A stretch of DNA of 64,000 bases from Bacteroidota bacterium (GTDB lineage Bacteria > Bacteroidota > Ignavibacteria > Kryptoniales > JAKASW01). The notes beneath the pieces are model-generated. The model had not been told where the DNA came from. It ran no database searches and saw only the letters and a list, made by a program, of their open reading frames with translations. This document shows positions 1 through 64,000 of this stretch, piece after piece (positions within the stretch are counted from its first letter, which is position 1; each line of letters starts with the position of its first letter). Made by a program: the position numbers and the translations under genes. The stretch spans positions 1-64,000 of the forward strand of contig JAJYIT010000022.1 in assembly GCA_021789975.1 (NCBI GenBank), given 5' to 3'.

Positions 1-16
1 CCTTCTTCTTGCCCAT
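1..16 (-). CDS. Start of an unidentified divergent gene (5' end only)
   Basis: Only five full codons are visible on the minus strand (Met-Gly-Lys-Lys-Lys) before the window edge. An AAAGGT ribosome-site-like stretch lies about 8-13 bases upstream of the ATG. The gene would run out of the window and be divergent from the secreted protease gene at 250. No function can be inferred from five residues, and the call rests on the start codon and ribosome site alone. Confidence 0.3.
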
Positions 17-249
17 GGCGCTTGTACCTTTCTGAGTTTAATGAATACGAGTTGTTATTCTCAGAATTTACTTCGCCTTGGGCTTTTTTCTTATCTACCA
101 ATTTCAACGGAATCTGGGACAGCATCTGAATAATCAGCTTAATGATAGGGCAAATACTTTCAAGCTTGGGACGTCGGTAAATTGGGAATCTTTCAGGTTG
201 ACTCTGCTTCGTGAAATTCAGACTATAAAATCGTGGTAAGGAGGGAGCC
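17..249. promoter_or_regulatory. Divergent intergenic region
   Basis: This stretch holds no convincing gene and lies between two divergent starts. On the plus strand a TTGACT at 198-203 and a TATAAA at 224-229 resemble promoter boxes, but the 20-base spacing is long for sigma-70. An AGGAGG ribosome site sits just before the ATG at 250. Promoter assignment is inference only. Confidence 0.3.
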
Positions 250-3120
250 ATGCGCACAATTATGTTCACATTTGGTGTGGTAGTATTATTCGTCCCTATG
301 CTTTCTTCTTTTGCGCAGACCACAGGCTGGTTCTATGAAGTGCAAAATGGTACTCTTACTCCAGTACAACTCACGGTACCCCCTGATGACCTCTCACAGG
401 TGCTCACGTGGTCAAGTAACCAAGCGAGCCAAATTCCAGTATACATGGCGTGGGTCAATTTGCCTACCGATGGTCAATACGATTATGTTGATCCTACTGA
501 CTTGACAAACGAATTCAATTCTGCTGAACAAGTTTGGTCGAACGCGTCGGGATTCGGATTTTCGAGTCAGAGTCAATCGGGGGGAAGTGTAGTGGTAACA
601 TTTCAGAATAATCCAGATTTATTCCAGCCGCAGCCGAACGGAGAGGTTCAGGGTGTAACTCCAATAGCCGCTTATAACAATAAGATTGTACCTGCTCCAC
701 CATACGGCGAGAACTCGCAGACTGAGTGGACATCAACTACCATTATTTTCAACGGAACTCCCTATGGTAGTTCCACCCGCAACTTTTATTGGACCGTCAA
801 TGAATATCCAGATCCCAACGACGGTACCTATCCATACGACTATTACATGTTTTTCCAGAATGCTGCCGAACATGAAATTGGGCACCTCGTCGGCATGGCA
901 CACGATCCTTATTCTGGAAACATCATGAACCCTGCCACGGTCGCACTTAACGACTTCACGCCCCTATCTTTGGGTACTCAGGATCAGGATGCCCTTAGCC
1001 TCTTGTGGCAGACCACGCCGATTTGCAATAATTGCCCGCCGGTGCCTCCTTCCGGTTTTGCGGTAACCGTGGTCGGACAAAATGCTGTACTTACATGGAG
1101 CCCATATACAGACCAAACTGCGTATGGTCTCCAAGTGGTCAAGAATGGAAATCCATTCGGTAACCCCATGTCCCTTTCGCAAACTTCTTACACCGACATC
1201 AACGCAGTCGGCCAACTGCCAGCGACTTATGCTGTTTACTCGTTTGGTCAATACGGTGATTCCTACTCGCCGTCGATCACTCTCTCCGCGGCCAGTTTAG
1301 ACATATCTTCACTGACCACTTGGTCTGGAACGATTTATGTCACGTCTCCAGTGACCGTGAACGCTGGCGCTCGACTCTACATCTCTCTCGGTACTAACGT
1401 AGTATTCGACAGCGGGCAGAATCTGAGCTTAACGGTGGACGGGCTGCTTAGCGTGGACGGGGAGTCTTCTTCTCCAGTGACATTCACATCAAGTTCGTCA
1501 ACCCCCTCTCCCGGCGACTGGGGCTCCATAGTATTGAACGGTTCGGGCGCAAACGGATCAACTATTGACTACACGGACATCGACTACGGAACAGACGTGC
1601 AGGTCAACGGGCCCTCAAACGCGACGATAGAGAACTCTGAGATTTCAAACAACTCAGGCAATGGCATCACCCTCAATTCTTCCTCCAACTTTTTGGCTGA
1701 GAACAACACAATAACAAACTCGAATATCTACCATGGCATCGAAATCACGGGCGGCTCCAACAACGATTGTTATTCGAACGTAATCTACAAAACGAACCAT
1801 GACCAGGAAGGGGCAGGAATACTGTATTCCGGTTCAAGCGGTAACATCTCGCAGAACGACGTTGGATATTACAATTGGGGGATTGCTGCCATCTGTGGGG
1901 CTTCTCCGTCAGCTTCTATACCAAACGGTCAGCAAAGAAACAACCGGGTCATCAATTCACTTTTCGGTTTGATGGTTTATTATCAGAGCACCGCGTACTT
2001 CGGGACTGTTCCTCCGCCTCCATACACCGATAATTTTAACAGCATCTATGGCAACACCGATTATAATGCAGCGGTCAGTTACAATTATCCCACGGTCTCA
2101 AGCACCCTTTATGCGGATGGCAACTGGTGGAGGAATGATACTACGAGCTATTACATAGGGTCGTCTGGCTATTTCTCACAGAATTATCCTATGACTTATG
2201 ACCCATGGCAAAACATCGCAGTGCCATTCGCGGCACATAGAGCATCAGGAAGTGGAGCGAGTATGTCTTTTTCGTCCCTCCCTGCCAGCACACCAGGAAA
2301 TGATACTCAAAGCCTCCCCAGTGCTGTGGGTTTCCCAAACTCACTTTTGATCGGCATAGATACGAGGCAACGGAACGAATTCAAGGCAGCAAAAGATTTC
2401 TTCAAGTTGTTCATCGAAGAACACCCGAATAACTGGGCAGCTTATGTTGACTTATATAGCTGTGCAAACGACACAACGCTGCCAGATATCATCAGTTTCT
2501 TCAAGAGTCCTCCACCTAGCACACCGCCGATAGAAAAATTGCTCCTCGCAAATCTCTATCAGATGGAGGATCAACCATCTCTTGCACAACTTGTTAACGG
2601 TGCAATCGTTGCAGATTATCCCAACACACCGATTGCAGTGAAAGCAGAAATGGACAATATGCTCATTGACCTTCACGCTAATAACGACCCGCTTGGGGCC
2701 GAAGCATTGTTGGCAACTATCGAAACTCAAGCAAGCCTTGTGAATCCAATGGAGCTCCAGGACGCAAAGGAAGAACTGGCTACTTATGTTGATCCAAAGA
2801 CCGGGAAGATGCCATTCTTCGGAGGCAATCAGAAGTCAGGTCTCAGCGTTCAGTCATACAAGAGCGGCCTTCTGCAGAACTATCCCAATCCGTTCAACCC
2901 GACGACTGAGATAATGTTCGATATGCCACGTTCTGGATTCGTAAGTTTGAAAGTGTATGATGTGCTGGGCAGGGAAGTAGAAACGCTTACGGACGAATAC
3001 AAAACTGCTGGAATCCATATTGCACAATTTAACGGAAACAATCTTGCAAGCGGAGTTTACTTATATCGATTGACCGCGCCCGGAGTCAGTCAGGTAAAGA
3101 AGATGTTGCTCATCAAGTGA
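250..3120 (+). CDS. Secreted metzincin-type metalloprotease with beta-helix region and T9SS sorting domain
   Basis: A predicted extracellular zinc protease exported by Sec and then by the type IX secretion system. An N-terminal signal peptide ends near the Ala-Gln at residues 23-24. The zinc motif HEIGHLVGMAHD is at residues 208-219 (His208, Glu209, His212, His218), and a Met-turn IMNP follows at 225-228, as in matrixins. A fibronectin-III-like stretch (about 265-345) and a parallel beta-helix-like region rich in Asn/Ser repeats (about 350-660) come next. A helical region follows, and the T9SS tail with QNYPNPFNPTTE begins near residue 877 and ends in LLIK. An AGGAGG ribosome site precedes the ATG. 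Substrate is unknown; the beta-helix could bind or cut polysaccharide, but no lyase residues were identified. Confidence 0.85.
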   Translation: MRTIMFTFGVVVLFVPMLSSFAQTTGWFYEVQNGTLTPVQLTVPPDDLSQVLTWSSNQASQIPVYMAWVNLPTDGQYDYVDPTDLTNEFNSAEQVWSNASGFGFSSQSQSGGSVVVTFQNNPDLFQPQPNGEVQGVTPIAAYNNKIVPAPPYGENSQTEWTSTTIIFNGTPYGSSTRNFYWTVNEYPDPNDGTYPYDYYMFFQNAAEHEIGHLVGMAHDPYSGNIMNPATVALNDFTPLSLGTQDQDALSLLWQTTPICNNCPPVPPSGFAVTVVGQNAVLTWSPYTDQTAYGLQVVKNGNPFGNPMSLSQTSYTDINAVGQLPATYAVYSFGQYGDSYSPSITLSAASLDISSLTTWSGTIYVTSPVTVNAGARLYISLGTNVVFDSGQNLSLTVDGLLSVDGESSSPVTFTSSSSTPSPGDWGSIVLNGSGANGSTIDYTDIDYGTDVQVNGPSNATIENSEISNNSGNGITLNSSSNFLAENNTITNSNIYHGIEITGGSNNDCYSNVIYKTNHDQEGAGILYSGSSGNISQNDVGYYNWGIAAICGASPSASIPNGQQRNNRVINSLFGLMVYYQSTAYFGTVPPPPYTDNFNSIYGNTDYNAAVSYNYPTVSSTLYADGNWWRNDTTSYYIGSSGYFSQNYPMTYDPWQNIAVPFAAHRASGSGASMSFSSLPASTPGNDTQSLPSAVGFPNSLLIGIDTRQRNEFKAAKDFFKLFIEEHPNNWAAYVDLYSCANDTTLPDIISFFKSPPPSTPPIEKLLLANLYQMEDQPSLAQLVNGAIVADYPNTPIAVKAEMDNMLIDLHANNDPLGAEALLATIETQASLVNPMELQDAKEELATYVDPKTGKMPFFGGNQKSGLSVQSYKSGLLQNYPNPFNPTTEIMFDMPRSGFVSLKVYDVLGREVETLTDEYKTAGIHIAQFNGNNLASGVYLYRLTAPGVSQVKKMLLIK

Positions 3121-3163
3121 CACCGTTACTTGATCAGAAATCCGCCACTATTCTTGGTGGATT
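3112..3163. terminator. Two consecutive hairpins after the protease gene
   Basis: ATCAAGT at 3112-3118 pairs with ACTTGAT at 3128-3134, overlapping the stop codon. AATCCGCCA at 3139-3147 pairs with TGGTGGATT at 3155-3163 with one G-U pair and a 7-base loop. Neither is followed by a clear T-run. They sit between convergent genes, so a bidirectional terminator role is likely but not shown. Confidence 0.4.
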
Positions 3164-3189
3164 GCTCATTAAGTAATCTTAGCTTGACG

Positions 3190-3263
3190 CTTTGCGAAGG
3201 TGACGTGGTTGGTTACCTTGCGAAGGTAACCGCGCCAAGGCATTGTAACCTTCGCAAGGTAGC
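3190..3263. repeat. REP-like palindromic cluster around a TTGCGAAGGT core
   Basis: Three copies of one core occur within 75 bases. The sequence TTTGCGAAGGTGAC lies near 3191-3204. A perfect 9-bp-stem palindrome with a GCG loop spans 3211-3231 (GGTTACCTT / AAGGTAACC). An inverted copy, TAACCTTCGCAAGGTAG, lies at about 3246-3262. The second and third copies can also pair with each other. This arrangement resembles REP/BIME-type intergenic elements and lies between convergent genes. I saw no other copy in the window. Confidence 0.6.
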
Positions 3264-3269
3264 ACAGTT

Positions 3270-4511
3270 CTATTCGTATCTCAACGACTCAACCGGGTCC
3301 AGGCTTGCCGCTCGCCTGGCAGGGAAGACTCCAGCAAGCAGCCCGATCGAGGTCAGGACGATTACTGTGAAAAACATGATCCCGATTGAAAGTATCGGTC
3401 TTCCTAAGAATCGCAGAGCGCCGCTGTTTGTGTTGAGAAGTCCTGAAGCCGCGACTATTCCCCACGAAAGCAGAAGGCCGAGTATGCCTCCAAGCAGTGA
3501 AATGAAGAGAGCTTCGAACACGAACTGCCAGAGCACATACCTCCTCCTTGCTCCGACTGCCATCTTGATCCCGATTTCTCTAGTCCTCTCTTTGACAACC
3601 ACGTACATTACATTGGCCACGCCGACGCCTGCTATGAGAAGCGTGAAAAATCCTACAACACCGAGAAATATGTTGAGACCAAGAGTAATCTTCTTGATCA
3701 TTTCATCTATCATCATCGTATCGAATATACCGACCGCCCGTTCATCAGTCGGATCGAATCTGTATTTTGCCGCCAGGACTCTTCGGATATCGCTGATCAT
3801 TCTGGCCTGGGTATTTGGTGCGGCTCCTCTGATAAGGATTGTGTTCACGTACTTGTTTCCATAGGTCGCCCTGAAAGTTGAATAAGGAATGACTGCTCTT
3901 CTGGAATCCGGACCGTTGTTCATAGAAGTCTGCAGCTTCTTCTCCATAATTCCGATCACCGTAAACGGAACATTATCCAGCATGACTGTCTTCCCGATGG
4001 GGTTTTCATCTTTGAAGAGATCGTGCGCAATCTCGGGTCCAAGAAACAGGCTTCGTTTCCTATACTTGGTGTCATTCGCGTCGATGAAACGGCCGCCCGC
4101 TTCGGGGTACATCGCACGCATGATTTCAAAGTCCGGTCCCGCTCCCTCGCATTCCGTTGTCAACCTTGTCTTGCCATAGAACAACTCCGCATTCTTCCTG
4201 TACTGCGGGCTGATCATGACAATGTTCGGTACAGCGGCTTTGAGCAGCGTAACGTCATCTACTGTTAGATTTATTTGCCGTCCTTTGGGCAGTCCCTGGT
4301 AGGTCTTTCCTGTCTGGCCGCCGTAAAGTATCACGACTCTGTTCCAGGCGTTGACCATTCCTTGCCTCATGGCCGCACCAAAGCCCGATCCGAAGGCTAA
4401 TAGCAAAACCACCGAGAGCGTTCCCCAGGTTATGGCTACCAGGGTGAGTGTAGTCCTCATCCGGTGATTGTTCATATCGCGGAAGAATTCCTTGATCAAT
4501 TCAATTATCAT
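3270..4511 (-). CDS. ABC transporter permease, MacB/FtsX family (second of pair)
   Basis: An inner-membrane permease subunit of a MacB/LolCE-like ABC exporter. The 413 residues show the family layout: an N-terminal transmembrane helix (about 20-42), a large periplasmic MacB-type core domain, then three C-terminal transmembrane helices with the FtsX signature region KERTREIGIKMAVGA just after the second helix. The end, RRAASLDPVESLRYE, is typical of the family. It is the last gene of an operon with another permease and an adaptor protein. No ATP-binding subunit is encoded beside it. The substrate cannot be predicted. Confidence 0.88.
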   Translation of the reverse strand: MIIELIKEFFRDMNNHRMRTTLTLVAITWGTLSVVLLLAFGSGFGAAMRQGMVNAWNRVVILYGGQTGKTYQGLPKGRQINLTVDDVTLLKAAVPNIVMISPQYRKNAELFYGKTRLTTECEGAGPDFEIMRAMYPEAGGRFIDANDTKYRKRSLFLGPEIAHDLFKDENPIGKTVMLDNVPFTVIGIMEKKLQTSMNNGPDSRRAVIPYSTFRATYGNKYVNTILIRGAAPNTQARMISDIRRVLAAKYRFDPTDERAVGIFDTMMIDEMIKKITLGLNIFLGVVGFFTLLIAGVGVANVMYVVVKERTREIGIKMAVGARRRYVLWQFVFEALFISLLGGILGLLLSWGIVAASGLLNTNSGALRFLGRPILSIGIMFFTVIVLTSIGLLAGVFPARRAASLDPVESLRYE

Positions 4512-4530
4512 TGTTCTTTCTCTTCCTGGC

Positions 4531-5766
4531 TTAGTCTCTCAAGCATTCCACGACATTCATGTTTGCTGCCCGGCGTGCGGGCATCATGCCTGCCGATAGA
4601 CCGATCACCGCAAGTATAGCCATGGTTGCGATAATAACAGGCATCGACATCTCGGGTGTTCCAACATATTCCTTTATTGGGACGAGTTGGAGGAGTGAAA
4701 CTATTCCCCAGCCTATCAGGAATCCGATCAATGCACCTAAGCCGACGATCATAAAAGTTTCAGCGAAGAACTGAAAGAGAATCGTCGATTTCCTGGCGCC
4801 CGCTGCTCTCTTGACACCGATCTCCTTAGTGCGTTCCTGGACGACAATGAACATTATGTTCGCTACACCGAGGCCGGCAACGCCTAGTGTAAAGCTGCCG
4901 ATGATTCCCAGGAATAGTGTGAAGCCGATGGTTATGTAATCAAGTATCTTCTCGAAATCGGCTGTGTTCCAGATTTCAATTGCGTCCTCGTCCGTGGGAT
5001 CAAATCGGTATCTTTCACCGAGAGCCTGTCGTACCTGCTGCTCCACAAGCGCGGTCTCGGAAGCATCCGAAGCTTTGTAGATGATGTCCGTCAGATAAGT
5101 CGTTCCGAACAGTGCAGTAAAAGTCGGAGCAGGAATGAAAACCCTGCTCTCATCCTGGGTGTAGTACGATGAACTCTGCACTTTCGGCTCCATCACTCCG
5201 ATCACCGTGAATGGCGTAGGTCCGATGTACACTATTTGACCGACAGGGTTCTTACTTCCGAAGAGGAAGTCCTTCACTTTGTTACCGAGCATCACGACTC
5301 TCTTGCGACCAGCTACGTCGAGAGTGTCGATGAATCTACCACCAGGCTCCGGATAAATGTTCCTCATTATATGATAGACCGGGTAGATTCCCGTTATCCC
5401 GGGGTTCATTATGTTATTACCATATCGGATTGGGGTCTCCATTCTGATGTACTCGGGACAAATGTATCTTATGTCGGGAACCTTGGAGCGGATGATCTGA
5501 GCAGCTTCTTCTGTGAGATTGATTTGCCTGCCGATCCCAAACCCCTGGTAGGGTTTGGTGGTACGATTGGGAAACAGAACCGAAATGTTCTCCCCCATTC
5601 CGTGCATGTTGATCATCGACTGCTTCTTGAAACCAAGTCCGAAAGATACCAGCACAATTACCGTCACCGTTCCCCAGATTATTCCGAACATTGTTAGGAA
5701 CGTTCGCATCTTCTGAATCCGAAGGTCGGCGAAGAACTCAGAAAGAAAACTCGTCAGCGTCGCCAT
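4531..5766 (-). CDS. ABC transporter permease, MacB/FtsX family (first of pair)
   Basis: A 411-residue paralogue of the downstream permease with the same fold: one N-terminal helix (about 20-42), a periplasmic MacB core domain and three C-terminal helices. It carries the family motif QERTKEIGVKRAAGA and a C-terminal RRAANMNVVECLRD. It starts 9 bases after the adaptor stop codon and ends 19 bases before the second permease, so the three are almost surely one transcript. Two different permeases suggest a heterodimeric exporter, as in LolCE-type systems, which need a separate ATPase; none is seen here. Confidence 0.88.
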   Translation of the reverse strand: MATLTSFLSEFFADLRIQKMRTFLTMFGIIWGTVTVIVLVSFGLGFKKQSMINMHGMGENISVLFPNRTTKPYQGFGIGRQINLTEEAAQIIRSKVPDIRYICPEYIRMETPIRYGNNIMNPGITGIYPVYHIMRNIYPEPGGRFIDTLDVAGRKRVVMLGNKVKDFLFGSKNPVGQIVYIGPTPFTVIGVMEPKVQSSSYYTQDESRVFIPAPTFTALFGTTYLTDIIYKASDASETALVEQQVRQALGERYRFDPTDEDAIEIWNTADFEKILDYITIGFTLFLGIIGSFTLGVAGLGVANIMFIVVQERTKEIGVKRAAGARKSTILFQFFAETFMIVGLGALIGFLIGWGIVSLLQLVPIKEYVGTPEMSMPVIIATMAILAVIGLSAGMMPARRAANMNVVECLRD

Positions 5767-5775
5767 CTCGATGTC

Positions 5776-6882
5776 CTACTGGATTTTCACTACAGGTTTT
5801 TCAAGAACTTTGTCTCCCTGCTTAAGCCCGGAGACGACTTCGATATTTATGGCGTCGCTGAGACCTGTCTTAATATTGCACTCCTTTGACTTGTTGTCGG
5901 GAAGCGGAACTCTAACGAACGAGGAATCATTTCTGAATGTGACAACCCTCTCGGGGATATACAATATGTCGGATTTCTTCCGGACGATGACATCGGCGTT
6001 GGCTGAATATCCTGCCCGCAGTGTAATGTTCTTGTTGACTATGATTGAGATCTCGATAGGGAAGACGGAAGCATTCTCTTTTGTTTCTCCCTGCAGCCAG
6101 ATTTTTGAAAGTGTGCCCTTTACAGTGTCTCCGGGAAGTGCCCCGATTCTGAGTTCGGCTGGCATCCCTTCTTTGAGTTTACCCACATCGATCTCGTCCA
6201 CGGTTCCCTTGAATACGAGACGGGTCATGTTTGCCATTGTCATAAGAACTGTACCTTCCTGATAGGATGTTAGGGGAGTCACTGGGTCACCAACCTCAAC
6301 GGTGCGTGTCAGTACGTAACCGTCTATGGGTGCGTAGATTATCGATTCAATCTTCGTGCTGCCTATGGTCACTGCGCCGCTTTGCATGAGTTCCAGAGAT
6401 TCCTTTGCCATCTTTAATCGTAGTTCCGACTCCTGATAACTCTTCAGAGTGTTGTCATATGCCTGATCGGAAATCAGTGATCTCTTATGCAGCGAGGTCT
6501 GTCTTGACTTTTCCTTGCTGATGTTATCGAAGTCGACCTGGGCCAGCTCGACCTGTCGCTTTGCATCTGCAAGTTCCACAGGAGTGGGATCGGGTTTAAC
6601 CTCAAGGAGCGGTTCTCCTGCATGCACGTATGAGCCTACGTCCACGTATAATTTCCTTACGACTCCACTGACGCGAGACTTGATTGAAATTTCGTTCTCG
6701 GGTTCGATGGTGCCCACCGCCAGAGCCTTCTCCTCGATTGTCCCCCGCGCCACAGTCACAGTTCCGTCTGCGTTTTTGGTCTTAGAGTCTGAGCTTCTGA
6801 CAATGAGTATTGCGCCGACGATAAGCACGATAATTGCCGCGCCGATTACAAACTTCCGCTTGCTCTTCTTCTTGTTCTTCAT
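5776..6882 (-). CDS. Periplasmic adaptor (HlyD/MacA-type membrane fusion protein)
   Basis: The 368-residue adaptor has one N-terminal membrane helix (about 11-28) after a Lys-rich start. A split biotinyl-lipoyl-like domain, a helical hairpin (about 100-160) and beta-barrel domains follow. The pattern matches MacA-type adaptors that bridge an inner-membrane ABC exporter to an outer-membrane channel. It is the first gene of the operon with two MacB/FtsX permeases. Neither the usual ATPase nor a TolC-type channel is encoded nearby, so these parts must come from elsewhere or be absent. Confidence 0.88.
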   Translation of the reverse strand: MKNKKKSKRKFVIGAAIIVLIVGAILIVRSSDSKTKNADGTVTVARGTIEEKALAVGTIEPENEISIKSRVSGVVRKLYVDVGSYVHAGEPLLEVKPDPTPVELADAKRQVELAQVDFDNISKEKSRQTSLHKRSLISDQAYDNTLKSYQESELRLKMAKESLELMQSGAVTIGSTKIESIIYAPIDGYVLTRTVEVGDPVTPLTSYQEGTVLMTMANMTRLVFKGTVDEIDVGKLKEGMPAELRIGALPGDTVKGTLSKIWLQGETKENASVFPIEISIIVNKNITLRAGYSANADVIVRKKSDILYIPERVVTFRNDSSFVRVPLPDNKSKECNIKTGLSDAINIEVVSGLKQGDKVLEKPVVKIQ

Positions 6883-7276
6883 CTTTGAAGTCTCCGCTGC
6901 TTTGGATTATTCTTCGGGACATTACGCAGACAAGTAAAACATGTTTCGTACCGGAAAAGGTTTTTTGCCTTGGGGCGAGAGTGAGGGATCGATGACAAGG
7001 GGGTTGCGTGCGGCGGAATCCACCTTAGTTCGTTTTTGTCTAATGCAATTATCAGTTAAATGAGTTATAATCTTACAATGACTGTAAGATGTTTTTGATG
7101 ACGGATCCAGGCTTTGACCATTAAGAAAGCAACATCCCAAATCTGCAGGAGCAGGGTACCTAACATCAAGTTCACTCTATGGAATGCGGAGACTTTTGGC
7201 CAGACGAATTCGGGTCAAGATCTCACATCAAATATAGGCAAAACATCACCTCAACAAACCGAAGGAGAATCGGACA
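6883..7276. promoter_or_regulatory. Divergent regulatory region between efflux operon and nagB, with operator-like inverted repeat
   Basis: This 394-base stretch contains no convincing gene. At 7070-7090 lies a perfect 8-bp inverted repeat with a 5-base spacer (ATCTTACA, then TGTAAGAT). It overlaps a TATAAT at 7066-7071 that could be a -10 box reading toward nagB; I see no good -35 box. The repeat is nearly equidistant from the two start codons (6882 and 7277). A dimeric repressor site is the likeliest reading, but its regulator is unknown. Confidence 0.4.
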
Positions 7277-8059
7277 ATGTTAGTTGTTGTTCATGAAAAC
7301 TATGATGCAATGAGCAGAAAAGGTGCAGAGGTTATTGCTTCGAGGATTAGAAGAAAACCAAATCTCGTCCTCGGGCTCGCTACCGGGAGCACTCCCGTTG
7401 GCGTATACAAGGAACTCATTAGCTTGCACAGGAACGAAGGGTTGGATTTTTCAAAGGTCGTGACGTTCAACCTCGATGAATACGTCGGGCTACCTCCAGA
7501 GCATGATCAGAGTTATCATTATTTTATGAAAGACAATCTCTTCAAGGATATCAATATCAATCCGTCAAACGTCCATGTCCCGCAGGGAATGTTTGGTGAC
7601 GTGAAGATCTCTTCGTTCGAGACAGATCCTAAGATAGTGCAGTTTTGCGAATGGTATGAAGACGAAATGAAGAAATATGGCGGCATCGATATTCAAGTCC
7701 TTGGAATAGGCGGGAACGGGCATATTGCGTTCAACGAGCCGGGCTCCTCAATTGGATCCAGGACCAGGATAAAGACTCTCACTGAAAAGACCGTTGCGGA
7801 TAACGCGAGGTTTTTCAAGACCGCCAATGACGTTCCGCGGTATGCGATTACAATGGGAGTTGGTACCATAATGGAAGCGAAAGAACTCTTGTTGCTAGCC
7901 AACGGAGCGGGAAAAGCGGATGCAATCAAGGCAGCCGTTGAAGGCCCCGTCACGGCGATGTGTCCTGCCTCAGCCCTCCAGCTTCACAGGAAAGCCATAA
8001 TCCTCACCGACAAGCCGGCGGCAACGAAGCTTTCCGCTGAGTTTGTCACTTACGGCTGA
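7277..8059 (+). CDS. nagB: Glucosamine-6-phosphate deaminase
   Basis: Converts glucosamine-6-phosphate to fructose-6-phosphate and ammonia in the cytoplasm, linking amino-sugar use to glycolysis. At 260 residues it has the usual length. It has the phosphate-binding motif GLATGSTPVG (33-42), FNLDEYVGL with Asp67, and GIGGNGHIAFNEP (143-155) with His149 and Glu154 as catalytic residues. Asn147 takes the place of the Asp found in the E. coli enzyme, as in Bacillus-type NagB. A GAAGGAG ribosome site precedes the ATG. The next gene is also an amino-sugar enzyme, which supports the call. Confidence 0.95.
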   Translation: MLVVVHENYDAMSRKGAEVIASRIRRKPNLVLGLATGSTPVGVYKELISLHRNEGLDFSKVVTFNLDEYVGLPPEHDQSYHYFMKDNLFKDININPSNVHVPQGMFGDVKISSFETDPKIVQFCEWYEDEMKKYGGIDIQVLGIGGNGHIAFNEPGSSIGSRTRIKTLTEKTVADNARFFKTANDVPRYAITMGVGTIMEAKELLLLANGAGKADAIKAAVEGPVTAMCPASALQLHRKAIILTDKPAATKLSAEFVTYG

Positions 8060-8082
8060 ACTATCTAACGTCATTTGGTCCA

Positions 8083-8136
8083 CTCGGGGACCTCTTAGGC
8101 GAGGTTCCCGAGCGGCATACTGATCTTCCTTTTTTC
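8083..8136 (+). terminator. Strong hairpin between nagB and glmU-like gene
   Basis: CTCGGGGACCTC at 8083-8094 pairs with GAGGTTCCCGAG at 8101-8112 (12 bp with one G-U pair, 6-base loop). A T-rich run follows at about 8126-8136. The gap of some 15 bases between stem and T-run is larger than in a classical intrinsic terminator, so partial termination or mRNA 3'-end protection of nagB is also possible. Confidence 0.5.
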
Positions 8137-8160
8137 CAGACTAAAAGTGTGAGGAAATTT

Positions 8161-9438
8161 ATGCACATCTGCATTTTTGAAGACGATAATTACACGAAAC
8201 TTCTTCCCCTGGTCTATTTCCGTCCGGTCTATGATCTAAAGTGCGGTATCACGACCCTTCGTGAGAAAATAGCTCGCTCCTTTGCGGATCCGGTCGTGGC
8301 CCTTCACGCCAGGGATTACTTGCGATCTGTTTTAAAAGAAAAGTACGCCGGAGCGTCAGTCAACGAAATCGAGTCGGCGGCGAAAGAGACACTCTTTATA
8401 AATGGGCGGGTTCTTGCCTCTGCAAACAATTTGCAGCAGCTCGGCGTAAAATATCCGGGTAAGGACACCGTGTATACGGTGGGCGAGACGGTGGCCGCGG
8501 CGTGGGTGTCGGGCAAAAATCTTGACACGTTCAGGGATAAATTGAAAACCGGGGCAGTGTTTACCGTAAATGATTTTCGTTCAATGGACAAGAAGACTAT
8601 TGAGAATACCACCGTCATAACTTATCCATGGGATTTAGTGCATCACAACGGCTCGCAATTAGTATCTGATTTTGATGTCATGACTGGCGGACATCCGCAA
8701 ATACTTGGCAAAGTGTACGAAGGTGCGCACCTGCTGAACCCTTCCAGGATTCACATTGAAGAGGGGGCAAAGGTGAAACCGGGTGTGGTACTTGACGCCG
8801 AAGAAGGCCCAATCTATATTTCGAAAAATGCGAAGCTGATGCCGAACGCGGTGGTCGAGGGCCCGGCATTCATTGGTGAGAACAGCATTTTGAAGGTGTC
8901 GGCAAAAGTGTACGAGAATACAACGATCGGTGAAACCTGCAAAGTCGGCGGTGAAGTTGAAGAGTCGATTATACATGCGTACTCCAACAAGCAGCACGAA
9001 GGATTCATTGGCCATGCATACCTGGGTGAATGGGTAAACATCGGAGCCGATTCCAATAACAGTGATTTAAAGAACGACTATGGCAACGTCAAGGTTTACA
9101 ACGAAGGGAAGCTTGTAGATACCGGTTCTCAGTTTGTCGGCCTAACTATGGCGGACCATTCAAAGTGCGGTATCAACTCGATGTTCAATACGGGCACGGT
9201 GGTCGGCGTATGCTGCAACATATTCGGTGCGGGGATGCCCCCGAAGTTTGTACCCTCTTATGGCTGGGGCGGCGGAGCAGAAGGACTGACCGCCTATAGA
9301 ATGGATAAGGCCGTCGAAGTAGCAAAGCGAGTCATGAAAAGGAGAAAGATTGATTTGACAACGGCCGGAGAAAACCTGTTCAAGAAGATCTTTGAGTTGA
9401 CGAAGGGTGAGAGGGCAACCGCTGGAATCGAAGACTAG
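8161..9438 (+). CDS. Alternative GlmU: sugar-1-phosphate nucleotidyltransferase with left-handed beta-helix acyltransferase
   Basis: Related to the Bacteroidota-type GlmU family, thought to make UDP-N-acetylglucosamine for the cell wall from glucosamine-1-phosphate. The N-terminus (IFEDDNYTKLLPLVYFRPV) replaces the classical LAAGxGTRM loop, as is typical of this family. The C-terminal half (about 180-370) is a hexapeptide-repeat beta-helix including HEGFIGHAYLGEWVNIGA. I chose the ATG at 8161, with GAGG seven bases upstream, over an in-frame GTG at 8149; this gives 425 residues. Enzyme specificity is inferred from family and from the neighbouring nagB. Confidence 0.85.
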   Translation: MHICIFEDDNYTKLLPLVYFRPVYDLKCGITTLREKIARSFADPVVALHARDYLRSVLKEKYAGASVNEIESAAKETLFINGRVLASANNLQQLGVKYPGKDTVYTVGETVAAAWVSGKNLDTFRDKLKTGAVFTVNDFRSMDKKTIENTTVITYPWDLVHHNGSQLVSDFDVMTGGHPQILGKVYEGAHLLNPSRIHIEEGAKVKPGVVLDAEEGPIYISKNAKLMPNAVVEGPAFIGENSILKVSAKVYENTTIGETCKVGGEVEESIIHAYSNKQHEGFIGHAYLGEWVNIGADSNNSDLKNDYGNVKVYNEGKLVDTGSQFVGLTMADHSKCGINSMFNTGTVVGVCCNIFGAGMPPKFVPSYGWGGGAEGLTAYRMDKAVEVAKRVMKRRKIDLTTAGENLFKKIFELTKGERATAGIED

Positions 9439-9548
9439 AATCAATCTCCATCGTTCATGAACCATAGGTTGCTTCAATCAATCTCTAACGATGGACTGGC
9501 CTTCCGATTTCATTCTATTTGTGACACTGGTGATAAGCTACTGACTTG

Positions 9549-10259
9549 ATGATTTCAAAAAAAGGATGCGTGGTGCTTTTGAGCGGCGGTCTGGACTCCA
9601 CCACGACCGCCGCTATTGCAATTGATGAGGGATTCAGGTGCCACGCGCTGACATTTGACTACGGCCAACGTAACCGTTGGGAGATCCGTTCTGCAACCGA
9701 AGTTGCGAACCGACTTGGCATAGAGGATCACAGGATTCTGAAAATCGATTTGAGGACCATTGGGGGATCAGCTCTTACGTCGGATAACCCGGTTCCAAAG
9801 CTCCGTGATCTCCACGGGACCGCAACGGATATACCGATAACGTATGTGCCGGCACGGAATACGATTTTCCTTTCAGCCGCGCTGGGATTAGCGGAAGTCG
9901 TTGAAGCGAGCGATATATTCATCGGAGTAAACTCAATAGACTATTCCGGCTATCCAGATTGCCGTCCGGAGTTCATAAATGCGTTTCAGAAGGTTGCAAA
10001 CCTGGCCACTAAAGCGGCGGTGCAGGGAGGGGTGAAATTCAAGATCCACACTCCTCTGATTAGCCTCTCGAAGTCTCAGATTATCAGAAAAGGGCTTTCT
10101 TTAGGAGTTGACTATTCCTTAACCAGAAGCTGCTACGATCCGGGTCAAAACGGGGAAGCTTGCGGGGAATGTGACGCTTGCCAGCTAAGGTTGCGCGCAT
10201 TCAGGAATGTGGGAATGGTAGACCCGATTCGGTATCTGCCGAAGCATCCTGCTCGCTGA
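9549..10259 (+). CDS. queC: 7-cyano-7-deazaguanine synthase
   Basis: ATP-dependent conversion of 7-carboxy-7-deazaguanine to preQ0 in queuosine biosynthesis. The PP-loop SGGLDS is at residues 12-17. The zinc-binding cysteines near the C-terminus are Cys195, Cys205, Cys208 and Cys211 in CGECDAC context, as the family requires. An in-frame TTG lies directly before the chosen ATG at 9549; the ribosome site is weak either way. The length of 236 residues is normal. The other queuosine genes (queD, queE, queF) are not in this window. Confidence 0.94.
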
Positions 10260-10265
10260 AACGTA

Positions 10266-11126
10266 CTAGTGGTAGTAGAAAATCAGAGATACTATCCCCG
10301 CGAGTACGCAGTACACCGCGAAGGGAGTCAGCCGCCTGTTCTCGATCTTGAAATATGCGGTCAAGAAGCGGACAGAGAGATAAGAACATATCGCCGCGAA
10401 TACGCCTCCAACCAAGGATACACCCATTGCCCTGAGGTTACCGGTTGCAACTAACTTCGTCAGCTCAAGGGCGGCTGCCGCGCCAATTATCGGTGTCGAC
10501 AACAGAAAGGAGAATCTGACCGAGTCTTCGTGAGAGAGACCGACCATTAGAGAGCCTGCCATTGTGGAGCCGGTTCGCGAGAAACCCGGCATCAGCGCAA
10601 GGACTTGCATTAGTCCTACCTTGAACGATTGCCACCAGCCCATTCTGGAAATCCTGACATCGCTGTCAGCGGTGTCAGCGACTGAAGCCTTTCTTCTTAG
10701 GAGTTCCGCGACAAATAGGAGAACTCCGTTGAGTGTCAGGAAAATCGCAGCGAATTTTCCCGACAGCAGATAAACCCGTATCTCGCGTTTGAGCAGCAGA
10801 CCGACCAGGCCTGCAGGAATTGTTCCTACGACGAGGAGCCATCCGAGCCTCGCGTCAGAATCGCTTCTCTCCATTTTTCCCTTGGTAACAGATCTAAAAA
10901 GACCCGAAACGATCCTTACCCAATCCTTCCAAAAGAATAAGAGCAGCACGAGTGCCGTTGCCGCGTGCGTAGCAACGAGGAACATCAAAAAGTATGGACT
11001 CTGCTGATCGATCTTCCAGCCGAACAACCCCGGCAAGATCACACTGTGGCCCAAACTTGAAATAGGGAAGAGTTCCGTAATTCCCTGTAGTATACCAAGT
11101 ACTACGCCTTGTAAGTAAGATAACAT
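10266..11126 (-). CDS. uppP: Undecaprenyl-diphosphatase (BacA type)
   Basis: Recycles the lipid carrier of peptidoglycan synthesis by hydrolysing undecaprenyl diphosphate at the membrane. It has 286 residues with about eight membrane helices. The two family signatures are present: the first near the N-terminus (ITELFPISSLGH, residues 16-27, Glu18 and His27) and the second, PGFSRTGST, in the second half. It converges with queC, separated by 6 bases, and is divergent from the TPR gene. No clear ribosome site lies before the ATG. Confidence 0.93.
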   Translation of the reverse strand: MLSYLQGVVLGILQGITELFPISSLGHSVILPGLFGWKIDQQSPYFLMFLVATHAATALVLLLFFWKDWVRIVSGLFRSVTKGKMERSDSDARLGWLLVVGTIPAGLVGLLLKREIRVYLLSGKFAAIFLTLNGVLLFVAELLRRKASVADTADSDVRISRMGWWQSFKVGLMQVLALMPGFSRTGSTMAGSLMVGLSHEDSVRFSFLLSTPIIGAAAALELTKLVATGNLRAMGVSLVGGVFAAICSYLSVRFLTAYFKIENRRLTPFAVYCVLAGIVSLIFYYH

Positions 11127-11252
11127 GCATAGAGTTTACGAAATGATGGTGTGGAACGCAAGCGAACCCTAATCATCGTGGATTTGATCAACCCTTCAGT
11201 TATTGATTTTTACCTCGCGTGCCGATAACTTCATTTGTGCTGAGAGGCTCCC

Positions 11253-12716
11253 ATGAATAAAGACGACTTTGAGTTCACTCTTGACGATGACGACTATGAC
11301 GAGTTCGAAAAGCGCAACATTAATGAAGAAATAAAGCGCCTTCGGCGAGAAGAACCCACCTTTTCCAGTATTGCTGCGCTGGAAGAGATCATCGATTATT
11401 TCATGAGTCAGGACAAGTACGAAGATGCACTCTATTTCGCCAACAAGTTGATAACCATTGTCCCGGTAAGTGCCGAAAACTGGCTGAGGCGAGGAGAAAT
11501 CAACGAAGCATTGGGGAAATTTGAGGAAGCGCTGGAAGATTACCAAAAAGCCGTTGACATCAATCCGATTGAAGTTGATGCGTTGATTGGCCAGGCAAGC
11601 TGTCTGCAAATGCTTGAAAAGTATGAGGAAGCGTTTGAATGCATACAGCGCGCGCTGGATATCGATCCGGGAAGCGACGAAGCCCTGATGAATCAGGGAA
11701 TCATCCTTGAGAAGCTGACGCGATATGAAGAGGCTTCAAAAGTGTTCAAGTACCTGAGCGAGTTGGATCCGACTGACAAAGATGCGTGGTTTGAAATGGC
11801 TTACTGCTATGATTACCTGGAGCAGCCGGAAAAATCGCTTAGGTGCTACGACAAAGTGATCGAGCTCGATCCTTACAACCATAGGGCCTGGTACAACCGA
11901 GGTATTTCGTTGAACGCGATGGGAAAATACCAGGCCGCGGTGGAGAGTTACGATATGGCCATCGCTATCGATGAGAAGTTTAGCGCCGCCTGGTACAACA
12001 GAAGCAACGCCTTGCTGAGCATGGGGAAGCTTCGCGAGGCCATCGAGAGCTATAAGACGACTTTGCGCTACGAGCCGAAGGATGTCGCATCCTGGCATAA
12101 CATGGCTACTGCCTTCGAAGAACTCAGCGAGTATAAAGATGCCATCAGGTGTTACAGCGAGGCGCTTAAACACGATTCCAATCATGTCGAGTCGTTATTC
12201 GGCAGAGCCGTCTGCTACGATGCGATGAACCTATACAGGAAAGCGCTTGCTGATTTTACCAAGGCTACGGACCTGAATTCCAGCGACCCTGACATCTGGC
12301 ACGCAAAGGGTGACGTTGAATTTACTCTTGATCTGTTCGAGGAGTCTGTCGATAGCTACAAAAAGGTAACTCAGCTCCAACCTGACAATATTGACGGTTG
12401 GCTGGACTTCGGTGACGCGCTGGTGGAATGTGAGAAATTCAAGGAGGGGTTGGAAGCTTACGATAGAGTGATCGCTATGTCCCCGGAATGGGCGGAAGCG
12501 TATTATCAAAAATCCAAGTGCTATCTTCAAATCGGCTCATACTCTGATGCCATCGAGAGTGCGAAGAAAGCACTAGAGCTGGAACCACACAAAGTCAGCA
12601 CCTTTTTTCAGGATTTCGGACAGATACAACATTCGAATCCGGAAATACTTATCAAGTTCGTTTTCCCTGTTTATGAATGGCTTGTGAATGAAAAGAAATA
12701 CACGGCTAAGAGCTGA
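11253..12716 (+). CDS. Large TPR-repeat protein
   Basis: A 487-residue soluble protein made almost wholly of tetratricopeptide repeats (about 12 units from residue 50 to 460). Recurring A-W-Y/N-G-x8-Y-x2-A units such as AWYNRGISLNAMGKYQAAVESY are clear. It begins with an acidic patch (residues 7-17, DDDD included) and has no signal peptide, so it probably acts in the cytoplasm as a protein-binding scaffold. It abuts aroE, with a 7-base gap to the start I chose for aroE, which suggests co-transcription but not a shared function. Confidence 0.85.
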   Translation: MNKDDFEFTLDDDDYDEFEKRNINEEIKRLRREEPTFSSIAALEEIIDYFMSQDKYEDALYFANKLITIVPVSAENWLRRGEINEALGKFEEALEDYQKAVDINPIEVDALIGQASCLQMLEKYEEAFECIQRALDIDPGSDEALMNQGIILEKLTRYEEASKVFKYLSELDPTDKDAWFEMAYCYDYLEQPEKSLRCYDKVIELDPYNHRAWYNRGISLNAMGKYQAAVESYDMAIAIDEKFSAAWYNRSNALLSMGKLREAIESYKTTLRYEPKDVASWHNMATAFEELSEYKDAIRCYSEALKHDSNHVESLFGRAVCYDAMNLYRKALADFTKATDLNSSDPDIWHAKGDVEFTLDLFEESVDSYKKVTQLQPDNIDGWLDFGDALVECEKFKEGLEAYDRVIAMSPEWAEAYYQKSKCYLQIGSYSDAIESAKKALELEPHKVSTFFQDFGQIQHSNPEILIKFVFPVYEWLVNEKKYTAKS

Positions 12717-12723
12717 CGCATTG

Positions 12724-13626
12724 ATGGCTCGGAAAAACCACGCGAAACTTGTCAGTATCATCGGGCATCCCATAGCGCATACCTGGTCACCTGTTATTCA
12801 TGAGACAGCTTTCAAATTATCAAAGCTGAACTTTCTATACCTGGCTTTTGATGTACTGCCAAAAGACCTGGGCGATGCTATGAAAGGAATGCTGGCACTT
12901 GGAATGGCAGGCTGCAACGTTACTGTTCCACATAAAGAAGCTGTCATGGAGTTTCTCGACGGTGTAACGGCCGATGCGCGTCTTGTAGGAGCAGTAAACA
13001 CAGTTTACATTGAGAATGACGGTCTGATGGGGCACAACACCGACGTCGATGGGGTGGTCGAAGCTCTAAAGCCATTTCGTGATCGAATCGCCGGAGAGAC
13101 AGTCACAGTTTTCGGAGCAGGGGGTGGGGCGCGGGCGGTCGTTTATTCGCTTATCTCTTTTTTCCGCCCATCGCAGATCTTTGTTCTGAATAGAGATACT
13201 TCTCGTGCCGAGTTACTGAGGAAATTCTTTGCCGACTCTCAGAATTATTATAACATACGGGTGGCTGAGCTTCACAATACCGACGAGGCGAGCATAATAG
13301 AAAAGAGCAGACTCGTAGTTAATGCTACTACCGTTGGGATGTATCCGTCGAAAGGGGAGAATATTTTGGTCGCTGATTCGGTCGATTTCAACGGGAAGAT
13401 CTTTTTTGATCTGGTATACAATCCATCGGAGACGATGTTCCTGAGAGACGCTTCAAAAAAGAACGCGACTGTAGTCAGTGGTATTGAGATGTTGTACCAC
13501 CAAGCGGCTAAAGCATTCGAGCTTTGGACAGGGACGACAATGCCCCTGGACGATGTCCGCGCCAAACTCGATCCACGTCTGTTAGGTTCAGCCCCCGCCA
13601 GGAAGGGCAGATCTCCGGTCAGCTAG
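12724..13626 (+). CDS. aroE: Shikimate dehydrogenase
   Basis: NADPH-dependent reduction of 3-dehydroshikimate to shikimate in aromatic amino-acid synthesis. The 300-residue product has the substrate motif GHPIAHTWSP (14-23), catalytic Lys71 in NVTVPHK, Asp107 in GHNTDVDG and the nucleotide loop GAGGGARA (131-138). An upstream in-frame ATG at 12688 would add 12 residues and overlap the TPR gene; family alignment favours 12724. Its last 39 bases overlap a convergent small gene. aroK and aroB are a separate pair at 39225-40858. Confidence 0.93.
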   Translation: MARKNHAKLVSIIGHPIAHTWSPVIHETAFKLSKLNFLYLAFDVLPKDLGDAMKGMLALGMAGCNVTVPHKEAVMEFLDGVTADARLVGAVNTVYIENDGLMGHNTDVDGVVEALKPFRDRIAGETVTVFGAGGGARAVVYSLISFFRPSQIFVLNRDTSRAELLRKFFADSQNYYNIRVAELHNTDEASIIEKSRLVVNATTVGMYPSKGENILVADSVDFNGKIFFDLVYNPSETMFLRDASKKNATVVSGIEMLYHQAAKAFELWTGTTMPLDDVRAKLDPRLLGSAPARKGRSPVS

Positions 13627-13941
13627 AAGCTCCCTGATAATAATTAGGGCATCATCTACCGGTTTAGTCGAGATTTGTGAGTTCTTCGCTTCCGTTACAC
13701 TGGTTGACAACCGGCGTGCTGCATCGCGGGCAGCGAGCGACGTTTCATCGAGATCCAGAATTATTTTGAGGCTCTCAGTCGCGCTTACCGGTCGTCCCGA
13801 TCTGCCGAAGTATTTCGTAAGTGCAAATGCCTTTCCCACAGCCCTTCTGGCGCAGACACGCGCTTTGCCATCGTTCCCTAAGCTTTCTGCTTGAATGGCA
13901 TCACGCAGCTCGGCAAGAATATCAGCGGGTAGATTGCTCAT
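13588..13941 (-). CDS. Small helical protein of unknown function
   Basis: A protein of about 117 residues, almost all predicted helix and rich in Ala, Arg and Glu, with no signal peptide or membrane helix. The region ELRDAIQAESLGNDGKARVC looks like a small helical-bundle (HEPN-like) fold, but I cannot assign it to a family with confidence. It starts inside the 3' end of uvrA, with about 20 bases of overlap (in-frame ATGs also at 13947 and 13950), and its 3' end overlaps the convergent aroE by 39 bases. The coupling with uvrA suggests co-translation. Confidence 0.6.
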   Translation of the reverse strand: MSNLPADILAELRDAIQAESLGNDGKARVCARRAVGKAFALTKYFGRSGRPVSATESLKIILDLDETSLAARDAARRLSTSVTEAKNSQISTKPVDDALIIIRELLADRRSALPGGG

Positions 13942-16822
13942 TTCCATCATTGAGGTAATCGGAAAGGAAGTGAGCTGTATATGATTTCTTGTTCTTCACG
14001 ATTAATTCGGGCGGTCCCTCTGTGACAATTCGACCGCCGTTGTCTCCTCCCTCAGGCCCAAGATCTATAATCCAATCTGCACATTTGATAACGTCAAGAT
14101 TGTGCTCAACGATTATGACTGTGTTTCCTTTGTCAACCAGCCTGTGCAGAAGGTCGAGCAATATCCTGATGTCTTCAAAATGAAGGCCAGTAGTGGGCTC
14201 GTCTAGTATATAGAGCGTTTTCCCCGTTGCGACCTTCGATAGCTCCGTGGATAGTTTCACTCTCTGGGCTTCTCCCCCCGACAAAGTGGTTGAGGACTGT
14301 CCGAGTCTGATGTAGCCGAGACCTACATCGAACATAGTCTGGAGTTTCCTCTTTATGCTCGGAATTTCCTCGAACAGTGCAAGGGCATCCTCAACGGTCA
14401 TCTCAAGAACATCTGCGATGCTCTTGTCTTTGTATTTCACATCCAGTGTTGCCGCACTATATCGCTTCCCATTGCAAACCTCGCATTTCACGTAAACGTC
14501 GGGAAGAAAGCTCATCTCGATCCTTCTCATACCGTCTCCCTCACATGCGGGACAACGGCCCTCTTGAACGTTGAACGAGAATCGCCCCGGCTTGTAGCCT
14601 CTCATCCTTGCTTCCGGTAACTGAGCGAATATATCGCGGATTGCAGTGAACACACCAACATAAGTTGCAGGATTAGAACGCGGCGTCCTTCCAATAGGAG
14701 ACTGATCAATATCAACAACTTTATCAATCTTGTCCATCCCAGTTACAGAATCGTAGGGGAGAGGATGGTCCGACAGTCTATAGAAATGCTTACCGAGAAT
14801 CCTGTAAAGCGTATCATTAATGAGACTCGATTTCCCGGATCCGCTCACGCCAGTTATGCAAATGAACAATCCGAGAGGAAACTTTACATCGATATTCTTC
14901 AGATTGTTACCGGTAGCTCCCTTCAGGGTGAGGTAGGATCCGTTCGGCTTTCTGCGCTCTTCTTTCGGTCTGATCGGTATTCTCTTTTCATCCCTCAAGT
15001 AGGCGGCGGTCAACGATTTCTCTCTTTCGGCAATTATTTCACCGAATGTTCCCGCCTTGACAACGTATCCGCCGTGTTCTCCTGCCCCTGGTCCCAGATC
15101 TACTATGTAGTCTGCGTTCTCCATAGTTTCACGATCGTGTTCTACAACGACTACGGTGTTGCCGAGATCCCTGAGTGACTTGAGCGAGTTCAAGAGCCTT
15201 ATGTTGTCTCGTTGGTGCAGACCGATTGACGGCTCGTCAATCACATACAGAACTCCGGTCAGTTGCGAACCTATCTGTGTTGCAAGCCGTATTCTTTGTG
15301 ACTCTCCGCCTGAAAGTGTCCCGGACGGCCTGTTCAGGGTTAGATAGTCAAGACCTACATTCAGTAGAAATCCGAGCCTGCTCTTTATCTCGTGCAGGAT
15401 CGGACGGGCAATAGTCTGCTCCCTCTTTCCAAGTTTCATCCTCTCGAAAATCGGGCTCACTTTATCTACCGGACTTTTGACGACGGAATCTATTGTGATT
15501 TCATTATCTCCGGCGTCAATGAGCCGAACGAACCTGCTTTCCGGCCTTAGTCTAGTGCCTCCACACTCTTCGCATTCGACCAGGGGGAGGTGGGCTTCAA
15601 TCTCACTGCTCTTGTCGCCAAAATATACTTCGAAGTCCAAACTTGAGAGCATCGGAATCAATCCCTCAAACTTCGTATTAAGGTTAGAGATTGACAAACC
15701 TGCGAACTTAATTCCCTTTGTCGACGATTTCAGGTTCCTGCCATAGAAGAGGAGATCGCGTGTCTCATTGTCGAATTCCTCAAGCGGAGTATTGGTATTC
15801 TTATCATGCGTCTCCAACACGCTGTTCAGGAGGCTCAAAAGGAAGAAATCGTCTTTCTTCGGGAATAGCAAAGCTCCTTCGGTGATGGAAGATTTTGGAT
15901 CAACTATGAGAGCATCCGGAGTGATCCTTCTGCTCAGCCCGGTTCCACCACATGTGCGGCACATCCCAAATTTAGAATTGAAAGAAAAGGAGTTGGGGGC
16001 TATTTCGGGATAGCTGGTTCCGCATTTCGGACAAGACTTCAACCTGCTGAAGAGCTGCTCACTCTTGTTCTCGTGGTTTATTAGAATTAGTCTACCTGAT
16101 CCTTTTTCAAGAGACAATTTTAGGGAATCTCTCAGACGGGAGACAGACTTCTTCTGAACCCGGACTTTGTCAACGACAAGCTCGATATTGTGTGTGCCAT
16201 AACGTGATACTTCAAGCCCCTCTTCAAGGTTGCGTACCTGCCCATCGACTCTTACTTGCACGTAGCCCTCTGCCATGAGCTCACGGAATAACTCGCGATA
16301 ATGCCCCTTCCTCCCGGTGACAAGGGGTGCCAGCAGCAAGATATTCTTACCTTCAAAATCAGACAAGATCGATTTGAGGATCTGATCCTGAGTCTGTTGC
16401 CTGACAGGAACATTGCATCGTGTGCAGAATTGCGTTCCGACTTTTGCGAAGAGCAACCTGATATAATCGTGAATCTCAGTCACCGTTCCGACGGTTGAAT
16501 GAGGATTCGAACTGATCGTTTTCTGTTCAATTGCAACGGATGGGCTGAGCCCTTCGATCAGATCGACGTCCGGTCTCTCGAGAATCTGCAGGAATTGCCT
16601 CGCGTAGGCCATCATGGTCTCCAGATAGCGGCGTTGGCCTTCGGCATAAATTGTGTCGAATGCCAGAGATGATTTGCCGCTTCCGCTGAGTCCGGTTATC
16701 ACTACGAACTTATTGCGCGGGAGGTCGAGGTCGATCGATTTGAGGTTGTGCTGCCTCGCCCCGCGAATAATTATCTTGGTTGTATCCGGGCTAATGTCCT
16801 TTATATCCGTAGCTTTTCCCAT
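13922..16822 (-). CDS. uvrA: Excinuclease ABC subunit A
   Basis: Damage-recognition ATPase of nucleotide excision repair. It has two ABC ATPase halves, each with Walker A (GLSGSGKSS at about 44-52; GVSGSGKSS in the second half) and a signature (LSGGESQR and LSGGEAQR) followed by a DEPS/DEPT Walker B. The zinc-finger pairs CPKC...CRTC and CPAC...CEVC are intact. I chose the ATG at 16822 (966 residues), which fits family length; an in-frame GTG at 16882 would add 20 residues. uvrB and uvrC proper are not in the window, though a UvrC-like fusion lies at 29345. Confidence 0.95.
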   Translation of the reverse strand: MGKATDIKDISPDTTKIIIRGARQHNLKSIDLDLPRNKFVVITGLSGSGKSSLAFDTIYAEGQRRYLETMMAYARQFLQILERPDVDLIEGLSPSVAIEQKTISSNPHSTVGTVTEIHDYIRLLFAKVGTQFCTRCNVPVRQQTQDQILKSILSDFEGKNILLLAPLVTGRKGHYRELFRELMAEGYVQVRVDGQVRNLEEGLEVSRYGTHNIELVVDKVRVQKKSVSRLRDSLKLSLEKGSGRLILINHENKSEQLFSRLKSCPKCGTSYPEIAPNSFSFNSKFGMCRTCGGTGLSRRITPDALIVDPKSSITEGALLFPKKDDFFLLSLLNSVLETHDKNTNTPLEEFDNETRDLLFYGRNLKSSTKGIKFAGLSISNLNTKFEGLIPMLSSLDFEVYFGDKSSEIEAHLPLVECEECGGTRLRPESRFVRLIDAGDNEITIDSVVKSPVDKVSPIFERMKLGKREQTIARPILHEIKSRLGFLLNVGLDYLTLNRPSGTLSGGESQRIRLATQIGSQLTGVLYVIDEPSIGLHQRDNIRLLNSLKSLRDLGNTVVVVEHDRETMENADYIVDLGPGAGEHGGYVVKAGTFGEIIAEREKSLTAAYLRDEKRIPIRPKEERRKPNGSYLTLKGATGNNLKNIDVKFPLGLFICITGVSGSGKSSLINDTLYRILGKHFYRLSDHPLPYDSVTGMDKIDKVVDIDQSPIGRTPRSNPATYVGVFTAIRDIFAQLPEARMRGYKPGRFSFNVQEGRCPACEGDGMRRIEMSFLPDVYVKCEVCNGKRYSAATLDVKYKDKSIADVLEMTVEDALALFEEIPSIKRKLQTMFDVGLGYIRLGQSSTTLSGGEAQRVKLSTELSKVATGKTLYILDEPTTGLHFEDIRILLDLLHRLVDKGNTVIIVEHNLDVIKCADWIIDLGPEGGDNGGRIVTEGPPELIVKNKKSYTAHFLSDYLNDGNEQSTR

Positions 16823-17213
16823 GTGAGGGGAGAATTTACCAGAATAGTTCTGAATGATCAATCCAATGGAAGGTCCGTTCACCCTGCTTGGCTTTCTGCA
16901 AACCCAACCGACAGTTGCAGCATAGCTTACAGGAAGTTATATTTTTCCCAGGGTTTGCGCTGCACCACCTATTCGCAGAATTAACAACTGTCTTGTCAGT
17001 AGGACATAGATTGGTTTTACGATTTGACATGTCAGAGGCCCGTCTGAGTTTAGAGCCAGACGGAGATGCATAACGATCTGCCTCGCAGGGCATTTGCTTC
17101 AGGATTTCAAGGTGAGCAACTGGTCGTGATTAGAACCTGAACTTCCTAAAAAGTCCTCTTTCAAGTCTGGTTGTGATTGCGTGTGTTGCACAGATTGTCA
17201 GGAGGCACCTTGT
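16823..17213. promoter_or_regulatory. Divergent intergenic region with palindromes
   Basis: This stretch between uvrA and the sensor kinase holds no gene I would defend. It contains a perfect 10-bp palindrome, TGACATGTCA, at about 17025-17034. Just after it, a 7-bp inverted repeat (CCGTCTG, CAGACGG, 10-base loop) lies at about 17040-17063. These could be operator sites for uvrA or the kinase operon. Their function is a guess. Confidence 0.3.
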
Positions 17214-17393
17214 ATGGAGCAGACCGCACCAGCATACGATGAGCGAGAAGACTCATCGTTCGTGACATTTGGGAGACTGTCCACATCACGTTTGAAGGAG
17301 TTTATCGACTTCTGCCATGACGAGGAGGCGACCACATCGAATCTCCTATGCTTGTTCATGCATCCCCAATTATTTCTAATGCCTGTCGCTTGA
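17214..17393 (+). CDS. Possible small upstream protein or leader peptide
   Basis: A 59-codon reading frame with an AGGAGG ribosome site eight bases before its ATG. It ends just before the kinase start at 17398. The kinase start itself has no good ribosome site, so translation of this frame may feed the kinase by coupling. An 8-bp hairpin (ACGATGAG / CTCATCGT) lies inside it at about 17236-17259. The peptide is acidic at first and ends hydrophobic, and it resembles no family I know. It may equally be chance. Confidence 0.35.
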   Translation: MEQTAPAYDEREDSSFVTFGRLSTSRLKEFIDFCHDEEATTSNLLCLFMHPQLFLMPVA

Positions 17394-17397
17394 CTTG

Positions 17398-19332
17398 ATG
17401 GTACAGACTATCTCATTTCGCCGATACGAGACCATGCTGTGCGTTCTGATTTGTATGGTCACATTCAAAATCGCGACTGCTGCCGTCGGACCTCCGCAGG
17501 TCGTAATAAATGGTCTTCCACATGTGCTTTGCACTTCTCCCTTGAGTTATCATGTGGACCCCAGCCGCAAATTTTCATTTGATGACATAAAGGACATGCC
17601 TTTTTCAAGTCAGACTGGTGGACTCTCATTGGCGATAGAAAAGTACGGCGTACAGGCACACTACTGGATGAAATTTGCTCTTGACAATCTGGACTCACTT
17701 CCGGTCACCGCTTACCTTGACGCGGGATATTCCGGTGTCATCCGCATCTATGAAATTCAGGATGGAAAGATTGTTGTCCGAAACAGTGGACTCGCGCTGG
17801 CAAAAGATCTCAATGTTTCTTATCCGGAGCTAAGTAAAATTAAATTTGTTATTCCTCCACGCTCTACGATCCAGTATTTCGTCTGTCTGTTCTCTACCCC
17901 GGATTATGCTATTGGGTTGGATCGAGTCAATATCTTCAGCGGCGAGTCCCTCCGTGCTGCCTTTTATCGCACATACTATGAGGGTGCTAATTTTCGTTTC
18001 TTTCAGCTCCTTTTCCTCGGACTTATGCTAACTCAGATGACTTACGTCGTTTTTTCCTGGATCATCGGAAACAGAAGAAAGGAATACGTTTACTATCTCG
18101 TCTACCTGCTCCTGGTCACGGTCTATTTCCTGCAGAAGTTTAACAGAGGTGAAGGCATCTACTGGCCTTTTGAATACTTTCCCTCAATCCGGGTATATCT
18201 CAAATCGGTTTTACTTGCATTGCCTTATGCGTTCTATTTAAAATTCACCCGCTATTTTCTTGACCTAAGTGAGCTTGACAACAGGATTAACAGAAAGTTC
18301 ATTCATCTAGAACGATTCATAGAAGTCTATGTGCTTGTCGATACAGTGTTACGATTCGTACTGCCCGATCCTGAAGAACTGAATAGCATTCTTATGGTCA
18401 CCATCTCAGGGATAGCCCTTTATTGCCTTGTTCTGATTTTTCAGTTAATGAGGCATAAGAAAGTGCTGGTCAACCTAATCCTGACGGGAAGTCTTGCTGC
18501 TGCTTTCGGCGGAGGAATCGGGGTTCTGATTACTCTCTTGAGATTCTATGTTGCCAGATTGAGCATTGGATTCAATAACCTTCTTGGTGCACAGGTAGGT
18601 ATTGTCATTGAGACTATCATATTCACTGCATCACTCAGCTATAAGACACGTCTGATGGAAATTGAAAAAGTTGAGGACCAGAAAAAGCTCATTGCACAAA
18701 TGAAAGAGAATGCGGTGTTGAAAGAGAAGATGGAACAGACCAGGAATAAAATAGCCCGGGATCTCCATGACGATATAGGATCGACTTTGAGCTCCATCCT
18801 GTTGTTCAGCAATGCTGCCAAATCAAAAATCAAGTTTACAGCCGGAGAGGCACGCGAGGTTTTCGGCAAGATTAGCGAGATAGCAGGTATGATGATGGAC
18901 GAAATGAGCGACATTATATGGGCTATAAATCCACGACAGGACAGCATGGAACAGATTCTAAAACGCATGCAGTACTATGCGGCGCCCCTAACGCTCGCAC
19001 GCAATATTCAATTTCATTTCAAAGCGGATGACGATATACGGTATCTTCATCTGGACATGGAAAAACGAAAGAATTTGCTTCTCATTTTCAAAGAAAGCGT
19101 CATAAACGCTTTGAAATACTCGGAAGCAGCAAACCTTCGCGTAAGGTTTTATTTCGCCGATAATTTCCTGCACATGGTTGTTGAAGACGATGGCAAGGGA
19201 TTTTCCCATCCTTCTGAAGTTGGGAATGGACTAAACAACATGAAGACCAGGGCAAAGAATGTGGGGGGACAAGTTGAGATCGACTCCGTGGAAAACGTGG
19301 GCACTACAGTAAGTGTGAGCTTGCCGCTGTAG
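17398..19332 (+). CDS. Sensor histidine kinase with 7TMR-DISM sensory region
   Basis: A membrane two-component sensor of 644 residues. A signal peptide (Arg-Arg then a hydrophobic stretch, about 1-29) leads into an extracytoplasmic 7TMR-DISM-type beta-sandwich (about 40-185). Seven membrane helices (about 200-410), a short coiled coil and a HisKA_3-type kinase core follow. The phospho-acceptor is His457 in RDLHDDIGS. The N-box has ESVINALKYSEA, and G-boxes DDGKGF and NGLNN are present, so it should be active. A TTG at 17395 directly precedes the ATG. The LuxR-type regulator 200 bases downstream is its probable partner. Confidence 0.9.
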   Translation: MVQTISFRRYETMLCVLICMVTFKIATAAVGPPQVVINGLPHVLCTSPLSYHVDPSRKFSFDDIKDMPFSSQTGGLSLAIEKYGVQAHYWMKFALDNLDSLPVTAYLDAGYSGVIRIYEIQDGKIVVRNSGLALAKDLNVSYPELSKIKFVIPPRSTIQYFVCLFSTPDYAIGLDRVNIFSGESLRAAFYRTYYEGANFRFFQLLFLGLMLTQMTYVVFSWIIGNRRKEYVYYLVYLLLVTVYFLQKFNRGEGIYWPFEYFPSIRVYLKSVLLALPYAFYLKFTRYFLDLSELDNRINRKFIHLERFIEVYVLVDTVLRFVLPDPEELNSILMVTISGIALYCLVLIFQLMRHKKVLVNLILTGSLAAAFGGGIGVLITLLRFYVARLSIGFNNLLGAQVGIVIETIIFTASLSYKTRLMEIEKVEDQKKLIAQMKENAVLKEKMEQTRNKIARDLHDDIGSTLSSILLFSNAAKSKIKFTAGEAREVFGKISEIAGMMMDEMSDIIWAINPRQDSMEQILKRMQYYAAPLTLARNIQFHFKADDDIRYLHLDMEKRKNLLLIFKESVINALKYSEAANLRVRFYFADNFLHMVVEDDGKGFSHPSEVGNGLNNMKTRAKNVGGQVEIDSVENVGTTVSVSLPL

Positions 19333-19350
19333 AATCATATTTTCATCCGA
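19333..19350 (+). repeat. 18-bp direct repeat, copy 1 (directly after kinase stop)
   Basis: AATCATATTTTCATCCGA begins at the base after the kinase TAG. It matches the sequence directly after the response-regulator stop codon (20183-20200) at 17 of 18 positions. Confidence 0.7.
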
Positions 19351-19537
19351 TGGCAAATAAGCAAAAAAGTTTAGAAAATGGTAACTGAAATTGATCCTAA
19401 ATGCTGGACAGCTTGTGCTCGACCACAACAGCTTTTAGGGATGGCGTGACACTAATTGAAAAGTAGGCCGGTGCACTGGACTCATGGCGGCATGATTGTG
19501 GTGGGCGACCGGAACAAAGGCTCCAGACGAAGGTCTC

Positions 19538-20182
19538 ATGGACTTTAACTCATCTGTCATTAGAGTAGCTGTCATTGAAGATAATCCAACCTTCCGCAAA
19601 TCGGTGGAAGAGATTCTGAACGCATCCAATCAGATGAAGGTTGTGTCATCTCTGGATAGCTGCCGTCAGATTGTACCGGAGTATAAACTTGCCCGGCCCG
19701 ATGTGGCCCTTGTCGATATAGGTCTTAGAAATAATGAATCCGGAATTGAGTGTGTCGGTATCATACACAACTATTTCCCCGATATAAGAATCATGATGTT
19801 CACTGTGTTCGAAGATGATGACAAGATTTTCGACTCGATTTGTGCAGGGGCGTCGGGCTACATGCTGAAGAAGACCCCGCCGGAGGAGATTATCAGGGCA
19901 TTGATCGCGCTCTACGAGGGAGGCGCACCGATGACGCCTTCTATAGCCAACCGCACGCTGGAGCTGTTTCGCGATAAGCTTCATCCTTCACGGATCGAGT
20001 GGGGATTGACGCCAAGAGAGAAGGAAATTCTTGAATGCCTTGCCGAAGGAAACACATATCAGAAAATTGCCTCGAAGTTATTCATCAGTATCAGCACTGT
20101 GAGAACACATATCATGAGTATCTACGAAAAGCTGCAGGTCAATTCAAAAATCGAAGCGATCCGTAAACTCAATTCGCGGTAA
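19538..20182 (+). CDS. LuxR/NarL-family response regulator
   Basis: A 214-residue DNA-binding regulator. The receiver domain has the acidic pair Glu14-Asp15, phospho-acceptor Asp60 (in LVDIGL) and the Lys of LKKTPP. The C-terminal LuxR-type helix-turn-helix starts at LTPREKEILECLAEG and includes STVRTHIMSIYEKL. I chose the ATG at 19538, preceded by GAAGG, over an upstream in-frame GTG at 19496. It follows a HisKA_3 kinase, its normal partner class, and precedes a T9SS cargo gene, which it might control. Confidence 0.92.
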   Translation: MDFNSSVIRVAVIEDNPTFRKSVEEILNASNQMKVVSSLDSCRQIVPEYKLARPDVALVDIGLRNNESGIECVGIIHNYFPDIRIMMFTVFEDDDKIFDSICAGASGYMLKKTPPEEIIRALIALYEGGAPMTPSIANRTLELFRDKLHPSRIEWGLTPREKEILECLAEGNTYQKIASKLFISISTVRTHIMSIYEKLQVNSKIEAIRKLNSR

Positions 20183-20200
20183 AATCATATTTCCATCCGA
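20183..20200 (+). repeat. 18-bp direct repeat, copy 2 (directly after regulator stop)
   Basis: AATCATATTTCCATCCGA begins at the base after the regulator TAA and differs from copy 1 at one position. The 850-base distance and the identical placement relative to two stop codons make chance unlikely. Confidence 0.7.
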
Positions 20201-20387
20201 TTGTCCGCTGTTTCCTTCTCTCCTTATCTTGTATTCGAGTTATGCATCTAAAGCGATTTGTAATCTATTTGCACATGCTTGGCAGCGAATTGGCAACACC
20301 GTCAAAATTGTGCCGTCTGGATACCTTCTCAATGGAAGGGGCGAGAAGGGTGAAAAAGACAAACAAATAATTGAAAGGGAGCGAGAA

Positions 20388-22472
20388 ATGAAAAGGGTAA
20401 TAGTTCTATTTCTAATGGCATTGCCTTTTGTGTTGGGGGTGTCGAGGGCCGATGCACAGTGGGCGCAGATTGGTCCAAAGGGAGCCAAAGTCACTGATTT
20501 GGCTGTCAGTGGGAACACGATCTATGCAGCCACTTATGGTGGAGTCTTCGTATCAACAGACTTTGGTCTTGATTGGACCCACTCGAATTGGGGGGTCATG
20601 AACGGCGATGTTCAAGCGGTGGCCGCAAACGACAGCAAAGTATTTGCCGCAAGTTGGGACGATACTCTTTACACCCGAGATGCTAATGGCTTAATATGGC
20701 AGAAAAGTTCACTCGAGGATGTGTACTTAGACTGTATCACCATTATTGGGACAAATATTTTCGCAGGTAGTTACTACCAGGGGGTTTATCTCTCAACTGA
20801 TAACGGAGCAACATGGACTCAGGTCAATAGTGGACTGACGGACTTGAAAGTTGACTGCATTACTTCAATTGGGTCAAACGTATTCGCGGGGACAGGGAGC
20901 GGTGTCTTCATGACCACCAATAATGGGTCGAATTGGACAAAGGTGAGCACCGGACTTCCAGACAATGATGTGATTTCGCTTGTGTCCAACGGTACTAACC
21001 TATATGCCGGAGTTTGGGGAAATGGGGGTTGGATTTCGCCCAACAATGGTGACGGCTGGCTTAAGTTCACTGCCTATTCAGTCGGGGATTACCCCAGTGA
21101 TTGGGTGTTCAGCGGGTCCAAGATCTTTGTGGCGTCAACGCGGGTCAACATGAGCTCGGACGGAGGAGCAAGCTGGACCGAGTTTTCAGGGAATGATTGC
21201 CCATATCAGGTCGATGCGTTAGTGATGGTCGGTCCCAACCTTGTTGCCGGGACTCGTTACGACGGTATTTATGTGTCACCGGATGGCGGTGTGAGTTGGA
21301 ATCATATAACTTGGGGTCTCTCAAATTACTGCATGAACGGCGTTGCAGCGGCAGGCGGGACCATACTTACGGCAGGAGCAGGGGGCATGTTTCTCTCAAC
21401 AAACGACGGAGCCAGCTGGAACTCGAGGAGAGTGGGCGATTATGACTGGGCAGATTTCAGCGCTGTTGCTTACAGAAACAGCACGTATGCTTTCGCAGGT
21501 GATGTAAATGGATATGTTTATGTTTCATCGGACGGGGGCAATGGTTGGCAATCAGGTGTGCAGATCGAGCCGGGCGCGAGTGTCACGGCATTTGCATTCA
21601 TCAGCACTTATGCTTTTGCGGCGACACAGCCTTACGAGGCTGGAGTCGAAGGAGGCGTTTACATGTCGTCCGATAACGGTGCAACTTGGGCTCCCGTAAG
21701 TACGGGGCTGCCGACATTGGCTGATACTAATACTCAAGTCAGCTCGCTTGCGGTCATTGGTTCCAGTTTGTTCGCCGGTACTGGTCATGGGGTGTATACA
21801 TCGACCAATAATGGGACGAGTTGGACAAGGGTCAGCAACGGATTGATCGGATCGTGGGTTTACTCGATTGCTGCCAGAGGGACGGAGTTGTTCGCCGGAT
21901 TGTTCGGACAGGGTGTTTTCAGATCAAATAACAATGGGACATCATGGACGCATACAAAATTACAGAAGGATATTACTACTCTGTTCGTCGTTGACACAAA
22001 TGTCTTTGCAGGCACTTGGGCCGAAGGAGTATATGTTCTTGCAAACAGCGACTCAAGCTGGAAATTGGCAGGCCTGCCGAGCACTTATGTTACCTCTTTT
22101 GCAAGCATCAACGGAGAACTTTTTGCCAGTACTTTGAATAATACAGTCTGGGTGCGCCCGATCTCTGAATTATTGACCGGCACAAAGAGCAAGACCGGCG
22201 ACATTCCGAGCAGCTTCAAGTTGTCGCAGAACTATCCGAATCCGTTCAATCCGACAACGGTCATCAGCTATCAGCTGCCAGCCAACAGCCTCGTGAGCCT
22301 AAAGGTATACGATGTCCTTGGCAGAGAAGTGAGGACACTCGTGATCGAGCGTCAGAATGCTGGTACACATACTGTGACTTTCGACGGGACCGGCCTGTCC
22401 AGCGGAGTGTATTTCTACAGCATCAGAGCTGGATCTTTTTCCCAGACAAAGAAACTCATGTTGATTAAATAG
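20388..22472 (+). CDS. Secreted BNR/YCF48-like repeat protein with T9SS sorting domain
   Basis: A 694-residue exported protein. A signal peptide (MKRVIVLFLMALPFVLGVSRADA) is followed by about twelve repeats of 40-60 residues with S-x-D/N-N-G-x-x-W motifs such as STNNGTSWTRVSNG, the pattern of BNR/photosystem-assembly beta-propellers. The last 80 residues form the T9SS tail with QNYPNPFNPTTV and end in LMLIK. The ATG at 20388 has a good AAGGGAG ribosome site; an open frame upstream lacks a signal peptide at its start. Role unknown; such propellers often serve in surface binding. Confidence 0.88.
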   Translation: MKRVIVLFLMALPFVLGVSRADAQWAQIGPKGAKVTDLAVSGNTIYAATYGGVFVSTDFGLDWTHSNWGVMNGDVQAVAANDSKVFAASWDDTLYTRDANGLIWQKSSLEDVYLDCITIIGTNIFAGSYYQGVYLSTDNGATWTQVNSGLTDLKVDCITSIGSNVFAGTGSGVFMTTNNGSNWTKVSTGLPDNDVISLVSNGTNLYAGVWGNGGWISPNNGDGWLKFTAYSVGDYPSDWVFSGSKIFVASTRVNMSSDGGASWTEFSGNDCPYQVDALVMVGPNLVAGTRYDGIYVSPDGGVSWNHITWGLSNYCMNGVAAAGGTILTAGAGGMFLSTNDGASWNSRRVGDYDWADFSAVAYRNSTYAFAGDVNGYVYVSSDGGNGWQSGVQIEPGASVTAFAFISTYAFAATQPYEAGVEGGVYMSSDNGATWAPVSTGLPTLADTNTQVSSLAVIGSSLFAGTGHGVYTSTNNGTSWTRVSNGLIGSWVYSIAARGTELFAGLFGQGVFRSNNNGTSWTHTKLQKDITTLFVVDTNVFAGTWAEGVYVLANSDSSWKLAGLPSTYVTSFASINGELFASTLNNTVWVRPISELLTGTKSKTGDIPSSFKLSQNYPNPFNPTTVISYQLPANSLVSLKVYDVLGREVRTLVIERQNAGTHTVTFDGTGLSSGVYFYSIRAGSFSQTKKLMLIK

Positions 22473-22546
22473 TCATGCAAGGCTTCTCTTCTTGAACCGA
22501 AGTCACATTCCGGCCTATAAGGAATGGATGAAAGGAGGAAGGTAGA

Positions 22547-23167
22547 ATGAACGACCTACGGCATTCTCAATTTGTTCACCGGGTGACTCTCAGTGCCATC
22601 TTAATGTTGATACTCTGCATACCGGAACTGGCAGTAACTGCCCTCGCACAATGCAACAAATGCACCGACAGGGTCATCTATTTGTTCGACGTGAAAGTGG
22701 ATGTGCCGCGGCCGGCTGCCGATGCTGATTCTATATTGAAATGGAGAGATCTTTTCTGGCCCGGGAGGATCGCTCGTTACTGGAGCCACATGGAGGATCC
22801 GAGTAAAGATTGTTTCGTCTGGATCGACGGAGGGGCGTGGCTCGCTGAGAAATTCCAGGGCGACACTCTCACGTTAGGCGATGAATACACAAACCTCCCG
22901 CCCGCAGGCACAGTCAACGGTGTGCCATATCTTTTGACGGGATCAGTCGAGCCTTCAGGTTCAGGAACGAACCAGTACAAGTTTACCTGGCAGATTGAGT
23001 GTGGCACCTCCCGCGAAGTGGTGAAGTCGTCAACGGTCAACTTTACGGTTGATTCGGCGGGTATAGAAAATGCCGGTGAAACAGCTGCATGTGAGCTGAT
23101 GCCAATCGCATCCACCATAACGGCATTCGAAATACAGAAACGTGAAAATGACCCGGGCGTCGCTTGA
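22547..23167 (+). CDS. N-terminal half of a T9SS protein gene interrupted by an in-frame TGA
   Basis: The 206-codon frame begins with a signal peptide (ending near ALAQ) and a CNKC pair, then a domain I do not recognise. It ends at TGA 23165-23167. The same frame continues without interruption as GGEGAYLKVTPS and then through the Ig-like and sorting domains to 24493. The natural gene was therefore about 648 residues long. As it stands the product would be a truncated secreted protein without its sorting tail. A sequencing error is the main alternative to a real nonsense mutation. An AGGAGG-type ribosome site precedes the ATG. Confidence 0.75.
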   Translation: MNDLRHSQFVHRVTLSAILMLILCIPELAVTALAQCNKCTDRVIYLFDVKVDVPRPAADADSILKWRDLFWPGRIARYWSHMEDPSKDCFVWIDGGAWLAEKFQGDTLTLGDEYTNLPPAGTVNGVPYLLTGSVEPSGSGTNQYKFTWQIECGTSREVVKSSTVNFTVDSAGIENAGETAACELMPIASTITAFEIQKRENDPGVA

Positions 23168-23191
23168 GGCGGTGAGGGAGCGTACCTGAAA

Positions 23192-24493
23192 GTGACTCCA
23201 TCGAGACACTCCCTGGCCCCGCATGACACAATAACTGTTGAACTCGAAATGGTTGACTGTGACGGTTATCCTCTAAAAAACCGGGTGATCAATCTGGGCG
23301 GCTTGACCGATCCTACACTTGGCAGCTTTCCTGGACCAGAAGGTGGTACAGTGTCGCAAAATGAAGTCACAACAGATGATGAGGGGAAAGCCCGGGTGGT
23401 TTTCACAGCCGGCGAGGATCCGGGCATCGCCATGGTCAATGCCGTATATATATTCCGCAAACCGCACGGGTGGAAAGATGCCCTGACGGGAAGCGGAGTG
23501 ATAAATTTGAAGCCGAACTCGTGGGAGGTCAACGCAACTTGCAGAGTCACCGACAACGACTTCAAGGACACCACATACACAGAGGATGGAGCAACTATAA
23601 CTGATCAAAACTATTCTTTCGAGCAAGAGTACATGTATTGTCACTTTGTTTATGAAATGACTGACCTCAGTAATGTGGGACCTCATAAGCTGGTGTTATC
23701 AGCTCCCGCCGATGAATCGACCGGAGGAATCGTTCACAGCCTTTCAGTATTTGCTACATGGTCATACGTCGGAACGACACGCTGGGACGGGACGCAAAAT
23801 GATGAGGGGTATAGTGTCTCAGAAGGCACTTCGAGAAATTTTTCTGGGAACAGCAGCGACTCATCTTCGATCATGGGCTCGTCTGGACTGAATTTTGATT
23901 ACAATGGAACCATCAATCTTATCGGGATGAGCACACCCGTGCACAGGGTTGGCGAGGACCACCGCTGGCCTAAGACCCAGCCTCAAAGTCCAATTGAACC
24001 TGAATACGACACCTCTTCAGACATAGATGATTGGGGTCCGGTCGGATGCAGCACTAATTCCGGGGATCCTTCCGCCTCCTTTACGCAGCAGGACTCAAAC
24101 TACTCAGTAGAATACAACGAGGTAAACAACATACCGGGAGTTTGGACAGAGACTGAGCGACTATTCGCACAGATCACGCGCTCATTTGAACCCGCCGCCG
24201 TTTTGCAGCCTGACGCAAACAAACTGCCGCGAAATTTTGCCCTGCGACAGAATTATCCAAACCCGTTCAACCCCACAACGACAATAAGCTATAAGTTTCC
24301 GGCTGTCAGCTACGTCACGTTGATCGTGTACGATGTGCTCGGCAAAAAAGTCAGGACGCTTGTGAATGAGCGTCAGAGCGCCGGTACATACACCGTCACA
24401 TTTGATGGAAGTGGTCTATCAAGTGGAGTGTATTTCTACAGGCTGTCCGCGGGTTCTTATGCTCAATCCGAGAAGCTTGTATTAATCAAGTGA
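23192..24493 (+). CDS. C-terminal half of the interrupted T9SS protein gene (Ig-like domain and sorting tail)
   Basis: This frame is in phase with the gene above and separated from it only by the TGA and a few codons. The GTG at 23192 is not a convincing start, since no signal peptide follows. It encodes an Ig-like (invasin/Big-type) domain (about 1-100), a central region of unknown type, and the T9SS tail with QNYPNPFNPTTT ending in LVLIK. Without its upstream half the product could not be exported. It is best read as the rest of a gene inactivated by a point mutation. Confidence 0.75.
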   Translation: MTPSRHSLAPHDTITVELEMVDCDGYPLKNRVINLGGLTDPTLGSFPGPEGGTVSQNEVTTDDEGKARVVFTAGEDPGIAMVNAVYIFRKPHGWKDALTGSGVINLKPNSWEVNATCRVTDNDFKDTTYTEDGATITDQNYSFEQEYMYCHFVYEMTDLSNVGPHKLVLSAPADESTGGIVHSLSVFATWSYVGTTRWDGTQNDEGYSVSEGTSRNFSGNSSDSSSIMGSSGLNFDYNGTINLIGMSTPVHRVGEDHRWPKTQPQSPIEPEYDTSSDIDDWGPVGCSTNSGDPSASFTQQDSNYSVEYNEVNNIPGVWTETERLFAQITRSFEPAAVLQPDANKLPRNFALRQNYPNPFNPTTTISYKFPAVSYVTLIVYDVLGKKVRTLVNERQSAGTYTVTFDGSGLSSGVYFYRLSAGSYAQSEKLVLIK

Positions 24494-24527
24494 TGAAATA
24501 AATGTGAAATGAAAGGAATCAAAGCAG

Positions 24528-25340
24528 ATGGCTAAGAAATCCAGCTCGTTGATCACAAAATTGTTGTTAATCGTTTTTGTCGGCGTTATGGTCGGGTGCC
24601 ACGGGAGTTCGACGAGCCCGAACACTGCCGGAACATTGACACAGCAGCAAATTGAAACAAGGGTAACCGCTTCTACCGAAATTCCTTCCAATATTCTAAG
24701 CGCCATTACGGGATTACTGTCGGCGCCAAGCGACACCGGTTCCGTCCCGACCCTGCCTGCGCCGCCTTCTTCCTCTTCGACAAGAATAGGTAAGGCTCAG
24801 AAGGTTGATGCGACTTCCGGTCCCGGTGATTGGGCCGGACCCGACAGCCAGGGCTGGTACACCCGGACTTATGAAGGCGGGTATGGAAATTCCTATAGAT
24901 ACACAGAAAAGGTGCGTTACCAGGAAAAAACGCTTGAGTACAAATTCTCAATTACATACAGCGGCACCGATGGCTCCTATTCATATGAGATCGACTTTAA
25001 ATGTGCCAGGGGCACTAACGGTTTATTAACGGGTTACCATGACATTCAAGTTCAAATGAATAGTAATCAATCTGGTACCAATACCGGAGACCACTTTAGG
25101 TTGGAATTCACCAATTGCGATCCCAATACCGGCGCGGGTGTTTTTGATTGGTACAACGGCGGCGATATAAACAGTTTGAATCCATATTCGCATTTCTTGC
25201 ACATGAACGCAGTCGATGCAGGACAGGGTCAGCTTCACGTCTATGTTACCACCTACGGCGATTATGGTGGTACATGGGATTATTACTGTGCGTATCAGCC
25301 GCTTGGTATCGAGAATATTGAGGAAATATTCGGGAATTGA
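24528..25340 (+). CDS. Lipoprotein of unknown function
   Basis: A 270-residue lipoprotein. The lipobox VMVGC places the lipid-bearing cysteine at residue 24. A low-complexity Ser/Thr/Pro linker (about 25-85) follows, then a mainly beta C-terminal domain rich in Tyr and Gly. I recognise no family. AAAGGAA lies before the ATG. It stands in a row of envelope genes and may belong to the same transcript as its neighbours, with gaps of 34 and 117 bases. Confidence 0.75.
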   Translation: MAKKSSSLITKLLLIVFVGVMVGCHGSSTSPNTAGTLTQQQIETRVTASTEIPSNILSAITGLLSAPSDTGSVPTLPAPPSSSSTRIGKAQKVDATSGPGDWAGPDSQGWYTRTYEGGYGNSYRYTEKVRYQEKTLEYKFSITYSGTDGSYSYEIDFKCARGTNGLLTGYHDIQVQMNSNQSGTNTGDHFRLEFTNCDPNTGAGVFDWYNGGDINSLNPYSHFLHMNAVDAGQGQLHVYVTTYGDYGGTWDYYCAYQPLGIENIEEIFGN

Positions 25341-25457
25341 AACATATGTGGAAATGGAAGAAAGGCATCCGACAAAAATCAGTCGTGTTTCGGTGACAGA
25401 ATGACCAACGTAAACACCGATAAGAAACCACAACCATAATAATATAGGAGGCAAACC

Positions 25458-26309
25458 GTGAAGCGTTATCATTTACTGTTTTTGCTGCCATTTGTCTTGG
25501 TAACGACGGCATCTGCTCAGAACTTTTTGAAGAATCCCGGCTTCGAGGACTGGGGAAGTGATGGCCTGCCGTCGTTCTGGACCTCGAGTACAAACTCCTG
25601 CCAAAAATCTACCGTGACGCATTCAGGCTCAGGAGCGGTGAAGCTGGTGAACTCACAGATCTTCGGAACGAGCATAATGGGTGCCATCAGCCAGGATTCG
25701 ATTCGTGTTTCGGGTTCGACTTTTTCCGTGAAGGGATGGTACCAGTTGCATCCTGACGGCGGAGATGGACTTGCAATATTCATATGGATATATGGGCAAG
25801 GGGAATATGCGGGTTTGACCGGTGCTAACGTTCTTGATATAGTAGGTACTAAGGACGTGTGGACAGCATTTGCGCTTGGTGCTATAATGACTCCCGGTAC
25901 GACTGGCGATTCGGCCGCCGTTGATTTCTGGATCATGCCCGATTCGGCTTCCGATTCCTGGCATCCAGGTACGTATGTATTGCTTGACGATATTGTTCTG
26001 GATAATACTGTTACCGGCATAACGCGTGACGAATTCACATCTCCATCCAATTTCTCTTTATCACAGAATTATCCAAATCCATTCAACCCTTCAACTCAAA
26101 TCGAGTTCACCGTACCCACGAGAAGCCACGTGACACTCAAAGTGTATAACATCATGGGACAGGAGGTAAAGACTCTTATCGACCAGGATCTTCAGGCGGG
26201 AAGGTATAAGGCCGATTTTGACGGGTCCAGTTTACCATCAGGGACGTACTTGTACAGGATCCAGGCTGGTACATTTTCCAAGACAAGCAAAATGACTCTC
26301 TTGAAATGA
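25458..26309 (+). CDS. Secreted carbohydrate-binding-like protein with T9SS sorting domain
   Basis: A 283-residue exported protein. A signal peptide ends at TASAQ. The N-terminal jelly-roll-like region begins NFLKNPGFEDW, the usual opening of CBM4/9/22-type carbohydrate-binding domains. No catalytic domain follows. The T9SS tail with QNYPNPFNPSTQ starts near residue 204 and ends in MTLLK. The start is a GTG with an AGGAGG site seven bases upstream. Binding to a polysaccharide is inferred from the fold pattern only. Confidence 0.83.
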   Translation: MKRYHLLFLLPFVLVTTASAQNFLKNPGFEDWGSDGLPSFWTSSTNSCQKSTVTHSGSGAVKLVNSQIFGTSIMGAISQDSIRVSGSTFSVKGWYQLHPDGGDGLAIFIWIYGQGEYAGLTGANVLDIVGTKDVWTAFALGAIMTPGTTGDSAAVDFWIMPDSASDSWHPGTYVLLDDIVLDNTVTGITRDEFTSPSNFSLSQNYPNPFNPSTQIEFTVPTRSHVTLKVYNIMGQEVKTLIDQDLQAGRYKADFDGSSLPSGTYLYRIQAGTFSKTSKMTLLK

Positions 26310-26326
26310 CAGGTGAAGTTACCTGT
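26309..26326 (+). terminator. Short hairpin after the T9SS gene
   Basis: ACAGGT at 26309-26314 pairs with ACCTGT at 26321-26326 over a 6-base loop, overlapping the stop codon. It is followed by T-rich but interrupted sequence. A weak terminator is possible. Confidence 0.35.
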
Positions 26327-26382
26327 GTTCACTTTGTTTCGCGAAATGAGGGTCTCAAGAATAACAAAAAAGGAGTAAAATC

Positions 26383-26946
26383 ATGAGAAACAAACTCTCA
26401 CTCACGTTCTTAACCGCATCGCTATTCGCACTCACATTCGCAGCTCGTCCTGCGAATGCTCAATTTGAGAACCAAAAGAACTTCCTCGGCGCTCATATTG
26501 GCTTAAGCGGGGTCGGAAGCGCATTGACCTTGGGAGCCGACTATGAACGCGGAATCACGAACGTTGGAGAAGTCGGACCTGGAATCATAGGTGTGGGCGG
26601 CCTATTTGATTATTTCAGCTACGGTTCGAGCGACTATGGCTACTCTGATGTCGGTAGCTGGACCTATATCGACTTCGGCGTAACCGGGATGTACCATTTT
26701 GTTCTGAGCGACAAAAAGTGGGATCCATTTGTTGGACTCGTCCTGGGATATGAAGTCGCAAGCTGGAAGTGGAAAGGGGAGTATTCGTACCTGAATTCGG
26801 AATATGGATACAGCCCGAGTGCGGGCGGCTTCACGCTCGGCGGGAGTGCGGGAATCAGGTACTTCTTGAGCGACAACTGGACAGCACAGGCGCGAGTAGG
26901 TTTTGGATTCTATATCCTCGCAGTCGGTGTCGATTACAAGTTCTGA
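26383..26946 (+). CDS. Outer-membrane beta-barrel protein
   Basis: A 187-residue protein with a signal peptide ending at ANAQ. The mature part alternates Gly, aromatic and polar residues in short strands and ends in VGVDYKF, with the terminal Phe usual for outer-membrane barrels. It is probably a small eight-stranded porin-like barrel. AAGGAG precedes the ATG. It is followed after 12 bases by a lipoprotein gene. Function unknown. Confidence 0.8.
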   Translation: MRNKLSLTFLTASLFALTFAARPANAQFENQKNFLGAHIGLSGVGSALTLGADYERGITNVGEVGPGIIGVGGLFDYFSYGSSDYGYSDVGSWTYIDFGVTGMYHFVLSDKKWDPFVGLVLGYEVASWKWKGEYSYLNSEYGYSPSAGGFTLGGSAGIRYFLSDNWTAQARVGFGFYILAVGVDYKF

Positions 26947-26958
26947 CCGGATTAGGAG

Positions 26959-27978
26959 GTGTGTAAGCTGATAAACTCTCAGAAAGCTTCACATTATGTC
27001 TGGTATGGCAAAAAGCTGTTGATTCTTGCGATGACCGCGGGATCTATGGTCAGTTTCTCAGGTTGCTTCGGCTATAATCAACTCGGCATCAAGCTCTTCT
27101 CGATGAGCGTTGAAGTTCGCGGCACGAACAACGCTCCGCTCGTAGGAGCTGTTGTTAGATGCAGCACCGGACAAACAGCTACCGTGGATTCTTCCGGCAT
27201 TGTAAAGCTCAGCTTTTCCGATGTGGGACCGTATTACATCTCGGTACGATATCAGGACAACATCATCGCATCTTACAATGTTTCCATGCCTTCTGACGGC
27301 GGGAAAACTCTCACTGCCAACTATGTCCCGTCTGCGGGGACTGGTGGGGGCGTAACAGCAACTCCCGGTGGCTCAGGAGCTTTTGCCATGATGGGCGCGA
27401 GGCTCTATCCGATACTGCTCCAATATGTATTCAACGCATACGGGTACAGCGTGGACCTCGCATCATATAATCCCGGCCAGTACACTGAATGGGAGATAAG
27501 CTCCGATGGTGAGAACAAATATGAAAACCGGAAAGCTTTTCTCACAAAGCTCGCTAACGGTGAGGAATGGTGGCAGGTAAGCTTCGTGTCGTCGGGCAAA
27601 GATTCGATGTTGATGGAAGTATTGTTCAGTGGGAAACAGGAGTCAGTTAGACGAATGAGACAAAGGTTCGGCAACGAGGCTCCTCGCGAAGTGCCCGTGA
27701 CAGAAGGCTGGTACACTTCGCCCATGCATCTGACTCCGGAGTCGATTGAAGGAGCAGTGGTGAAGAAGGGCGTTAGCGTTACCGTCCCTGCCGGGACATT
27801 TACCTGCGATCAGCTTGAATTCGGGGTTGCCCCTCGAATGACGTTGAGGCTGTTCCGCGCCTCGGAAATACCGGGAGGTATCGTAAAGTATGAGATGATA
27901 AACGAAGACAAGGATGTCTATTCGGCTGAGTTGAAAGGGCACGGCAGCGACGCAACAACACGGCTCGGCTCCTATTAG
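26959..27978 (+). CDS. Lipoprotein with carboxypeptidase-regulatory-like domain
   Basis: The product has a lipobox SFSGC with Cys36 (counted from the GTG), an Ig-like carboxypeptidase-regulatory-type domain (about 50-115), a Gly-rich linker and a C-terminal domain with VPAGTFTCDQLEF, as seen in DUF3108-like proteins. The start is unclear. The GTG at 26959 lies within the AGGAGGTG ribosome site, whereas a CTG at 26968 has ideal spacing and would keep the signal peptide. It belongs with the barrel gene just upstream. Confidence 0.75.
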   Translation: MCKLINSQKASHYVWYGKKLLILAMTAGSMVSFSGCFGYNQLGIKLFSMSVEVRGTNNAPLVGAVVRCSTGQTATVDSSGIVKLSFSDVGPYYISVRYQDNIIASYNVSMPSDGGKTLTANYVPSAGTGGGVTATPGGSGAFAMMGARLYPILLQYVFNAYGYSVDLASYNPGQYTEWEISSDGENKYENRKAFLTKLANGEEWWQVSFVSSGKDSMLMEVLFSGKQESVRRMRQRFGNEAPREVPVTEGWYTSPMHLTPESIEGAVVKKGVSVTVPAGTFTCDQLEFGVAPRMTLRLFRASEIPGGIVKYEMINEDKDVYSAELKGHGSDATTRLGSY

Positions 27979-28258
27979 CCGGGTAGCCCGAACGCGTACT
28001 CCAGTCTCAATGCCGGGGAGCTTTGCGGCTTGGGGTGCGCGGTCGGCATACTTCAGGTGTAACATTCCTGAAGTTACTATGGGACTCGTGGATATATTGT
28101 GGAAATGATAATAAGTGCTTGACCGCTAAGGCAAAGCTTGAGCCATGAAGTTTCCTGCAGGACAAGGAGACGTTTTCGAGGGAGTAAAGTGTCTCGTTCC
28201 TGTTTGCCTTGAATTTTCTGCATCAAAAATCCGGTGAGCTCTGATTAGATTACACTTC
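27979..28258 (+). other. Intergenic stretch without recognised features
   Basis: This stretch of 280 bases has no frame longer than about 30 codons that I would call a gene and no convincing terminator or promoter. Confidence 0.4.
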
Positions 28259-29224
28259 GTGAAAACAATCAATTGCGGAATATTCTACGAATGGGGATAT
28301 GATGACGACTTCATGTCCATCCTTTCGCGTAAATTCGAGGATAGAAACGTTAGGTATGTGATATATAAACCGGGAGATTTTCCGACGGTACTTCACGAGC
28401 TGAAAAAGAATAATTTGTCCTTCGGGTCCGTCATAGACAGAGCATCAGATGTGGATGAGAATTGTGAAGGAATAATGAGAATCCTCCAGCGGCGTGGGAC
28501 ATTTATTCTTAACGATCCGGACAGAATTTTACGTGCGTCTGACAAAGCCACGATGCATTTGGAGTTTATCACCGGAGGTCTCGATGTACCGTACACAATT
28601 ATCATTTCGCCATACAATTCGGAGCACGAGATCACACTCAGTCTAGGCGAGCTTGCAAAGTTGGGAAGGCCGTTCATAATTAAGCCTGCCAATACCACCG
28701 GCGGCGGAATTGGAGTAGTCACCGGCGCCGAGGGATTGCAGGAAGTAGTCGAAACGCGTCAGCACAACAAGGATGACAAGTATCTGATCCAGGAGAAAGT
28801 GCAGCCGCTGTTCTTCAATGGCAGAAGGGCATGGTTCAGGTCGTTCTACGTGTTTGGTAAAGTGTTGACAAGCTGGTGGGATGACCTGTCACATCTTTAT
28901 TTTGTTGTCACCGAAGAAGAAAAACAAATGCTGAGCTTGTATCCTATTGAAGAAATTGTCAGGAAGATTCATGATATTTGCGGACTCGATTTCTTTTCAA
29001 CTGAAATTGCATTGACTGCAGGAACCCGGATTTTCACCGAAGGCGTGGGTGAAGAAAAAAATCCGAAGACTGACAATCAGAAATTTGTCGTCATTGATTA
29101 TGTGAATGAGATGTGCGATATGAGACTGAAGTCGAAACACTACGATGGTGTGCCGGACGAAATTGTTTCGGAAGTTGCCGACCAAATCTCGGCAGGGATT
29201 CGTAGCCTGATCGGGCACTCATAA
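28259..29224 (+). CDS. ATP-grasp family protein
   Basis: A 321-residue cytoplasmic enzyme of the ATP-grasp superfamily, which joins a carboxylate to an amine, thiol or similar group through an acyl phosphate. The nucleotide-binding part shows RPFIIKPANTTGGGIGVV (about 139-156, Gly-rich loop), and YLIQEKVQP contributes the adenine-side residues. The substrate is unknown. The start is a GTG with a weak ribosome site. It sits alone between envelope and DNA-repair genes, so context gives no clue. RimK-like and sugar/peptide ligases are possible relatives. Confidence 0.75.
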   Translation: MKTINCGIFYEWGYDDDFMSILSRKFEDRNVRYVIYKPGDFPTVLHELKKNNLSFGSVIDRASDVDENCEGIMRILQRRGTFILNDPDRILRASDKATMHLEFITGGLDVPYTIIISPYNSEHEITLSLGELAKLGRPFIIKPANTTGGGIGVVTGAEGLQEVVETRQHNKDDKYLIQEKVQPLFFNGRRAWFRSFYVFGKVLTSWWDDLSHLYFVVTEEEKQMLSLYPIEEIVRKIHDICGLDFFSTEIALTAGTRIFTEGVGEEKNPKTDNQKFVVIDYVNEMCDMRLKSKHYDGVPDEIVSEVADQISAGIRSLIGHS

Positions 29225-29344
29225 GTTGACTTTGCCAGCTGAAAGCAAAAGATTGCTCACGGATTAACATTGATAAGAACAAGATGACCACGGATAAGTA
29301 TAACGTATTGAAATCATTGTGGCACTCATTTATCGTATATCAAT

Positions 29345-31108
29345 ATGCGTCATGGCGGCGGAGGCGCTCGAGAATCTGTTTTCATCCATGAGAATCAGTG
29401 GGGTTTCTTTTGTATCAACTTTACCGAGTTGGGACCAGTCATCAAAGATTCAGAGATAGATCGGAAAGGCATAGACTCAGTCATCTCTGTGCAAGATGCC
29501 ACCTTCTCAGTGGTAGATGTGGAGACGACCGGTTCGACTGCATATCAGGATAAGATAATTGAGTTCGCGGCGTTCAAGGTCCGTAAAGGAAAAATAGTCG
29601 ACCAATACTCCACCCTGGTCAACCCGGGGCGACACATACCGAATTTCATCCAGAACATGACCGGGATAACCGGTGAGATGACGTTCGGCGCTCCGGGCTT
29701 CGGGAGAATTGCCCGCGACATATCGCAATTCCTGGAGGGAAGCATTTTCACGGCTCATAATTCACAGTTCGATTACGGTTTCGTCAAGAACGAAATGAAG
29801 AACGTCGGGATGGATTTCGATATGCCGCAACTTTGCACGAGAAAGCTGAGCTCTCGAATGTTTCCCGACTTGCCTCGAAAAGCCCTTGACCACGTATGTC
29901 GTCACCTCGGGATAAGCATAAGCGGAAGGCATCGGGCTTATGGTGATGCTCGCGCCACAGCTCACCTCCTGATCGAGCTACTTGAATTGATTAGCGAGAG
30001 ACACGAGATAGTCGATCTCGACGAGCTGCTGCGCTTCCAGAATGTGCCGCGACGAATCGATCCCCATCGCAACCAGAATGTTTTCAAGAAGGCAATGATG
30101 ACCGTCTCGAATTCTCCTGGAGTGTACAAAGTCTTCGGCTCGGCCGGCGATATCATCTACGTCGGCAAGGCGAAAAATATAAAATTGAGAATGGCATCGT
30201 ATCTTACTGAGAATGCAAAAGATGCTGATAAGGTAAGACGGATGCTTTCAAATGCGGACCACGTGCAGTGGGAGGTTACCGCCTCGGAGCTTCATGCTTT
30301 CCTTCGCGAACTGCAACTCATCAGGGAGTTGAAGCCGAGCTTTAACTCTCTGCTTGTTCATTCCCGGAGATTTCCCTTCATTAAATTGAGTGCAGATAAG
30401 AAGTTTGATCGTCTCGATCTGGTTTATGAACTCGATGATGACGGGAGGTATTATGGCCCATTTCAAAGTTCTTACATAGCCGAACAAATACTTTACGCTG
30501 CAGACAAATATTTCAAGTTGGTTAAATGTGACGATGATTTTATCAAACCGTTCGATCCCTGTCTCTATTTTTACATCGATAGATGCTCTGCCCCTTGCAG
30601 GGGAGATATAAGTGAAGATGAATACACTCGGGAAGTTGATGCTGTTGAAGAATTTCTTTCCGGTGCGTTTGGAAAACTTACTACGGAACTACAATCCAAA
30701 CTTGACGAGCTGACCAAACGACTTGAATTTGAGAACGCTGCTGAGATACGCGACATGATGGAGGTGCTTGAGCGTACTTCTCTGCATCTGAAATTGCTGG
30801 AGGGCCCGGTCAGCAAAGTCGATTTCCTGTGCGGATGGGGAACGGAAGCAGGGTACGAACTTTATCGGGTCAAGATGGGATTGGTGACCGGACCAGTCGT
30901 GGTGACCGAAGAGCATCTCCAATCAGGAGTTGACAGCCTGCTTGCCAACACTGAGGTTGTTACAAGCGACTTCGTGCCGCTCCGTATCTTGCTGAGTTTC
31001 GCCATGGAACACCCCGCCGGTTTTTTCAGGGTAAGAACTGGAGAAATTTGCGACGGCTACAATGCTGCGAACAAGATAAAGGCTGCTGTCGGAAAGTCGG
31101 ATCCTTAG
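29345..31108 (+). CDS. DnaQ-type 3'-5' exonuclease fused to GIY-YIG / UvrC-like nuclease
   Basis: A 587-residue putative DNA-repair nuclease with two catalytic modules. The DEDDh exonuclease (about 55-215) has DVETTG, AHNSQFD and HRAYGDA. The GIY-YIG domain (about 258-340) has GVYKVFG and YVGKAKNIKLRM as in UvrC. It is followed by the four-cysteine pattern C-x10-C-x7-C-x3-C, known in UvrC as a [4Fe-4S] site, and a UVR-like helical segment (LEFENAAEIRDMMEVLE). UvrC's C-terminal RNase H and HhH domains are missing. The ATG lacks a ribosome site; a GTG near 29490 is a possible alternative start. Confidence 0.87.
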   Translation: MRHGGGGARESVFIHENQWGFFCINFTELGPVIKDSEIDRKGIDSVISVQDATFSVVDVETTGSTAYQDKIIEFAAFKVRKGKIVDQYSTLVNPGRHIPNFIQNMTGITGEMTFGAPGFGRIARDISQFLEGSIFTAHNSQFDYGFVKNEMKNVGMDFDMPQLCTRKLSSRMFPDLPRKALDHVCRHLGISISGRHRAYGDARATAHLLIELLELISERHEIVDLDELLRFQNVPRRIDPHRNQNVFKKAMMTVSNSPGVYKVFGSAGDIIYVGKAKNIKLRMASYLTENAKDADKVRRMLSNADHVQWEVTASELHAFLRELQLIRELKPSFNSLLVHSRRFPFIKLSADKKFDRLDLVYELDDDGRYYGPFQSSYIAEQILYAADKYFKLVKCDDDFIKPFDPCLYFYIDRCSAPCRGDISEDEYTREVDAVEEFLSGAFGKLTTELQSKLDELTKRLEFENAAEIRDMMEVLERTSLHLKLLEGPVSKVDFLCGWGTEAGYELYRVKMGLVTGPVVVTEEHLQSGVDSLLANTEVVTSDFVPLRILLSFAMEHPAGFFRVRTGEICDGYNAANKIKAAVGKSDP

Positions 31109-31875
31109 AGTTGATTGATGAATTCTTTGGCCCGCATGGAGTACTTTGACTTCGGATCTTTGTTAATCAATTTCTCCCATGCCGCTCGCGCCTTTGTCTT
31201 CTCCCCGAGCCTTAGATAGGACATCCCGAGCATCAAGTATGCTGCGCCTGTCTTAAAACTCTTCCGGTAGCTAAGGGTCCTTTCAAATTCTGCAATCGCG
31301 TCACGATATTTCTGTCTCGCATACGAGCATTCACCGAGCCAGTAGTGTGTGTTGCTCGCCAAAGTCGGGTCAGCATTGCTTAGGCTCAACTCTTTAAATA
31401 TTGCAGCGGCCTCGGAATATTTTCTCGAATCAAACAGTCTCAATCCCTGCTGATATTTTTCTTTGAATTCCTCAGCACCAGTGACAGTTGCCTCGCCTGG
31501 CTGTGTCCCCATCTGCGCCAGCTTCGCATCTAAGTCGCTATTGACTTGCCTCTGAACGGTCAGTTCAGAGTCCAGAGAGTGTGTCCGTTGCTGGAGATCC
31601 TGCAAGTCCTGCCACTGCTGGCTGCTTTGCCCAAGCCTGGATGTCAGATCCGCCACTTTACCATTTAGTGCCTTCTTGTCTTGCTCTAACTGCCCATTTG
31701 ATCTCTTAAGTTGAGAGTTTTCTACTTTCAGCGCTCCAATGGCTGCGGAATCGGATGCGGCCTGTCTTGATGACTCGGTCGTCTTCAGGCTCTCGCCACA
31801 GCCTCCTAGAAGAAAATTAACTCCAATCAGAACAGCCGAGACCCACACTATCCCCCATCGTCGTCCGAGTTTCAT
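31105..31875 (-). CDS. CpoB/YbgF-like lipoprotein with coiled coil and TPR
   Basis: A 256-residue lipoprotein (lipobox LLGGC, Cys26). A coiled coil spans about 40-120, and three C-terminal TPR units (about 135-256) have the YbgF pattern YQQGLRLFDSRKYSEAAAIF. CpoB/YbgF proteins work in the periplasm with the Tol-Pal system and coordinate peptidoglycan and outer-membrane growth. The lipid anchor differs from E. coli CpoB, which is soluble. No tol or pal genes lie nearby. It overlaps the convergent nuclease gene by 4 bases. Confidence 0.8.
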   Translation of the reverse strand: MKLGRRWGIVWVSAVLIGVNFLLGGCGESLKTTESSRQAASDSAAIGALKVENSQLKRSNGQLEQDKKALNGKVADLTSRLGQSSQQWQDLQDLQQRTHSLDSELTVQRQVNSDLDAKLAQMGTQPGEATVTGAEEFKEKYQQGLRLFDSRKYSEAAAIFKELSLSNADPTLASNTHYWLGECSYARQKYRDAIAEFERTLSYRKSFKTGAAYLMLGMSYLRLGEKTKARAAWEKLINKDPKSKYSMRAKEFINQL

Positions 31876-32289
31876 TTTACGTCCCTCCGGAAAGTTTGGT
31901 TGAAAATTCGAATGAAAATAGACAAGGATGTGTTAAAAGTCAAGAAAATCAACATGATTTTAAAATTGATACTGTCCTCTCATGGGCTGTTCCGTTTTCT
32001 GACATATCTGAGTCTGGGAAAACAATCAACCTGCGGGGTGCTGACCAACACGACATGTGAAAACGCGTCGATATGACCAAAAAAAAGGCTTCAAGAGAGT
32101 TGCCCGATACCATTAAGCAATCCATTCCTGCGTGCACGATGAATCATCTGCAGGTGAAGTCCGAGCGCGCTGACGTCCGAAGCCGACCTCTAATCGTAGG
32201 ATAAGCTCCTCGCAATATCGTCTGCAAATACCCCTTTCATGTGCGGCTTGGAATTAGCTTTTTTGTTCTTTCTTCAATAGATTTTTGTT
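31876..32289. promoter_or_regulatory. Divergent intergenic region with a small palindrome
   Basis: This 414-base region has no convincing gene. A perfect 7-bp inverted repeat (AAAATCA, 3-base spacer, TGATTTT) at 31945-31961 lies 70 bases upstream of the lipoprotein start and could be an operator. The rest shows no structure I can interpret. The sequence just before 32290 is T-rich. Confidence 0.3.
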
Positions 32290-35200
32290 GTGTTGAATAG
32301 GGCTGAGAAATCAATTGCCCGGCGGAGACTCCAGGCGATTCCCGAATATGAGTTTCATATATCCCGCAAGGGTAGGGACATGTTTCACGTCGACGAAAGT
32401 TTATTTGAGTACTCCGGTGATCTTGTCCTGTCGAATCTCCCAGCGGTACGATCGTTGGTGAATAAGATTAATTCGGACATGGAAGCCCGATCTAACGTCT
32501 TTAAAGGCAAAGGCCGGAGGGCTATAACAGTTGGAGAGCTGAACGGCCTTGGCCTGATGCATGAAGTTTTGCACTACGTCATAGACTTGTATGAAAAAAC
32601 GATAACCCCATCCGCCTTCGACATACTCTATCGCTCACTCGACTCTGATTTAGGAGAGGCAGTCTGCTTGAAGGGCCTCAATAACTTCCTCGACATATTT
32701 CCGCCTACGGTCGTATACCGTGGCCTGGAATCGGCAGAGGAATTTCTTTCGGGTTTTGCGGGAAGGCAGCCGAGAAAATCTTCAGTCCTGAAAGAGATGC
32801 TGTTGCTCTGGATTGAGAACAAAAACCCCGCATACGATGCAGTATCGGTGCTCATAAGTGACCTTGATTTGAAGAAGTCGTCGGCATACGAAGAAATTAT
32901 TGATGGCTCAAAGGCATACTTTGAGACGCAGCCTGGATTTGGCACGACAAAAGAGAAATTGCTGTCGATGCTTCTTGCACCTTTCATGGCACACCCAGAA
33001 TCCATAACCGATCAGCTGCGCTTCATCATCGAGAATTGGAAAGACATTATCTCAGGCTCGCCATTTTTGATGCGTCTCCTCAACGCAATAGATTTAATTA
33101 CTGAGGAGGGAAAGTATTTTCTGATGCTTGAGCAGGCAAGAGCCGAGAAGATGAGGCTACCTTCAATTAGAGGAACAGTGTCATGGGAACAGAAACGGAA
33201 TGAGTCTGCGCCCGTGCTTCGATTCGGTCGGGAAGGCACCGAGCTGGAGAGTGAGAATTTTAGCCCTGATCTTTCGTGGATGCCGAAATTGGTAATCATT
33301 GCAAAGAACATATTTGTCTGGCTAGATCAGTTGTCCCAATTGAAAGGCCGCCGAATCACACGACTTGATGAAATTCCCGATGATGAACTTGAGCTTATGT
33401 CCGAGCGCGGATTCACAGGGCTTTGGCTGATCGGAATTTGGAAGCGCAGCTACGCGTCTCAAAGAATAAAAAACCTTAACGGTAATTCTGAGGCTCTTGC
33501 CTCCGCTTACTCTCTCTCTTCGTACGATATCTCGCCGGAGCTGGGCGGCCAGGAGGCATTCGAGAACTTAAAAGCACGCGCACTCAGATTCGGCGTCAAG
33601 TTGGCGAGCGACATGGTTCCCAACCATATGGGGATCGATTCTGAATGGGTCATCAACCATCCTGATTGGTTCCTTCAATCTGATAGCACGCCGTATCGCA
33701 ACTACTCGTATACGGGTCCCGATTTAAGCAGCGACGACAGAGTCGGAGTATTTATTGAAGATGGGTACTGGAGCAAGACCGACGCAGCGGTCGTTTTCAA
33801 GAGAATTGACAGATGGACCGGGGCGGCAAAATATATATATCATGGAAACGACGGGACACACATGCCGTGGAACGATACTGCTCAGCTTGATTTCACAAAC
33901 CCCGAAGTCAGGGAAGCGGTCGTCCAGGCAATCCTTCATGTTGCCAGGATGTTTCAGATAATCAGGTTTGACGCGGCAATGGTGCTGACAAAGAAGCACT
34001 ACCAGCGACTCTGGTTTCCCGAACCCGGAACTGGAGGAGCTATTCCTTCGCGTTCGCAGTTTTCAATGACGAAGGATCAGTTCGATAGCAAGGTGCCTGT
34101 CGAGTTCTGGAGAGAAGTTGTAGACCGAGTTCAGAGGGAAGCGCCTGATACCCTCCTGCTTGCTGAGGCGTTTTGGCTTATGGAAGGCTACTTTGTAAGG
34201 ACACTTGGGATGCATCGAGTTTACAATAGTGCCTTCATGAATATGCTCAAGAAGGAGGAGAATGCAAACTACCGGCAGGTGGTGAAGAATGTTCTGGAAT
34301 ACAATCCGCAAATTCTTAAACGGTTCGTCAATTTCCAGAATAATCCTGATGAAGATACGGCAGTTGCTCAGTTCGGGAAGGATGACAAGTACTTCGGAGT
34401 GTGTGTGATGATGGCGACCATGCCCGGACTCCCGATGTTCGGACACGGTCAAATCGAGGGCTACACCGAAAAGTACGGAATGGAGTTCAGACGTGCTTTC
34501 AGGTATGAACTTCCTGACGGGGATCTGGTTTCACGTCACGAGAGAGAGATCTTTCCTCTACTAAAAAAGAGGGAGGCATTCAGCGAAGTGGAGAACTTTG
34601 TTATGTATGATTTCTTCACGAATGCCGGAAATGTCAATGAAGATGTTTTTGCCTACAGCAACCGCTTTGGAGAAAATCGAAGCTTAGTGGTATATAACAA
34701 TCGTTATGCATTTGCAGCAGGTTGGATAAGAAACTCCGTGGCGTACCGCGATGCAGGCGGTGGATTGGTGCAAAAGAAGTTGTCCGAGGGTATTGGACTT
34801 AACAGTCGTCGAGGTAGCTATCTCATTTTCCGGGATATGATCCGAGGTCTTGAGTACATACGGTCGGTGCAGGATCTGGAAGAACATGGCCTGTACGTGG
34901 AATTAGATGCGTACAAATACTTTGTCTTTATGGATTTTCGAGAAGTCGAAACAAGCGAGGCTCAACCTTATGATAGTCTGTGCGAAGCCCTGAGAGGTGC
35001 ATCTGTTCCGGATATGTCAGAAGCGCTCGAGGACTATAAACTCCGGAATGTGCACGCGGCACTTACCGAAGTAGTCAACCGCAGAAGCGTTGAGTATCTC
35101 GGTGATGGATTGGGCGAAGGTCAGTTGAAGCATGACCAGGCCGCCGTCTTCACGTCGAAAGTAGGCGGGTTTGTCCGGGCTGTCAGTGAATACGAGGGCT

Positions 35201-35856
35201 GGGAAGAATTATTGAATTCTTGGATGAACAGCCGTCTTGCGGAATATCGCGCACTTCTCTCTACTTCTCATCGCGCGGCGACCGATCCCGTTTACGGATA
35301 TCTATCAAAGATAATCGGCCATCCGGATGAACAAAAACTTCGCAGCTTCCGCGTGATATTGATGTGGATCCTGTTCCATCATATCGATCAAGCGTTTGTG
35401 AGGTTGGACGGGCAATCGCTCGACCCTATCTCGAAGTGGAGGCTCACAGCCACTATTGTGAAGATGTCGGCAGAGTTTGCTTCAGCCGGATCCATCGGCC
35501 AATATGAGGCTGCAACTTTAGATGCTCTCCTTCGTTTTACTTCCGACAAAGAGGGGAACTCTGTGGATATGGAAGGACGTATTGCCGCCGTATTGGCAGA
35601 TGAATCGGTGCGCAAGGTGATCGATTCGCATTGGTATAACGGTGTACAGTGGTTCAACAAGGAACGATTTGAGGAATTAGTATCCTACTTTATTCTGGTC
35701 AGCATCCTTTCGACAGTGGCTGATAAATCGGACTCAGCCGCGGGAGAAGGGTTGATTCAGGAAATTGGAGAACTGTTGAATACAGGTACCAGATTATTTC
35801 GTGCCGCAGCAGAGTCCGGTTATCAACTGGACTCTCTCATTAAAATTCTTAGCTAG
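32290..35856 (+). CDS. Very large GH13 (alpha-amylase family) protein
   Basis: A 1188-residue protein without a signal peptide, so probably cytoplasmic. A long N-terminal helical region (about 1-350) precedes a GH13 barrel. It shows region I DMVPNH (Asp441, His446), region II RFDAAMVLTKKH (likely nucleophile Asp561), region III LLAEAFW (likely acid Glu626) and a region IV candidate NNPDED near Asp687. A long helical C-terminal region (about 860-1188) has no family I know. The substrate may be glycogen or an alpha-glucan. The start is GTG-TTG with a poor ribosome site. A broken sugar transporter follows. Confidence 0.82.
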   Translation: MLNRAEKSIARRRLQAIPEYEFHISRKGRDMFHVDESLFEYSGDLVLSNLPAVRSLVNKINSDMEARSNVFKGKGRRAITVGELNGLGLMHEVLHYVIDLYEKTITPSAFDILYRSLDSDLGEAVCLKGLNNFLDIFPPTVVYRGLESAEEFLSGFAGRQPRKSSVLKEMLLLWIENKNPAYDAVSVLISDLDLKKSSAYEEIIDGSKAYFETQPGFGTTKEKLLSMLLAPFMAHPESITDQLRFIIENWKDIISGSPFLMRLLNAIDLITEEGKYFLMLEQARAEKMRLPSIRGTVSWEQKRNESAPVLRFGREGTELESENFSPDLSWMPKLVIIAKNIFVWLDQLSQLKGRRITRLDEIPDDELELMSERGFTGLWLIGIWKRSYASQRIKNLNGNSEALASAYSLSSYDISPELGGQEAFENLKARALRFGVKLASDMVPNHMGIDSEWVINHPDWFLQSDSTPYRNYSYTGPDLSSDDRVGVFIEDGYWSKTDAAVVFKRIDRWTGAAKYIYHGNDGTHMPWNDTAQLDFTNPEVREAVVQAILHVARMFQIIRFDAAMVLTKKHYQRLWFPEPGTGGAIPSRSQFSMTKDQFDSKVPVEFWREVVDRVQREAPDTLLLAEAFWLMEGYFVRTLGMHRVYNSAFMNMLKKEENANYRQVVKNVLEYNPQILKRFVNFQNNPDEDTAVAQFGKDDKYFGVCVMMATMPGLPMFGHGQIEGYTEKYGMEFRRAFRYELPDGDLVSRHEREIFPLLKKREAFSEVENFVMYDFFTNAGNVNEDVFAYSNRFGENRSLVVYNNRYAFAAGWIRNSVAYRDAGGGLVQKKLSEGIGLNSRRGSYLIFRDMIRGLEYIRSVQDLEEHGLYVELDAYKYFVFMDFREVETSEAQPYDSLCEALRGASVPDMSEALEDYKLRNVHAALTEVVNRRSVEYLGDGLGEGQLKHDQAAVFTSKVGGFVRAVSEYEGWEELLNSWMNSRLAEYRALLSTSHRAATDPVYGYLSKIIGHPDEQKLRSFRVILMWILFHHIDQAFVRLDGQSLDPISKWRLTATIVKMSAEFASAGSIGQYEAATLDALLRFTSDKEGNSVDMEGRIAAVLADESVRKVIDSHWYNGVQWFNKERFEELVSYFILVSILSTVADKSDSAAGEGLIQEIGELLNTGTRLFRAAAESGYQLDSLIKILS

Positions 35857-36086
35857 TCGGACTCTCGCATTCTCATAGCCTTGCTTATTCATATCGAAAG
35901 TGAAATCTTACCCGCCGTGGATCCATCTGGCGTCTCGCTGAATCTTATTCCCGGTCGAGCGGTGGCAAGTGATCGTGCTGTAAGCGACCTGTGGGATGAG
36001 GCTCAGGAGCGGATCTAGGTGGGGCGATCTAATAAAAAAGTGAAAGGGACTGTCGTGCAATCTGGAAATCTCGAATCTCCTCAGAA

Positions 36087-37130
36087 GTGATATTTTTTGT
36101 CGATAAGCATAATCGGATTACTCTTCTTCATATTCGGCTTTGTGACGTGGTTGTGATCGGCCCGAGGAAAAGTGCGGCGGTCAGAATAGGTTTTATGGGT
36201 GTCGCTAATAAGTTTGCGGGTATTCTTAGTCCGCTCGTGTTCACAGCCCTGATGCTTCAGGGCATCGACAGGTATAGCGATGCCAACCTGCAGATGATGT
36301 CGCAGACACAAAGAGCGGTTGCCTTCGACCAATTGGCTAATCGACTGGTAGTCCCGTACATAGTCATGGCGGTCGTACTTGTTTTCCTAAGCGCAATGAT
36401 AAAGTTCTCTCCGCTCCCGGAGTTGAATACGGATAACGACGAGGGCGTCTTTGCGACACGCACGGAGAGAACAAGCGTGCTGCAGTTCCCGCAATTAGTT
36501 CTCGGCGCTATCGCACTCTTCTTTTACGTCGGCGTTGAAGTGATGGCTGGCGACACGATAGGTCTCTACGGTAAGTCACTTGGAATTTCTTTTTTCGGCA
36601 AGTTAACTTCCTATACAATGGCATTTATGGTTATCGGCTATCTGGTCGGGATTGTGACTATTCCCCGGATAATAAAGCAGGAAACTGCGCTCGTAATCTC
36701 CGCAGTGCTGGGACTGGTATTTAGTGCTGGTGTCCTCTTATCGTCGACCGGAAGCACCGGGATCTCCAACTCATTACTCGGTTGGATCGGCGTTTCGTCA
36801 ATTCCGAATTCAGTAATGTTCGTAGCATTGCTCGGCTTCGCGAACGCGATGGTGTGGCCGACAATATGGCCGCTTGCACTCGATGGGCTTGGCAAATTTA
36901 CGAAAATCGGTTCGGCGATACTCATAATGGCTATTGCCGGGGGAGCCACCATACCTCCGCTTTACGGAGTTCTTTCGGATTCGCACTCTCCACAAGGTTC
37001 ATATTGGATTTTGTTGCCGTGCTACGTAGCTATACTCCTGTACGCAGTGTGGGGCCACAAAATACAGTCTTGGAAATCTGAGCGTACGACGGATCTCGAA
37101 ACAAGTCCTCTTGCTGCAGGGCACAGGTGA
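36087..37130 (+). pseudogene. FucP/GluP-type sugar MFS transporter remnant with internal deletion
   Basis: The open frame matches the FucP/GluP family from GPRKSAAVRIGFMGVANK (normally around residue 125) to the C-terminus, with about nine membrane helices. The usual first membrane helix is present in another frame at 36100-36153 (GLLFFIFGFVTWL) and runs into a stop at 36154. The segment from the end of helix 1 to about helix 4, roughly 90-100 codons, is missing, and the join is out of frame. The family is normally about 420-430 residues. Codons before GPRKS in the open frame are nonsense. A functional transporter is unlikely. Confidence 0.75.
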
Positions 37131-37193
37131 TTGAAATTCTTTAACCCGGATTGGCGTTAACTCGATAAGCTGGGAAAATTGATCAAGCATAAA

Positions 37194-37880
37194 ATGCAAA
37201 AAACAGATGAAAAGGTTACCGATGATCGCTCGCTTCTTGAGGAGTATATACGGCAGCTTAGAAAAGAATACACTGGTGAGACTATCGACGAGACTACGGT
37301 CGACAAGGATCCGTTTCAGCAGTTTGTAAAATGGCTTGAGTATGCAGTTAAGGCTGAAGTCCGCGATCCGCACGCGATGGTGATAGCGACCGCTTCAGAA
37401 GATGGTGCCCCGTCTGCACGCGTGGTTCTGCTTCGCGAGTTCGATAAAAACGGGTTCGTGTTCTACACAAATTATGGTAGTCGTAAAGGGCTGGAGCTTT
37501 CCAGAAATCCCAAAGCGAGCGCCGTTCTCTTTTGGCGGGAACTCGACAGGCAGATTAGGATTGAAGGGACAGTTGAGAAGATCGACGATGAGGCATCGGA
37601 TCGATATTTTGAAACACGACCGCGTGAGAGTCAGATCGCTGCCTGGGCATCCAAACAGAGTGAGTCGATACGCAACAGGGAAGAGCTTGAGAAGAGATTT
37701 GATGAGTACGAGAATAGATTTCTAAATGTACCTGTCCCCCGGCCTGAAAACTGGGGTGGACTCAGACTAAAACCGGAATGGTTCGAGTTTTGGCAAGGCC
37801 GCCCGGGAAGGCTCCACGACAGGATTGTCTTCGGGCTGAAGAAGGATGGAAGCTGGCGCATTTCACGGCTTGCTCCTTGA
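37194..37880 (+). CDS. pdxH: Pyridoxamine 5'-phosphate oxidase
   Basis: FMN-dependent oxidase giving pyridoxal 5'-phosphate, the last step of the vitamin B6 salvage route. The family pattern is complete: DPFQQFVKWLEYA, SARVVLLREF, FVFYTNYGSRKG (FMN binding), IRIEGTVEKI, SQIAAWASKQS and, near the end, WGGLRLKPEWFEFWQGRPGR with RLHDR. I chose the ATG at 37194 (228 residues); a TTG at 37179 would add five residues. It is not clearly linked in function to its neighbours. Confidence 0.95.
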   Translation: MQKTDEKVTDDRSLLEEYIRQLRKEYTGETIDETTVDKDPFQQFVKWLEYAVKAEVRDPHAMVIATASEDGAPSARVVLLREFDKNGFVFYTNYGSRKGLELSRNPKASAVLFWRELDRQIRIEGTVEKIDDEASDRYFETRPRESQIAAWASKQSESIRNREELEKRFDEYENRFLNVPVPRPENWGGLRLKPEWFEFWQGRPGRLHDRIVFGLKKDGSWRISRLAP

Positions 37881-37975
37881 CTAGTCCAAGAACGCATTGA
37901 TTCTTTCTTGAATTGCTGAGAAGCTTTCCATCGCAGTAGTAATTGTTAAGATTTTTCCGCAACTTTACCTGACAG

Positions 37976-39232
37976 GTGACTACCAAGTTTCTAATCATAT
38001 TTCTTCTGCTGGCTCTCTCATTTCTAACGTCGGCAGCCGAAGTTGCCCTTTATGCCAGCAACAGCGTGAGAGGCGCGGCGCGATACGAGATGGGAGGTAA
38101 ACGCCTCAAATCGCCGCAAACCTTTCTGTCTACAATCCTTGTAACAAATTCAGTGGCGAATTTTCTTTTTGCACTCTATGCAGCCTCGCTCACTTTGGAT
38201 TTATCACGATCATTGGCATTAGACAGAACTTTGACGGTCCCACTGGAAATCGTGATAGTCACCTCGCTGTTGATTTTTCTGGCGGATGCTGTTCCTAAAA
38301 TTGTGGCATCCAATAACCCGCGTTTGATAAACAAGATTTCCATGCCCCTTGTCTCCGTTTTGACCGTGGTTGAAGCTCCGATTGTGCTGCCGCTGAACGC
38401 ACTCCTCGCAAGAGTCAACTCGCATCGGCGAAGGCCTTCGGTTACGATTGACAACGAAGGACTGAAGGTACTTTCAAAAATTGCCGGAAACGCCGGAGTT
38501 CTGGAAGAACATGAAGCCGACCTCTTGAGGAAGATTGCGTTCCTCGGAGAGAAAACTGTGAAAGACGCGATGACGCTGAGAACCGGAATCGTGAGCATAC
38601 CTACAAACAGCACATTTGATGAGGTGGTCGATGTTTTCCAGCGGAGCGAGCATTCCCGGCTCCCGGTACACGATGGATCACTCGAGAACATAATCGGTAT
38701 GTTGTATGCGCGGGAATTCCTTCCAATCTTCCGCAAGAAGGGATCACACACGAAGTTCGATGTGAGGTCTCTAATGAGGCAACCGATTTACGTTCCTGAG
38801 ACGCAGTCTTTAGAGATGCTCCTTGAGACATTCAAGATGAATAGATTACACATCGCTGTTGTTGTGGACGAATTCGGCGGGCTTGCGGGCATAGTAACTC
38901 TGTCTGATGTCGTCAGAGAGATATTCGGATCAAGTGCCGAAATGCCTCGAGAGAACTCGAAAGCCGTTAGAATCGGTGAAGATACTTACATGGCAGGAGG
39001 TGGTGTTAGACTCGACGATCTTGCATCCGAAGTTGGCGGTCTAGATTTTGGATTTGATCCAGTCGATACCGTCTCGGCATTGCTTATTGAAAGGTATGGC
39101 GAAGTCCCGCGTGTCGGGAATAAGATGAAGATAGGAAGTTTTGAATTCGAGGTTGAGCAGGCAACTCCGAAAGCGATTTTGCAAGTAAGGGTCAGACAGT
39201 TATATTCAGGCTCTGTGGCGAAAGATGGATGA
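37976..39232 (+). CDS. CNNM/CorC-type transporter with CBS pair
   Basis: A 418-residue membrane protein of the HlyC/CorC (CNNM) family, associated with magnesium or other divalent cation export. The N-terminal DUF21-type domain has about four membrane helices (residues 1-140). A CBS pair (about 190-310; MTLRTGIVSIP and RLHIAVVVDEFGGLAGIVTLSDVV) and a C-terminal CorC/HlyC domain (about 325-410) follow. The start is GTG. Its stop overlaps the aroK start by 8 bases, so it likely shares a transcript with aroK-aroB. Confidence 0.88.
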   Translation: MTTKFLIIFLLLALSFLTSAAEVALYASNSVRGAARYEMGGKRLKSPQTFLSTILVTNSVANFLFALYAASLTLDLSRSLALDRTLTVPLEIVIVTSLLIFLADAVPKIVASNNPRLINKISMPLVSVLTVVEAPIVLPLNALLARVNSHRRRPSVTIDNEGLKVLSKIAGNAGVLEEHEADLLRKIAFLGEKTVKDAMTLRTGIVSIPTNSTFDEVVDVFQRSEHSRLPVHDGSLENIIGMLYAREFLPIFRKKGSHTKFDVRSLMRQPIYVPETQSLEMLLETFKMNRLHIAVVVDEFGGLAGIVTLSDVVREIFGSSAEMPRENSKAVRIGEDTYMAGGGVRLDDLASEVGGLDFGFDPVDTVSALLIERYGEVPRVGNKMKIGSFEFEVEQATPKAILQVRVRQLYSGSVAKDG

Positions 39233-39776
39233 GCAAAAACACATAGTCTTTCTTGCTGGATTCATGGGGAGCGGGAAAAGCACGATCGGTCCGGAACTCG
39301 CAAAAAGATTGCATTATGAGTTCATCGACATAGACTGCATGATAGAAGAAAGTGAGAAAAGCTCGATCGCTGAAATTTTTGACAGGCATGGCGAGGAATA
39401 CTTCAGGTCTCTCGAACAGGAGATGTTGAACAGGTTTTCCCATATAGAAAAAAGAATGGTTGTAGCGCTTGGAGGTGGAACGCTCGAGGCTGAGGGAAAT
39501 CGAATGACTGTAAAAAGAGACGGCGTTTTAGTGTATGTCCGAGCAAACCGAAGGGAGATCCTTGCCAGAGTACAGAACAGGAAAGATCGTCCGATGTTGC
39601 TCGGTCCAAAAGGCGAAATTCTTGACGAAAGTCAGTTGTCAAGGAGAGTTGAGAGTCTCCTCAGGGAGAGAGAGAAACACTATTTGGAGGCAAACATAAT
39701 TGTGAACACCGCAAACCTCGAAGTGCCTGAGACGGTGGAGGAAATCGCGTCAAAACTACGGGGAAAAATAGAATGA
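39225..39776 (+). CDS. aroK: Shikimate kinase
   Basis: ATP-dependent phosphorylation of shikimate. The P-loop GFMGSGKST is at residues 12-20. FIDIDCMIEE gives the magnesium/shikimate Asp residues, ALGGGT the substrate loop, and RPML belongs to the lid. The length of 183 residues is normal. It overlaps the CorC-type gene before it and shares an ATGA overlap with aroB. Confidence 0.94.
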   Translation: MDEQKHIVFLAGFMGSGKSTIGPELAKRLHYEFIDIDCMIEESEKSSIAEIFDRHGEEYFRSLEQEMLNRFSHIEKRMVVALGGGTLEAEGNRMTVKRDGVLVYVRANRREILARVQNRKDRPMLLGPKGEILDESQLSRRVESLLREREKHYLEANIIVNTANLEVPETVEEIASKLRGKIE

Positions 39777-40858
39777 AAACTCTGGGCTACCGAGTAAATT
39801 CAACGCGCATACCAATTTATCTGGAAGACTCCAACTCCACCCTGCTGTCCCAGCTCAAGTCTGCGCAAAAAGCTGCGGTGGTTGTGGACTCACGCATAGT
39901 GAACATTTTCAAAAGTCTGGTTGCGGACATAAGCGGCATGGATGGTACTGTTGTCGCCACTTTTTCGGCATCTGAGGGGAATAAGACACTCCAGAAAGCG
40001 GACGAGCTAATCACCTATTTCCTTCAGAAAAGCATAAAGAGAGATTCCGTTCTGTTTGCCATCGGCGGTGGAATAACTGGCGATGTTGCCGGATTTGTTG
40101 CGTCGGTTTTTCAGCGCGGGATAAATTTCGTCCAGGTGCCGACCACGTTGCTGGCGATGGTGGATAGTTCAGTCGGTGGGAAAGTCGGCGTCAATCACCC
40201 GCTGGGAAAGAATATGATCGGCTCCTTTCACCACCCGACATCGATCATCATGAACATTCAATTTCTCGATACGCTTCCAAAGGAAGAAATTCTCTGCGGA
40301 CTGGGCGAGATCGCAAAGTATGCAATTCTCAGCGGCGAACCGTTCTTCGACTTTCTTGAGAAGAACCATGTGAAGGTGCTCAACAAAGACATGAATGCAC
40401 TTGCCCGTATTGTAAAAATGTCGGTAGAGGTTAAGAAACGTTATGTTGAGCGAGATCCAAAGGAGTCGGGGATCAGGGCACACTTGAATCTTGGACATAC
40501 TGTCGGTCACGCAATAGAGGCAGCAACCGGCTACGGCGTTTTCAAACATGGCGAGTCGGTATTGATAGGACTAGTGGCAGAGTCGCACATAGCCATGCAC
40601 ATGAAGCTACTCCGGCCGTCTACCTTTGAACGCATCCTCGAGATGGTCCGTCGTATGGCACGACAGAGAAACGAAAAGGTGTCAATCGATGAAGTCGTCG
40701 CCCATCTGACGTTTGATAAGAAAGTGAAAGCAGGGAAAGTCAGGTTTGTTTTGCCGACCGGGATCGGAAGGGTTGTGATTAGAGACGATGTGACTACCAG
40801 GAACGTCTTAGATGCCTTGAAGTTTGTTGCTTCCGACGGGATGTTCGCACTAAAGTAG
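39773..40858 (+). CDS. aroB: 3-dehydroquinate synthase
   Basis: Converts DAHP to 3-dehydroquinate using NAD and a metal ion. It has 361 residues. The key motifs are AIGGGITGDVAGFVA (nucleotide binding), TTLLAMVDSSVGGKVGVNH, KNMIGSFHHP, and the metal-binding GEIAKYA and HLNLGHTVGHAIE. It starts within the aroK stop codon (ATGA), so the two are translationally coupled. Together with the distant aroE it covers three steps of the shikimate path. Confidence 0.95.
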   Translation: MKTLGYRVNSTRIPIYLEDSNSTLLSQLKSAQKAAVVVDSRIVNIFKSLVADISGMDGTVVATFSASEGNKTLQKADELITYFLQKSIKRDSVLFAIGGGITGDVAGFVASVFQRGINFVQVPTTLLAMVDSSVGGKVGVNHPLGKNMIGSFHHPTSIIMNIQFLDTLPKEEILCGLGEIAKYAILSGEPFFDFLEKNHVKVLNKDMNALARIVKMSVEVKKRYVERDPKESGIRAHLNLGHTVGHAIEAATGYGVFKHGESVLIGLVAESHIAMHMKLLRPSTFERILEMVRRMARQRNEKVSIDEVVAHLTFDKKVKAGKVRFVLPTGIGRVVIRDDVTTRNVLDALKFVASDGMFALK

Positions 40859-40882
40859 TTCAAATAAGAGAACGATCGCACT

Positions 40883-41878
40883 ATGACGACATATAAGGAA
40901 AGCGGCGTAAGCATCGACCGCGCTGATCAGTTAGTCAATCGAATAAAGCCACTTGCTAAGTCGACCTTCAATAAGAATGTACTGTCCGAGATCGGTTTCT
41001 TCGGAGGTTTCTTTGACGGAAGATTTCCGTCGTATCGGCGACCGGTTTTAGTGTCAAGCGTTGATGGTGTCGGTACCAAACTAAAAGTGGCAATCGATGC
41101 GGGCAAGCATGATACGATCGGCCAGGATCTGGTCAACCACTGTGTCAACGATATTGCAGTCGGGGGAGCGAAACCACTTTTCTTTCTCGATTATTTTGCC
41201 TGTGGGGCCCTGGATGTTTCTGTCGCTTCACAGGTAGTGGGAGGCCTCGCTGATGCATGCAGAAAGAATGGCGTTGCTTTGATTGGCGGTGAGACCGCAG
41301 AGATGCCTGGGCTCTATTCGGAAAATGATTATGATCTCGCCGGGACGATCGTGGGAATCGTAGACAAAACCAAGGTGATCGATGGAAGTAAAGTCAGGAA
41401 AGGTGATGTACTGGTTGGCGTCGCCTCGACTGGTTTACACACGAACGGTTATTCGCTTGCCCGGAAAACGCTGCTTGAGCAATATCGCGTCGACAGTATT
41501 GTTGAGGAACTCGGTGAGACCGTGGGCGAGGCGCTCCTGAAAGTGCACCGGTCTTATCTTGATCTTATCGGATTTGTCACAAGAAAATTCTCAGTTCATG
41601 GCATGTCGCACATTACCGGCGGAGGCATAGTCGGGAACACCGTCAGAGTAATACGCAAGCCTCACGAGTTTGAAGTGCATTGGCATAATTGGGAAGTGCC
41701 GCCGATTTTCAAGATGATCCAGGCTATAGGCGACGTTCCGGAAGAAGATATGAGAAGGACTTTCAACCTGGGAGTCGGACTTGTGATAATAGTACCTTCG
41801 AAAGAGTCTGATCAGGTTATTGCAGTCTTGAGGAGGAAAGGGGAAAAAGCTTTCGTTGTCGGGGAAGTGGTGAGGTAG
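40883..41878 (+). CDS. purM: Phosphoribosylformylglycinamidine cyclo-ligase (AIR synthetase)
   Basis: ATP-dependent ring closure giving AIR in purine synthesis. The 331-residue product shows SVDGVGTKLKVAIDAGKHDTIG, NDIAVGGAKPLFFLDYFACG, LIGGETAEMPGLY and HITGGGIVGN, all family hallmarks. It follows aroB by 24 bases and may be read with it. No other purine gene lies in the window. Confidence 0.95.
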   Translation: MTTYKESGVSIDRADQLVNRIKPLAKSTFNKNVLSEIGFFGGFFDGRFPSYRRPVLVSSVDGVGTKLKVAIDAGKHDTIGQDLVNHCVNDIAVGGAKPLFFLDYFACGALDVSVASQVVGGLADACRKNGVALIGGETAEMPGLYSENDYDLAGTIVGIVDKTKVIDGSKVRKGDVLVGVASTGLHTNGYSLARKTLLEQYRVDSIVEELGETVGEALLKVHRSYLDLIGFVTRKFSVHGMSHITGGGIVGNTVRVIRKPHEFEVHWHNWEVPPIFKMIQAIGDVPEEDMRRTFNLGVGLVIIVPSKESDQVIAVLRRKGEKAFVVGEVVR

Positions 41879-41980
41879 GAATAGGAAGGCTGTCAGCACC
41901 GAAAGACTTTCACTACCCAAATTTTGATTGTGCCTCCAAGAGGGCGCGACGCTTACCGGCGCCATCCAGCGGATCCCAGT

Positions 41981-42020
41981 GACCGTCACCCGCAAGCGAA
42001 CGGTGCTGCGGATGACGGTC
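41981..42020. terminator. Hairpin between convergent purM and M13 peptidase genes
   Basis: GACCGTCACCCGC at 41981-41993 pairs with GCGGATGACGGTC at 42008-42020 at 12 of 13 positions, over a 14-base loop. On the minus-strand transcript the odd pair becomes a G-U, so the stem is complete there, starting 11 bases after the peptidase stop codon. No T-run follows on either strand. A bidirectional transcription end or mRNA-stabilising stem is likely. Confidence 0.5.
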
Positions 42021-42031
42021 TCTGGACAAGC

Positions 42032-44098
42032 TTACCAGATCTTCGCTCTCACATTTTCCGCTCTGTACATACCGTCGCCCGGTTTCACGCCCCACGCTTC
42101 GTAGAAAGGTGGGAAGTCCGATAGCGGTCCGTTGCATCTGTATTCGTTTGGCGAGTGCGGATCGACAATTATCCTCTGTCGAAGCGCCTCGGCCCGATCG
42201 TTCTCACGCCACATCTGCGCCCAGGCAAGGAAGAAACGCTGCTCAGGAGTGAACCCGTCTATCTTCTGGGGACGCGTTTTTCCTTTCAAAGTGGATTCAA
42301 ATGCCTGATACGCAATCGACACGCCGCCGAGGTCGGCAATATTTTCCCCTTCAGTCAACTGACCGTTAACGTGAAGTGAGTCCAGGACAGTGTACGAGTT
42401 GAACTGATCTACGAGCACTTCCGCTTTTTTCTTGAAGTTCTCGGCATCTTTCTTGGTCCACCAATCCTTCAAGTTGCCTTTTGCGTCAAACTGACTTCCC
42501 TGATCATCGAATCCATGAGTCATTTCATGCCCGATGACCGCGCCCATGCCCCCATAGTTCACAGCATCGTCTGCTGTGGGGTTGAAGAACGGTGGCTGCA
42601 AAATTCCCGCAGGGAAGACGATCTCGTTCATCGACGGGTCGTAGTAAGCATTCACCGTCGGAGGAGTCATGCCCCACTCAGTTCTGTCGACCGGTTTACC
42701 TACTTTATGTATCTCGAAATCGAAATTGAACTCATTGGCGCGAATTACATTAAGAACATACGAACCCCGGTCTATGTCGATGCCTTTATAGCTTCGCCAC
42801 TTGTCGGGGTACCCGATCTTGTTTACAATAGCTTTCAGTTTTATAAGTGCCTGCTTTTTTGTCGCTTCGCTCATCCAGTCCAGGTGCATGATTCGTTCAG
42901 CGAATGCTGCCTCAAGATTATGAACCATCTTTTCAGCACGGGATTTCGCTTTGGGTGAAAAGTACTTTTCCACGTATAGCTTGCCTAGGGCGAAGCCGAT
43001 CGACCTGTCGACCCTTTGCGCCACACGCTTCCACTGAGGCTGGAGTTCCTTGGCGCCCGTCAGCACGGTCCCATAGAATCCGAAATTCTCATCAACGAAA
43101 TCCCGGCTTAGATAGGGTGCCATGGCGTTGATAAGATGCCACCGGAGATAGACTTTCCAATCCGACAACGGAATCTCTTTCAACATCAGGCCTACTTCCT
43201 TCAGGAACTTCGGTTGGGCTACGTTCACTCTGCGGACGTTTGCTAAATTGAAAAACCGAATGTACGAATTCCAGGAGAAGTCGGGAGTAATGGAGCAGAC
43301 CTGCGAGACTGTCATCATGTTGTATGTCGCTTTTGGGTCTCTCCTTTCAACCCTTGTCATCGACGCTTCAGCGAGTCTGGTTTCGATGTCCATGACTGTC
43401 TTTACCTCAGTACCTGCCTTTCTCGACCCGTCACCGAGGAGTATGAACATTCTTTTCATATAATCTGTGTAGTCCTGAAGGATACGCTTCGACTGAGGGT
43501 CGGTCTTCGTGTAATAGTCACGATCGGGCAAGCTCAAGCCTGACTGGTGAATACCGGCAATCATCGTTTCGCTGTTCTTCAGGTCTTGCTGGGAACTGAA
43601 ATAGAACAGAGCGTTTACGCCTATTCGCTGAAGCTTTGCTACGACTCTCTGCAGGGATTTGAGATCCTTGATGTTCTCGATATCTCTGAAGTAAGGTTCA
43701 AGTGGTTTCACACCGTCCTTGTCGATCGCATTGGTGTCCATTCCAGTATAAAAGAAACTGCCGACCAACTGTGTATCGCTTCCTTTGCGAGCTTTACCAT
43801 CTGTGGCGGCGCTCTTCAAGATTTGGTGCAGGATGGCGAGATTGCGGTCGAATAGTTCGCTGAAGCTTCCCCATCGACTGTAGGAGGGCGGAATGGGGTT
43901 CTTCTTCAGCCAGCTGCCGTTAGTGAAGAGGTAGAAGTTCTGCGTCGGATTTAAGCTCGAGTCGATGTTGGCCGGATCAAGCGGAAGGATAGTCCGTTGT
44001 TTTTGAATTCGTTGTGCCATGATAGATGTGGTCTCCATTGATATGACCGAAATGAGAAAGATCAGAAAAAGGCGTATGACAGTGCCCGCTGTTTTCAT
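42032..44098 (-). CDS. M13-family metallopeptidase (neprilysin/PepO-like)
   Basis: An exported zinc endopeptidase of 688 residues. A signal peptide ends at SIMAQ. The zinc motif is HEMTH (His524, Glu525, His528) and ENIAD gives ligand Glu585 and Asp589. The substrate-binding NAYYDPSMNEIVFPAGIL and the C-terminal NEYRCNGPLSDFPPF...W arrangement are typical of M13. The mature N-terminal domain fills the rest. It probably acts in the periplasm or outside on short peptides. It is monocistronic and divergent from the SDR operon. Confidence 0.93.
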   Translation of the reverse strand: MKTAGTVIRLFLIFLISVISMETTSIMAQRIQKQRTILPLDPANIDSSLNPTQNFYLFTNGSWLKKNPIPPSYSRWGSFSELFDRNLAILHQILKSAATDGKARKGSDTQLVGSFFYTGMDTNAIDKDGVKPLEPYFRDIENIKDLKSLQRVVAKLQRIGVNALFYFSSQQDLKNSETMIAGIHQSGLSLPDRDYYTKTDPQSKRILQDYTDYMKRMFILLGDGSRKAGTEVKTVMDIETRLAEASMTRVERRDPKATYNMMTVSQVCSITPDFSWNSYIRFFNLANVRRVNVAQPKFLKEVGLMLKEIPLSDWKVYLRWHLINAMAPYLSRDFVDENFGFYGTVLTGAKELQPQWKRVAQRVDRSIGFALGKLYVEKYFSPKAKSRAEKMVHNLEAAFAERIMHLDWMSEATKKQALIKLKAIVNKIGYPDKWRSYKGIDIDRGSYVLNVIRANEFNFDFEIHKVGKPVDRTEWGMTPPTVNAYYDPSMNEIVFPAGILQPPFFNPTADDAVNYGGMGAVIGHEMTHGFDDQGSQFDAKGNLKDWWTKKDAENFKKKAEVLVDQFNSYTVLDSLHVNGQLTEGENIADLGGVSIAYQAFESTLKGKTRPQKIDGFTPEQRFFLAWAQMWRENDRAEALRQRIIVDPHSPNEYRCNGPLSDFPPFYEAWGVKPGDGMYRAENVRAKIW

Positions 44099-44300
44099 TC
44101 GCGTTCCTTTTGTCCATTGATGTTAAGTGTTGGTTTCAACTTGTCGCGCAACTCAGCGCCCGACGATGGTGAGATATCCGCTCTCTTTGCACGATGTTTG
44201 GTGGTATATGGTGGGATAATGTAATCTATCTCCATGTATAGTGAAAGCCACGAGTAATGATGAAATTGCTTTTTACTCTTTATGAAAATAAATTCTCGGT

Positions 44301-45011
44301 ATGATAGATCTCGCTGGAAAGGTCGCTCTTGTCACAGGAGGCCACGTCGGAACTCAGCTGGCTCGCGCCATTTTGAAAGAGGGTGCAACGGTGGCTTTGG
44401 TTTTCAGGAATCCGTCAAGAGAACAAGCTATCCGGGCGGAATTCTCCGATGTAACCGGGAGCCTGCAGGCGGTCAGAGCAGATCTGTCGAGTTACAACGA
44501 GGCCCGTGCGGTAGTGGATAGGGTCACTTCCAGTCTCGGAGGGATCGATTTCGTCTTGAATTCCCTTGGCGGCTGGATAGGAGGTATGAAACTGCATGAG
44601 CACAGTTCCGACGATCTCCACCACATGTTGGACATGGATCTCATCCCAACTTTTAATTTAATGAGCGCAGTTCTCCCGAAGATGGTGGAACAGAAGTCGG
44701 GAAAAATCGTTAACTTCATCTCGATGCAAGTATTTGGCAGCGGTAAAGGGAATTCCCTCTATACAGCTTCGAAATCCGCCATACTTGCACTGACCAATGC
44801 TGCGGCTGCGGAATACAAAGATTCCGGCATCTCGATCTACGCGGTCGCGCCATCGACTATCGACACCGATGCAAATCGAAAGTCAATGCCCGACGCCGAT
44901 TTTTCGAAGTGGGTGCCCGTCGGGGAGATAATCGAGACTATCGTATATCTCTGCAAGTCAGGAAATTCAATGAGTGGATCAATTCTAAAATTTGCGGGAC
45001 AGATTCTATGA
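44301..45011 (+). CDS. Short-chain dehydrogenase/reductase
   Basis: A 236-residue SDR enzyme. The nucleotide-binding motif TGGHVGTQ (12-19) is a variant of TGxxxGxG with the last Gly replaced by Gln. NSLGG follows, and the catalytic YTASK motif is present with a Ser upstream in FISMQVF. The substrate is unknown. It is the first gene of an operon with yqeY, cvpA and mutS2, each overlapping the next by an ATGA, which points to coordinated expression rather than shared chemistry. Confidence 0.87.
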   Translation: MIDLAGKVALVTGGHVGTQLARAILKEGATVALVFRNPSREQAIRAEFSDVTGSLQAVRADLSSYNEARAVVDRVTSSLGGIDFVLNSLGGWIGGMKLHEHSSDDLHHMLDMDLIPTFNLMSAVLPKMVEQKSGKIVNFISMQVFGSGKGNSLYTASKSAILALTNAAAAEYKDSGISIYAVAPSTIDTDANRKSMPDADFSKWVPVGEIIETIVYLCKSGNSMSGSILKFAGQIL

Positions 45012-45460
45012 CGCTGAAAGATACTATCAACAACGACATCAAGTCCGCCATGCTCAAAAGAGAAGCGTTGCGGTTAGAAACCTTACGAATGATCAAGGCA
45101 AAACTTCTGGAGAAGGAAGTTGAAAAGAGACCGACGCCGGAAGGTGTGACTGCCGACGATGAGCTGCAGGTTCTTCTTACTTCCGCTAAGATGAGAAGGG
45201 AAGCCATTGAAGAGTTCGACAAAGCAGGCAGGAAAGAGCTTGCGGACAAGGAACGGGCCGAACTCGAAATCATACAGGAATATTTGCGGAAGCAGATGAC
45301 CAGAGAAGAAGTCACAAAACTTGTTGACGAACTCGCTCTTAAATTGAACGTTCACGATCAGAAGGACTTCGGCAAGTTGATGAGCGCCGCGATGAAGGAG
45401 CTTAAAGGGAAGGCCGAAGGTAAGATGGTGCAGGAGGTTGTGAAAACAAAGCTCGGATGA
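45008..45460 (+). CDS. GatB/YqeY-domain protein
   Basis: A 150-residue protein of the YqeY family, related to the tRNA-binding tail domain of GatB amidotransferase. It shows the usual pattern of an N-terminal helical part (LRLETLRMIKAKLLEKEVEK), the YL-x-KQM motif and a C-terminal KTKLG. Its cellular role is not well established. The start at 45008 lies in the ATGA overlap with the SDR gene; an upstream in-frame start would lie deep inside that gene. Confidence 0.9.
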   Translation: MTLKDTINNDIKSAMLKREALRLETLRMIKAKLLEKEVEKRPTPEGVTADDELQVLLTSAKMRREAIEEFDKAGRKELADKERAELEIIQEYLRKQMTREEVTKLVDELALKLNVHDQKDFGKLMSAAMKELKGKAEGKMVQEVVKTKLG

Positions 45461-45981
45461 TCAACGGATTCGATATAGTCCTCTGTGTTGGGTTGATAGC
45501 CTTCACCGTGAACGGTTTTGCGAGAGGGTTGATAGCGAAGGTACTTTCTCTCGCAGCATTACTTGCCGGAATCATATTGGCTGCAAGGTTCGGAAAAGAG
45601 ATATCTATCGAGCTTTCAAGATACACCGGGTTAGGCAGAACCTTTTCAGGAGTAATCGGAGTAAGCCTCCTCTTTGTTGTACTTTTCGTTATTGCGGGTC
45701 TACTCGGCAAGGGGTTGAGGAAAGTTGCCATCTTCAAGGTCTGGGATAAATTCGGCGGCGCGGTATTCGGCTTCCTCGAAGGAGCTCTTTTACTAAGTCT
45801 GCTTCTCTTGATCCTGGCTGTCTTCGACATTCCGCCGAGCGGACCGGCGTTGGATAGATCGATCGTATACAAACCGGTCAAGAATTTTGCCCCAGAAATC
45901 TACCGTGCATTCGTCGCAAACTCTTCTACCGAAAGATACCTCGACAAATTCTTTTTCTTCAAACGACCTCGGCCGAAATGA
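45457..45981 (+). CDS. CvpA family membrane protein
   Basis: A 174-residue protein with four membrane helices, matching the CvpA family (related to colicin V production in E. coli; broader role unclear). NGFARGLIAKVLSLAA and FGGAVFGFLEGALLL are characteristic. It overlaps yqeY and mutS2 by ATGA on both sides. The CvpA-MutS2 neighbourhood is a recurring arrangement that I recall from other bacteria; I cannot verify it here. Confidence 0.87.
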   Translation: MINGFDIVLCVGLIAFTVNGFARGLIAKVLSLAALLAGIILAARFGKEISIELSRYTGLGRTFSGVIGVSLLFVVLFVIAGLLGKGLRKVAIFKVWDKFGGAVFGFLEGALLLSLLLLILAVFDIPPSGPALDRSIVYKPVKNFAPEIYRAFVANSSTERYLDKFFFFKRPRPK

Positions 45982-48332
45982 CCAGCCTCGATTCGGAATT
46001 GAAGCATTCCTTCGAGAAGCTTGAGTTCCCAAAGCTGATTGCTTATCTGAAATCTCTATGCCAGACCGAAGTTGGTGAGAAATATTTCGATGCAATGCCC
46101 TCTTTCCTTGACCGGGCTGCCGTGGAGGCAGAATACCGGCTTGTCGGCCAGGCGCATTTGCTCGTTGGGAAAAATGTATTCCCGGATTTGACCGGGACGA
46201 AAGACGTCAGAATATCTCTCGAGCGGGCGTCGAAAGAGGGAAGCTTCCTCGCTGGAAAGGATCTCCATGAAATTTCTTTCCTGCTTCACGTCGCTGAATC
46301 TGCCCGAAAAAGTCTGCTCAAACAGAGAACCGATCTGCCGGAACTATCTGAAATCGGTTTCCGACTCTACTCGGACAGGATCCTGGAATTCAATCTCAAC
46401 CGGGCTGTGGATGAGGAGGGAAATGTCAGGGATGATGCCAGCAAGGAGCTTGCACGTATCAGGGCAAGGCTAATACACACCCGCGGCGCCTTGAGGAAGA
46501 AGATCATCTCGATAGCCCGTTCGTTTTCTGAGATGGAGTATTCAGAGGATGATATCTTTACTCAACGCGACGGACGGTTGGTTCTTCCCGTGAAATCCGA
46601 ACATAAGCGACAGATTCAAGGATTGATCCACGGCTCAAGCGCAACCGGTCAAACTGTTTTCATTGAACCTGCACCGGCGGTGGAGCTGAACAACGAAGTG
46701 ATATCCCTTCTCTTCGAGGAACAGAGGGAGATTGAGAAGATTCTGAAAGAGCTTACGGACAAAATCAGGAAGGTGGTCCCCCAACTGTTGCAGAATGTCG
46801 AGGTGATTTCCTATCTCGATAGTTTGTATGCTCGCGGAATGTACTCGATACGCCTTAACGCCATTGTACCATCTATCAGTAAAGTACCTCGCCTCGTGAA
46901 GGCGCGTCATCCTCTCCTCGCTATCAAGCTTGGGAACGACAAGGTCGTTCCGACGGATATGTTTCTCGATGATGAAACCCGGGCGGTGATAATCAGCGGT
47001 CCCAATTCCGGTGGAAAGACAGTCACCTTAAAAACGATAGGACTATTTGGGCTTTGCGTAATCTCAGCTATTCCATTAACAGGTGATCCCGGGACTGAAC
47101 TTCCCGCATACGAAAAGATATTCGTCGACATCGGGGACGACCAGTCTATTGAGGACAACCTCAGCACATTCACATCGAGAGTCAAGCATTTTGTCGGAGT
47201 CCTCAGCAAAGCGGATGAACACTCCCTTGTCCTGATAGACGAGCTCGGCGAAGAGACTGAACCTGCCGAAGGTGCTGCGCTCTCCTCTGCGATACTGGAG
47301 GATCTAAGAGACTTGGGGGCAATGTCATTTGTCACGACCCACAATTCGGGGCTCAAAGTGTTTGCCAGCGACACCCGCGGAATGCTTAACGCTGCGATGG
47401 AATTTGACCAGAACACTCTCACGCCGACATACAAGCTGGTTCTCGGGCGGCCTGGCTCAAGTTACGCGTTTGAGATTGCACAGCGCACCGGAATTACACC
47501 GAACATAATAACCCGCGCGAGAAAATATGTCGGTGAGGGCCGCGATAAACTTGAGAGTCTTCTACTTCGGATTGAGCAACTCGAAAACGAATTGCGAGAC
47601 AGGGTGATTGAGATCAAGAAGGAGCAGGAGCTCGCCGAGAAAATGAGGCAGGAGTATGAAAAGAGGGTCCATTCAGCGAAGAAAGAGGCATCCGAGATAA
47701 GGAATAAAGCCGCTGATGAAGCGGAAGATATTGTCTCGAAATTGAATACAAGAATTGAAAGCCTGGTTCGGGAAATCCGTGAGACAAAAGCGGACCGCCA
47801 AACCGTTAAGCATGCTCGTACCGAGGCGAACGCGATCGCTGCCGAGGTGGCACAATTGAGAGTGAGGCAGGAAGGTGAGAAAGTCGGGAACTTCAGTATC
47901 GGTGACCCTGTGATACTGACCGGCACGCTCATGTCCGGCTACGTCCTCGAGAGGACCAACGACAAAGGCAATTTGGTAGTCGATGTAAACGGATTGAAAT
48001 TGCGCGTCCATGAATCCGAATTGAAACATGCATCGCGGAGTGAGACTTCGAGGCGCGAGCCCCTCACCGAAGTGACTTCCGGCATCGAAACGAAGGTTGA
48101 CATCAGAGGGATGCGCCCGTACGAAATTCAGTCATCCGTCGAGAAATTCATCGACAATGCCTGTTTAGGCGGAGCAAAGCATGTCGAGATTGTTCATGGC
48201 ATGGGAACCGGTGCTCTGAAGCGCTCGGTTGAACAACTCCTGAGAGATCATCCTTTTGTCACTTCATTTCGGTCGGGAGAGATCGGTGAAGGAGGACAGG
48301 GAGTGACGATTGTTGAGCTCAAGGAGGAATAA
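45978..48332 (+). CDS. mutS2: Endonuclease MutS2
   Basis: A 784-residue MutS2-type protein with core and clamp helices, an ABC-type ATPase (Walker A GPNSGGKT at 341-348, Walker B LVLIDELGEETEPAEG) and a long Glu/Lys-rich coiled coil (about 530-620). The C-terminal Smr nuclease domain (706-784) includes VDIRGMRP and HGMGTGALK. In bacteria it limits recombination and rescues collided ribosomes. It lacks the mismatch-recognition domain of MutS1, as expected for the family. Confidence 0.95.
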   Translation: MTSLDSELKHSFEKLEFPKLIAYLKSLCQTEVGEKYFDAMPSFLDRAAVEAEYRLVGQAHLLVGKNVFPDLTGTKDVRISLERASKEGSFLAGKDLHEISFLLHVAESARKSLLKQRTDLPELSEIGFRLYSDRILEFNLNRAVDEEGNVRDDASKELARIRARLIHTRGALRKKIISIARSFSEMEYSEDDIFTQRDGRLVLPVKSEHKRQIQGLIHGSSATGQTVFIEPAPAVELNNEVISLLFEEQREIEKILKELTDKIRKVVPQLLQNVEVISYLDSLYARGMYSIRLNAIVPSISKVPRLVKARHPLLAIKLGNDKVVPTDMFLDDETRAVIISGPNSGGKTVTLKTIGLFGLCVISAIPLTGDPGTELPAYEKIFVDIGDDQSIEDNLSTFTSRVKHFVGVLSKADEHSLVLIDELGEETEPAEGAALSSAILEDLRDLGAMSFVTTHNSGLKVFASDTRGMLNAAMEFDQNTLTPTYKLVLGRPGSSYAFEIAQRTGITPNIITRARKYVGEGRDKLESLLLRIEQLENELRDRVIEIKKEQELAEKMRQEYEKRVHSAKKEASEIRNKAADEAEDIVSKLNTRIESLVREIRETKADRQTVKHARTEANAIAAEVAQLRVRQEGEKVGNFSIGDPVILTGTLMSGYVLERTNDKGNLVVDVNGLKLRVHESELKHASRSETSRREPLTEVTSGIETKVDIRGMRPYEIQSSVEKFIDNACLGGAKHVEIVHGMGTGALKRSVEQLLRDHPFVTSFRSGEIGEGGQGVTIVELKEE

Positions 48333-48341
48333 ACCGACGGA

Positions 48342-48385
48342 AGCCGAGGAATCAGGGACTAGAGGGTTCGGCTCCTGATCTTTTT
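48342..48385 (+). terminator. mutS2 terminator with two interleaved stems
   Basis: Stem A is AGCCGA (48342-48347) with TCGGCT (48368-48373). Stem B is ATCAGG (48351-48356) with CCTGAT (48374-48379), followed at once by CTTTTT. The order A-B-A'-B' allows an H-type pseudoknot or two mutually exclusive hairpins. Stem B plus the T-run would serve as an intrinsic terminator. Confidence 0.5.
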
Positions 48386-48709
48386 CCCTGTAGTTGTGAC
48401 GAAACGTGGTTCTGATTTCTGCTCCCATTGTCTCAAAACTGTCTTAATGCTGTCCAAGGTGATTGCATGCTCGCTCTTCGCATAGCGGAGGAAGATTACA
48501 CTAACGTTCCTTACACCATGATCAAATACTCAATTACCGAAATCTTTGTCCTCAGTCAATAGAAACTCGTTAATTTGTTTTGCCACTCCGATGACCTCTT
48601 GATCGCTGATTCCACGACGCGACTCGCGCACTGAGATGACTTCAAATCCAAGCTTTCTAAGCTCCATAACGAATTCTGAGTTGATGTCCTCATCTGCGAT
48701 GACAGTCAC
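48359..48709 (-). pseudogene. DUF5615 PIN-like toxin gene with in-frame TGA
   Basis: Read through one stop, this 117-codon frame has the full DUF5615 pattern: IADEDINSEFVMELRKLGFEVI, then FLLTEDKDFGN, then VFDHGVRNVSVIFLRY and a C-terminal tail to the TAG at 48359-48361. The TGA at 48530-48532, just after DKDFGN, splits it into 59 and 56 residues. It begins with a GTG that overlaps the antitoxin stop (GTGA). A sequencing error could explain the stop, but as given the PIN-like nuclease fold is cut in the middle. Confidence 0.75.
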
Positions 48710-48930
48710 ACGCGGATCATTTCTTCATTTGCAATGATTTCGGAGGCGTGCCTAACACCTGATAGAATGTCTTCTTTTGTAAGATGGGGATAATCTCTAA
48801 GCAGATCGTCAACAGCGTATCCGCCGGAAAGCTTTTTGAGGAGAATCTCTACAGTAATTCGCGTACCTTTGATAATTGGCTTCCCTGGCATTATACCCGG
48901 GTCGGCGGTGATTCGATCCATGTAATTCAT
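48706..48930 (-). CDS. DUF433 antitoxin
   Basis: A 74-residue DUF433 protein of the type paired with DUF5615 PIN-like toxins. The motif DPGIMPGKPIIKGTRITVEILL and the later LLRDYPHLTKEDI are typical; the helix-turn-helix fold should bind DNA and the toxin. I chose the ATG at 48930; an upstream ATG at 48969 would add 13 residues of unrelated character. It overlaps the toxin start by 4 bases, the usual toxin-antitoxin layout. Confidence 0.85.
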   Translation of the reverse strand: MNYMDRITADPGIMPGKPIIKGTRITVEILLKKLSGGYAVDDLLRDYPHLTKEDILSGVRHASEIIANEEMIRV

Positions 48931-49029
48931 GGTGGTCTCGCTTGTTACTGTCAGTATAGTCTTTGTCATGTGAAAGTCAATAGTTAACTTTCAAAAAGTC
49001 TCTGATACAGAAACATTGAAAAACGTTCG

Positions 49030-50547
49030 ATGATGGATCTTAAAGACCTGCGAAAAATCCTAGTCGCCAACCGTGGAGAAATCGCCCTCCGGATTATGCG
49101 GACGATTCGAGAGATGGGAAAAAAATCTGTATCGATCTATTCAGAAGTCGACGCAGCTTTACCCTTTGCTCGTTATTCCGATGAGGCTTATCCTCTGAGA
49201 GGGAAAGAAGCCCGCGATACATATTTGAACATGGAGAGGATCGTGTCGATCGCGAAGGATGCAGGGGTCGAAGCGATCCATCCGGGATATGGGTTCCTTT
49301 CTGAGAATGCCGAGTTTGCCCGGATGGTTGAGGATGCCGGGATCGTTTTTGTCGGGCCGAAACCCGAGACGATAGGATTGATGGGAGATAAGACGGAGGC
49401 GCGCAAACTTGTTGCCGGCTATGGTGTGCCCGTCGTACCGGGAGCTTCTGAGCCGGTAAGAGAGCTTTCCGAAGCGTCCCGGATCGCCGACGAAGTAGGA
49501 TACCCTGTGCTCATCAAGGCAGCAGCAGGCGGAGGTGGCAAGGGGATGAGGTTAGTACATGATCCTGGCGAATTGGAAGCGGCTCTCCGCGCCGCTCGAT
49601 CAGAGTCAAAGTCTGCATTCGGTGACGATCGGGTCTTTATAGAGAAATACATATCGAATCCGAGGCACATTGAATTTCAAATACTGGCAGACAATTACGG
49701 GAAAGTCGTTCACTTGTTTGAGCGAGAGTGTTCTATCCAGCGACGTCATCAGAAGGTTGTTGAAGAAACACCTTCAGTCGCTTTAACATCGTCGCTTCGC
49801 GATGAGATGTCGAAGGCCGCGGTGGACGCCGCGCGCGCGTGCGGCTATCGGAACGCGGGGACTGTCGAGTTCATTCTTAGTGAAGGTAACAAATACTATT
49901 TTCTTGAAATGAACACAAGGCTCCAGGTGGAACACCCTATCACGGAATTGACCGTCGGTGTAGATATCGTCCGGGAGCAGATAAGAATTGCTGAAGGACA
50001 GAGACTCGGCCTCGACCAGGAACGAATATTCAGGAGAGGGCATGCCATAGAATGCCGTATTTATGCCGAGGACGTTTTCGGTAATTTCTATCCCGACACG
50101 GGAACAATCCGAGTGATGCGTGAGCCGGCGGGGCCCGGTGTCCGCGTCGACTCGGGTATTGAGAGCGGAAACGAACTTTCAGTCTACTATGACTCCATGA
50201 TTGCGAAGCTGAGCGTCTGGGACACGGACAGGAATGGGGCTATACGCCGTATGAGAAGAGCCCTTGAAGATTATGTAATTGCGGGGGTGAAAACAACTAT
50301 ACCATTTTGTCGGTTTGTAATGGAAAGCGACGACTTTAAGCTCGGCGATTATTCAACTCACTTTGTTGAAAACCAATGGCCAAGCGGCAAAAGAACTCTC
50401 GCTGAGGAAAACGACAAAGATTTACAGGACGCACTAATTCTTGCAAGCGTTGCTTTGGAGAAGCGACGCAATCGATCCGACAACCTCGCCGGATCCGACA
50501 CAGCACGCTTAGATCGGGCATGGCTCCACAAGAGGTTCGAAGACTGA
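49030..50547 (+). CDS. accC: Biotin carboxylase
   Basis: ATP-dependent carboxylation of biotin, the first half-reaction of acetyl-CoA or another acyl-CoA carboxylase. It has 505 residues, somewhat longer than E. coli AccC. Motifs include KILVANRGEIALRI at the N-terminus, HPGYGFLSENAEFA, the ATP-grasp loop AAAGGGGKGM, and EMNTRLQVEHPITE with the catalytic Arg and metal-binding Glu. It shares one base with the biotin-carrier gene downstream (TGATG). No carboxyltransferase gene lies nearby, so the acceptor (acetyl-, propionyl-CoA or pyruvate) is open. Confidence 0.92.
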   Translation: MMDLKDLRKILVANRGEIALRIMRTIREMGKKSVSIYSEVDAALPFARYSDEAYPLRGKEARDTYLNMERIVSIAKDAGVEAIHPGYGFLSENAEFARMVEDAGIVFVGPKPETIGLMGDKTEARKLVAGYGVPVVPGASEPVRELSEASRIADEVGYPVLIKAAAGGGGKGMRLVHDPGELEAALRAARSESKSAFGDDRVFIEKYISNPRHIEFQILADNYGKVVHLFERECSIQRRHQKVVEETPSVALTSSLRDEMSKAAVDAARACGYRNAGTVEFILSEGNKYYFLEMNTRLQVEHPITELTVGVDIVREQIRIAEGQRLGLDQERIFRRGHAIECRIYAEDVFGNFYPDTGTIRVMREPAGPGVRVDSGIESGNELSVYYDSMIAKLSVWDTDRNGAIRRMRRALEDYVIAGVKTTIPFCRFVMESDDFKLGDYSTHFVENQWPSGKRTLAEENDKDLQDALILASVALEKRRNRSDNLAGSDTARLDRAWLHKRFED

Positions 50548-51035
50548 TGCCTGCGATTGAGTTTGAAGACAAGGAGATCAAGTTCGCATCCGGCAGTGGA
50601 TTTATTTTACAGGATGGCAAAAGATTTGAATTCGAGATTATCCTTGACGAACCCGGAAGGCTGATCGTGAGAAGTGGAAATCTCCTTTCAGAGATCAATT
50701 ATGGTGTCGCAGGCGTGGAAACAGAGTTGGTGTCCCCCCGCGGCGGGTTGAGGTTCAAAGTACTCACCGACAGAGATATCCTGGTTAGGGGGATTGGCGG
50801 GAACGGTTCAGGGGAGCACACTCACGCGGAGGTCCGCGCGCCCATGCCGGGTTTGGTGGTGAAAGTTCTCATCGGGAAGGGCGATGCTGTGAGGAAGGGG
50901 GAAACAATCGTTGTGCTGGAAGCCATGAAGATGGAGAATGATATACGGGTTGCCCACGATTCAGAAATCGCGGAAGTTCACGTCAAGGAAGGGGATACGG
51001 TGGAGAAAGATCAAGTTATTGCTACTCTAAAGTAG
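50547..51035 (+). CDS. Biotin carboxyl carrier protein
   Basis: A 162-residue carrier with a C-terminal biotinyl domain (about 95-162). The biotin-accepting Lys128 lies in EAMKMEN, and the preceding APMPGLVVKV strand is standard. The N-terminal 80 residues resemble those of carriers in decarboxylase or acyl-CoA carboxylase sets rather than E. coli AccB. The ATG at 50547 overlaps the biotin carboxylase stop by one base, which outweighs an upstream in-frame start at 50520. It serves with the carboxylase just upstream. Confidence 0.9.
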   Translation: MPAIEFEDKEIKFASGSGFILQDGKRFEFEIILDEPGRLIVRSGNLLSEINYGVAGVETELVSPRGGLRFKVLTDRDILVRGIGGNGSGEHTHAEVRAPMPGLVVKVLIGKGDAVRKGETIVVLEAMKMENDIRVAHDSEIAEVHVKEGDTVEKDQVIATLK

Positions 51036-51429
51036 AAAATTCTTTTCGATCTGAATTTTTGAGGAACTTTATCGAGAATTTAGCATTAAAGATGTAGTGT
51101 GGCGAAAATATATCTTTCGCTGAGGTTCTTAGAGAGGACAATAGTTTTAAAGCAGGACAACATCGGAAAACTCTACTACATTCTGATCGAGTATTATTGC
51201 TAGTCCACTCACCATTTATTTGCTGATAATCCGCTTTTGTCTTACGGCAGAGGCATGGCAAGTAGTGTACTCAGTGTTCTCAATATCATGGAGCAATTTT
51301 GAAAGTTCTGTGCCATTTTTTTGAGAGAAGCAATACGTCTTTGAATTCGACAATTCTTTCAGATCAAAGATCAAGTTTACAGTCCCAATTCCATAAAGTG
51401 CTGACAAAGGCCCGGGTGAGCGTGGAGCG
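51036..51429. promoter_or_regulatory. Intergenic region upstream of the ACIII operon
   Basis: This 394-base stretch looks more AT-rich than its flanks and holds no gene I would defend. A minus-strand frame at 51216-51455 with a long hydrophilic stretch runs into the actA coding region and looks spurious, or is a worn remnant. The promoter of the respiratory operon must lie here, but I cannot point to its boxes. Confidence 0.35.
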
Positions 51430-51999
51430 ATGAACAGAACCCTTCTTGAGTACACGCTTCGGGTTCGCGTTCCTATCCTGATCTTCGTCGCCCTGGCTTC
51501 AATGACAGTGACCTATTTCGTGTCCAGGCCCACGAGGGAAGGTATTGGCTACGCCCCGAAGCAACCGATTCCTTTTTCCCACAAATTGCATGCTGGCACT
51601 ATGAAGATCGATTGTGCGTACTGCCATATTGGAGTATACAGATCGCGGTATGCAGTTGTACCTCCCGCCAGTACTTGCATGAACTGTCACACCATCGCGA
51701 AAAAGACGTCTCCGTATATAATCGATCTTACCAAATATTACACGGAGAACAAGAGGATCCCCTGGAAAAGAGTTGACAGGCTCCCGCAATATGTCTATTT
51801 CAATCACAGCTTTCACGTCAATTCTGGAATTCGTTGTCAGGAGTGCCACGGCAACGTCCAGGATATGAATGTGATAAAGCAGGTCTCGTCTTTTACGATG
51901 TCTGCTTGCCTGGACTGTCATAGAAACGCAGTCAAAAGGCTCGCTTACATCCCGAACATAAAACCGGGTCCCACTTATTGTTATGCGTGTCATAGATAG
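51430..51999 (+). CDS. actA: ACIII subunit ActA, pentaheme cytochrome c
   Basis: The electron-transfer subunit of alternative complex III. One N-terminal membrane helix (about 12-30) is followed by five CxxCH heme sites at 62-66, 83-87, 136-140, 160-164 and 184-188. Pentaheme content at about 190 residues matches the ActA family. The last heme motif ends one residue before the C-terminus. The position ahead of ActB and ActC supports the assignment. It passes electrons from the quinol-oxidising core toward cytochrome c. Confidence 0.92.
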   Translation: MNRTLLEYTLRVRVPILIFVALASMTVTYFVSRPTREGIGYAPKQPIPFSHKLHAGTMKIDCAYCHIGVYRSRYAVVPPASTCMNCHTIAKKTSPYIIDLTKYYTENKRIPWKRVDRLPQYVYFNHSFHVNSGIRCQECHGNVQDMNVIKQVSSFTMSACLDCHRNAVKRLAYIPNIKPGPTYCYACHR

Positions 52000-52053
52000 A
52001 GAACCGGCGAGCAGCGGAGTAATGAATTATTGCATTAGCGAAAGAGCTGGCTC

Positions 52054-52305
52054 ATGAATGAATCAGGAGTTAGAAGCAGTGAGACCGAGTCAGGGGGCAC
52101 GACCTTGCTGAACTCGTCGTCCGAACGCGCAATCCAGCGGAGGAAATTTTTGGGAGGGCTCGGATTCGGACTTGTAGGCTTGTTTGCGCTGAGAATTCTG
52201 CCCGGAAAACTCTTCTCGAAGAAGGTTTTTGAAAAACGAAATAGATTTACAAAGATACAAGCGATCCCCAATGATCTCGCCGTGAAAAGAGGCAAAAAGG
52301 TCTAA
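52054..52305 (+). CDS. Small twin-arginine protein between actA and actB
   Basis: An 83-residue protein with an Arg-Arg-Lys-Phe-Leu motif (about 29-33) followed by a Gly/Leu-rich hydrophobic helix (34-48) and a basic tail. It looks like a Tat-type signal or membrane anchor without a folded domain after it. It carries no heme or cysteine motifs. Its place inside the ACIII operon, 54 bases after actA and 6 before actB, argues that it is translated and belongs to the complex or its assembly. I know of no assigned function. Confidence 0.65.
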   Translation: MNESGVRSSETESGGTTLLNSSSERAIQRRKFLGGLGFGLVGLFALRILPGKLFSKKVFEKRNRFTKIQAIPNDLAVKRGKKV

Positions 52306-52311
52306 TCGAAA

Positions 52312-55300
52312 ATGTCCGATTCTACAAAACAGAATTCCGAAAAGGGAAGATATTACTGGAAGAGCCTGAAGGAACTGCATGACGATCCGAGCCTGGCGGA
52401 AGCCAAAGCGAATGAATTCATGTCAGGTGCAACGGACGAATTCAAATTGTCGAATCTATCAGACATCTCCCGGAGAAAGTTCCTCGCGCTTCTCACCGCT
52501 TCCGCCGCATTTGCGGCTTCAGGCTGTTCCTCATACGAAAGCAAAGGAGATATAGTTCCTTTCAATAAGGAGCCCAGGGGTGTAATACCTGGCATTCCAA
52601 ACTATTATGCATCGACATGCTCTGGATGCAAACACGCGTGCGGTACCCTCATAACCACGCAGACCGGAAGGCCGGTAAAAATAAATGGGAATAATGAACA
52701 CCCGGTTAACAAAGGCAAACTCTGTCCTCGCGGCGAAGCTTCCATACTGGGACTCTATGATCCGGAAAGACTTCGACAGCCGCTTCGAAACACCGGGCAT
52801 GGCTTTGTTCCTGCAAGCTGGGACAATTCGAATGACGCTGTGATAAAAGCGCTAAATGCTGCGGCATCAGGAGGCAAAGAGATCGCGGTTGTCGCGAAGA
52901 CGGTTCTCTCTCCCACTGCAAAGAAAGTGCTTGATGAATTTGCTGCGAAGTATCCCACGACGAAATTCTATTCCTATGAGCTCGTGACTGACGTGAACAG
53001 GAACTCAGCCTGGAAGAAGTGTTATGGTACAGATCAGTATCCGCTGATAAGCTGGGACAAAGCGAAATTTATCCTCGCTCTTGAGGCCGATTTCCTCGCC
53101 AAGGACGGCAACATGGTGGAACAGATGCGGATGTATGCTTCCACCAGAAACAATGAGAACCTGAAAAAGTTCAGCCGGCTTGCAGTTGCAGAAGCAGGAA
53201 TGAGTCTGACAGGCATGAACGCGGACACCAGACTGAAACTGCGGCCGGAAGAGCAGTTCAATTTTGTTATGTCCCTTCTCAACGAGTTCATCGTAAAAAG
53301 AAACCTGTCGAGGTTTGCGCTTGACAGGGAAATAGTCAGCCAGCTCGGGAGTTTTTCTTTAGAGGATTTTGCGAAGCGGAACAATATCGAGAGATCTGTC
53401 CTCGACAACATGGTTTCATATATCCTGAGAAGCAAGAATGCTGCAATCGTCTATGCGGGTCACAGATTGCCCGAGCCGGTACATATTGCCGTGAATCTTC
53501 TGAACGAAGTGATCGGCGGTATTGCTCTATACCGGACAGACCAGGCCCGTGTCCAGTTGCTACCGTACTCGACTCCTCAGGAATTTGAAGGACTCATAAG
53601 TCGGATGAATTCCGGTCAGGTCGGCGTCGTGATCCACTACGAGACGAATCCTGTCTTTCACTTTGCACCCGATTTCGGATACAAAGAGGCGATGGTACGA
53701 GTGCCGACGTCGGTAACGCTTGGGAAGTGGGAGAATGAGACGTCAGTTTGGTCATCGTGGGTAATGCCGATAAATCATGATCTCGAATCGTGGAATGACT
53801 TCAAGAACAGGACCGGTTTGTTCAGCCTCCAACAGCCGGTTATATACCCGCTTTATACAACGCGCCAAAAAGAGGCAATTGTTCTTACGTGGACTACCGG
53901 CAGTGACGATGCGTACCATGATACAATGTACTATGAATATCTCAAGAACCGCTGGCAGAAGGAAGTATACTCCGATCTTAAGCCTGCGGTTGATCCGAAG
54001 ATGTTCTGGTACAGCGCTCTTGAGGATGGCGTTGTGACGTACGATGAAAAGCCGGAAGGGTCTGGTAATTTCAACGCCGAGGCATTCAAATCGGTAACCC
54101 CGCCTCCAAAGCCCGAGGGCTTTTCCATCCTGCTCGATGAGAGTTACGCGATCGGCGACGGCGAGTTCGCGAACAACGGGTGGCTTCAGGAGCTCCCACA
54201 GCCTGTGACAAAAGCCGTGTGGGACAACTTCGCCTCAATTTCTGATGCGACTGCTAAGGAGCTCGGCGTCAGTTTCAATGACCTTATCGAGATTAAGATC
54301 GGTAATCGCTCGCAAAAGCTGCCGGTTTACATTCAGCCCGGAATGGCGGACAAGGTTATCGCGGTTGATCTCGGCTATGGCAGGACCAATGCCGGAACGG
54401 TCGGGACGGATGTGGGAGTTGACGTCAATGTATTGCTGAGCAAAACGCCCTCAGTAAGTCAGTGGCTATACAACGGTGGAACAGTTGCGAAAACCGCCGG
54501 AAGCTATCTGGTCGTGACGACGATGGAGCACGACTTCATTACCGAGCCGATTACGCGCGACATGCAATTCACGCGCGACATCGTACAAGAAGGTACAGTC
54601 GAGCAGTATGAGACAAATCCAAGCTTCATCAGGGAGCAGACTGCCATAGATAAACCAACGACAGTTTACAAGAAGTTTGAATACGAAGGCGTCAAATGGG
54701 GAATGTCTATTGATCTGAACAAGTGTACCGGATGCAGCGCTTGCGTGATTTCTTGCGAAGTCGAAAACAACACTCCGGTTGTCGGGAAGGAGCAGGTTAA
54801 AGTAAGTCGTGAGATGGCATGGATAAGGATTGACAGGTATTATGCAGGTAATCCGTCCGAAGTTACGATCAGTCTTCAGCCGATGCTTTGCCAGCAGTGC
54901 GACGATGCTCCTTGCGAGAATGTCTGCCCGGTAGGTGCAACTACTCACAGTCCCGATGGTCTCAACATGATGGTCTACAATCGGTGCATCGGGACGAGAT
55001 ACTGTTCCAACAACTGTCCATACAAAGTCCGCAGGTTTAATTTCTTTAACTATCGTTACAGTTTCGACGGCGGCTACTTCGCAAGGGAGCCGGTCGAGAT
55101 GGTAAACAATCCTGAAGTAACTGTGCGTTCACGCGGCGTCATGGAAAAATGCACTTTCTGCATCCAAAGGATCATGTTTGGTCGTCAGGAAGCGCAACAG
55201 AATGGCAAACCATTTACCGGTGCCGGAATTGTGACGGCTTGCCAGGAGGCTTGCCCGGCTAACGCGATAACATTTGGAAATTATCTTGATTCGTCCCAGG

Positions 55301-55401
55301 AAATCGCGAAGCTGAGAGAGCATCCTCTTGGTTATTACGTTCTCGAAGAGCTCGATACTCGCCCGAACATTACATACCTGGCAAAGCTGAGAAATATCTA
55401 A
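52312..55401 (+). CDS. actB: ACIII subunit ActB, molybdopterin-like and iron-sulfur fusion
   Basis: A 1029-residue subunit with an RRKFLALLTASAAFAASGC twin-arginine lipoprotein signal (Arg54-Arg55, lipid Cys72). The first part resembles molybdopterin oxidoreductases, with a [4Fe-4S] site of Cys103, Cys106, Cys110 and Cys138; ActB is known not to hold molybdopterin. The second part (from about 800) is a ferredoxin-like unit with CTGCSACVISC (Cys805-Cys815), CQQCDDAPCENVC, CIGTRYCSNNC and CTFC...CQEAC, giving four further clusters. This is the fused B1-B2 form. Confidence 0.93.
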   Translation: MSDSTKQNSEKGRYYWKSLKELHDDPSLAEAKANEFMSGATDEFKLSNLSDISRRKFLALLTASAAFAASGCSSYESKGDIVPFNKEPRGVIPGIPNYYASTCSGCKHACGTLITTQTGRPVKINGNNEHPVNKGKLCPRGEASILGLYDPERLRQPLRNTGHGFVPASWDNSNDAVIKALNAAASGGKEIAVVAKTVLSPTAKKVLDEFAAKYPTTKFYSYELVTDVNRNSAWKKCYGTDQYPLISWDKAKFILALEADFLAKDGNMVEQMRMYASTRNNENLKKFSRLAVAEAGMSLTGMNADTRLKLRPEEQFNFVMSLLNEFIVKRNLSRFALDREIVSQLGSFSLEDFAKRNNIERSVLDNMVSYILRSKNAAIVYAGHRLPEPVHIAVNLLNEVIGGIALYRTDQARVQLLPYSTPQEFEGLISRMNSGQVGVVIHYETNPVFHFAPDFGYKEAMVRVPTSVTLGKWENETSVWSSWVMPINHDLESWNDFKNRTGLFSLQQPVIYPLYTTRQKEAIVLTWTTGSDDAYHDTMYYEYLKNRWQKEVYSDLKPAVDPKMFWYSALEDGVVTYDEKPEGSGNFNAEAFKSVTPPPKPEGFSILLDESYAIGDGEFANNGWLQELPQPVTKAVWDNFASISDATAKELGVSFNDLIEIKIGNRSQKLPVYIQPGMADKVIAVDLGYGRTNAGTVGTDVGVDVNVLLSKTPSVSQWLYNGGTVAKTAGSYLVVTTMEHDFITEPITRDMQFTRDIVQEGTVEQYETNPSFIREQTAIDKPTTVYKKFEYEGVKWGMSIDLNKCTGCSACVISCEVENNTPVVGKEQVKVSREMAWIRIDRYYAGNPSEVTISLQPMLCQQCDDAPCENVCPVGATTHSPDGLNMMVYNRCIGTRYCSNNCPYKVRRFNFFNYRYSFDGGYFAREPVEMVNNPEVTVRSRGVMEKCTFCIQRIMFGRQEAQQNGKPFTGAGIVTACQEACPANAITFGNYLDSSQEIAKLREHPLGYYVLEELDTRPNITYLAKLRNI

Positions 55402-55414
55402 GAGGAGAAGAACC

Positions 55415-56812
55415 TTGTCATCTGCGACTACCGAAGAAGTGATCGACTACTCCGTAACTCCGCCGCTCGTAGAAGGCAATCCGTCGCTCGCAAAGATCAA
55501 CGACTCGATTGCCCTTCCAACAGAAAGGTGGCCCTCGAAGAAGTATTTCGCGGCGCTGTCGGTGACGCTCACTATGCTGTTGATTGGTGCGGTGGCGCTC
55601 GGCTACACTTTATACTACGGCATCGGAATGTGGGGGAACAACATTCCTGTCGGGTGGGCGTTTGACATTACAAACTTTGTGTTTTGGATTGGTATCGGTC
55701 ACGCAGGGACTCTCATTTCGGCAATCCTCTTTCTTTTCCGGCAACGCTGGCGCACTGGAATCGCAAGAGCGGCGGAAGCCATGACCATTTTCGCAGTCAT
55801 GTGCGCCGGAATCTTCCCTCTGATTCACCTCGGTAGACCCTGGTACGCTTTATTCATCATCCCCGTCCCGAACCAGCATGGACTCTGGGTCAACTGGAAT
55901 TCGCCTCTCGTGTGGGATGTGTTTGCTGTGTCGACTTATTTCACTGTGTCTCTCATGTTTTGGTACATCGGCCTGATTCCGGATCTTGCAATGATGCGTG
56001 ACAGAACGACGAGCAAAGTTAAGAAGATGATTTACTCAATTTTGAGTCTCGGCTGGAGACACGCGAACAGACAGTGGCAACATTACGAGAAGGTGTATGT
56101 GATTCTGGCAGGTCTCGCTACGCCGCTGGTACTTTCCGTTCACAGCATCGTAAGTTTCGATTTCGCCGTTTCAATTCTTCCTGGCTGGCACACGACGATA
56201 TTCCCACCCTACTTTGTCGCTGGTGCTATTTTCTCAGGCTTCGGGATGGTTCTGACAGTCCTTATCATCATTAGGAAAGTGTTCAATCTCGAATACATCA
56301 TAACCAAGGACCATCTGGACAAGATGGCCAAGGTCACACTTCTAACCAGCATGATGGTCGCTTATGCTTACCTGATGGAACCTTTCATCGCCTGGTATAG
56401 TGGAAGTCCGTTTGACTGGTATACCGTCGTAGCTCGCGCAACCGGACACTATGCGATTGGATTCTGGGTGATGATCGCATGCAACGTATTGATTCCCCAA
56501 CTGCTCTGGTCTAAGAAAGTGCGAAGGAATGTGGCGGTCTTATTCGTTATATCTCTGCTAATCAATGTCGGGATGTGGCTCGAAAGGTACATCATAATCG
56601 TCACTTCTCTTTACAGAGACTTCCTCCCCTCATCATGGCACATCTACACACCGACTATCTTTGATTTTGGGATCCTCATCGGTGTATTTGGTCTATTCTT
56701 CACGCTGGTACTTCTTTTCTCACGCACGCTGCCTGTTGTCTCGATGTCTGAACTCAAGGGAGTCACCGAAGGTGCGCATCCTCACCATAATTTCGGAGCC
56801 GGACATGAGTGA
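55415..56812 (+). CDS. actC: ACIII subunit ActC, NrfD/PsrC-like quinol-oxidising membrane subunit
   Basis: A 465-residue integral membrane protein with about ten helices, of the NrfD/PsrC family. In ACIII this subunit holds the quinol site. The typical sequence VLSVHSIVSFDFAVSILPGWHTTIFPPYFVAGAI is present as separate conserved parts around residues 235-275. The start is a TTG with an AGAGGAG ribosome site ten bases upstream. Its stop overlaps the next gene by 8 bases. Confidence 0.92.
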   Translation: MSSATTEEVIDYSVTPPLVEGNPSLAKINDSIALPTERWPSKKYFAALSVTLTMLLIGAVALGYTLYYGIGMWGNNIPVGWAFDITNFVFWIGIGHAGTLISAILFLFRQRWRTGIARAAEAMTIFAVMCAGIFPLIHLGRPWYALFIIPVPNQHGLWVNWNSPLVWDVFAVSTYFTVSLMFWYIGLIPDLAMMRDRTTSKVKKMIYSILSLGWRHANRQWQHYEKVYVILAGLATPLVLSVHSIVSFDFAVSILPGWHTTIFPPYFVAGAIFSGFGMVLTVLIIIRKVFNLEYIITKDHLDKMAKVTLLTSMMVAYAYLMEPFIAWYSGSPFDWYTVVARATGHYAIGFWVMIACNVLIPQLLWSKKVRRNVAVLFVISLLINVGMWLERYIIIVTSLYRDFLPSSWHIYTPTIFDFGILIGVFGLFFTLVLLFSRTLPVVSMSELKGVTEGAHPHHNFGAGHE

Positions 56813-57953
56813 GAAGCGTCTTTACGGTCTGGCAGCAATCTTCGATACTCCTGAGAAGGTTGTGGCTGCGGCTCGCGCTGTAGCCGGTCGAGGTTTCACG
56901 AAATACGATTCCTACAGTTCTTATCCGATACACGGTCTCGATAGTGCGATGCGGTTGAAGCGCACAAGGATTCCCTTTGTTACGTTGGTCGCCGGACTTA
57001 GCGGAGCCGTCTTGCTTGTCCTGTTCACATGGTGGACCAACTCTGTCGATTTTCCTCTGGCCATAGGAGGCAAGCCCTATTTTGCCTGGCCGGATTATGT
57101 CCCGCTCATGTTCGAAATGACGGTTCTCTTCGGGGCCGTGTCGACTGTGATTGCCCTGTTAGTTGTCTGGCTAAAGTTGCCGCGAAACAGTCATCCGCTC
57201 CATGACACGGAATTCATGAAGAAGGTATCGAAGGATAAATTCGGGATCTGTATTGAATCTGATGATCCAGGGTTTAATGAAACTGAAACAAGGCGATTTC
57301 TCGAGGACCTCGGTGCGGAGAGTGTGGACTCGGTTTACGACGAACCGGTCGATATAAGTCTCAAACAGAAAGTGCTCGATCCGAAATTCATCGCGGCAAT
57401 AGTTGTGGTCGCGGTCGTTTCTTCAGCGACGACATACCTGGCTTTGAACAAAATGCTCCTGATTAGGCCATGGAGCTCTTTGAATGCACAATTCAAGGTC
57501 AATCCTGAATCCCGGAGTAGATTCTATTCCGACGGGATCGGAATGAGGCCGCCGGTAACGGGCACGGTTGCACGAGGACATCTCCCTGATCCGATCACTG
57601 TAAGCGACAATCTTGCGGCGGCAGAAAAGTATCTGGTGAACCCGGTGCTTCCGTCTCCTCATGTCATGGAAGTGGGCCAGAGAGATTTCAATACTTACTG
57701 CAGTCCCTGTCACGGTTATTTCGCTGATGGCAACAGCAGATTGCAGGGACAATTTCCGAGTCCGCCGAGTCTTCACACGGACTCTCTCAGGCTTGCCCCG
57801 GACGGCTTGTATTACAACGTAATCACAAACGGCTTTCAAGGGGTAATGCCTTCTTACGCAAGACAGATACCACGCAAGGAAAGGTGGGCAATTGTCTGGT
57901 ACATCCGCGCACTCCAGAAAGCGCAAAACCCAAATGGTCCGGAAGCAAAATGA
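56805..57953 (+). CDS. ACIII ActD-ActE fusion: DUF3341 domain plus monoheme cytochrome c
   Basis: A 382-residue protein that joins two normally separate subunits. Residues 1-185 are DUF3341/ActD, opening with a GLAAIFDTPEKVVAAA pattern and two membrane helices (about 64-85 and 105-130). A linking membrane helix (about 195-215) follows. Residues 220-382 are ActE: RPPVTGTVARG, then the heme site CSPCH (299-303), and a likely distal ligand Met348 in GVMPSYA. I chose the ATG at 56805, which overlaps the ActC stop. The frame is open across the join with no stop or shift. Confidence 0.88.
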   Translation: MSEKRLYGLAAIFDTPEKVVAAARAVAGRGFTKYDSYSSYPIHGLDSAMRLKRTRIPFVTLVAGLSGAVLLVLFTWWTNSVDFPLAIGGKPYFAWPDYVPLMFEMTVLFGAVSTVIALLVVWLKLPRNSHPLHDTEFMKKVSKDKFGICIESDDPGFNETETRRFLEDLGAESVDSVYDEPVDISLKQKVLDPKFIAAIVVVAVVSSATTYLALNKMLLIRPWSSLNAQFKVNPESRSRFYSDGIGMRPPVTGTVARGHLPDPITVSDNLAAAEKYLVNPVLPSPHVMEVGQRDFNTYCSPCHGYFADGNSRLQGQFPSPPSLHTDSLRLAPDGLYYNVITNGFQGVMPSYARQIPRKERWAIVWYIRALQKAQNPNGPEAK

Positions 57954-59140
57954 GCAGAAGCGAACAAATTGATGCATCGAAATTAAAGGGAGTGCCAACT
58001 TCATACTCAAGCGTGGGGTGGAGTTTGCTTATCATCGGAGTAGTGTTGATGCTGGTTGCGTTTGCAATCAACGTAAAGCATGCATCCTTCTCGCTCATAA
58101 TGACGTTGACTTACGTGGCTACAATCGGTACGGGGGCATTGTTCTGGGTCGGTACGGAATATGTCAGCTCCGCTGTCTGGAGCACGGTGCTTCGCAGGCC
58201 TTTTGAATTCATGGCCGGTGTCATTCCTTTTCTCTTCATACTTGTGTTTCCGCTTCTCTTTAATCTTCATAGCATATTTGCATGGACGCACAAGAGCCTG
58301 TTCGCAACTGACCCCACGATGCTTGTGAGGGCACCCTATCTCAACATTCCTTTCTTCATCATAAGGACCATACTCGTCATTGGAGTTTGGTGCTTGTTCT
58401 ACTTTTTGATTGTCAGGAACTCGAAACTCCAGGACACGACGCGTGACCAGAGATTGACCAAGAGGAACGTGAACCTCTCCGCCGGATTTATGCCGGTATT
58501 TGCAATCACCCTGACTCTGTTCACGGTTGACTGGCTGATGAGTTTAGCGCCCGACTGGACTTCGACCGTGTTTGCCGTTTATGTTTTCGCGGGTGCCGCG
58601 CTCGGAGCGATGGCATTTGGGACCCTGCTAATAGTCAAACTCAACGAAAAGGACCGATTCCCGGTAAAGTTGACGCCTGATCATTACTACAATCTGGGCG
58701 CATTCCTGTTTGCCTTCATCAATTTCTGGGCTTACATAGCATTCAGCCAGTTCATGCTGCAATGGTACGGGAATTTAAAAGAGGAGACTTCATGGTACAT
58801 CCCCAGAATGCATGGAAGCTGGGCCGTTGTCTCAATCGTCCTCGCCCTCGCTGAATTTCTTATCCCGTTTTTTATGCTTGTATCAAGGGCAGCAAAACTT
58901 AATCCGCGCCGACTTGTATTCGTATCAGTGTGGCTCCTCGTTGCGCATGCCATCGACATATACTGGTTGACGATGCCGGAGTACAGTTCAAGCAGAGCGG
59001 TATTCGGTCTCGGCGAGATTGCGTTCCTATTTTTGTCGGCAGGAATTGTCCTGGCAGTCTTTGCCTGGAAGGCGAAGAAGAATAACATGGTGCCGATCGG
59101 AGATCCGAAATTAGAACGTGGACTGGAGTTCCATCTTTAA
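57950..59140 (+). CDS. actF: ACIII subunit ActF, second NrfD-like membrane subunit
   Basis: A 396-residue membrane protein with about ten helices, matching ActF, the second NrfD-type subunit of ACIII. Known family traits visible here include GALFWVGTEYVSSAVWSTVLRRP (helix 2-3 region, given in part) and the late PRMHGSW segment. The ATG at 57950 overlaps the fusion gene's stop by 4 bases (ATGA). An in-frame start at 57884 would lie inside the upstream gene. Confidence 0.9.
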   Translation: MSRSEQIDASKLKGVPTSYSSVGWSLLIIGVVLMLVAFAINVKHASFSLIMTLTYVATIGTGALFWVGTEYVSSAVWSTVLRRPFEFMAGVIPFLFILVFPLLFNLHSIFAWTHKSLFATDPTMLVRAPYLNIPFFIIRTILVIGVWCLFYFLIVRNSKLQDTTRDQRLTKRNVNLSAGFMPVFAITLTLFTVDWLMSLAPDWTSTVFAVYVFAGAALGAMAFGTLLIVKLNEKDRFPVKLTPDHYYNLGAFLFAFINFWAYIAFSQFMLQWYGNLKEETSWYIPRMHGSWAVVSIVLALAEFLIPFFMLVSRAAKLNPRRLVFVSVWLLVAHAIDIYWLTMPEYSSSRAVFGLGEIAFLFLSAGIVLAVFAWKAKKNNMVPIGDPKLERGLEFHL

Positions 59141-59180
59141 AAGGAATCTTAAAGATACATGAGCGAGAAAGAAGAGTCTT

Positions 59181-59300
59181 ATGAAAGCGGTGGAAGACAA
59201 CCGTATGTATAAGGAATCAGAGGACTACATTTTGAGAGAAGCGGATATGCTTGATAGCCGCGGAAGACCGCAATTGAGTAAGGTGGACCATGGAAGATAG
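59181..59300 (+). CDS. Possible 39-residue protein overlapping the next gene
   Basis: A short frame in the gap between actF and the cytochrome c gene, ending 11 bases inside the latter. It is charged, with no membrane helix (ends SKVDHGR), and AAGAG stands before its ATG. A gap of 149 bases within an otherwise overlapping operon invites a small gene, but coding evidence is weak. Confidence 0.3.
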   Translation: MKAVEDNRMYKESEDYILREADMLDSRGRPQLSKVDHGR

Positions 59301-60282
59301 CAACCAGAATCCAAATCAAGAGAAAAAGTCGTTCTTCGTGCGGAACGTCTGGCTTTCGCCGTTGTTCTATGTCTATTTCGTCAGTGTTCTTATCGCGCTC
59401 GGGCTGCTATATGTCGACAGAGAGAACATGGTGAACAGGAATTCTATTAAGCCGGATCTTGCTATAGATTCTACTTTCTTCATGCCAATTGGCAGCACAC
59501 CACCGGCGCCGCCGTCCAGTAATCTTGGGCCTAAGGTGACCATTACTTCACTCCTTACACCCACGAATTCGCAATTGGAGAATGGGGAAAAGATGTTTGG
59601 AGTCGACTGCGCTCCATGTCATGGTATGGACGGTAAAGGGGACGGTCCCGCCGCAGCGACGTTGAACCCCAAACCGAGGGATTACCACTCAACAAAAGGC
59701 TGGGTGAATGGCAGGCTGCTCTCAGACATGTTCAAGACAGTCTCCGAAGGAATACCTGGGAGCGCGATGGTTTCATTCTCATCTGCCCTCTCTTCGAGTG
59801 ACAGACTCGACATCATAGATTACATCAGGGCCAATTTCGGAGACTTCCCGAAAGATACTCCCGCACAGCTTGAGAAGATGGTGAAGACTTACCACCTGGC
59901 CTCACCTGCATCAGGACCGAGCAGTGCCCCGGCAGCGCCTATCCCTGTGGCTCAGGCAATGAAGAGTATTGAACAATCTGCGGTGCCACTGGCAAAAGAG
60001 GAAGAAATTGCCGGGATGCTTATCGAACAAGATACCTCAAGTGCCGGCGCAAAGCTGTTTCGGAGTGTTGTGCTGGATAGACGCCGCGCTCTGACGGTCC
60101 TTTCTTCGTCAGACGACTGGAGCAATGACCTATCCGATTTTGTTACAGTACTAACATCGGACGCAGTTCAGAATGGTTTCGATCCGAAAGTTTCACAATT
60201 GAGTTCTCGAGATTGGCAGACTCTTTATAATTATTTGAAAAACCTTTTTTCAAAGCGAAACATAGCAACTGAAAATGGGTAG
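59290..60282 (+). CDS. Membrane-anchored monoheme cytochrome c
   Basis: A 330-residue protein with one N-terminal membrane helix (about 24-42) and a cytochrome c domain (about 85-185) with heme site CAPCH (107-111) and probable axial Met160. A Pro/Ala-rich linker (about 208-225) leads to a C-terminal helical region of unknown type. It likely carries electrons between ACIII and the oxidase. It has no CuA motif, so it is not oxidase subunit II. Its end overlaps the first SCO gene by 8 bases. Confidence 0.85.
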   Translation: MEDSNQNPNQEKKSFFVRNVWLSPLFYVYFVSVLIALGLLYVDRENMVNRNSIKPDLAIDSTFFMPIGSTPPAPPSSNLGPKVTITSLLTPTNSQLENGEKMFGVDCAPCHGMDGKGDGPAAATLNPKPRDYHSTKGWVNGRLLSDMFKTVSEGIPGSAMVSFSSALSSSDRLDIIDYIRANFGDFPKDTPAQLEKMVKTYHLASPASGPSSAPAAPIPVAQAMKSIEQSAVPLAKEEEIAGMLIEQDTSSAGAKLFRSVVLDRRRALTVLSSSDDWSNDLSDFVTVLTSDAVQNGFDPKVSQLSSRDWQTLYNYLKNLFSKRNIATENG

Positions 60283-61153
60283 GACCTTAAGGATAAATTC
60301 AGTGCAAAAGAGTGCTACTGAAAAGACACTAACGCGCAAAGTGCTTTCGTCGTTGTCGGTGTGTCTTTGCATCATTGCGGTTATGTCGTTGTTTCTTCTT
60401 CAAGGCTTGAAAGCAGAAGAGGCAAATCAAGGTCGCGTGAAAGTTGGAATCGTTGAACGACTCGGGAAGAAGATTCCGATGGATCTGGTTTTCAAAGATT
60501 CGCAAGGTCGCAATATTTCGCTGAGACAGGTGGCCGACGGCAAACCTCTAATTGTCGACATGGCTTATTTTGAATGTCCGGGGATATGCGATGTCGTGAT
60601 TGGTGGGATAAAGACGATTGTCGACAACATGTCATCGAAAGTGCTCGGACGGGACTTCAACATTGCTACGGTTAGTTTCAATCCTGCGGACAAACCCGCC
60701 GATGCGATGAAGAAGAAAGAGCAATTCTGGGGATCGATGTCGATCTCTTCTCATGCGAGCTCATGGAGATTTCTCACCGGCGACAGTACGAACATCCATG
60801 CCTTGACAAACGCGCTCGGCTTCTATTTTATGAGAGACAGGAGAGGGATGTTCATCCACCCGACAGCACTGATAGTTGTCGACAAGAATGGAAAGATCAT
60901 AAGATATATCCAGGGAACGAACTTCGCGCTTGCCGACGTGAAGATGGCCCTCGACGAAGCCGTTGCCGGTACTCCGGAACAGATAATAAGCTCGTCGCCG
61001 AAAATGTGTTTCAGCCATGATCCCGCCGGTTACAAATTAACAGACTCCATCTTACGGTATGGCGGCGTCGGAACGATGGTGTTCGTGGTCGGCTTCCTGT
61101 TCTTTTTGAGGGCGAAGAAGAAGCCGCGAAAGGGCAACGGAGTACCCAGTTGA
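60275..61153 (+). CDS. SCO1/SenC copper chaperone (first of tandem pair)
   Basis: A 292-residue protein of the SCO family, which delivers copper to the CuA centre of oxidase. An N-terminal hydrophobic helix (about 27-46) anchors or exports it. The copper ligands are Cys101 and Cys105 in CPGIC and His195 in FIHPT. A C-terminal membrane helix (about 262-282) follows a conserved MCFSHDPAG stretch holding another Cys-His pair. It overlaps the second SCO gene by four bases (TTGA). Confidence 0.9.
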   Translation: MGRTLRINSVQKSATEKTLTRKVLSSLSVCLCIIAVMSLFLLQGLKAEEANQGRVKVGIVERLGKKIPMDLVFKDSQGRNISLRQVADGKPLIVDMAYFECPGICDVVIGGIKTIVDNMSSKVLGRDFNIATVSFNPADKPADAMKKKEQFWGSMSISSHASSWRFLTGDSTNIHALTNALGFYFMRDRRGMFIHPTALIVVDKNGKIIRYIQGTNFALADVKMALDEAVAGTPEQIISSSPKMCFSHDPAGYKLTDSILRYGGVGTMVFVVGFLFFLRAKKKPRKGNGVPS

Positions 61154-62013
61154 AGTTGAATGACAATAGTTTCAAACAATCTTGCAAGAGCGCACGGCCG
61201 TCGTTCCTCGCGATGGTTCTAATTGCTGCCGGGCTTGTCCTCGGTTTCGTCAACGCCGCGAGCGCCTCACAAATGCAAATGAAAATGAATCCGAAAATAA
61301 CCGGCGCTGCAATCGATGAGAAGCTTGGTGATCAGATACCGATGAACCTGGTTTTCAAAGACGAGAATGGAAGGGCAATTACGCTCAGCCAGGTTGCCGA
61401 CGGAAAGCCGCTTGTAATAGATATGGGATACTTTGAATGTCCAAATCTCTGCGACATAGTACTGGGAAGCGTGGCAAAAGTTCTCGATAATGTTTCGCAA
61501 GTACCCGGCAAGGACTTCAACTTTGCATCGGTCAGCTTCAACACTGCCGATACACCGGAGATCGCGTCGGCGAAGAAAGACGAATTCTGGGGACAGATGA
61601 CGCGTCCGATCCCTGCCACTGCGTGGAGATTTCTTACGGGGGACAGCACGAACATTTACACGCTCACTGATGCTTTAGGATTTTACTTCAAAAGAGAGAA
61701 GGACGGAATGTTCATACATCCTACGGCTCTCATTGTGGTGGATAAAACAGGAAAGATAATCAGATACATCGAAGGGACCAGCTTCGCGCCGGTCGATTTG
61801 AACATGGCAATAATGGAGGCAAAGCAGGGGACGCCGGAACAAATCATAAGTGCGCTTCTTTGCGTATGCTTCAGCCATACCCCGGCAGGGGATCACCTGG
61901 TCTTCAATATCCTGTGGGTTGTCGGAATAAGTACGACGGTGTTCACTGCCGGCTTCATAGTATTCTTAAGATCGACTAAAAAATTCGTTAAGAATCAAAA
62001 GGAGATGAGCTGA
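61150..62013 (+). CDS. SCO1/SenC copper chaperone (second of tandem pair)
   Basis: A 287-residue paralogue of the preceding protein, with a signal peptide or helix (about 18-39), copper ligands Cys97, Cys101 and His190, and the same C-terminal CFSHTPAG motif and membrane helix. The start is a TTG inside the previous stop codon. The two share most of their catalytic-domain sequence (QVADGKP and TGDSTNI in both), so they arose by duplication. It ends in TGATG, sharing one base with the oxidase subunit I start. Confidence 0.9.
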   Translation: MKLNDNSFKQSCKSARPSFLAMVLIAAGLVLGFVNAASASQMQMKMNPKITGAAIDEKLGDQIPMNLVFKDENGRAITLSQVADGKPLVIDMGYFECPNLCDIVLGSVAKVLDNVSQVPGKDFNFASVSFNTADTPEIASAKKDEFWGQMTRPIPATAWRFLTGDSTNIYTLTDALGFYFKREKDGMFIHPTALIVVDKTGKIIRYIEGTSFAPVDLNMAIMEAKQGTPEQIISALLCVCFSHTPAGDHLVFNILWVVGISTTVFTAGFIVFLRSTKKFVKNQKEMS

Positions 62014-63698
62014 TGGCAGAGATTGCAATCGAGCCCGGAGGATTAGGTGCATCTCCGAACGGCGCGTCTCATAATTATTTAGAGAACACGGGTAAGCACA
62101 AAGGAATCCTTGCGTGGATTCTCTCGACTGACCACAAGAGGATCGGTATCTTGTACATGATTTCGATCTTCACATTCTTTGCGGTCGGGGTTTCGCTTGG
62201 CTTCCTCATGCGGCTTGAGATGCTTGTGCCCGGCCCGCAGGGTAAAATATTCGACGCGCAACAATACAATGCACTTTTCACGCTTCACGGCGTGATAATG
62301 ATGTTCATGTTTGTAATTCCCGGAATCCCGGCAACATTGGGAAATTTCTTCCTTCCCATCCAGATCGGTGCGAAGGACGTTGCATTCCCGAGGATCAATC
62401 TGCTGTCATGGTACTTATACGTAACCGGAGCGATAATCGTGCTGTGCTCGCTTTTCTGGCGCGGGCTCCCCGACACCGGTTGGACATTTTATGTACCTTA
62501 CAGCATTCGCACAGCTACGAACGTGACATTGGCAGTGTTCGGCGTTTTCGTTCTCGGCTTTTCATCGATTCTGACCGGTCTGAATTTCCTGACGACGATC
62601 CACAGGATGCGGGCCCCCGGCATGAGCTGGTTCAGGATGCCGCTCTTCGTCTGGGCGCTGTACGCCAACGGATGGATCCAGGTGATAGCTACCCCGGTGC
62701 TTGCGATTACACTTTTGCTCATTGCGATAGAGAGAGTATTTCACGTCGGGATTTTCAATCCTGCACTCGGAGGTGATCCGGTTCTGTACCAGCATTTGTT
62801 TTGGATATACTCACACCCTGCAGTTTATATCATGATACTTCCGCCGATGGGCGTCGTTTCAGAGATCGTCGCGACGTTTTCTCATCGTACCATATTCGGA
62901 TACAAGATGGTCGCGATGTCGAGCCTCGCCATCGCGTTCATCGGCTACCTGGTTTGGGGACATCACATGTTCGTGGCAGGTGAGACGCAGACTGCACAGT
63001 TCGTCTTCTCGCTGCTCACATTCCTGGTTGCCATACCGAGCGGCATAAAAGTGTTCAACTGGGTTGCCACCATGTACAAAGGATCCATCGATCTTCAGCC
63101 GCCGTTCCTTTTCCTGATGGCATTCATAATTCTTTTCTCCATCGGTGGTCTTACTGGATTGATACTCGGTTCGCTGGCGACCGACGTTCACCTCACTGGA
63201 ACATACTTTGTGGTCGGACATTTCCATTACATCATCTTCGGCGGAGGGGTGTTTATATTTTTCGGGGCCCTTCATTATTGGCTTCCGAAGATGTTCGGAA
63301 GGATGTACAACAAGAAGGTGGCGAACTGGGCCCTCGGCATACTCTTCGTCGGCTTCAATATGCTTTACTTCCCGATGCTGCTGCTCGGATATGAGGGAAT
63401 GCCGAGAAGATATTTCACGTACCTTCCGAAATACGAGCTGCTCCAGCATATTTCGATGGTCGGCTCCTGGGTACTTATCACCGGGCTGATAATTATGTTC
63501 TGGAATCTGATCCGCGGCATTTTCAAAGGAGAAAAATGCGGCGCAAATCCGTGGGGCGGTACAACGCTCGAATGGAGCATCCCCTCAATCCCGCCGACCG
63601 AGAATTTCGAGCATGTCCCGGTCGTGACTCACGAACCATACTATCATCCTGAGGCTGAACCCGGATTTGTAGCTGAACCTGTTCCGGTGGCGAAATAG
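62013..63698 (+). CDS. ctaD: Cytochrome c oxidase subunit I (A2-type heme-copper oxidase)
   Basis: The 561-residue catalytic subunit that reduces oxygen and pumps protons. It has twelve or so helices. Heme ligands are His92 (FTLHGV), His403 and His405 (VGHFHY). CuB ligands are His268, His317 and His318, with Tyr272 the expected cross-linked tyrosine. The motif WIYSHPAVY (264-272) lacks the usual glutamate of GHPEVY and instead has Tyr-Ser, the mark of A2-type oxidases such as Thermus caa3. Subunit III follows; subunit II is not upstream. Confidence 0.95.
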   Translation: MAEIAIEPGGLGASPNGASHNYLENTGKHKGILAWILSTDHKRIGILYMISIFTFFAVGVSLGFLMRLEMLVPGPQGKIFDAQQYNALFTLHGVIMMFMFVIPGIPATLGNFFLPIQIGAKDVAFPRINLLSWYLYVTGAIIVLCSLFWRGLPDTGWTFYVPYSIRTATNVTLAVFGVFVLGFSSILTGLNFLTTIHRMRAPGMSWFRMPLFVWALYANGWIQVIATPVLAITLLLIAIERVFHVGIFNPALGGDPVLYQHLFWIYSHPAVYIMILPPMGVVSEIVATFSHRTIFGYKMVAMSSLAIAFIGYLVWGHHMFVAGETQTAQFVFSLLTFLVAIPSGIKVFNWVATMYKGSIDLQPPFLFLMAFIILFSIGGLTGLILGSLATDVHLTGTYFVVGHFHYIIFGGGVFIFFGALHYWLPKMFGRMYNKKVANWALGILFVGFNMLYFPMLLLGYEGMPRRYFTYLPKYELLQHISMVGSWVLITGLIIMFWNLIRGIFKGEKCGANPWGGTTLEWSIPSIPPTENFEHVPVVTHEPYYHPEAEPGFVAEPVPVAK

Positions 63699-63703
63699 AC
63701 CCT

Positions 63704-63735
63704 TGGAAAAATGGAATAGTGGAATCTTGGAATGG
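63704..63735 (+). repeat. Four tandem 8-base TGGAANNN units
   Basis: The units TGGAAAAA, TGGAATAG, TGGAATCT and TGGAATGG follow one another with exact 8-base spacing in the gap between subunit I and subunit III. The last unit merges into the GGAGAAGG ribosome site of the next gene. Confidence 0.65.
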
Positions 63736-63745
63736 AGAAGGCACA

Positions 63746-64000
63746 TTGAGTGAAATTGCGGAACGACCCCCGGAAGCTTTGAGTCACGGCGCGGCCGAAC
63801 ATAAGCATAAGGATGTCCTTGGTGCGAAGATGGGAATGTGGATCTTTCTACTGACGGAACTGCTCCTTTTCGCCGGACTGTTTTTGGTTTATGCGGTGTA
63901 CCGGTATCAACATACGGCGGGATTCCACAGGGGCGGCATGGAAACGCACACCATGTTCGGGACCGTTAACACGATGATCCTTCTAACGAGCAGTTTAACT
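63746..64000 (+). CDS. ctaE: Cytochrome c oxidase subunit III, 5' part
   Basis: The first 85 codons of a subunit III gene that runs off the window. After a short polar start (AERPPEALSHGAAEHK) comes the family's first membrane helix, KMGMWIFLLTELLLFAGLF, then HTMFGTVNTMILLTSS, where helix 2 begins. The start is a TTG preceded by GGAGAAGG. It follows subunit I by 47 bases and completes part of the oxidase module. Confidence 0.85.
   Translation, partial: MSEIAERPPEALSHGAAEHKHKDVLGAKMGMWIFLLTELLLFAGLFLVYAVYRYQHTAGFHRGGMETHTMFGTVNTMILLTSSLT

Follow-up and report, generated by a model that had tools for sequence, protein, structure and literature searches.

The window, by which we mean the whole stretch of 64,000 nucleotides analyzed here, contains a sensor kinase gene, a response regulator (RR) gene, and a gene for an exported protein, all three on the forward strand. 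The kinase gene (17398..19332) encodes the 7TMR-DISM_7TM membrane part, HisKA_3, and HATPase_c of Pfam, together with a weak match to 7TMR-DISMED2. The RR gene (19538..20182; 214 aa) is of the NarL/LuxR type and matches Response_reg and GerE, the LuxR-type helix-turn-helix (HTH); a receiver plus a GerE HTH is expected of the cognate regulator of a NarL/FixJ-type operator, and the recognition helix reads TVRTHIMSIY. The third gene (20388..22472) encodes a BNR/Sortilin-like repeat protein with a T9SS type A C-terminal tail (Pfam, NCBIfam) and is the presumed target. T9SS sorting tails end three open reading frames (ORFs) 3′ of the RR gene (20388–22472, 23192–24493, and 25458–26309), and the interval 20388–26309 is a possible secreted-protein cluster with the putative operator described below only before its first member. 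The intergenic region between the kinase and RR genes is 205 bp long; its stretch 19380–19537 is longer than in most relatives and has no RNA family match in Rfam.

An initial annotation of this DNA had pointed to near-identical 18-mers placed directly after the two stop codons, and alignment of the window confirmed them. The kinase-side copy, AATCATATTTTCATCCGA (19333–19350), begins right after the TAG of the kinase ORF (17395/17398–19332), and the RR-side copy, AATCATATTTCCATCCGA (20183–20200), right after the TAA of the RR ORF (19538–20182). They agree at 17 of 18 positions with a spacing of 850 bp, and the identity runs on into the last codons, giving 24 of 27 bases (19325–19351 versus 20175–20201). 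When the window was scanned with up to 3 mismatches, these two 18-mers were the only matches; at least two copies appeared in 2 of 100 window shuffles. A reader comparing stop-codon pairs has a finite number of them to choose from, which leaves some room for coincidence. However, the probability of at least 17 of 18 matches is ~8e-10 for one aligned pair at the window composition, and this figure, together with the conservation in homologues described below, agrees with the annotation in disfavoring chance, for which we see a vanishingly small probability.

Each 18-mer belongs to an imperfect palindrome of 20 bp, AATCATATTTYCATCCGATK, which terminates in a −35-like TTG or TGG. Copy 1 of this putative operator, AATCATATTTTCATCCGATG (19333..19352, forward strand), is located upstream of the RR gene; 5 of its 8 outer pairs are symmetric when counted by hand, and its right end abuts TGG (19351–19353), not TTG, at the −35 position. 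Copy 2, AATCATATTTCCATCCGATT (20183..20202, forward strand), is located upstream of the T9SS-tailed gene, has 6 of 8 symmetric outer pairs, and overlaps a −35-like TTG at 20201–20203. Both were assigned from the repeat match and from homologues. Putative −10 hexamers, assigned from a position-specific signal found across the class, follow on the same strand at 19374..19379 (GAAAAT, as nAnnnT, at 17-bp spacing) and at 20224..20230 (either TTATCT, spaced by 17 bp, or TATCTT, spaced by 18 bp). These hexamers fit the class-wide geometry loosely, and GAAAAT of copy 1 is a poor one. A generic promoter scan found no consensus σ70 promoter at either site, and a scan of the window for the palindrome pattern with 2 mismatches yielded 6 matches against 4.5 expected from shuffles and so did not stand out from the background.

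Homologous loci and other genomic copies

Six homologous loci keep the site after both genes. Their RRs are 81% (L264), 75% (L265), 72% (L358), 54% (L291), 53% (L266), and 53% (L359) identical to the window RR, and the helix T[VI]RTHI[MC] is kept in all seven RRs. The RR-side copies match the query used at 17–21 of 21 bases and the kinase-side copies at 14–19 of 21, the weakest being that of L358 (14/21), whereas the intergenic DNA flanking the site aligns poorly. The consensus of the palindrome over the homologues is approximately AATCAKATNWTCATCCGATT, followed by G. In L264, from a MAG labelled Ignavibacteriaceae, the kinase TAA is followed immediately by AATCATATGTTCATCCGATTG and the regulator TAA, at an offset of one base, by AATCATATTTTCATCCGATTG. 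In L265, from a MAG labelled Thermoflavifilum, AATCAGATGATTATCCGATTG spans the kinase stop and AATCAGATGATCATCCGATTG lies at −1 relative to the regulator stop, with 7 of 8 outer pairs symmetric in both copies. The −10 candidates in the window and homologues are GAAAAT, TTATCT/TATCTT, GAAATT, TAACTT, GAATTT, TAATTT, CAATTT, TAAATT, and CAATTT, with TCTCTT weaker. In L298, whose partial RR lies at the start of a contig (53% identical, helix TVRSHIRN), no such operator was found, and a DNA-level homology search of 61 genomes returned short regulator fragments only.

The offset of zero reported after both stop codons held for the RR side, where the copy lies at most 1 base from the stop (−1, 0, or +1) in 6 of 7 loci, window included, with L291 at +176. 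It did not hold for the kinase side, where the offsets in the seven loci are 0, 0, 0, −10, −10, −22, and +43.

These loci also bear on a trace of duplication or recombination, one of the origins that the annotation had offered. Near-identical direct repeats do flank the RR gene, as if it had been duplicated, subjected to gene conversion, or inserted between them. However, the homologues keep both 20-mers despite differing flanks, the repeats end near the operator edge, and paralogous kinase–RR loci have the same architecture with different repeat sequences at the same places. We therefore consider an origin of this kind exceedingly unlikely.

The window RR is 72–81% identical to the RRs of L264, L265, and L358 and ~44% or less to RRs of its own genus, while the window kinase is 54% identical to a paralogue in its own genome versus 51% and 45% to the kinases of L264 and L265. 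The mismatch between the RR and kinase identities possibly reflects horizontal sharing and partner exchange.

Within the 4.70-Mb assembly, 13 places matched with 3 or fewer mismatches: the two window copies at 0, one at 2, and ten at 3. Eight of the ten 3-mismatch places are inside ORFs of at least 250 aa and two are ambiguous; the two weak extra places are C30:28599 (intergenic) and C36:21980. The first of these (C30:28599–28619, L003), with 2 mismatches, precedes by a few hundred bases an ORF that we take to be acyl-CoA ligase-like; inspection by eye at the usual spacing showed no clear −10. When the L264 and L265 genomes were scanned with up to 3 mismatches, the matches outside the locus were all within ORFs. 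Because there are only two clear copies in the window's genome, and because the other matches in L264 and L265 are all inside ORFs, we regard the circuit as local. A genome-wide repeat family was rejected, as the assembly holds too few copies. The annotation had named, as evidence against a functional element, a lack of further copies combined with a lack of conservation; further copies are indeed nearly absent from the genome, but conservation is clear in the homologues.

Contig C10 of the same genome (L081) carries two tandem kinase–RR pairs, one with a Reg_prop/Y_Y_Y kinase and one with a 7TMR-DISM kinase. The HTH domains of their RRs are near-identical and the pairs have one operator, AACTGNACATTYGTTCAGTT, in common; from these similarities, the outputs of the two pairs may be merged. 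The last C10 copy precedes another BNR plus Por_Secre_tail gene. C10-type operators also occur outside the kinase locus, at C83:9747 (L212) and C53:21707 (L214), before ORFs with export-like N-termini.

Palindromes and putative promoters across kinase–regulator pairs

Homologous kinase–RR pairs were surveyed at 101 loci, later widened to 149. The loci were picked by best RR scores rather than at random, and close relatives such as L081 and L082 are among them; the permutation figures are therefore optimistic. In the window's own genus, many pairs carry a 20-bp palindrome after the kinase stop (AACTGTACATTTGTTCAGTT, AATACC-N8-GGTATT, or AACTATTCAAATGATTAGTT), often repeated after the regulator stop. 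A match of at least 16 of 20 bases common to both post-stop regions was found in 26 of 93 pairs, compared with a mean of 3.0 and a maximum of 10 in 2000 re-pairings; one further pair, with a region shorter than 100 bases, was left out of the 94. TTG-ended 20-mers with at least 6 of 8 outer pairs symmetric were present after 36 of 94 kinase stops (0.85 expected) and 40 of 108 RR stops (1.85 expected), which makes them 20 to 40 times commoner than in shuffled regions, the shuffles being simple ones that keep base composition only. The full set gave 46 of 139 on the kinase side and 50 of 159 on the RR side, and 2 and 12 when the TTG was required on the other strand. The window palindrome is an imperfect representative of these sites. 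Searching without restriction for the best 20-mer palindrome in 110 bp did not discriminate (shuffle p 0.02 to 0.95), and the information came from the within-pair repeat and the TTG-anchored palindrome.

Among RRs with a readable helix, 69 of 153 had a site by our criterion and 84 had none, and the layout is therefore far from universal. A distant set of 17 Paenibacillus and Fictibacillus RRs had no site after the RR gene (0/17; 0.25 expected), while 37 RRs mainly from Bacteroidota, window homologues included, had 16 (1.0 expected). The layout thus extends beyond the window's class and is not found everywhere. A same-strand ORF starts within 420 bp of 39 of the 50 RR-side sites, with none for the other 11, and many of the ORFs 3′ of these sites have signal-peptide-like starts as judged by eye. 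Eight of the 11 sites without an ORF belong to RRs with a TVRHH helix (L148, L155, L157, L159, L164, L167, L189, and L229).

Across the class, the sites start at −10 to +18 relative to the kinase stop and at −1 to +111 relative to the RR stop. The downstream spacing, in contrast, is constant: TTG, 20 bases, and TAnnnT, corresponding to a −35/−10 pair at 17 bp. For these promoter counts, identical site-plus-downstream stretches were merged, which reduced the kinase-side sites from 46 to 44 and the RR-side sites from 50 to 49. The hexamer starting 20 bases past the TTG had A at its second position in 35/44 kinase-side and 36/49 RR-side sites and T at its sixth position in 39/44 and 40/49. With this spacing, 32/44 and 31/49 sites had the A..T pair, compared with at most 8 and 13 at the other spacings from 14 to 27. 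The Bacteroidota-type promoter consists of −33 TTTG and −7 TAnnTTTG. In our sites, TA and later T's were enriched at the −10, and the final G of TAnnTTTG was not clear-cut.

The same geometry speaks against the mRNA 3′-element suggested in the annotation. In the window, the offset of zero after both stops would suit a 3′-end element or terminator common to two co-regulated genes, and only 2 of 200 shuffled sequences folded as well as the copy 2 RNA with its flanks (z −2.74). We attribute that folding to the operator palindrome plus flanks; copy 1 RNA gave no folding signal (z 0.55). The position of the sites is fixed to the downstream promoter and not to the stop codon, since kinase-side sites often begin in coding sequence (at −10 in 11 of 46) and the −10 spacing does not vary. 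Scans of the window sites found no terminator-like site, that is, no G+C-rich stem followed by a T run, and no known RNA family (Rfam, E ≤ 1). A shared 3′ element is thus very unlikely, and a small-RNA target was rejected on the same class-wide geometry and the Rfam, terminator, and folding scans.

The palindrome, the fixed distance to a downstream −10, and the conservation in homologues favor another option of the annotation, a protein-binding site. At the level of sequence, our comparisons establish the two copies and their palindrome, the fixed −10 spacing, the conservation, and the class-wide occurrence of repeats and palindromes specific to each pair. We conclude, with a probability of about 0.86, that the twin 18-mers are the cores of the RR's own operator, through which the RR would regulate its own gene and drive the T9SS-tailed neighbor gene.

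In the proposed mechanism, the 7TMR-DISM kinase would sense a signal and the RR would become phosphorylated, and binding by the RR is predicted to depend on this phosphorylation. The window RR, as the probable binder of both copies, would bind the 20-bp palindromic operator as a dimer beside the −35 and recruit polymerase. Binding at copy 1 would activate the RR gene itself in positive feedback, and binding at copy 2 would activate the gene for the exported T9SS-tailed protein. Each copy would occupy approximately −53 to −34 of a σ70-like promoter, its last bases starting a weak −35 (TTG); because the TTG/−10 geometry is fixed, the site center would fall near −43.5. Class II activators usually bind close to −43.5.

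The same operator could instead serve an RR that acts as a repressor, covering the −35 and shutting its own and the neighbor promoter. The overlap of the site with the −35 is a position able to serve repression. However, the three bases after the TTG are poorly conserved, with no single base above 0.41, and there is no good consensus promoter, as would be expected if the promoter depended on an activator; contact with polymerase would in turn fit the fixed 17-bp geometry. From this promoter weakness and geometry we infer activation by the window RR, and we consider repression unlikely, though deserving of some weight.

Recognition helix and putative operator sequence

We compared the recognition helices of the RRs with their operators, with X denoting residue 4 of the helix motif T-V-x-X-H, taken to correspond to NarL position 189. 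Among the 92 RRs with a site in all, half-site base 3 was C in 24 of 25 with X = F and 10 of 11 with X = H; it was T in 11/11 with N, 21/22 with T, 14/16 with S, and 3/4 with A. Where an arginine stood just before X, half-site base 5 was a purine in 155 of 162 half-sites, and where N, H, Q, or T stood there, it was C in 18 of 22. These pairings suggest a candidate code in which X = F/H reads AAC..GTT, X = N/S/T reads AAT..ATT, and half-site base 5 depends on whether arginine directly precedes X. The code was worded after the first 101 loci had been viewed, and the 48 added loci served as a later check: the sites ended in GTTG for 10/10 with F, in GGTTG for 2/3 with H, and in CATTG for 2/3 with N.

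Operator distance tracked recognition-helix distance when receiver distance was controlled (partial Mantel r 0.31, p 0.0005, 2000 permutations). This correlation used 69 RRs with a site, with exact duplicate RR tails and the 6 of 159 RRs with an unreadable helix left out. The agreement between helix and operator is largely clustered by lineage. A receiver-domain tree gave only three independent aromatic/small contrasts, two of which agree with the helix–operator pairing; wider contrasts, not distance-matched, gave p values of 0.023 and 0.037. Two RRs with other X residues and two with other bases were left out of the aromatic/small contrasts. The results suggest a residue-to-base recognition code for NarL-type RRs, which we consider likely although it is only weakly separated from shared ancestry.

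We would give even odds to a broader proposal, that Ignavibacteria-type and other Bacteroidota carry a large family of self-contained modules of kinase, regulator, and exported protein, with an operator at the kinase stop and before the exported gene, each with its own sequence and readable from two helix residues. If true, this two-residue reading would be a recognition code for the NarL family and would document how the outputs of paralogous two-component systems stay separate.

Comparison with known systems

With this analysis, a curious repeat becomes a local circuit that can be tested. For this RR family, an operator can be proposed without experiments by finding a 20-mer that recurs behind both the kinase and the RR gene. 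Dozens of such regulator–operator pairs offer a basis for asking which helix residues determine DNA specificity among NarL-family RRs, and the same pairs bear on module-by-module regulation of exported T9SS-tailed proteins. Neither this layout nor a NarL-family code was found among the titles and opening lines of abstracts listed in the literature searches, which likewise listed no described regulon of this kind in the window's lineage.

A recognition code derived from local regulation has been outlined for the LacI family (Camas et al. 2010; PMC2978694). There, as here, recognition residues are matched to operator bases by means of autoregulatory and downstream-neighbor sites. The present case differs in that the regulators are NarL-type RRs of two-component systems, whose candidate code is only weakly separated from phylogeny. 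Motif co-evolution in the GntR and IclR families is summarized as a correlation of operator sets from comparative genomics with regulator residues (PMC4494728, PMC8222616); these are, by the same summaries, DNA-binding families different from that of the window RR.

The closer relatives are the NarL/FixJ response regulators NarL, VraR, DevR/DosR, and DegU, which have a receiver plus a GerE domain as the window RR does; VraR, DevR, and NarL are among the solved chains closest to it. DosR binds an inverted-repeat site of ~20 bp, and the window site is likewise an imperfect inverted repeat of ~20 bp, located at a putative promoter and conserved with the RR in homologues. For Listeria DegU, a model is outlined in which the recognition helix of the dimer enters the major groove (PMC9263151). 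Compared with these NarL/FixJ operators, the window has its own operator sequence, with only two clear sites in the genome. The layout also differs, as one copy spans or follows the kinase stop codon while the other follows that of the regulator, and the kinases concerned are of the 7TMR-DISM or Reg_prop kind. The window operator would add a member to the known NarL/FixJ operators, with a layout and a sequence of its own.
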